Part shown: piece by piece, positions 1 through 28,210 of the stretch
Layout: every line of letters starts with the position of its first letter
Numbering within the stretch: the first letter of the stretch is position 1
Virus record (IMG/VR): IMGVR_UViG_3300020438_000209
Span: 1 to 28,210 of that record
DNA from: a virus
Direction: 5' to 3' (one strand)
Length of the DNA: 28,210 nucleotides
Notes under the pieces: model-generated
Told to the model about the DNA's origin: nothing
Seen by the model: the letters and a program-made list of their open reading frames with translations, nothing else
Databases searched by the model: none
Program-made: the position numbers and the translations under genes

Positions 1-80
1 ATAAGTTCATCAGTCTGCTCTGCATTGCATCCTAACACACGTGTGCAGTAATCAATGTCTTTGTTCAATTGAGAGAGCAT
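1..80 (-). CDS. Start of an unidentified protein, running off the left edge
   Basis: A minus-strand frame opens with ATG at 80 and stays open to the window edge, giving 26 residues (MLSQLNKDIDYC...). I do not recognise the family. The ATG has only a weak upstream AAGACAG as ribosome site. The same frame is open upstream to 173, where it meets TGA, but has no ATG there. That upstream part can instead fold into a long RNA stem (105-178), so I prefer it as leader and ATG 80 as start. A non-ATG start upstream cannot be excluded. The gene follows the terminator at 195-219 and so belongs to a new transcription unit. Confidence 0.5.
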   Translation of the reverse strand, partial: MLSQLNKDIDYCTRVLGCNAEQTDEL

Positions 81-104
81 GACTGTCTTAATATAGAATA
101 AAGT

Positions 105-178
105 GTTGAAAGGAGTAAGTCCTTTTAAACTCACGTCATGTGTCTGCTTCAGTGTCAGACTAGTGAGTTCCTCTCAAC
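105..178 (-). ncRNA. Possible structured leader RNA, unidentified
   Basis: Read on the minus strand, GTTGAGAGG (178-170) can pair with CCTTTCAAC (113-105) as nine continuous pairs including one G-U. Directly stacked inside, AACTCAC (169-163) pairs with GTGAGTT (134-128). Further in, GTCTG (160-156) pairs with CAGAC (146-142), leaving a nine-base loop. A second hairpin, AAAGGA/TCCTTT (125-109), competes for the 3' strand of the outer stem, so two folds exclude each other. The element lies between a terminator and the ATG at 80. I cannot match it to a named riboswitch or ribozyme. The same bases are open in one frame, so coding use is the alternative. Confidence 0.4.
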
Positions 179-185
179 ATTTATA
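178..185 (-). promoter_or_regulatory. Possible T4-type late promoter octamer
   Basis: The minus strand reads TATAAATG, one base from the T4 late consensus TATAAATA, just downstream of the terminator at 195-219 and upstream of the gene leaving the left edge. The position fits a new transcription unit. The octamer also occurs by chance in AT-rich coding DNA here, and a start about six bases downstream would remove part of the outer stem of the leader at 105-178, so support is moderate. Confidence 0.4.
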
Positions 186-194
186 TAATAGCAT

Positions 195-219
195 AAAAAA
201 GCACCCTGTGTGGGTGCTT
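195..219 (-). terminator. Rho-independent terminator of the tail operon
   Basis: On the minus strand AAGCACCC and GGGTGCTT form an eight-pair stem around the loop ACACA, followed by a run of T. It lies 24 bases after the stop of the last operon gene. Confidence 0.88.
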
Positions 220-242
220 GTGACAGTTTGTAATGTGGTACA

Positions 243-587
243 CTAAGCGTTCTGCCAAGTGATATCTCCTTTATTATCAACTACATAAGCATTTATGTAA
301 TGATCAGCATCAGGACACTGTGCTAATTTGGGGAACCATGATTCAGCATTTATACCTGCGTGTTCATCAGTTGCAAATGATATTGTATTCTCATTTACAC
401 CTGCTTTAATGACATCTAACACATAATCATCAACAATTCCTTCATAATATGTGGTAACTGTTGCTTTCTTTGTAGTATCTAAAGAATTATATTTGTGGAA
501 GTCCATGTACAAAGCAGCACAATCATTCTTGACACAATATGCTGCCACAAGATCAAACTGCAATAATGGTTTGCCTAATACTATCAT
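243..587 (-). CDS. Hypothetical protein, 114 residues, last gene of the tail operon
   Basis: The product is a small soluble-looking protein (MIVLGKPLLQFDLVAAYCVK...) without signal peptide or membrane segment; I do not recognise its family. Ribosome binding is very strong: AAAGGAGG at 594-601 lies six bases before the ATG. It is embedded in the last codons (Lys-Gly-Gly-stop) of the preceding gene, so the two are translationally coupled with a two-base gap. The gene is followed at once by a strong terminator. Its position at the end of a collar and fibre operon suggests a small structural or assembly factor, but that is inference only. Confidence 0.8.
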   Translation of the reverse strand: MIVLGKPLLQFDLVAAYCVKNDCAALYMDFHKYNSLDTTKKATVTTYYEGIVDDYVLDVIKAGVNENTISFATDEHAGINAESWFPKLAQCPDADHYINAYVVDNKGDITWQNA

Positions 588-589
588 AA

Positions 590-1492
590 TTAACCTCCTT
601 TGTCAATCTCTATTTGTGCTTGAGTAATAATATTATTCAAGAAATCAGTTCTTGATTGAATCTCTTCTGCTGTTGATGTAAATCCAGCAGTCCAATCTCC
701 TCTATCTTTAGTTGATAAGAAGTTAGCATCAGCATATTCTGTCAACAACTGACTAAAGAACGATCTCTCTGTCCATGATTTCAATAACAAATACTGTGCC
801 ATCTTATCCCTAAAATTCTTCAAATAATGACTAGCAAGTGGTAAGAATTGTCCTGGTGTCTGTAAGTATGCATCACTTGGATTATTAACCTTATGAATCT
901 TTTCATAAAACAGAGGAGAAATGGGGTATTTAACACTCTGCACATTGGTGGTAAACTCCTCTTGTAATGTAAGATTTCTCAACTGTTTTCTATATTCAGT
1001 ATACAATGCTTTCTGATCAGCAGTAATAACAGCATCAGATACCATTGTCCAATCAGTCTCACTTAACAAGAAATCTCTAGCAAGTCTTATTGTAGTACGA
1101 GAGACAGATTGTGTCTTCGCATACATTCTATTAAGTTCTTCTTGAAAATCAGCATCTTCAATAGAATCAAATAAATAAAATGCTTCAATTAATTTTTCTT
1201 TAAACTCAGTTGCTTTTGTATTATCAACTGCCTCCATTTCATAATCTTTCCATACATCCTTATTTGCAGTAAAATCTCTTACATACTTTCTACGCTTTGC
1301 AAAATATGTACCATTACTATACCAACTAAACATAATAAGTTTATCTTTATCAGTATCCCATAAAGGATACATGTAAGGAGTTAGAGTATCAGTCCAATAA
1401 GAATCGGGAATCGCTCTTACAAAATCTTTATATGTTACGGTTTGGTTCAATACATCTAATTGAACTTCCAATACCAAAGTCTGCGTAGCCAT
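590..1492 (-). CDS. Phage structural or tail-assembly protein with a DWT/YR motif
   Basis: This 300-residue protein contains, at about residues 138-174, a segment with LLSETDWT followed by YTEYRKQLRNL. That pattern is typical of the phage tail assembly chaperone family (PF16778-like; usual form: DWT, then W-x-x-YR-x-x-LR). In other phages this segment occurs in small tail-fibre assembly proteins or as a module of larger structural proteins. The rest is acidic, aromatic and mostly helical-looking, and I cannot assign it. The ATG at 1492 follows a 26-base gap after the preceding gene. The nearest Shine-Dalgarno sequence, AAGGAG at 1507-1512, is 14 bases from the start, longer than usual. Its place after three collar proteins fits a role in fibre assembly or baseplate attachment. 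Confidence 0.75.
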   Translation of the reverse strand: MATQTLVLEVQLDVLNQTVTYKDFVRAIPDSYWTDTLTPYMYPLWDTDKDKLIMFSWYSNGTYFAKRRKYVRDFTANKDVWKDYEMEAVDNTKATEFKEKLIEAFYLFDSIEDADFQEELNRMYAKTQSVSRTTIRLARDFLLSETDWTMVSDAVITADQKALYTEYRKQLRNLTLQEEFTTNVQSVKYPISPLFYEKIHKVNNPSDAYLQTPGQFLPLASHYLKNFRDKMAQYLLLKSWTERSFFSQLLTEYADANFLSTKDRGDWTAGFTSTAEEIQSRTDFLNNIITQAQIEIDKGG

Positions 1493-1518
1493 GTTTTTAT
1501 TACATTCTCCTTATATAT

Positions 1519-4500
1519 TTAGAAAGATTTAATCAAGTATTTACAAGTACTATACGGTACTAGCAAAGGAACTTCAAAATCAGGATCAATTGACGCTACT
1601 GGTTCAATCTTAGTTGTTGATTTCAAAGTAATCCTTGCATCAGAAGCAACTACACCAGAACTATATGTAACACCAGAACCTTGAGCACCGTCTACTGTAT
1701 ATGATAATGAATCAATTGCTGGTTTTGAAACTGCACCTGGAGTTGACACAAAAATTTGTGATGTTGTCTTTGGACTCCACCAAATCAATTCACATATACC
1801 AATATGGTTCTTATCTTCAGCAGTATCATTACTACCACTAGCTGTTGGTAGATCTTGTTCTATCTTAAATTGCGTATCAGCACCTCTAGCATCTTGTGGT
1901 ACATCAACAGTGAAAGTATACCATTTAGTAGCACCACTGTCACCATCATAATTTCCAGTATTTGTACTAGTATCAATTGCTGGAATATTACCTGCAAGCG
2001 GATCAGTACGTTGAGCAGAAGGATTTACTAATGTTCCCATTAAATTCCAATTTGTCTGCCCACTCTTCTGATAGTATACAGTCATTGCTACTGCTGAATC
2101 ATCTCCACCATTCTTAGTATTACCTCTTGCTGCTTTAACAGAGAAATAATTGACATCACTAGTATCAGTTGGCATTAATACAACAAAACGAGTTTTTGAA
2201 GCAGCACCTTGACCATACCCAGTTCCTGAAACTGGATTACCAAACTTAAGATAGTGACTGTAAGTATAAGTGGAATTTGTATCAAGATTAAGAGAAGTAA
2301 CTTGACCAATAGTAGCATTAAATGCTGCTGTAACAGTAGTACCTCCTCCAGCACCATGCAATACATGAACGACAGGTGCTTCTGTATATCCAGATCCACC
2401 AGAAGTCAATGTAACATCAGTTACTTTACCAGCAGTAACTGTTGCAGTTGCAGTAGCATGAGCAGTAACAGATCCACCACCTGTGAATACTATTTGTGGT
2501 ACTTGTGTAGTTGGAAGTTTAAATGATCCAGCACCATTTCCAACACCATTTCCATCACCAACTATACTAACATCAAACTGATCAGCATCTATAGATCCAG
2601 ACTGAATAATAGTATCTGTTGTAATCGTTGTACCACCACCACTACTTCCTGTTACTACACCTGCTTCCAATTTGATATAACCATTTCCACCTTGTGCAGA
2701 TTTTCCTGAAGTATTACTTGCTTCTGGATCATTAGCACCACTACCACCAGCACCAATGCTATAAGTTCCACCTGTTGTAGGAGTTCCAGCATCACCAAAG
2801 GACACAGTTCCTTGCCATAGTGCTCCAGCACCACCACCACCTGCACCAGCAGTCCAGTAGTCATTATTCCATTCAACCTTCATTTCAGCAGAACCATTGG
2901 TGTTAGTATGATTACTATATGATGAACTACTACCAAACATAGATGCTAACCAACCAGAATCTCCTTCAAATCCTCTCTCACCACCTTGGTGTCCAGAATC
3001 TCCACCAGGAGATCCACCAGGTCCACCACCACCTCCACCATTACCAGTACCACCACCATATGTCGTACCACTGTTGCAGCCAGCACCACCGCCGCCTCCA
3101 CCGCCACCGACACATTCACCAGCACCACCATTACCACCTGATCCAAAGTTAATTACAGAATAACCTTGTGCATTTGCAGCTGGGGGACCGCCAATCTGAC
3201 CAGTATACCCAGGAGTGTTTCCTTGAGCACCTGCACCACCACCTCCACCAGCTCCAGCAACGAAAGTACCACCAGCTTTTAACATTGTGGATGCACCACC
3301 ACCTCCACCATTACCACCACCATTTCTACCATTACCACCAGTACCACCTCTTTGAGAACTTCCTCCAAGTGGAGCACTTCCTTGAGCTTGTCCATTAGCA
3401 CCACCACCTTCATATGCAATAAATGCTGTGCTTTGTACATTGTTAGCGTTTATCCACGTTTGTGATAAAGTAATGTCAATTTGTGCTCCTGGTCCACCTG
3501 CTACTGTTTGACTACCACCAGTACCAGCATCAGCAGTAGATGTACCTCCTTTACCACCTCTTAATCTGAATTGACCACCTGTTATATTAGCATAAGATGA
3601 AAGATTAAATACTCCATTACTAGCATTAGGAGCAAACCATCCAGAATCTCCAGATTGTCCACCTACATTAACATTGACACCAGCAGTTCCTCTACCATAA
3701 TTAACTGAATTCCAAAATATTGCACCAGCACCACCGCCACCACCTGTATTTGGATTATTTGAATTTGTTGTTTCTAATACTTTTGTTCCTGTTCCAACTG
3801 TACCAGGAGTACCAGTAGAACCGCCGCCAGCATTATGTGTTCCATTATTAGTTGCTGTTCCTCCTGCTCCACCAGTTCCTGGTGTATTATCTCCAGCAGT
3901 AGCACCCATTCCTTTCTTACCACCACCAGCAGTTATTTTAAATGTAGATCCATCACCTAATGAAAGTACTGTATCTGTACCATCATTACCATTATACGAT
4001 CCTGCACCACCTGATCCACCACCACCACTTATAGTATACTTAATTGTGTTTATTGTTCCTGCTGGCCAGTTAAAGTTAGTTGTACCTATAGGAGTGCCAG
4101 TTTCAAATACAGTAGTATATGAAACAATGTCTTGTCCTTCAGAAGTTTGTTTTTCTCTAGCACCAATCTCAGAGTTTGCATCAAACTTTCTAAATGTAGG
4201 TGCTGGTACACTAGTTTGCCACTGCCAACTACCAGAACCACTACCAGTTGCAAGATAATTTTGATTAGTAACAGAAGTATTATATTCAAACTTATGTGTA
4301 CCAGCACCTTGAGCAGTTAAATCAATTCTTCCTGTTGTAACTGTCGTATCGGTTGCTTGTGACTCTGATCCATACAATTCAATTGTGTCTGAAGTTATAC
4401 TTCTTGCATAATATGTTGTTCCACTAGTCAATCCACCAATAGTAGTGCTACCTGCTGTATACTTAATAGGATTACCATTAGATAATCCATGATTTGCTAT

Positions 4501-5976
4501 CTCAATTGTTTCATTGGTTGTATCAACTTTAGCTGGTGCTACATCAACATATGCTTTTGGATTCTGAATTGATCCAGCATCACCTGCACCTGCTTGCCAA
4601 TCCCAAACATCATAAGTTGCTACACCTGTTGTTGGATAAGGTTTCCTTAATAATCCATGAGTGTGATCGTATTTTAAGTCACCAACAGGATTCCAACTAT
4701 TTACCTTTCCATTTCTTGCTCTATACTCAACCAAATACCTATCATAACTTGTTGCTGAAATTACCTGAGATGTATCAGGTTCTGAGTGATATACTGTATG
4801 ACTATGTTGTGGTGGTCCAGTCAAATCTTCAGGATCCATAGTAAGTTTAACAGTATGTGTTCCAATAATGTCACAAGAAACTGTCTCAGTTACATTATCA
4901 TATCCAGTTGTTACTATCTGACCTAAAGAAAAATAATCATCTTGAGAATCTTGATCTAAGTACCATTTACCACCTGTAGTACCAACACCAAGTTGACCAC
5001 CACCTGCATTAGCAGAATTACCTCCGTATACTGGACTATTACCAACTATCTTTTTAGTTACCATGTCAGGAACTTTAAAAGTTCCCATATTAGGATCACC
5101 TAACCATTCATATACATTTGTCTGAGTTATACCTTGTATCTGTCCATTAGCATTTATTCTAACAGAAAATGTTGCATTTGATCCTGCACCACCATTAACA
5201 CCAGTAACAGTAACGATAATATTTGGAGCACCTCCTCCTCCAAGTTGAGCATCTGTAATTGTTAAAGTATTATTAACCGCATAATTATAACCTTTCTTCT
5301 TTAACGATACTACTGGCAATCCAGTACCATCAACAACAACATCAAATGTTGCGGATGTACCACTACCACCACTGGCACTTATTCCTAGATATGATCCTGA
5401 TGTTCTGCTACCATTAGCAATACCATTATGAGTAAAAGTGCCAATACCATTACCATATACATTAACTGTTGGAGCACTTGTATATCCAGAACCAACATTA
5501 TCAACATTAATACTAATCAAAGCACCACTACTACCATCAACAGCAGCAACAGATCCTAGTGCTTGAATAGGATTAGCTCCACTTGGAGCAGAAATAACAA
5601 CAGTAGAAGCAGTTGAATATCCAGTTCCAGCAGTAGTTATACCAATACCCTGACTAGGATAACCTCCATATTCTTTACCAATTATCTCATATAATCCTGG
5701 AAAATCTTTAATATAATACTCATCACCATTACAATATAGATAACCCTCATGAGTATATGCAGGATCATTATCCTGATCACTTGGATTATTATAATGATTA
5801 CCACCAGCCTCTAAATGCTTATGAAGTTCGGTATTATCATTAATATAACTATGATCAAAAGAGTTTGTCTCAGTCTTCAAATTGGGAACTATTGTACCAA
5901 TAGGTGTTGAATCAACACCAATATCTGTATAAAATCCCGTTCTTGGATTTCTATATGGTCGTGATGATATTACCAT
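1519..5976 (-). CDS. Glycine-rich tail-fibre adhesin with a split tail-collar domain
   Basis: The 1485-residue product starts with a phage tail-collar domain: GYLYCNG at 78-84, FPGLYEIIGKEYGG to residue 105 and FKVPDMVTKKIVG at 300-312. The two halves are separated by about 190 residues carrying a GxGYTxAP-like motif that recurs near 1194. A module with NHGLSNGNPIKYTAG follows (about 495-560). Residues about 645-1105 form a glycine-rich region with poly-Gly runs, arranged as two related blocks: each has a GDSGW motif (near 776 and 1006) and a GGGGAGA-type motif. Glycine-rich adhesins of other phages fold as polyglycine-II bundles displaying host-binding loops. The protein ends in KYLIKSF, like its collar neighbours. 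Start: ATG two bases after the previous stop, with AAGG upstream. Likely role: distal fibre or receptor-binding protein. Confidence 0.85.
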   Translation of the reverse strand: MVISSRPYRNPRTGFYTDIGVDSTPIGTIVPNLKTETNSFDHSYINDNTELHKHLEAGGNHYNNPSDQDNDPAYTHEGYLYCNGDEYYIKDFPGLYEIIGKEYGGYPSQGIGITTAGTGYSTASTVVISAPSGANPIQALGSVAAVDGSSGALISINVDNVGSGYTSAPTVNVYGNGIGTFTHNGIANGSRTSGSYLGISASGGSGTSATFDVVVDGTGLPVVSLKKKGYNYAVNNTLTITDAQLGGGGAPNIIVTVTGVNGGAGSNATFSVRINANGQIQGITQTNVYEWLGDPNMGTFKVPDMVTKKIVGNSPVYGGNSANAGGGQLGVGTTGGKWYLDQDSQDDYFSLGQIVTTGYDNVTETVSCDIIGTHTVKLTMDPEDLTGPPQHSHTVYHSEPDTSQVISATSYDRYLVEYRARNGKVNSWNPVGDLKYDHTHGLLRKPYPTTGVATYDVWDWQAGAGDAGSIQNPKAYVDVAPAKVDTTNETIEIANHGLSNGNPIKYTAGSTTIGGLTSGTTYYARSITSDTIELYGSESQATDTTVTTGRIDLTAQGAGTHKFEYNTSVTNQNYLATGSGSGSWQWQTSVPAPTFRKFDANSEIGAREKQTSEGQDIVSYTTVFETGTPIGTTNFNWPAGTINTIKYTISGGGGSGGAGSYNGNDGTDTVLSLGDGSTFKITAGGGKKGMGATAGDNTPGTGGAGGTATNNGTHNAGGGSTGTPGTVGTGTKVLETTNSNNPNTGGGGGAGAIFWNSVNYGRGTAGVNVNVGGQSGDSGWFAPNASNGVFNLSSYANITGGQFRLRGGKGGTSTADAGTGGSQTVAGGPGAQIDITLSQTWINANNVQSTAFIAYEGGGANGQAQGSAPLGGSSQRGGTGGNGRNGGGNGGGGGASTMLKAGGTFVAGAGGGGGAGAQGNTPGYTGQIGGPPAANAQGYSVINFGSGGNGGAGECVGGGGGGGGAGCNSGTTYGGGTGNGGGGGGPGGSPGGDSGHQGGERGFEGDSGWLASMFGSSSSYSNHTNTNGSAEMKVEWNNDYWTAGAGGGGAGALWQGTVSFGDAGTPTTGGTYSIGAGGSGANDPEASNTSGKSAQGGNGYIKLEAGVVTGSSGGGTTITTDTIIQSGSIDADQFDVSIVGDGNGVGNGAGSFKLPTTQVPQIVFTGGGSVTAHATATATVTAGKVTDVTLTSGGSGYTEAPVVHVLHGAGGGTTVTAAFNATIGQVTSLNLDTNSTYTYSHYLKFGNPVSGTGYGQGAASKTRFVVLMPTDTSDVNYFSVKAARGNTKNGGDDSAVAMTVYYQKSGQTNWNLMGTLVNPSAQRTDPLAGNIPAIDTSTNTGNYDGDSGATKWYTFTVDVPQDARGADTQFKIEQDLPTASGSNDTAEDKNHIGICELIWWSPKTTSQIFVSTPGAVSKPAIDSLSYTVDGAQGSGVTYSSGVVASDARITLKSTTKIEPVASIDPDFEVPLLVPYSTCKYLIKSF

Positions 5977-5978
5977 TA

Positions 5979-7484
5979 TTAAACCTTAATTAAGTATTCC
6001 ATTACGATAAAAGGAGAACAAGCAGAATCTATTGAAGCTGATGCATCAGCTCCTATAGCCATAGTTGTTGATAAATTCTCTGGATCCACATTCACTGCTC
6101 TTGTTCTAACTTTATATGTATGATCACCATTAACATTCTTATCTATCCTTATTCTATGATTATGTAGGGTAGGATCAGTTGTCTGTGTTAAATCAGCAGT
6201 ATCACTAGTAGTATGCTCTATAGCAGCACTACATCTTCTTGATTCTGCATCTGGATTACTCTGTAATGGCAATACATCATCCATACTTACATTATTAAAA
6301 TCAACTGGAACACCAGTTGCTCCTGCTACATATGTTGCTGGTTGTTCTACACAATGATTCATACTAGCACCAGGTCCAGTTGGTCCCATTCCAAAAACAG
6401 GGTTACAACCAAATGGAATAGGTGGTAAAAATGATGCTGTATTACCAAACATTTGTGTATGAATACCATCAGGAGAACCCCAAAGGTATCCACCACAGAA
6501 TTTAGTCGCTACTTTTAAAATACAACCACTCCTTGCCCATTCGTTAGTTCCACCCATACCTTCTCCTTGTCCTCCCTCAATACATCCACCCCAATAAATT
6601 GTATTACAGAAACCAAGAGGACTACAACCTGCATAAAAAGCAGAACCTGGATGTCCACCACCATTACCTGGATTCCAAAATATCACTGCTTTACACTTTT
6701 CCTGACCTCCTCCCAATGGATTACCACTAGCATCAAGATTAGTATTAGCAGGATTACCATTATCATATAATGTATTTTCCAACCAATCATCAATATCAAT
6801 AGTTGAAGCAAGCATTCTACCAGATGATCCTTCTGCTCTTGGTTTATTATTTGTTTCAACAGGATTTGTCCCATCTGCTTGTATAGTCATGACCCTACCC
6901 CTAACAAATGTTCCAAAATGAGCGTGGGATGCAATCATGTCTTCATCAATACCAACATCACCTGTACGATGAGTTGCACCAGCATATGTATATCCTGGTT
7001 TACCTGGAATAGGAATTTCTTGTGAAGGAAGAACTATATTACCAGTATAAGTTATACTTACAGTATCTCCTATTTGAGATTCAGCAACAATACCAATACC
7101 AGATCTACTAATCTCCTGTGGAACAGTAGAATTATCATTCTTTCTTATATTATTATAAACACCAGCATTAGCACCAGTCGTAGGTTCAGGATACTTAGAT
7201 CCAAAATCAGGAACCATAAATTGTGAATCTGTTATACTATCAAAATCAGTACCATCTAGATTTTTTTTCATAAATTTAGTACTAGTCCCTGTCCCCAATA
7301 CTTGAGCAAGTCTTGGATAATCATTTACAAGATACTTTGATCCATCACATTTTAAATATCCAGCAGGTAAATTTTTTGGATTTTGACCTTGAGCTGGAGT
7401 ACCATCATATTCCATTGGCCAGATAATTATCTGACCTGTCAAATTACCATATTTGGATTTTTCTTTTGTATATAATACTGCCAT
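5979..7484 (-). CDS. Tail-collar domain protein with a cysteine-rich middle
   Basis: The 501-residue product has an N-terminal tail-collar domain at about 17-97: GQIIIWP, GYLKCDG (42-48), YPRLAQVLG (56-64) and FMVPDFGSK (89-97). A glycine-rich middle section, about 260-380, holds eight cysteines (among them YAGCS, GFCN, GGCIE, KFCGG, FGCNP, NHCV). The C-terminus reads EYLIKV, matching the tails of the two neighbouring collar proteins. The start is ATG in a TAATG overlap with the preceding stop, without a clear Shine-Dalgarno, so expression probably depends on translational coupling. Collar-domain proteins form fibre tips or attachment points in tailed phages; which part of the tail this one forms cannot be told from sequence. 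Confidence 0.85.
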   Translation of the reverse strand: MAVLYTKEKSKYGNLTGQIIIWPMEYDGTPAQGQNPKNLPAGYLKCDGSKYLVNDYPRLAQVLGTGTSTKFMKKNLDGTDFDSITDSQFMVPDFGSKYPEPTTGANAGVYNNIRKNDNSTVPQEISRSGIGIVAESQIGDTVSITYTGNIVLPSQEIPIPGKPGYTYAGATHRTGDVGIDEDMIASHAHFGTFVRGRVMTIQADGTNPVETNNKPRAEGSSGRMLASTIDIDDWLENTLYDNGNPANTNLDASGNPLGGGQEKCKAVIFWNPGNGGGHPGSAFYAGCSPLGFCNTIYWGGCIEGGQGEGMGGTNEWARSGCILKVATKFCGGYLWGSPDGIHTQMFGNTASFLPPIPFGCNPVFGMGPTGPGASMNHCVEQPATYVAGATGVPVDFNNVSMDDVLPLQSNPDAESRRCSAAIEHTTSDTADLTQTTDPTLHNHRIRIDKNVNGDHTYKVRTRAVNVDPENLSTTMAIGADASASIDSACSPFIVMEYLIKV

Positions 7485-9205
7485 TAGAATGCTTTAATTA
7501 TACAAGTTACGGTTAATGCAGGTTGTGAAGTGTCAGCTGAAATGATTAGAGCATCTTCAAGACTTTCTGCTTGGAGTGTTGATCCATTAGCATCTGGGGC
7601 AGTCCAAGAAGTCAATATCTTATTGCCATCAGTCATTGATCCACCAGTTTGAGCAATTTCAAAACTATCGTGATTATGACCTTTAAATGCAGGTTCTAAT
7701 GGATTCTTACTAACACCTGTTAAATTAAGAGAAGTTGGAAAAGATCCATCTCTAAACTTTAATTTAATTGTGCCAGCTCCAGTTGTATTCTTATTTAGTT
7801 TAAGTGTGTATATTCCAGGAGTATCTTCAGTAATTTGTATGATCATAGTACCCTCTGGAAAATACTTCCATTTATTAGAAGCAATAGATGGTGTTACATA
7901 CATTAAAGGTCTAAGTGCATCCCATTGATACCATGTATTAGGAGTAGCACCATACTCTCTTTTAAGATCAGTTCCTGCTGGCAAATCAATAGTATTTTGA
8001 CCACTAGCAATAACAACATTATCAACCTCAAATGCTGTCATTGCTTCTGGATGATCTAATATACCACCAATATCAGGTGAAGATGCACCACCAGTAGTAT
8101 CAGTATAACCAAGAAAATTTGGTCTAGATGCTACCTCTATTGGTCTTGGGAACATACCAGTATATGCAGGAGTTTTATGAGTATCCTTTGGTATAGTTGC
8201 ATTTATACTACTAGTTGACTGTCCAGTAGGTAAAACATTCTGTGTATAATCATTTGCCTTATGACCAGAACCTCTAGTTGCATCAGTATCATCTCCTCTA
8301 GTATTCCAATGACTTTCTCCTGCTGGAACTTGTGACCAATAGTTTGCTGCTGGATTGGTTGTATTAGCACCATCATTAATAAATTCCATAAAACCATCAC
8401 ATGTAGGAAGAGTCCACTCACGTGTGTTATCTCCATAATAAGTTAGAAAATCTCTACCATTTGTCCACTCATATGAACCTGAATCACCATCCACAGCTTG
8501 ACATGTAACATTAGGTTTTTTATTACTACAAATAACTGTTGTTACATCACCTTTCATCTCAACACCATTATCAGCTCTAAATGTCATAGCACCTCTAGCA
8601 CGTACACCAACAGAAGTAATAGCATCTGAGTGTCTATGTGAAGGAAGATGATTCAATCCCAACTTACGATCAAGAGTATAAACAGTCTCAGTAAAATCAG
8701 GATTTGACAATTTTATATCACTAACTTTAAAATATAAACTTCCAGTTAAATTTAAAGTAAAATCAATATCTCCTGTAGCACTCCAGGTAGTTTTAACCTG
8801 ATTTCCTAATCCAGTTATTAGATCCCCTAATTTAGTTCCTGCTACATCAATAATAGCTTGTTTTGGATTAGATTGATCATATTGATACTTTGGAAGATCT
8901 AATTGCCAACTTTCCAAATCAATCATTGCCCGATTGGATAAATTAGGAACACCAAATACATTAGTATCATTCTCATAAGGGAATGTAGGATTACCAACAC
9001 TCATGTCACCACCATAAGTATCTCCAATCACAGATGCTAAAAGTGGATAATCTTTAGCCTCAATACTTTGTTTACCATCACAAACAATCCACCCCACAGG
9101 GATGTTAGAAGCGAGGAATCCAGTACCTCCATCACCACCCCAAGGTAAGATTGTACCTACCTTGGCGGTCTTCATGCTTTTAATAGAATCGTAGTATACT
9201 GCCAT
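7484..9205 (-). CDS. Tail-collar domain protein, 573 residues
   Basis: A tail-collar domain lies at about residues 16-96: GTILPWGGDG, GWIVCDG (38-44), YPLLASVIGDTYGG (53-66) and FGVPNLSNR (84-92). This is the most complete of the three collar domains in the operon. A long middle region of mixed beta-type sequence follows, then a C-terminus ending in TCIIKAF, akin to the YLIK endings of the next two genes. The start is three bases after the stop of the giant gene. A GGAG in the giant gene's last codons (Met-Glu-Leu-stop) serves as ribosome site, nine bases before ATG. The likely role is a tail-fibre or baseplate-associated virion protein. Tandem collar genes with the same terminal motif suggest paralogues. 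Confidence 0.87.
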   Translation of the reverse strand: MAVYYDSIKSMKTAKVGTILPWGGDGGTGFLASNIPVGWIVCDGKQSIEAKDYPLLASVIGDTYGGDMSVGNPTFPYENDTNVFGVPNLSNRAMIDLESWQLDLPKYQYDQSNPKQAIIDVAGTKLGDLITGLGNQVKTTWSATGDIDFTLNLTGSLYFKVSDIKLSNPDFTETVYTLDRKLGLNHLPSHRHSDAITSVGVRARGAMTFRADNGVEMKGDVTTVICSNKKPNVTCQAVDGDSGSYEWTNGRDFLTYYGDNTREWTLPTCDGFMEFINDGANTTNPAANYWSQVPAGESHWNTRGDDTDATRGSGHKANDYTQNVLPTGQSTSSINATIPKDTHKTPAYTGMFPRPIEVASRPNFLGYTDTTGGASSPDIGGILDHPEAMTAFEVDNVVIASGQNTIDLPAGTDLKREYGATPNTWYQWDALRPLMYVTPSIASNKWKYFPEGTMIIQITEDTPGIYTLKLNKNTTGAGTIKLKFRDGSFPTSLNLTGVSKNPLEPAFKGHNHDSFEIAQTGGSMTDGNKILTSWTAPDANGSTLQAESLEDALIISADTSQPALTVTCIIKAF

Positions 9206-9208
9206 TGA

Positions 9209-12200
9209 TTATAACTCCATTAACCACCAACCACGTAAAGCGTTTGGTATTTGTCTTGCGTTTGCTGATCCCTCAAGATCATATTGTCCTATGAATACTA
9301 AACCGAATGATGCATTACGTGTCTGAATAATTAATTCTCCAGAATCCCATGCACTACCAGCAGGTGCTGCTGATCCAGGTTGTATCCTAGTACCAACTGT
9401 ATCACCTTGAATTGCAGTAGCAATAGCACCAATCTTATTTGCTCTTAGGATCAAACTTGTATTGTATGTTAAATTTCCACTAACTTCAATGAATCTAATC
9501 ATATCACCTGTTTGTGGTTGAGCAATTGCAGAAGTAGCATCACCTGGTAAGTAAAGAATCATATTACTTCCAGAAGTAGCATTAACAATATAGTTATTGT
9601 TAGGTGCTAAAGGATTACCCTGTTGTTGACCAACACCAGCAGTTGAATCAAACTCAACATATGTCTGTCTTCTACCACCATTAGCAGTCCAGTACTTCTC
9701 AATACCAAATGAATCAATAGCACCAGTCTGATAGATGCTAAATGGTTTGCTACCAGTTGCAACACTTGTACTTGATCCTAAACCATCAACAGTAAATGTC
9801 TTAGTTGTAGGTACTGGTGATTCTTTAGGATCTCCAGTCATATAGAATGACTGACCCATCTCAAGTTTACCACTAATAGCATATGCCTTGAACTTAGGAG
9901 TTGTAGTACAAGTTCCTGTTGACACACAAGACTTATAATTAAGAGTTAAATCACCGTAGAAAGTACCTCTACCAGTAACTGTCAATCCAGTGTATCCTGT
10001 CTTAGGATCATCAAATGATCCATCACCAATATGTCCATCATCGTTAGAGATAACTGCAATTGGTGTAATACCATCAGAACCCCAAAGTCTTAAATTACCA
10101 CCGTAAATATCTACATCATCGTGTGCCTTGATCTTACCACCATCATATAATTTTATTGGAGGTGTATCTACAGTATTTGGATTCCTATATTGCTTAGGCA
10201 TCTTAACAGCATTTCCAGCATCAAGAGTACCATCAACACTATCTGGTGTGAACCATTCCTCACCGATTCTAACTAAATGAATCCTATCATATTTTGGTGG
10301 AATCAAATCAGCATTAGCAAGTGGTATCTCTAATCTAGTATCAAGATTGTTAGGAGTTCTTGCTTTAAGTGTGGCATCAGCAGCTCTTGTTGATGTTCCA
10401 GCAGGAATATCACGCAACAGTGTTGTAGTTTGTACATGAGTTGTAGTACCAGTTTGTGTATCTGGTACAAGATTTGCAAATCTAACAAATGAAGTTCCAG
10501 AACTCCATGTTTGAGCAACAGTACCTTCTATCTTATTAGAAGCAGATCCTCTACCACCATTTGTATAAGTGGAGTTAGATGTGAATGGAACTGTCCAAAC
10601 ATATGAACCAGCACTACCAGTGACAGTTGGTGTAGCAGTAATCTGTACAACCTCAATCTTATTGAATGAAGAACCAAAAATTGCACAGTAATCACCAACT
10701 TGGAATGGGAAATCAGCAGCAGTTGCTACAGTTGAATATCCATTTAATGTACAGCTAGTATCTGTAGGTGAAAGTGCTTGTGCTGTTACTGTAATTGGTA
10801 TGTTTGCAGCAGAAGTATTACTTGCTAATGGGTCATGAGAGTAAACATAAACTGTATCACCCTTAGTATGTGCAACAGCAGAGGATCCATACTCCTCTGA
10901 CTTCATAAACACAGTACCGTGTGTATTACCAGCAACTGTGTCACCTGTACAAGTGTCAACCTCAAACGTCTTAATACCACTACCATTTGTTATAGTTAAC
11001 TTCTTATTGGTAGTTGAATTGGTATATGGTGTTGAACAAGTACCATTTAAGGTAAGTGCTCCAGTATATGTCTGATCACCATTGATTGTTACATCACCAG
11101 TTACAGAATTAACTTCAAATATTGTTATTGGAGTACCATCACAATCTCTCTTAACAGAGAAAGTCTTAGCAGTTTGAACTAAAGTAGTCTTAAGTTCAAA
11201 TATCTCACCATCATCACCAGTTGTAGTACGAGAAATAATTACGTAATCACCTGGTTTATTTCCACCACGTGTAGTCTGTCCTACTAGATTGCCACCAAAC
11301 TCAGCAAGATAAACATCATCTTCAGTACCAGCAGCATCAATAGCAGCAGTAGTCCATGTAGCATCATACTGTACATTACACTTATAGATCTTAACATCAT
11401 CAGGGTGTTGTGTACTTATTGGAGCTAGTGTTCCAAATGGTAATCTCTCAACTTCAATCCAAATACCTGTTGGATCGTTAATCTTAACAAGACGAGTAAC
11501 CTTAACAAATTCAGCATGATTACCAGACTGTTCAACAGTATCAAGAAGTAGAATATCATTCTCATTATAATACTGAACACCAGCTGAAGTAAATGGTTGA
11601 ACCTTAAGAGGTAAGTAGTACTTGTTAGTACCTACCAAGTCTGGGAAGTCAGCAACAGGTAATCCAGTAGGAGTTCCTTGGAAATTCCTCTGTCCTGTTG
11701 TTGATGTATTACCACCCCACTTCTCATTAGCACCACCGTCAAACTGGTTTGCTTCAGCAGTAACAGTTGCTATGGATGCTGGTACAACAACATTAATAAG
11801 AGATACATTCTTAGTTGGATTAAGACCAGTAGAAGCTGTATGTACTTGTATTCCACTTCCTGCCTGTGCTCTGTATCCAATGAAGGAGTAAGAGGCATTA
11901 CCACCACAAAGAGTTGTGGAAGCATTAAATCTAGCAGTGGAATCAACAACCAAATTATTTCTAATTGTTGTAGTACCACCCTGACCAGCAATAGTTAGAG
12001 TAGAAGCATTGGTAGCAAAAGCAACAGTACTTGTTGCACTATTACCAGACAAGAACTCAACAGTTCCTGAAGGAGATTCAAACTTAGTAGTATCTGTTAA
12101 TCCTCTTCTTGTACCAATGATTGTATCACCAGCAATCTTAAGTGCCTTAGTATCAATCTGTACAAAGGAGTCAGACTCAGTGCTTGCAAATGCACCACCA

Positions 12201-15200
12201 AGAGTTAATCTAGACTTATTGGAATTAGATCCATCAACACTATCACCTATAGTAATCTGACTATCAGTACTGGTATTACCAATCTTGATATTCTGTGATG
12301 CAGTTGTTACATTACCAATCTCAATGTTTCTTGCTGATCCAGCAACTAATAAACCTTGAGTTGGTCTTGTTCCAGATGTTAATCCAACAAATCCAGTTTG
12401 ATTAAAGAGTGTTGCTGTTCCATCTTCAATAGTAGTTGTAATGTCAGCATGATTAGCACTACCAGCACCACCACCATTAACTGCTATATCATTTTGGAAT
12501 GTAGCAGTGTCAGTAAACTCAGAAGTTCCCTTGGTTGTAAATGCACTCTGCATTTCATCCTTGGTTGTATTAATACCAACCCTACCACTATTTGTAGTAG
12601 AAACTCTAAATGTTGCTGCATTATTAGCAGTTGCACTATCACCACCAACCATGAATGCATGGTCTTGAGCAGTTAGAGTTCTTGCTGCTAATGTTCCATG
12701 AGCAGCAAAGTTTTCAATTGTCTTACCACTAATCCATGCAGTACCAACAACATCTAAGTTAGCAAGAGGATCAGTTGCAGCAGATACAAATGCGTCTGCA
12801 TAATCAACATGTGCAGCACGAGCAACAGTGTTAACACCTAACTTGTACTCACCAATCTTCTGTGTATCTGTTCTAATTGTCTGAGAACCAAGTACACCAA
12901 CTTCTTTCCAAGAAGCATTAGCAATTTTTACTACAGCATTTGGTGTGTTAGTATTATTAAATATCAACTCACCATTTGAAATAGTATCACCAGCAGCAAT
13001 ACTAAATGTACATGTATTACCACCAGCAGTAAATCCAGTGTTAATTAACCATGTTCCAAGAAGTTTTTGTTCAGTAAATCCTGCTAACCTAAGTTCTTGT
13101 CCAGCAATTATTGATTCACCATTTATAGCATTTGCATTAGTGACACCAGACTTCCACTGAATTGTAACAGTTCTAGTAGAATTGTATATAAACTTCTCAA
13201 TCTGACCTGTAATTGTTGAATAAACATTTGAGTAAATCCAACCAAGTGAACCACTTCCTCCTACTGACTCACCCTTAAGAAGAATATCTCCAGTTATAGG
13301 TGCTCCAGCAGAACCATAAGAAACAACTTGTGATACATCATAAGTTTGTCCTTGATCAGGAGTAATATTAGATGATGTAGTACCAGACACATGTGTCTGA
13401 ATCTTATATCCTTGTCCAGAACCGTTTGAACCACGTTGATTAAACTGGAATACACCAGCAGCAACCCTGTTACCAGCAATAATAATATCACCAGCAGTCT
13501 GACGATTCTTCGTCATCGCTGTTCTATCTAAAGTTGAATCATCCTTAGTAGAAGAAAGATTAGAAGTTACCTTCAATGCAGATAGAACGCCAATGTTAGG
13601 TTCACCAAGAGTAGCATCTCTAACATTAGGTTGTACATTAATAGTTACAGGAGAGTTAAATGTATTTGTCTTATCACCATCCTCACCACCATTAACTGTG
13701 ATATACTCATTAAATGTAACAGGAGTATCAAATGTAGTAACTAGATTTCCTACTTTATCATCGTCATCATCAGAAGAAACTAGATTTGCAGACTCTAGGA
13801 ATACTTCCTCACCAGTAATAGCATCAATCTTACGGTTACCAATGTATAGGTCACCATTTGAGTTAAGACCAGTGTAGAATACTAGACCACCATTCTGCTT
13901 CTTAGACTGTGAGTAGAAGTCTTGAGTTGCACTCAATAGAACTTCTTGCTTTGCAGGGAATCCAGTTGAGTAGTTACCTGGACCAAAACCAAGGTATTCA
14001 AACGTATGGTTACCTGCTCTTGCGATAGATGGTCTTCGTAACTCAACGTATATACGTTGATCTACAACAACTGTGCTATCACCAGCGATAGGAATCTTAC
14101 GATCTTCAGATCCAGCAGAAGAATTACCATCTTGTGCCTTAAGAGTACCTGCGTAATTATTATTCTTAAGTGCTTCTGTAGCAAGGAAATCTACAATAGA
14201 TTCCTTAGTAGTTGAACCCTTAAAGTCGTTAACAGATACTAAACCATGAACATAGTTATCAGCAGCAGAGTATGTTTGACCAGGATCATTTGCAGTAGGA
14301 TCAATCTGTTTGAACCATACAGGATCATTCTTATAATCTAGTGGATATAACTTACTGATTGGCTGAGAGAACTTGAAGTTATGGAAGTTCTTCTGGTTAC
14401 CAGCACCTGTTGGATATGGTGAGATATTACCACGAATAGCAGTTATATAGAAGATACCATCTTGCTGATCAAAGATACGTCTTTGTATCTCCTGAACATC
14501 ATAAACATAGAATGTATCATCAATTTCACCTGCATCCTCTACAGATTCAACATAGAAATCTTTACCATCAGCATCAGTAATAACATCACCAGGAGTGACA
14601 GTATAAACCTTAGCACCATTCTGTCTGTAGTAGTACTCTGGTAATCCTTCTTTAATAAGATCCTTAAGTACAAGAGACTTACCACCATCAGGATAATCTA
14701 AGAGGTCTGCAAATACAGAACCCTGAGTAAATCTAATGTTATCAGTAGAAGAATATTTAATATCACCACTAACACCCTTAAGAATTAAATGCCAGATTTC
14801 AGTTCCAGGAACATTCAATACAGCATGAACATAACCAGAACCAGATGAATTACCTGACCATGTTATAGCATTGGCAGTAGTAGATGCTGTCTTACTAGCA
14901 GTATAATATGGAGGAGTACTATTACCTTGAGGTGTTGTTATTTTAACTGTAGTAAATGTCTCATTCTTAAGTCCGACATTTGTGATACCATGATCAAATA
15001 CAGTTAGTTCTAAGTACTGATTACTACTCTCTGTGTAATATCTACCAGATTGAATAGACATTGAAACATTGTTATATGTCTCAATAGTTCTAAGATAATT
15101 CTTAGTTCCCTTAGTATCCTTCTTATATGGATCATAGAATATATTTTCACCAGCAGCATTAGTCTTAACAATGCTGTTTGAAGTAAACTCAGAATCAGTG

Positions 15201-18200
15201 TAACCAATGATCTCATTGGCATTACCACTATCACTAGTATTAAAGAACTTAGCCTTAGTTACATTACCTGTTACTTGCTTTAACTTAATTTTTTGTGGAA
15301 GAAGTTTTCTTGTCTCGTCCTTCCTCATCTTAATCGTAAATCCATTTAGAGGATCACGAACAGACTTCAGATACTTAGGAATAACATAACGTAAACGATA
15401 TATACGATCATTTGCTGTCCTATCAGAATCATCAATTCTTTCAAACCAAGAATCATTTGTCTTGTTATTACCAGATGCATCATTATACTGAGTATCATGG
15501 AATCTTCCTAAGATACTTTGAGTATTGGATGATTCATTCTTAACATTTAAGTACCACTTACCTTTAGCAGTAGTTCCAACATTACCATCGTATGATGGAT
15601 CATACTTCATTGGTGACTCACGCTTATCTGCAAATATAGAGAAGTTATATGTATTAGGAGCAGTTAAAGGAACAAAATTAATTTCATTCTGTCCTGATAT
15701 TGCATCAGCATGTGTCTTGTGTATAGTAATTACTTTAGCGGTATGATACTTAGCATAGAAGAACTTATCTCCTCTAAGTCTATTGTTACTATCAGCAACA
15801 TCAGTATCATTCTGGTAAGAAGTTCCTACAATTGGTAGATTACCACCTTCATTCTTCCTAAAGAATACTTTATGTGCTGCAACAGAAGCGTTAGGAACAT
15901 CAAAGATATGTGGAATATCTGTAACAAGACCACCTTGTATAGCACCAGCTCCAGTATCAAGTTCACAAGAATATTGATGTAGATCATACTTGTCATCAAG
16001 AACAAACTGATAGATATCAATTTCAACGTCTGGATGAATCGCTTCTACCTCAGCAGAGTGAATGTAGATACCAGCAGCAGCGTTATCCTTACTGCTTGCA
16101 AGCATCAACTTAGTCTGATCACTTCCATTGAAGGTTGTTGTGCCAGAATAATTTTCTGGTTTTGTGTTTCTACCTGGAGCAATTACGTAATACTCAGTAT
16201 TAGTATCAAATCCATTAGGTAGTCTTACATTACGCTTATCAACTTCAACATACAGATTAGTTGTTGTATTATAACGTGGACGTGGAACCAATCTTACTGG
16301 TGTTCCAGTCTCTAACTGGTGAGGATTAGAACCTGATGTTGGTCCTGGTGTCCAGTCTTTCAATCCCCAAATAGTTGATCTAGCAGAGAGATCAGAAGAA
16401 GCACTAGAAGGTTGAGTTCTAGTAACAGTTCCTACACCTGTCTGAATAATTGTTGTAATGTTAGCAAAGTACTGACGTACAGTATCAGAAACACTGTTAC
16501 ACTGAGGATATCCTGTATCCTGAGTAATAGTGTCATCAACATCTGGAGTATATGCAGATGTATAACGTCCAGCAGGTAATGTAAAGTATACGTAACTATT
16601 AGTTGTATTAGCAGTAGCATTAACAGCATTACCTGTTGATAATCCTGTTGGAGATACTGTTCTCTCAATAGAACTTAGATTACCCTGTGTACCAATTGTA
16701 TCTGTAACCAACTTAAATAGACTTGTAATTGCAGATGCAACATTCTGGCAAGGACCATTAGATATATTTCTTGTTACAACATTTAAAGATGCAGGTACTG
16801 AGATAGTATCAGTAACAATCTTAAAGAGACTATCAATTGTATCTCTAACATTATCACACCTACCACCAGATGATATTGTTCTTCCTACACCACCTATCTG
16901 TACTTGACTGGTTGCTCTTACATAAGTATGTGCAAAATTACCACCAACAGAAATAGCACTAGAAGTAGCAGATACAAATGTGTGTGCAGAATTAATACTA
17001 ATAGCACCTTGTCCACCATTAACATTAACTGTAATAGTACCACCAGATTGATCTACAGCAGTGATAGGAAGAGCAGTGTTATATGCATAATCAGATCCAT
17101 TTGAACGAGGATAACTACTCTCACTAGTTTCAGATGCCTTACCAACTTTAAGAGTAATTGTTGTTCCTGTCTTCCCTATTACTTTTATAGTCCTATTATA
17201 TACAGGGTCAGTAGCACGTGGATAATCATGTTCTGTAGCATGATCATCAGCATCACAAGTAAATTTAATACCACCACCAGCAATTGTTACAACATCATCA
17301 ACTGCAACAGATCCTGCTGCTGTCGTTGTTAATACTAATGTGCCGTCAGTTGGAGTGTAATCAGCATCAGTTATGTTATATGCGTTATTACTAGAATCCT
17401 TAAGAGAACCAGGAACAGCAGATACATAATTGTGAGTACCAGTTGCAGCAGGGCAAGAGAACTTCAATGACTCCTCAGCAATCTCAATGGATGTTCCAGT
17501 AGTTAAACTATGATTTCCAATTGTTAATGTTAAATCACCTGTAGTTGGATTATATGTTGCATTTGTTGGTGTAAAGTTAGAAACTACCGACATTCCTACG
17601 TCAACAGTGATTGTTGTAGGAGTTACTGCTGCAATAGTAGGATCTACTTTAGATATTGGATCAGTTGATCTTGGATATGCATGTTCAGTTGCATTACTAT
17701 CCTTATCACATGTGAATACTATTGATCCATCCTTAATATGAACCTTATCACCAACTTTATTACTATGAGATCCAACAGTTAGAACCATAAGTCCTGTTGT
17801 TGGATTGTAAGTAGCAGAAGAAACTGTTCTGTATATACCTTCAAGACTCTCAGGAGTTGTAATAGCATTCTGTACTATTGTAGAAAGAGTACTGATTGCA
17901 GACTCTACAGTTGTACACTTATAAGTTGACTGTGTACGTACAATATCCTTAAGTGTTGAGTGTGTGCTAATAGCATTAGTTAATATAGTAACCAATGTAG
18001 TGATAGCAGAAGTTTCATCCTGACACTTAGGATTGGTAGAATCAACTCCAGTACCTGTATTAGTTGCAGGATAATTAACCTGACTTAAAGCAGTATGTCC
18101 ACCAACAGTAACAGCAACATTTTGTACTACCTGAATAGCAACATCCTTAAGATGATTGATTGCTTCTACTGTCTCTGCTATAGCTCCACCCTGTACAGCA

Positions 18201-21200
18201 CCACCAACATATAAGTTAGCAGTATCCCATACACGATCATTACCACCATGCTTGATGTTATGAGCAAGAACATCAACAATATCTTTTAGATCATCATTAC
18301 AATCAGCAATACTATATCCAACAGGAGGTGTGTAACCACCGTTGTTAGCAAGCATTCTACCCTGTGCTATGTCAGCAATAAATTGCTTATTAAGTGTTAG
18401 GAGAATTGAAGCATCAGCAGCCTTATTATTAATAGGAGTCTCATTAGCACCAGTAATTGTGGTATCATATGTCTGAGTTAATCCATGATTACCAATAGCA
18501 AGAACTTTCTCATTTCTCATTACCTGAATTGCTAACTGAGTAGCATCTTGGAATGCCTCAATTGTCTGAGTCTCTTCACCTGCGACATGAGCACCTGTAA
18601 CATACAGTTGTGCCATATCCCAAACCCTATCATTACCACCAAATCCAGTGTTATATGAAACCTCAGTTATAAAGTCCTTAATGTCATCAATACAATCTTG
18701 CTTGTTACCTGTAGGTGGTAAGAATGTAGGATAATGGAGTTGCATTCTCTCATATGCTTCAGCAGCAATAAATGCAGCATTAGAATTGAGGAGATTATAT
18801 GCGTCACCAAACTTGCCTTCTGGTGTAGAAGTTTGTGTAGCAGCAGTAATTGTGGTATCATATGTCTGAGTTAGACCATGAGAACCAGTAACAAGAACTT
18901 TCTGGTTCTTAATTACCTGACCAGCCATATCCTTGGCATGATCAAATACTATATTAGTCTCTGTCTCTTCACCACCAACTATAATCTGTTTAGATGCATT
19001 ATCAAATTGATGAACACCAGCAGTATTATCATTAGCTGGTCCAACATTAACTGTAATAGCAGTACCAGTTACAGACTTAATTTCTGGATCAAAGCTAGCA
19101 ATAGGGTCTGTTACTCTAGGATATGAATGAGGAGTTGCATTACTGTCTTTAGAACATCTAAATGTTAAAGCTCCAAGAGGAATTCTAACTCTCTCGCCAA
19201 CCTTATGAGTGTGTGTGCCTATGGTAAGTGACATATCACCAGTTGCAGGATCATACGAAGCACCTGAAACTGTCTTCTTAACACCAGCAACATGGTTACC
19301 AGTCTTATATGAGTATGCAGCATCCCATGTCTTATCGTTACCACCGTATGCTACGTTATCTGCAATTGCTTCTAATAGATCTACAACGTCATCAATACAA
19401 TCAGAGTTATGATAAGTTCTATTACCAGCAACAGAGAATACCTTATGTACTGAGTCAGATTTAGCAGACTTAAAGGTATGTGTATAATTACCACCACCTA
19501 CAACTACTGCTCTCTTAATACTGTTAGCAACACCAGATACAAATTCATGATCAGTTGTATTAGTAGAAGGTACATCTGCTAATACCTGTACAGTAAAGTT
19601 ATTAGCATCAGCAACAGTAACCTGTGTCCACTCATTACTGATAGGATCACTAGGTCTTGGATATGCATGTTCAGTTGCTTTACTATCTTCATCACACTTG
19701 AACTTAACCGCACCATCAGCAATCTTAATATAATCACCACTCTGCATTCCATGTCCAGTAGATGTAATAGTCATTACACCTGTTGTTGGGTTATATGAAG
19801 TACCTGCTTCTGGTGTTAAATCAGTAGCAGCAACAAACTGATGCTCATATTGATTACCAGCAGCAGAAGCACCTACATTAACTGTGATAGTTCCAGACTG
19901 CTTCTGAATAGCATTAGCAGCAGATCTCTTAAATGTATGAGCACCAGCTGGTTCATGCTTAACACTACTTCCAACAGCACTATCAAATGTGTGTGCAGAT
20001 TGTGGTAGATATTGAATTGCTTCATTAACAGCACTTACAAATGCATGTGTGTACTGATTATTTGCATCAGCATCAAAACCAACATTGAATGTAATATCTC
20101 CTGTCTGTCTCTTAATACCACTTGCAGTAGCACCAGCATACTCATGTACAGAAGTATCAGATGACTTACCTACATTAATCGTGAATGTATTAGTTGTCTT
20201 ACTTGTAATCTGCAACCATCTTCCACTTGGATAATCAAATCCAGCACGAGGATATTGCTTAGGTACAGTTTTTCCATCAAGCTCACATTTGAATGTTAAT
20301 GATCCATCAACAATCTGAACATAATCACCACCATGAGTAACAGAATTAGCAGTTGTAAGAGCAGGTACAAATTGATGTACTGTTGTATTGGTGGATGGAG
20401 TAATATCTAAAATCTTGACATCAAATGTGTCTGTAGTTACATTAGTAACAGTAAGAGCTCTCTGACTTGCAGGGTCTGTAGATCTAGGATAAGCATGTGT
20501 TGTTACATTACCATCTTTAGCACATTTAAACTTAAGAGCACCATCTTTAATTTTTATAAACTCATTATTCTGTAATCCATGACCAGCAATTGTAAGTTTT
20601 ACAATACCTGTTGTTGGATTGTACTCAGCATCTGTAGGAGTAAAGACTGAAGGACCATTAAATCCATGTCCATTAGATGTTACTGTAAGATCTCCACTTA
20701 GAGGATCGTATGTTGCACCAGTTGCAGTATGATCAGATGAACTAACCGCAGTAATTTCTATTGATTTACCTGCTTTAGGGTCAGTTCCAGGACGAGGATA
20801 TGAATGATTAGTTGCATCATTATCTTTAGAACATGTAAAGGTTAATGAATTATCTTTAAGAACTATGTCATCACCAACTCTAAGACCATGTTGTCCTACC
20901 GTTGCTACCATAACACCTGTAGCAGCATTATAAGATGCAGCTGAAGGCTTAAAGTATTTGTTTGTTCCTGCATTACCAACATTTACGGTAATACTTGTAC
21001 CTGTTACGGCTTTAATTGATAATGATCTACCAGATGCTTTATCCTTAGCATTTCTTGGATATGCCTGAGCAGTGTCATTACCATCCATTGTACACTTGAA
21101 TGATACTGCACCGTTTTCAATAAGAACACTTTCATTAACACTTAATCCATGATCAGCTCCAATATCAAGTACTAAATCTCCACTTGCAGGATCATATGTA

Positions 21201-24200
21201 GTTGATGTTCCTGGAGTAAATGTCTTATTAGAACCAGCAACACCTACACTAACCTTAAATGTATCGGCAGTTGCATCAGAAACTGTTAACCACGAATCAT
21301 CAGCAGGATCACTCGCTCTTGGATAACTATGCTCTGTAGCATTACTATCCATAGCACATGTGAATGTTAGAGAATCTCTAGCAATCTTAACTCTATCACC
21401 ATTAGAAAGACCATGAGCAGTCTTTGTAAATATCAACTCTCCATTTGCAGGAGTATATGCAGCATCAGTTGGTGCTAAGAAAGAACTACCAACTTTAGTA
21501 ATTTCCAATGCATTTTGATATGCTCTATCCTTTCTTCTCTGTACAGCATCATTAGCAATCGCATTACATACATGAGTAGTAGTATTGGTAGAAGGTGCAG
21601 AATCTAAAACCTGTATATCAAATGTAGTTGCAGTTACGTTAGATACTGGAATAAACTTACCACTAATAGGGTCAGTAGCACGAGGATATAACTTATCAGA
21701 TCCTTGACTATCTTCATCACAACGGAATGTTAATGATTCATCTACAACTTTAATAAGATCCTTATTCTCAAGACCATGAGCAGCAAGAGTAAATGTTAAT
21801 AATCCTGTTACTGGATTATATGCAGCAGCAGTTGGTGTTAAGTTAGTTGTACTTGCTCTTGGATATGCGTGAGTAGTAGCAAATGAATCCTGAGAACACT
21901 TAAACTTAAGAGATTCATCTGCTAACCTAATAGTTTGTCCTTTAGCAAATTTATGATCATTAACTGTTAACTGAATATCTCCCGTTGCAGGATCATATGT
22001 TGCATTAGTTACATCATGTGATACAGTAGGTGTCTTACCAACATTAATTGTAAATGTATCAGCAGTTGATGCTACAAGAGGAAGTATCTTTGCTCCAGCA
22101 GGATCACTAATACGAGGATATGAATGCTGTGTAGCATTTCCATCCATACCACAAGTAAAGTTTAATGCGTTGAAATCTATTCTGACTGCATCTTGTTCTG
22201 AAAGAACACCACCTGCAACAGCAGACACGTATGTATGAGTATAGTTACCGCCACTTGTTACAGCATTAGTTGCAGTACCACCAGCCCATGTATGAGCACC
22301 AGCAGTATTATCGTTTGCTTTACCAACAAATAAAGTTATTGTAGTTCCTGTAACCTGATCAATCCTGATCGCTTTATTATAAAATGGGTCAGATGATCTT
22401 GGATATGTATGGTTACTTCCATCACTGTCCTTAGCACATGTAAATGTCAAGGAGTTTGCTGCTATCCTTATACTTGTACCTTTCTTCAGTGTATGGTTAC
22501 CAATGGTTAGAACCATTACACCAGTAGCAGGATCATAAGTTGCTGTGGATACGTTATGAGTTGCAGCAGCAGTTGCACCAACATTAACTGTAAATGTATC
22601 AGTAGAAACATTAGATACTGTTAACCACTTACCACTTACATGATCACTTGCTCTAGGATATTTCTTTGTCTTACTAGCATCCATTGTACACTGAAGTGAC
22701 AATGAATCATCCTTAATTAGAACTCTCTGTCCATTAGTAAATCCATGACCAGCAATAGTCAATACCAACTTACCATCAGCAGGAGTATATGCAGCATTAG
22801 TAACTGTATGCTCACCTGCTTTCAACATTCCATGAGCAGCAGATGTTAAGACCATTTCTCCAGTCTCAGCATTATATGTTGCAGCAGTAGGAGTAAACTT
22901 CTGAACTGATGAACCAAGAACCATCCTTTCAACTGACTCAGCAGCAATCAAATTCTTATTAGCAAGAATCAGATTACGTGCATCACCATTTCTATCATTA
23001 ACCAATTCTGGTTGATCTGTAGCAATAGGATCATTAGCAGTAACCTTAGACTGTGTTAGACCATGTGTACCAAAGATGAATACATCTTCCTTACGCATGA
23101 CCTGAATGGCCATGTCCTTACAATAGTTAAATGCAGCAAGAGTTTCAGTCTTCTTCGCTGCTAGATCTACAACAGCACCTCTCTCGTAATAATCAGCAGC
23201 ATCCCATGTCTCAGCATTACCACCATAACCAGTGTTATCTGCAATAGCATCAATTGCTTTCTCTAGATCATCAATACACTTTGCTTTACCTGTAACAGTA
23301 GTATATCCACTTGAAGGTGTATATGAAGGGAAGTCAAGAAGCATTCTTTCATATGCTTCTGTTGCAATAAATGTCTTATTAGCAAGAATTAACGCACGAG
23401 CATCACCAAAACGACCTGTTACAAACTGCTTAGTTGCTGTCTGTGCATTATCACCCAACTCAATAGATGTTGAGTCAATAACTTTCTTAACAAATGTATT
23501 GTTAGGAATTACAGGGTTTGTTGGTCTTGTTGCACCAGTATTCAACTTACCATTAGTGAACATGGCAGGATCATAGTCAGCAACTGTCATGCCTTCTACA
23601 ACACCACTAGTATCACCAATGTTAACAATAGCACTGTTATTAGTTGTATCTACACCTGTACGTAAATATGTGAAGTTACGCATTGCAGCAAGTGCAAGAT
23701 CTTTAGCGTAATTGTAACCTTCTAAAGTCTCTGTTAATTCACCAGTAATATAAGATAAGTTATTACCAACATAATATGATTCAGCAGCCTGTATAGTATT
23801 AACATTACCACCAAGTCTTAAATCTTGTATTGCAGCATCAAGTAAATATCCAACGTCTCTACGGCACTTAGTAATAGTAATTGTTTCCTTTACCTTAAGT
23901 GCTGGATACTTAGCAAGAATTCTATCATATGCTTCATGTGCAATAAAATCTTTATTTGCTTCAATTCTATCAGCAGCATCAAGTGTCTTATTATTAATAG
24001 TTACACCAGAAGGGTTAAGAATATCTACTGTTGTAGTAAACTTCTTAAATCCACTTGGTTCTAGAGTTGCAAAGAACTCATTATTTCCACCAGCAGTTCT
24101 TGGATTTAACTTAACATATAGTTTATCATCTGTCTTAGCACCTATACGATATCCACCGATAGTTGCAGCAAGACGTTTGGTTGGATCAATTCCACCATCA

Positions 24201-25936
24201 TCCCCAAGATAAACCTTGGTGTTATTACTAGAATCATTTGATGCATATACATCAAGAGTATAATAAGACTGTCTCTTAGTATTTCCAGATGTTTCATCAA
24301 CTGTTTTAGGAGGAACAATATCAGTAAGATATCCACCTTTATCTTGTGCAAAGGAATAACCCTTATGACCTATAGCATGTAATGATGTATTACCGAAGTT
24401 ACTGTTAGAGTTAGTGATACTCATATCACCACCACTTTCCATTAGGAAGTGATCGGCAAAACCAACAGCGAAGATACTAACACACTGAATAAATGCGTCT
24501 TCAGAAGCACGAACGTGGAAGTTTCTCCAATCATCCTTCCAGAATGCATCACCCTTAGTATGGTAAGGTACTGTTGCAAATGCGTCTGTTAGAGATGCTT
24601 GATTGAACGTGTTTGTAAACTCATCATATCTGATGAATGCTCTATCGTCTTTCTGTAGTGATACACCAGTATACTGTGCAATAACAACTGACTTAAATCC
24701 AGTTGCTTTTAGACCATTAGCCCAGATACCACAAATACCCCATGTAGATCTGATGGAGCAGTTGAATACGTATGGAGATGCTGACTCAACAGAATCAACT
24801 TCTGCTTTAACTACAGCATTAGAATTTAATCCATTTGATGTGGTATAAGTTGTACCACTAACAAGGTTAGTAGAAGTACCTAACGCACTTACAGTACCAG
24901 GAATTTGGTAAGAAAATTTTCGCTTATCTACTAAATCAAGAGATGAAATTGCAAATGTGCCATCTATCTGATCATCTAAACCATTACTTTCAATAGCAAC
25001 GAACTGATTCTTAAAGTAACCATGATTAGTCTTAGTTGATACTTCAACAGTAATAGTTCCTGCTGGAGATGAATCAGTACACTTAATAGACTCAATCGCA
25101 CGAATATCTGATAGAGGACCAACAATTCTAGTCTCTTCAATTCTATCACTAAATTCGTTTGTATCATCAATTGTTGGTTGATACTGTGCGAATGCCTTAG
25201 CAACCTTCTGATAATATAGACCTAATTCTTCTTTATCTGCATACTCAAATACAGTTAGTTTGTGGTGAGAGAAATTAGGTACTGCTAAACTAGTCCATGC
25301 AGTTCCAGGACTATCAGCAGGAGCTGTCTGGTAATAAACCTTACCTACACCATCAGTTGTATCATATAATGGTGAAGTAGGTTCCAAGTCACCATCTCTG
25401 ATGGTAAACTGCCAGAAGTAACAACCACCAGTAACATTGAATATAGCAGATCTTGACTCTAATCTATCAGCAGGATCAGGGACATATAATGGATGAACAG
25501 AAGTTCTACGTAGATCATAACCAATAATAGAAGAACCACGAGGGATTATGACACCACCCTCAGTGTTATTAAACTTATACAGTATGTTATTAGGATCGGA
25601 CAGATCTAATATGGAATCATCATTCCACTCACTTAATGCTTGATCAAAATTAAACGTATCAATTCCAGTTGAAGTAGTAAGACCTGGTCTGTTATCAATA
25701 TAATGCTTACCAGGCATCACCATGACGGTGAATTGATCAAATCTATCGTTGTCTAATCCTGGAACATAAGAGAAACGTGAAATCTCTATGAATGCTCTCT
25801 GAAGCGACTTGAATGGTCTAACAGGTGAATTACCCCTATTATTCAATTCATCCGATGCGTTAAAGTCGTCAGGAGACACATACAAATACTTACCAGTCTT
25901 GGAACTAATAAGATTGTCAAGTCTTGTCAAAGCCAT
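9209..25936 (-). CDS. Giant virion structural protein, 5575 residues, modular fibre-like
   Basis: A single open frame of 16.7 kb without interruption. The N-terminal ~640 residues resemble the pectin-lyase-like right-handed helix region of cyanomyovirus structural proteins (SPVRPFKSLQRAFIEISR, FTVMVMPGKHYID, later STWGICGIWANGLKATGFKS). From about 646 come helical modules (typical: FIAAEAYERM, C-IDD, YGGND-TWD, HVAGEET, GHGLTQ). They are interrupted by 15 beta-type modules (typical: TYNPTTG, a GHGL turn, FTC--D, YPR-SDP, TFTVNVG) in three places (about 1012-2164, 2221-2318, 2703-3019). Short Cys-containing helical repeats flank the last array. The C-terminal third has fibre-like segments such as TFNEYITVNGG and GALTLNGTC, ending WWLMEL. 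No signal peptide or membrane segment is visible. Start: ATG 25936 after a late promoter. Role inferred: long tail or fibre-like virion component. Confidence 0.9.
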   Translation of the reverse strand: MALTRLDNLISSKTGKYLYVSPDDFNASDELNNRGNSPVRPFKSLQRAFIEISRFSYVPGLDNDRFDQFTVMVMPGKHYIDNRPGLTTSTGIDTFNFDQALSEWNDDSILDLSDPNNILYKFNNTEGGVIIPRGSSIIGYDLRRTSVHPLYVPDPADRLESRSAIFNVTGGCYFWQFTIRDGDLEPTSPLYDTTDGVGKVYYQTAPADSPGTAWTSLAVPNFSHHKLTVFEYADKEELGLYYQKVAKAFAQYQPTIDDTNEFSDRIEETRIVGPLSDIRAIESIKCTDSSPAGTITVEVSTKTNHGYFKNQFVAIESNGLDDQIDGTFAISSLDLVDKRKFSYQIPGTVSALGTSTNLVSGTTYTTSNGLNSNAVVKAEVDSVESASPYVFNCSIRSTWGICGIWANGLKATGFKSVVIAQYTGVSLQKDDRAFIRYDEFTNTFNQASLTDAFATVPYHTKGDAFWKDDWRNFHVRASEDAFIQCVSIFAVGFADHFLMESGGDMSITNSNSNFGNTSLHAIGHKGYSFAQDKGGYLTDIVPPKTVDETSGNTKRQSYYTLDVYASNDSSNNTKVYLGDDGGIDPTKRLAATIGGYRIGAKTDDKLYVKLNPRTAGGNNEFFATLEPSGFKKFTTTVDILNPSGVTINNKTLDAADRIEANKDFIAHEAYDRILAKYPALKVKETITITKCRRDVGYLLDAAIQDLRLGGNVNTIQAAESYYVGNNLSYITGELTETLEGYNYAKDLALAAMRNFTYLRTGVDTTNNSAIVNIGDTSGVVEGMTVADYDPAMFTNGKLNTGATRPTNPVIPNNTFVKKVIDSTSIELGDNAQTATKQFVTGRFGDARALILANKTFIATEAYERMLLDFPSYTPSSGYTTVTGKAKCIDDLEKAIDAIADNTGYGGNAETWDAADYYERGAVVDLAAKKTETLAAFNYCKDMAIQVMRKEDVFIFGTHGLTQSKVTANDPIATDQPELVNDRNGDARNLILANKNLIAAESVERMVLGSSVQKFTPTAATYNAETGEMVLTSAAHGMLKAGEHTVTNAAYTPADGKLVLTIAGHGFTNGQRVLIKDDSLSLQCTMDASKTKKYPRASDHVSGKWLTVSNVSTDTFTVNVGATAAATHNVSTATYDPATGVMVLTIGNHTLKKGTSIRIAANSLTFTCAKDSDGSNHTYPRSSDPFYNKAIRIDQVTGTTITLFVGKANDNTAGAHTWAGGTATNAVTSGGNYTHTYVSAVAGGVLSEQDAVRIDFNALNFTCGMDGNATQHSYPRISDPAGAKILPLVASTADTFTINVGKTPTVSHDVTNATYDPATGDIQLTVNDHKFAKGQTIRLADESLKFKCSQDSFATTHAYPRASTTNLTPTAAAYNPVTGLLTFTLAAHGLENKDLIKVVDESLTFRCDEDSQGSDKLYPRATDPISGKFIPVSNVTATTFDIQVLDSAPSTNTTTHVCNAIANDAVQRRKDRAYQNALEITKVGSSFLAPTDAAYTPANGELIFTKTAHGLSNGDRVKIARDSLTFTCAMDSNATEHSYPRASDPADDSWLTVSDATADTFKVSVGVAGSNKTFTPGTSTTYDPASGDLVLDIGADHGLSVNESVLIENGAVSFKCTMDGNDTAQAYPRNAKDKASGRSLSIKAVTGTSITVNVGNAGTNKYFKPSAASYNAATGVMVATVGQHGLRVGDDIVLKDNSLTFTCSKDNDATNHSYPRPGTDPKAGKSIEITAVSSSDHTATGATYDPLSGDLTVTSNGHGFNGPSVFTPTDAEYNPTTGIVKLTIAGHGLQNNEFIKIKDGALKFKCAKDGNVTTHAYPRSTDPASQRALTVTNVTTDTFDVKILDITPSTNTTVHQFVPALTTANSVTHGGDYVQIVDGSLTFKCELDGKTVPKQYPRAGFDYPSGRWLQITSKTTNTFTINVGKSSDTSVHEYAGATASGIKRQTGDITFNVGFDADANNQYTHAFVSAVNEAIQYLPQSAHTFDSAVGSSVKHEPAGAHTFKRSAANAIQKQSGTITVNVGASAAGNQYEHQFVAATDLTPEAGTSYNPTTGVMTITSTGHGMQSGDYIKIADGAVKFKCDEDSKATEHAYPRPSDPISNEWTQVTVADANNFTVQVLADVPSTNTTDHEFVSGVANSIKRAVVVGGGNYTHTFKSAKSDSVHKVFSVAGNRTYHNSDCIDDVVDLLEAIADNVAYGGNDKTWDAAYSYKTGNHVAGVKKTVSGASYDPATGDMSLTIGTHTHKVGERVRIPLGALTFRCSKDSNATPHSYPRVTDPIASFDPEIKSVTGTAITVNVGPANDNTAGVHQFDNASKQIIVGGEETETNIVFDHAKDMAGQVIKNQKVLVTGSHGLTQTYDTTITAATQTSTPEGKFGDAYNLLNSNAAFIAAEAYERMQLHYPTFLPPTGNKQDCIDDIKDFITEVSYNTGFGGNDRVWDMAQLYVTGAHVAGEETQTIEAFQDATQLAIQVMRNEKVLAIGNHGLTQTYDTTITGANETPINNKAADASILLTLNKQFIADIAQGRMLANNGGYTPPVGYSIADCNDDLKDIVDVLAHNIKHGGNDRVWDTANLYVGGAVQGGAIAETVEAINHLKDVAIQVVQNVAVTVGGHTALSQVNYPATNTGTGVDSTNPKCQDETSAITTLVTILTNAISTHSTLKDIVRTQSTYKCTTVESAISTLSTIVQNAITTPESLEGIYRTVSSATYNPTTGLMVLTVGSHSNKVGDKVHIKDGSIVFTCDKDSNATEHAYPRSTDPISKVDPTIAAVTPTTITVDVGMSVVSNFTPTNATYNPTTGDLTLTIGNHSLTTGTSIEIAEESLKFSCPAATGTHNYVSAVPGSLKDSSNNAYNITDADYTPTDGTLVLTTTAAGSVAVDDVVTIAGGGIKFTCDADDHATEHDYPRATDPVYNRTIKVIGKTGTTITLKVGKASETSESSYPRSNGSDYAYNTALPITAVDQSGGTITVNVNGGQGAISINSAHTFVSATSSAISVGGNFAHTYVRATSQVQIGGVGRTISSGGRCDNVRDTIDSLFKIVTDTISVPASLNVVTRNISNGPCQNVASAITSLFKLVTDTIGTQGNLSSIERTVSPTGLSTGNAVNATANTTNSYVYFTLPAGRYTSAYTPDVDDTITQDTGYPQCNSVSDTVRQYFANITTIIQTGVGTVTRTQPSSASSDLSARSTIWGLKDWTPGPTSGSNPHQLETGTPVRLVPRPRYNTTTNLYVEVDKRNVRLPNGFDTNTEYYVIAPGRNTKPENYSGTTTFNGSDQTKLMLASSKDNAAAGIYIHSAEVEAIHPDVEIDIYQFVLDDKYDLHQYSCELDTGAGAIQGGLVTDIPHIFDVPNASVAAHKVFFRKNEGGNLPIVGTSYQNDTDVADSNNRLRGDKFFYAKYHTAKVITIHKTHADAISGQNEINFVPLTAPNTYNFSIFADKRESPMKYDPSYDGNVGTTAKGKWYLNVKNESSNTQSILGRFHDTQYNDASGNNKTNDSWFERIDDSDRTANDRIYRLRYVIPKYLKSVRDPLNGFTIKMRKDETRKLLPQKIKLKQVTGNVTKAKFFNTSDSGNANEIIGYTDSEFTSNSIVKTNAAGENIFYDPYKKDTKGTKNYLRTIETYNNVSMSIQSGRYYTESSNQYLELTVFDHGITNVGLKNETFTTVKITTPQGNSTPPYYTASKTASTTANAITWSGNSSGSGYVHAVLNVPGTEIWHLILKGVSGDIKYSSTDNIRFTQGSVFADLLDYPDGGKSLVLKDLIKEGLPEYYYRQNGAKVYTVTPGDVITDADGKDFYVESVEDAGEIDDTFYVYDVQEIQRRIFDQQDGIFYITAIRGNISPYPTGAGNQKNFHNFKFSQPISKLYPLDYKNDPVWFKQIDPTANDPGQTYSAADNYVHGLVSVNDFKGSTTKESIVDFLATEALKNNNYAGTLKAQDGNSSAGSEDRKIPIAGDSTVVVDQRIYVELRRPSIARAGNHTFEYLGFGPGNYSTGFPAKQEVLLSATQDFYSQSKKQNGGLVFYTGLNSNGDLYIGNRKIDAITGEEVFLESANLVSSDDDDDKVGNLVTTFDTPVTFNEYITVNGGEDGDKTNTFNSPVTINVQPNVRDATLGEPNIGVLSALKVTSNLSSTKDDSTLDRTAMTKNRQTAGDIIIAGNRVAAGVFQFNQRGSNGSGQGYKIQTHVSGTTSSNITPDQGQTYDVSQVVSYGSAGAPITGDILLKGESVGGSGSLGWIYSNVYSTITGQIEKFIYNSTRTVTIQWKSGVTNANAINGESIIAGQELRLAGFTEQKLLGTWLINTGFTAGGNTCTFSIAAGDTISNGELIFNNTNTPNAVVKIANASWKEVGVLGSQTIRTDTQKIGEYKLGVNTVARAAHVDYADAFVSAATDPLANLDVVGTAWISGKTIENFAAHGTLAARTLTAQDHAFMVGGDSATANNAATFRVSTTNSGRVGINTTKDEMQSAFTTKGTSEFTDTATFQNDIAVNGGGAGSANHADITTTIEDGTATLFNQTGFVGLTSGTRPTQGLLVAGSARNIEIGNVTTASQNIKIGNTSTDSQITIGDSVDGSNSNKSRLTLGGAFASTESDSFVQIDTKALKIAGDTIIGTRRGLTDTTKFESPSGTVEFLSGNSATSTVAFATNASTLTIAGQGGTTTIRNNLVVDSTARFNASTTLCGGNASYSFIGYRAQAGSGIQVHTASTGLNPTKNVSLINVVVPASIATVTAEANQFDGGANEKWGGNTSTTGQRNFQGTPTGLPVADFPDLVGTNKYYLPLKVQPFTSAGVQYYNENDILLLDTVEQSGNHAEFVKVTRLVKINDPTGIWIEVERLPFGTLAPISTQHPDDVKIYKCNVQYDATWTTAAIDAAGTEDDVYLAEFGGNLVGQTTRGGNKPGDYVIISRTTTGDDGEIFELKTTLVQTAKTFSVKRDCDGTPITIFEVNSVTGDVTINGDQTYTGALTLNGTCSTPYTNSTTNKKLTITNGSGIKTFEVDTCTGDTVAGNTHGTVFMKSEEYGSSAVAHTKGDTVYVYSHDPLASNTSAANIPITVTAQALSPTDTSCTLNGYSTVATAADFPFQVGDYCAIFGSSFNKIEVVQITATPTVTGSAGSYVWTVPFTSNSTYTNGGRGSASNKIEGTVAQTWSSGTSFVRFANLVPDTQTGTTTHVQTTTLLRDIPAGTSTRAADATLKARTPNNLDTRLEIPLANADLIPPKYDRIHLVRIGEEWFTPDSVDGTLDAGNAVKMPKQYRNPNTVDTPPIKLYDGGKIKAHDDVDIYGGNLRLWGSDGITPIAVISNDDGHIGDGSFDDPKTGYTGLTVTGRGTFYGDLTLNYKSCVSTGTCTTTPKFKAYAISGKLEMGQSFYMTGDPKESPVPTTKTFTVDGLGSSTSVATGSKPFSIYQTGAIDSFGIEKYWTANGGRRQTYVEFDSTAGVGQQQGNPLAPNNNYIVNATSGSNMILYLPGDATSAIAQPQTGDMIRFIEVSGNLTYNTSLILRANKIGAIATAIQGDTVGTRIQPGSAAPAGSAWDSGELIIQTRNASFGLVFIGQYDLEGSANARQIPNALRGWWLMEL
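16400..17830 (-). repeat. Second beta-module array followed by further Cys-helix repeats
   Basis: Three beta-type modules (HAYPRSTDP, HDYPRATDP and a degenerate SSYPRSN copy) occupy about 16890-17830. They are flanked by short helical Cys repeats: three units on the left (RCDNVRDTIDSL, PCQNVASAITSL, QCNSVSDTV) continue the pattern seen in 17830-18040. The array begins at RTVSSA and ends at RTISSG, so both borders carry the same short motif. Confidence 0.7.
17830..18985 (-). repeat. End of helical module 3, modules 4 and 5, and two short Cys-helix repeats
   Basis: Modules 4 and 5 each have FIA, a C-x-DD motif, GGNDRVWD and a terminal GxH-LxQ stretch. Two units of about 38 residues follow, each with one cysteine and the pattern SAI-TL--I--NAI-T---L--I-RT. 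A 30-base perfect repeat (18451-18480 and 18844-18873) links the ends of modules 3 and 4. Confidence 0.7.
18985..19275 (-). repeat. Single beta-type module inserted inside helical module 3
   Basis: One full beta-type module (SGASYDPATGD, FRCSKDSN, HSYPRVTDP, TAITVNVG) lies between HVAG and GEETETN. These two motifs are contiguous in helical module 4 (HVAGEETQT). Confidence 0.75.
19447..22903 (-). repeat. Array of 11 beta-type modules in the giant gene
   Basis: About 1150 residues contain eleven occurrences of a YPR motif (for example HSYPRISDP, HAYPRSTDP, HAYPRPSDP), spaced roughly 80-130 residues apart. Most are preceded by a T-x-YNP-TG turn and F-x-C-x-x-D, and followed by a TFTVNVG-like strand. 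The copies have diverged in DNA but keep one cysteine per module. This is coding repetition, not a CRISPR array. Confidence 0.8.
22900..24000 (-). repeat. Helical repeat modules 1, 2 and the first part of 3 in the giant gene
   Basis: Protein-level repeats. Module 1 starts near residue 646 with FIAHEAYDRIL. Module 2 has LILANKTFIATEAYERML, then CIDDLEKAIDAIADN and GTHGLTQ. Module 3 begins with LILANKNLIAAESVERMV and is cut short by the beta-module array at about residue 1010. Confidence 0.75.
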
Positions 25937-25972
25937 ATTCTTCTACTGTAGATTGTTAGTCCGATCTCAGTA

Positions 25973-25980
25973 TATTTATA
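25973..25980 (-). promoter_or_regulatory. T4-type late promoter of the tail operon
   Basis: The minus strand reads TATAAATA, an exact match to the T4 late promoter octamer. It lies 36 bases upstream of the ATG of the giant gene, in the only gap between the tRNA cluster and the operon. Middle or early promoter boxes are not evident here. Confidence 0.78.
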
Positions 25981-26017
25981 CAAGTAAAAACGCTAGTATG
26001 ACTTCGGTTCTAAAAAA

Positions 26018-26089
26018 CTCCCAAGGCAGGATTTGAACCTGCGACCAATCGGTTAACAGCCGATAGCTCTGCCGCTGAGCTACTTGGGA
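26018..26089 (-). tRNA. tRNA-Asn(GTT)
   Basis: A full cloverleaf of 72 bases. The acceptor stem is TCCCAAG/CTTGGGA with discriminator G, the anticodon loop is CTGTTAA with anticodon GTT, and the T arm contains GGTTCAAATCC. CCA is not encoded. It is the last RNA of the cluster, followed by a run of six T. Confidence 0.95.
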
Positions 26090-26097
26090 TTGAAATA

Positions 26098-26171
26098 CGG
26101 GACAGATGGGATTTGAACCCACGACCTCTGCCGTGACAGGGCAGCGTTCTAAACCACTGAACTACTATCCC
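26098..26171 (-). tRNA. tRNA-Asp(GTC)
   Basis: A 74-base cloverleaf. The acceptor stem is GGGATAG/CTGTCCC (one T-G pair) with discriminator G. The anticodon stem is CTGCC/GGCAG, and the loop CTGTCAC gives anticodon GTC. The T arm has GGGTTCAAATCCC. CCA is not encoded. It is separated by eight bases from tRNA-Asn. Confidence 0.95.
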
Positions 26172-26179
26172 GTAAAGGG

Positions 26180-26402
26180 GCATTTCACCCCTATGAGTTA
26201 CTTGGGTTAGAAGGCTAACTTAACCCCCATCTCACCTTTGGGTCAAGCAAGGACGAGTTCACGGGTGCGAACTGGGCTTACTGGACGTGAGAATGCTACG
26301 ATGTTATTCGCAGCAGTGTTATCTGTTTTAGCAGATGTGTTTGCTTATCCAAGCAGGTTTTCAGTCATGTTCCTTATACCCCGTCAAAACCAGGGCACCC
26401 CC
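26180..26402 (-). other. tmRNA coding piece
   Basis: It starts with G1 at 26402 and the acceptor strand GGGGGTG. The D-like segment TGGTTTTGACGGGG follows, then hairpins TGCTT/AAGCA and ATCTG/CAGAT, the tag frame (26243-26311), and an H-type pseudoknot at 26196-26226. In the pseudoknot, stem one is GGGTTA/TAACCC and stem two pairs loop AGTTA with downstream TAACT. The 3' end is probably near the GGGG/CCCC hairpin at about 26175-26193. Confidence 0.75.
26243..26311 (-). other. tmRNA proteolysis-tag reading frame
   Basis: The frame starts at the resume codon GCG (26311) and ends at TGA (26245-26243), giving 22 residues: ANNIVAFSRPVSPV, then RTR, then ELVLA. The first nine residues match the pattern of cyanobacterial tags (ANNIV-F-R). 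The end differs from the PVAA ending I recall for marine cyanobacteria but is still nonpolar (VLA). Confidence 0.8.
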
Positions 26403-26406
26403 GTGA

Positions 26407-26471
26407 TGGAGGTGAGGGGAATTGAACCCCTGTCCGAGATGTAGGTGACATCACCTATCCTCAAAAGAGGA
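26407..26471 (-). other. tmRNA acceptor piece
   Basis: It contains the hairpin ATCCTC-TTTT-GAGGAT (whose first base is the tRNA-Thr discriminator), the hairpin AGGTG-ATGT-CACCT, the T arm, the 3' acceptor strand CACCTCC and discriminator A at 26407. The 5' end should be set by cleavage after tRNA-Thr. Confidence 0.8.
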
Positions 26472-26543
26472 TGCCATCAGAGGGATTTGAACCCCCGACC
26501 TTGGCTTTACAAAAGCCCTGCACTACCACTGTGCTATGATGGC
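26472..26543 (-). tRNA. tRNA-Thr(TGT)
   Basis: A 72-base cloverleaf. The acceptor stem is GCCATCA/TGATGGC with discriminator A. The anticodon loop TTTGTAA gives anticodon TGT (Thr, ACA codons), and the T arm has GGGTTCAAATCCC. The outermost anticodon-stem pair (G27-A43) is mismatched. The first ten bases overlap the end of the HNH gene, whose TAG stop lies inside the tRNA. CCA is not encoded. Confidence 0.93.
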
Positions 26544-26887
26544 AAGAGAATTAGATCAGGCAGTTGCTTGATCCCTGCGTGAACCAATCTGTGACAATTA
26601 GCACAGAGAGGAACACACTTATCCACTTCCTCCTTTAATTTATCATATGGACCTGTTCTTGTCAACCCTGTAAGACTAACAGTTTTCTCACTGTTGTCTG
26701 CATGATGAAGATCCATAACTGGAGTAGGATACTGTATATTACAGATCACACAAGGATTTGACTTGGCTTCATCAACCAATTTCTGTCTGTTTTCAGGACC
26801 ACGTTGATTCATTCTTTTAGTTTTCCCGTGTTTTCTTGCCCATTCTCTTTGGTATTGTCTATTCTTTTCCTTGTCCTTTATGGGCAT
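26534..26887 (-). CDS. HNH endonuclease
   Basis: The 117-residue protein begins with a basic region (KDKEKNRQYQREWARKHGK), which may bind DNA. An HNH/zinc fold follows: CVIC at 46-49, LHHAD with His61-His62, then CVPLCANCHRLVH at 91-103 containing two zinc cysteines, Asn97, His99 and His103. All key residues are present, so it should be active as a metal-dependent nuclease. Such small free-standing HNH genes are common in T4-like cyanophages and often behave as homing endonucleases. The start has a strong GGAGG six bases before ATG, inside the preceding small gene with 29 bases of overlap. The stop lies inside tRNA-Thr. The location beside tRNA and tmRNA genes fits a selfish or cluster-mobilising element, which is inference. 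Confidence 0.9.
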   Translation of the reverse strand: MPIKDKEKNRQYQREWARKHGKTKRMNQRGPENRQKLVDEAKSNPCVICNIQYPTPVMDLHHADNSEKTVSLTGLTRTGPYDKLKEEVDKCVPLCANCHRLVHAGIKQLPDLILLPS

Positions 26888-26984
26888 GTAGAACCTCCAA
26901 AGCTTTTCTTACTTCAGGAGTCTCTTCCCACTCCCATGTCTCTTCACGACCTTTCTTGTCAATTTTCTTCCAGGATTTTTTCAT
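26859..26984 (-). CDS. Small hypothetical protein, 41 residues
   Basis: ATG 26984 begins a frame reading MKKSWKKIDKKGREETWEWE, with a further EETPEVRKALEVLHAHKG-like stretch, ending TAG at 26861-26859. The N-terminal part is basic and Trp-rich; the C-terminal part looks like an amphipathic helix. The start is four bases after the stop of the CpeT-like gene, with GGAG about ten bases upstream, and the end overlaps the HNH start. The tight spacing and ribosome site support a real gene. Its function is unknown. Confidence 0.7.
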   Translation of the reverse strand: MKKSWKKIDKKGREETWEWEETPEVRKALEVLHAHKGQGKE

Positions 26985-26988
26985 GGTT

Positions 26989-27459
26989 TCACTGCTCCGT
27001 AGTTTCATTTTTCTTATCTAGTACGTAAATATCATCACTACCCCAGACAACCTTGTCGTCTCTCCATCCTTGGTCTCTACTCTTATAGTGTTGACCATTG
27101 AACTTCACTGTAGATCTTACCACACCTCCACGTATAATGCAAGCATCTGTTTTAACTTTACCATCATAATAATCTCCTACCTTAAAGAACATCATATCAC
27201 AGCAATGGTTATGCTCACCCCAGTCAGGTGTCCAATTCTGTACTATAATAACACCCTGTTGTTCAAAAACTTTGTGCCACTTGTATCTATAGGGATTATC
27301 TTCACCCATATAATGATACCACTGCTTAGAAGTTAATTCATTATCACCAATACGTTCCCACTTAAGTTTGCAATGAGCATACTTAGCAGGGTTTGAAGAT
27401 GCTTGGTTCCAGTTATCATAGAACCCTTCTAGTTTATCACAAAAATCCAGAGTAGGCAT
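26989..27459 (-). CDS. cpeT: CpeT/CpcT-like bilin lyase family protein
   Basis: The 156-residue product has the family pattern: DNWNQASSNPAKYAHCKLKW (15-34), NPYRYK (55-60), CCDMMFFK (86-93), GKVKTDACIIRGG (100-112), KSRDQGWRDDKVVWGS (126-141). CpcT attaches phycocyanobilin to phycocyanin beta subunits. Phage CpeT homologues are frequent, but their lyase activity is not established, so a chaperone-like or lipocalin-type bilin-binding role is also possible. The ATG at 27459 is directly preceded by an in-frame stop (TAA), so it cannot start earlier. No Shine-Dalgarno is visible; the context is AT-rich (AAATATAA). Together with the heme oxygenase gene nearby it points to manipulation of host bilin metabolism. 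Confidence 0.85.
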   Translation of the reverse strand: MPTLDFCDKLEGFYDNWNQASSNPAKYAHCKLKWERIGDNELTSKQWYHYMGEDNPYRYKWHKVFEQQGVIIVQNWTPDWGEHNHCCDMMFFKVGDYYDGKVKTDACIIRGGVVRSTVKFNGQHYKSRDQGWRDDKVVWGSDDIYVLDKKNETTEQ

Positions 27460-27583
27460 TTATATTTGTTAAGTAGTTGTATATTTGTTGACACCAACAC
27501 ATATATAGTGTAGAATTAAGGAAAACAAGATGAAGTGAAATCTCTCTTCATTATGGTCCAGTTAATTTCAGTAGAGGTACTCT
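27460..27583. promoter_or_regulatory. Divergent control region between cpeT-like gene and small plus-strand gene
   Basis: It contains a perfect direct repeat TATATTTGTT at 27461-27470 and 27480-27489, and an inverted repeat TGTTG-ACAC-CAACA over the plus-strand -35 box. A possible minus-strand promoter, TTGTTT (27523-27528), 17 bases, TATATG (27505-27500), overlaps the plus-strand promoter. A stem ATGAAG/CTTCAT lies in the plus-strand leader. Function of the repeats is unknown. Confidence 0.45.
27488..27516 (+). promoter_or_regulatory. Sigma70-like promoter of the small plus-strand gene
   Basis: TTGACA (27488-27493), a 17-base spacer, and TAGAAT (27511-27516). The -35 box is perfect, the -10 box has one mismatch and the spacing is ideal. 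It is oriented toward the gene at 27584. Confidence 0.65.
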
Positions 27584-27742
27584 ATGCATCACAATATCTT
27601 AAGTAGTAACCAATTAGCAGAGTGGAATCACTCAGACACTTCTAGTTCCGAACTAGACAAGATGAACGACTATTACAACTGTATGATAGATGCCGAAGAA
27701 ACCCATTCAGACAAACGAATATGTTATCATATTCTAGAATAA
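27584..27742 (+). CDS. Small acidic hypothetical protein, 52 residues
   Basis: ATG 27584 is preceded by GAGG at a normal distance (seven bases) and, further upstream, by a near-consensus promoter. The frame ends at TAA 27740-27742, right before a terminator. The protein (MHHNILSSNQLAEWNHSDTS..., then SELDKMNDYYNCMIDAEE, ending CYHILE) is acidic with two cysteines and no membrane segment. Its style is that of the many short host-takeover genes in T4-like phages, but I cannot assign a family with certainty. It is the only well-supported plus-strand gene in the window. Complete expression signals make it much more than a chance frame. Confidence 0.75.
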   Translation: MHHNILSSNQLAEWNHSDTSSSELDKMNDYYNCMIDAEETHSDKRICYHILE

Positions 27743-27748
27743 ACTATT

Positions 27749-27772
27749 AAAGACCCTCACAAGAGGGTCTTT
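27749..27772. terminator. Bidirectional terminator between convergent genes
   Basis: AAAGACCCTC and GAGGGTCTTT form a ten-pair stem with loop ACAA. Terminal T runs exist on both strands. It ends the small plus-strand gene (stop 27742) and the heme oxygenase gene (stop 27780). Confidence 0.88.
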
Positions 27773-27779
27773 TTAATGC

Positions 27780-28210
27780 CTATCTATATCTCTTAGATAC
27801 AGTCATCTCACTAATAAATGATCCAAGATAACTAAGAGCTAACTTCAAGAATGACTTGGTAGCATTGCCTTGAATCTCATCAAACATAAACATATTCAAC
27901 TCAAAAGCATAGTTTGCCTCTGCAATAAGAGCATTCTCTTGAGGTACAGTTGCACCTAAGTTATCAAGAATTGCTCTGTAGTTCTGCTTGAACAACTTAG
28001 CATCTGGTATACTAGGGAACTCATAGAAATCTAATCCCTTACCTGTTGGTGGTTTAAGAACACGTGCTGTAATCTCTTTCAAGATCTTACCACCTGACAG
28101 ATCACCAATGTATCTGGTATAATGATGAGCAACAAGTAGATGAGGACGTTCCTCTGCTATCTCATTGATTCTTGCACAATACTTATTACATGCTTCTGAT
28201 GGTATCTGTT
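27780..28210 (-). CDS. ho1: Heme oxygenase, C-terminal part (start beyond the window)
   Basis: The frame stays open from the TAG at 27782-27780 to the window edge; about 142 residues are visible. Heme oxygenase opens heme to biliverdin IXalpha, iron and CO using reduced ferredoxin, the first step of phycobilin synthesis. The distal-helix signature is clear: LLVAHHYTRYIGDLSGG, about 40 residues into the visible part. Next comes GKGLDFYEFPSIPDAKLFK, a match to the cyanobacterial form, and ANYAFELNMFMFDEIQ. A bacterial heme oxygenase is about 230-240 residues, so roughly the first 90 are missing. A shorter frame starting at TTG 28082 is only an artefact of the truncation. The gene shares a terminator with the convergent small gene. 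Confidence 0.93.
   Translation of the reverse strand, partial: QIPSEACNKYCARINEIAEERPHLLVAHHYTRYIGDLSGGKILKEITARVLKPPTGKGLDFYEFPSIPDAKLFKQNYRAILDNLGATVPQENALIAEANYAFELNMFMFDEIQGNATKSFLKLALSYLGSFISEMTVSKRYR

Follow-up and report, generated by a model that had tools for sequence, protein, structure and literature searches.

A permuted tmRNA gene in a cyanophage lineage whose tags mostly depart from the host -VAA ending

Why would a phage carry its own tmRNA? The question is raised by a single IMG/VR virus record, analysed over its entire 28,210 bases (the window), which we take to be a cyanophage fragment because its proteins include tail fibre and collar proteins, an HNH endonuclease, a CpeT-like protein and a heme oxygenase. 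An earlier note on this DNA had proposed a phage-encoded, permuted two-piece tmRNA, an identification that is well supported by covariance models, by ARAGORN, by the layout of the gene and by the cyanophage contig that bears it. Both searches that the note suggested, Infernal and ARAGORN, recover the gene: Rfam cmscan matches cyano_tmRNA (RF01851) at 26488-26177 on the minus strand with 129.7 bits (E=3e-35; cut-off, 70) and tmRNA_permuted (RF04321) at the same locus with 73.5 bits (cut-off, 47), and ARAGORN calls a permuted tmRNA* at 26152-26496, with loose ends that reach into the flanking tRNAs. The gene occupies the minus strand, a point absent from the earlier account, and the locus comprises the following features.

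26177-26472, minus strand: whole permuted tmRNA gene (cyano_tmRNA over 26177-26488; ARAGORN tmRNA*)
26407-26472, minus strand: acceptor piece, with 5' hairpin, P2 strand, T arm, acceptor 3' strand and A73 (CCA not encoded)
26431-26415, minus strand: T arm, AGGGG-UUCAAUU-CCCCU (read from the sequence)
26414-26408, minus strand: acceptor 3' strand, CACCUCC, with A73 at 26407
26403-26406, minus strand: intervening spacer, UCAC (4 bases)
26177-26402, minus strand: coding piece, with acceptor 5' strand, D-like segment GGUUUUGACGGGG, tag frame and 3' helices
26402-26396, minus strand: acceptor 5' strand, GGGGGUG, with G1 at 26402
26243-26311, minus strand: tag frame, ANNIVAFSRPVSPVRTRELVLA, followed by UGA (in the ARAGORN call the frame opens seven codons upstream, at 26332, with an identical C-terminus)
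26177-26191, minus strand: 3' terminal hairpin, GGGGUGAAAUGCCCC (cmscan alignment)
26469-26544, minus strand: tRNA-Thr(UGU), directly upstream of the tmRNA (ARAGORN)
26097-26172, minus strand: tRNA-Asp(GUC), directly downstream of the tmRNA (ARAGORN, cmscan)
26018-26089, minus strand: tRNA-Asn(GUU) (ARAGORN, cmscan)
26637-26665, minus strand: possible sigma70-like promoter, TTGACA-17-TAAATT, upstream of the array and within the HNH frame (consensus scan only)

The gene is in permuted order, with the T arm and 3' acceptor strand (26431-26407) followed by the spacer (26406-26403) and then by the remainder from 26402 onward. Its acceptor halves form seven of seven pairs, including G3-U70 (26400 with 26410), such that the perfect pairing described in the earlier note is borne out by the coordinates, as is its four-base intervening sequence, and the RNA ends that it named (26407, at A73, and 26402, at G1) are those expected from the stem layout. 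None of 200 shuffles yields a predicted fold as stable as that of the gene (z = -3.85), the covariance model aligns across the region around the tag frame where pseudoknots would be expected, and the helices fold in predictions made without pseudoknots. The tag reading frame is present along with its UGA stop.

The tmRNA lies second in a minus-strand array that runs tRNA-Thr(UGU), tmRNA, tRNA-Asp(GUC) and tRNA-Asn(GUU); after the array comes a 5,575-amino-acid open frame. Of the 86 related phage loci, 38 have a tRNA-Thr immediately before the tmRNA. Sigma70-like consensus sites number 4 where 5.8 are expected by chance. A T4-like late-promoter motif, TATAAATA, occurs just before the 5,575-amino-acid frame (25973-25980, minus strand), this being the one found in the window against about three expected by chance. 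The tmRNA would be transcribed together with the flanking tRNAs, whose ends fall at, or a few bases from, the tmRNA pieces, so that no more than tRNA processing might be needed to free both; the tRNA-processing enzymes of the host would excise the two pieces and supply their CCA. The 5' hairpin of the acceptor piece and the 3' end of tRNA-Thr share sequence (26457-26472), so that maturation of one may disrupt the other. Charging and delivery would fall to host AlaRS and host SmpB: a search of 13 phage records, several of which are incomplete contigs, turned up neither SmpB nor ClpP, so that the SmpB used would be that of the host.

The earlier note regarded a split tmRNA on a cyanophage as rare, a view that calls for correction. 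Buchholz et al. (2022) reported tmRNA in 402 of the 18,146 phage genomes that they surveyed; the unique structures numbered 133, including 53 of the two-piece type, of which 50 are marine or aquatic (PMC9004378), and the tmRNA database holds 79 phage sequences (PMC11915505); a phage two-piece tmRNA gene is, then, an already known kind (PMC9004378). To these we add 86 cyano-type phage loci that are complete, although matches in INPHARED were limited to 18 records. The loci derive from a permuted DNA pattern, which identified 109 IMG/VR stretches and was used in place of a broader T-arm pattern, lacking the second half, that drew many unrelated contigs among the matches listed. The comparison set consists of the 86 phage loci (window included) and 106 host loci with a complete ANNIV/ANKIV-type tag, and phages with quite different tag starts lie outside it. 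The phage loci represent 66 distinct sequences in the tree, some of the 86 being near-copies or IMG/VR versions of cultured phages, and the "phage" label of the IMG/VR contigs derives from that collection and from their separate tree branch.

In INPHARED, distant nucleotide searches recovered the gene from S-CAM1, S-CAM3, S-SSM7, S-SSM6a, Sf-FS3 and Marine virus AG-345-P14 and, at low similarity, from S-CRM01. None of the INPHARED phage records that we opened has a tmRNA annotation on the gene, which is overlapped in several by small hypothetical coding sequences, and cultured cyanophage genomes (S-CAM1, S-CAM3, S-SSM7, Sf-FS3, S-CRM01) carry unannotated tmRNA genes. The S-SSM7 GenBank coding sequence SSSM7_025 ("hypothetical protein"; L117:2504-2722) terminates at the tmRNA tag stop and probably represents the tag frame, annotated as a gene in error.

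Such genes might be captured host tmRNAs that are degenerating and functionless, given that decayed second copies exist in host genomes (L362 and L363) and that phage copies score 74-171 bits with the covariance model, as opposed to 277-326 bits for the main host copies. Yet all 86 phage acceptor stems form seven of seven pairs across eight sequence forms, at positions that the search pattern left free (it fixed part of the 3' strand, UCC-A, including the U70 side), compared with two forms in the 106 hosts. The tag frame is also open in all extracted loci of this diverse lineage. The compensatory changes in the acceptor stem led us to reject pure decay, which we consider highly improbable. In the first nine tag codons, 26 independent close pairs yield 10 synonymous and no nonsynonymous differences, and the spacer measures 4 to 9 bases in phages versus 5 to 29 in hosts.

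In trees built without the C-terminal codons of the tag, one branch splits all phage from all host sequences (SH-aLRT 100; 172 rows), and the same split receives 100/100 support in 94 rows after the removal of long-branch rows. These trees are unrooted, and uptake of a cyanobacterial gene by phage is the direction of transfer expected on general grounds. Because the acceptor stems vary by compensatory changes and a fully supported branch separates phage from host, the phage RNAs look functional. That the window encodes a functional tmRNA serving in ribosome rescue is very likely, and with good, if lesser, confidence we view the gene in full as a permuted, two-piece cyanophage tmRNA, one of a distinct phage lineage of cyanobacterial tmRNA, with a tag that the phage specifies.

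Second copies of the gene in host genomes take several forms. In one genome (G027), a degenerate-looking cyano_tmRNA with several broken pairs (L361:1988-2282; 168.5 bits) lies 3 kb from the main copy. Those in Synechococcus WH7803 (L362:2009-2236) and at L363:2030-2266 keep the tag region, their tRNA-like part being missing or badly broken, and are probable pseudogenes. A Synechococcus-family genome harbors a second, small permuted tmRNA (L364:2066-2212; G046:C1 near 926930-927148), whose acceptor is GGGGGUG/CACCUCC, as in the phages, and whose tag is readable as ANNIKRTERTLAIAA; this copy is probably part of an integrated element, since it adjoins a tyrosine-integrase-like frame and an HNH-like frame.

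Phage and host tags differ at the C-terminus. All 106 host tags in the comparison set end in VAA, as do all 30 of those from hosts retrieved when 151 genomes were searched by covariance model, independently of the DNA pattern, and no main copy among these 106 and 30 hosts was found to lack the AA end, which is a trait of the host members of cyano_tmRNA and not a rule of the RNA family. The end has changed from -VAA in most phage loci: only 26 of 86 tags end in AA (STVAA, 21; QAAPVAA, 4; ELVAA, 1), and the rest terminate in ATA (20), VAV (13), ATV (10), VTA (8) or SLV (5), with single cases of AVA, VPA, ALA and VLA. The tag of the window ends in VLA. Of the distinct tags, 26 in phages and 13 in hosts, the AA end is seen in 3 and 13, respectively, and the tree requires at least 15 changes in the last three residues within phages and 0 within hosts. 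The tag of S-CRM01, found separately from the 86 loci, ends in -LVAAL. Four viral contigs (L140, L244, L261 and L277; two distinct sequences, on the phage side of the tree) have the host-like tag ANNIVAFSRQAAPVAA, as either a retained ancestral tag or a reversion. We rejected a general rule that phage tmRNAs change the tag end, because -ALAA is the end of the HTVC008M tag and of most tags encoded by permuted tmRNAs of non-cyano type in viral contigs.

Were the phage gene only to add to or replace host tmRNA, with host proteases degrading tagged proteins as they do with the host tag, phage tags should end almost as uniformly as those of hosts. They do not; the part of the tag that ClpXP reads is the part that changes. 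Although phage ends stay small and hydrophobic, more than a quarter of them still being AA, and although the standard end persists in phage tmRNAs outside the cyano type, that of HTVC008M for one, we judge simple supplementation or replacement unlikely. The type of gene is known, and the change at the tag end is the part for which a search of open-licence papers found no description, nor any comparison of phage with host tags.

The motifs GYVG, ITRDVS and GGRKHP are kept in ClpX of six of six host genomes, and we presume from the E. coli sequence that they are the loops corresponding to those that read ssrA. In E. coli, the end of the ssrA tag is read by residues of the pore-1, pore-2 and RKH loops of ClpX, and a change of the last or penultimate alanine raises the KM for ClpXP (PMC7652416); the AAV variant of the tag confers slower degradation (PMC9382460). 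Clp degrons of cyanobacteria have been little studied (PMC7966870). Because host ClpX keeps the ssrA-reading residues and such tag-end changes have these effects in E. coli, one would naturally predict that degradation is weakened or redirected. The earlier note had the phage tmRNA both rescuing ribosomes and directing degradation; rescue remains the likely role, but degradation is doubtful, since the tag of the window ends in -LVLA as opposed to -VAA in every host examined and changes to the last two alanines weaken recognition by E. coli ClpXP (PMC7652416). If the E. coli rules extend to cyanobacteria, the altered phage ends probably weaken or redirect degradation and leave rescue intact.

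Ribosomes stalled during infection would be rescued by the phage tmRNA, the tag added to the rescued chains would be specified by the phage, and its changed end (-LVLA in the window) would lower or redirect degradation by ClpXP, with rescue kept and the degron retuned. Selection for an altered degradation effect is possible, if somewhat short of an even chance. More tentative, and rather doubtful as a whole, is the proposal that cyanophages maintain a tmRNA of their own for the purpose of altering the ssrA degron, such that ribosomes are rescued and tagged chains are spared from or steered off host ClpXP, the ends -ATA, -VTA, -VLA, -ATV, -VAV, -SLV and -AAL having arisen repeatedly in one phage lineage while hosts kept -VAA.

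The main rival to degron retuning is hairpin constraint combined with relaxed selection, whereby rescue works, the degradation of tagged chains hardly matters in a short infection, and the C-terminal codons drift within the limits of an RNA hairpin. The last tag codons form such a hairpin in all tags folded, and the pN/pS of the C-terminal part is higher in phages (0.37) than in hosts (0.13), a looser constraint that drift could explain. The last three residues differ even among the closest relatives of the window, whose tags end in RTRELALA and RTRELVAA, the end flipping among VLA, ALA and VAA, and the 21 of 86 phage loci with STVAA still end as hosts do, both of which count against the degron reading. 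Drift is itself opposed by a phage pN/pS that is still well under 1 and by identical tags, such as TRELATA, that persist with synonymous changes; moreover, the TRELATA hairpin would keep a G-U pair with a penultimate alanine codon, such that the hairpin does not force threonine. In view of the hairpin at the tag end and the weaker constraint on the phage C-terminus, we consider drift within the hairpin and retuning of the degron about equally probable, neither reaching even odds. Why a phage would carry a tmRNA is now a testable question.

Among known systems, the nearest is the host cyano_tmRNA (RF01851), the permuted tmRNA of Prochlorococcus, marine Synechococcus and Cyanobium, which has in common with the phage gene the permuted order, the seven-pair acceptor with G3-U70, the T arm, the ANNIV..FSR tag start and the 3' helices. 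The phage genes differ from it in their branch apart from all hosts, in their more numerous acceptor forms and different range of spacer lengths, and in a tag end that is mostly not -VAA. The marine phages of Buchholz et al. (2022), including AG-345-P14 and Melnitz, likewise encode permuted tmRNAs (PMC9004378): AG-345-P14 is a member of the same cyano-type set, whereas Melnitz has a tmRNA of the alphaproteobacterial type, unlike that of the window. That study placed the genes on a tree, and a search of the paper found no comparison of tag peptides (PMC9004378). The tmRNA of Pelagibacter phage HTVC008M (alpha_tmRNA type) is also phage-encoded and permuted, but its tag, ANFNEYALAA, keeps the standard ending, unlike that of the window. 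Mycobacteriophages (the Bxz1 group, Wildcat and DS6A) encode tmRNAs too (PMC4131195), which represent an unrelated capture in phages of Actinobacteria, with that of DS6A retaining little beyond the tRNA-like domain.
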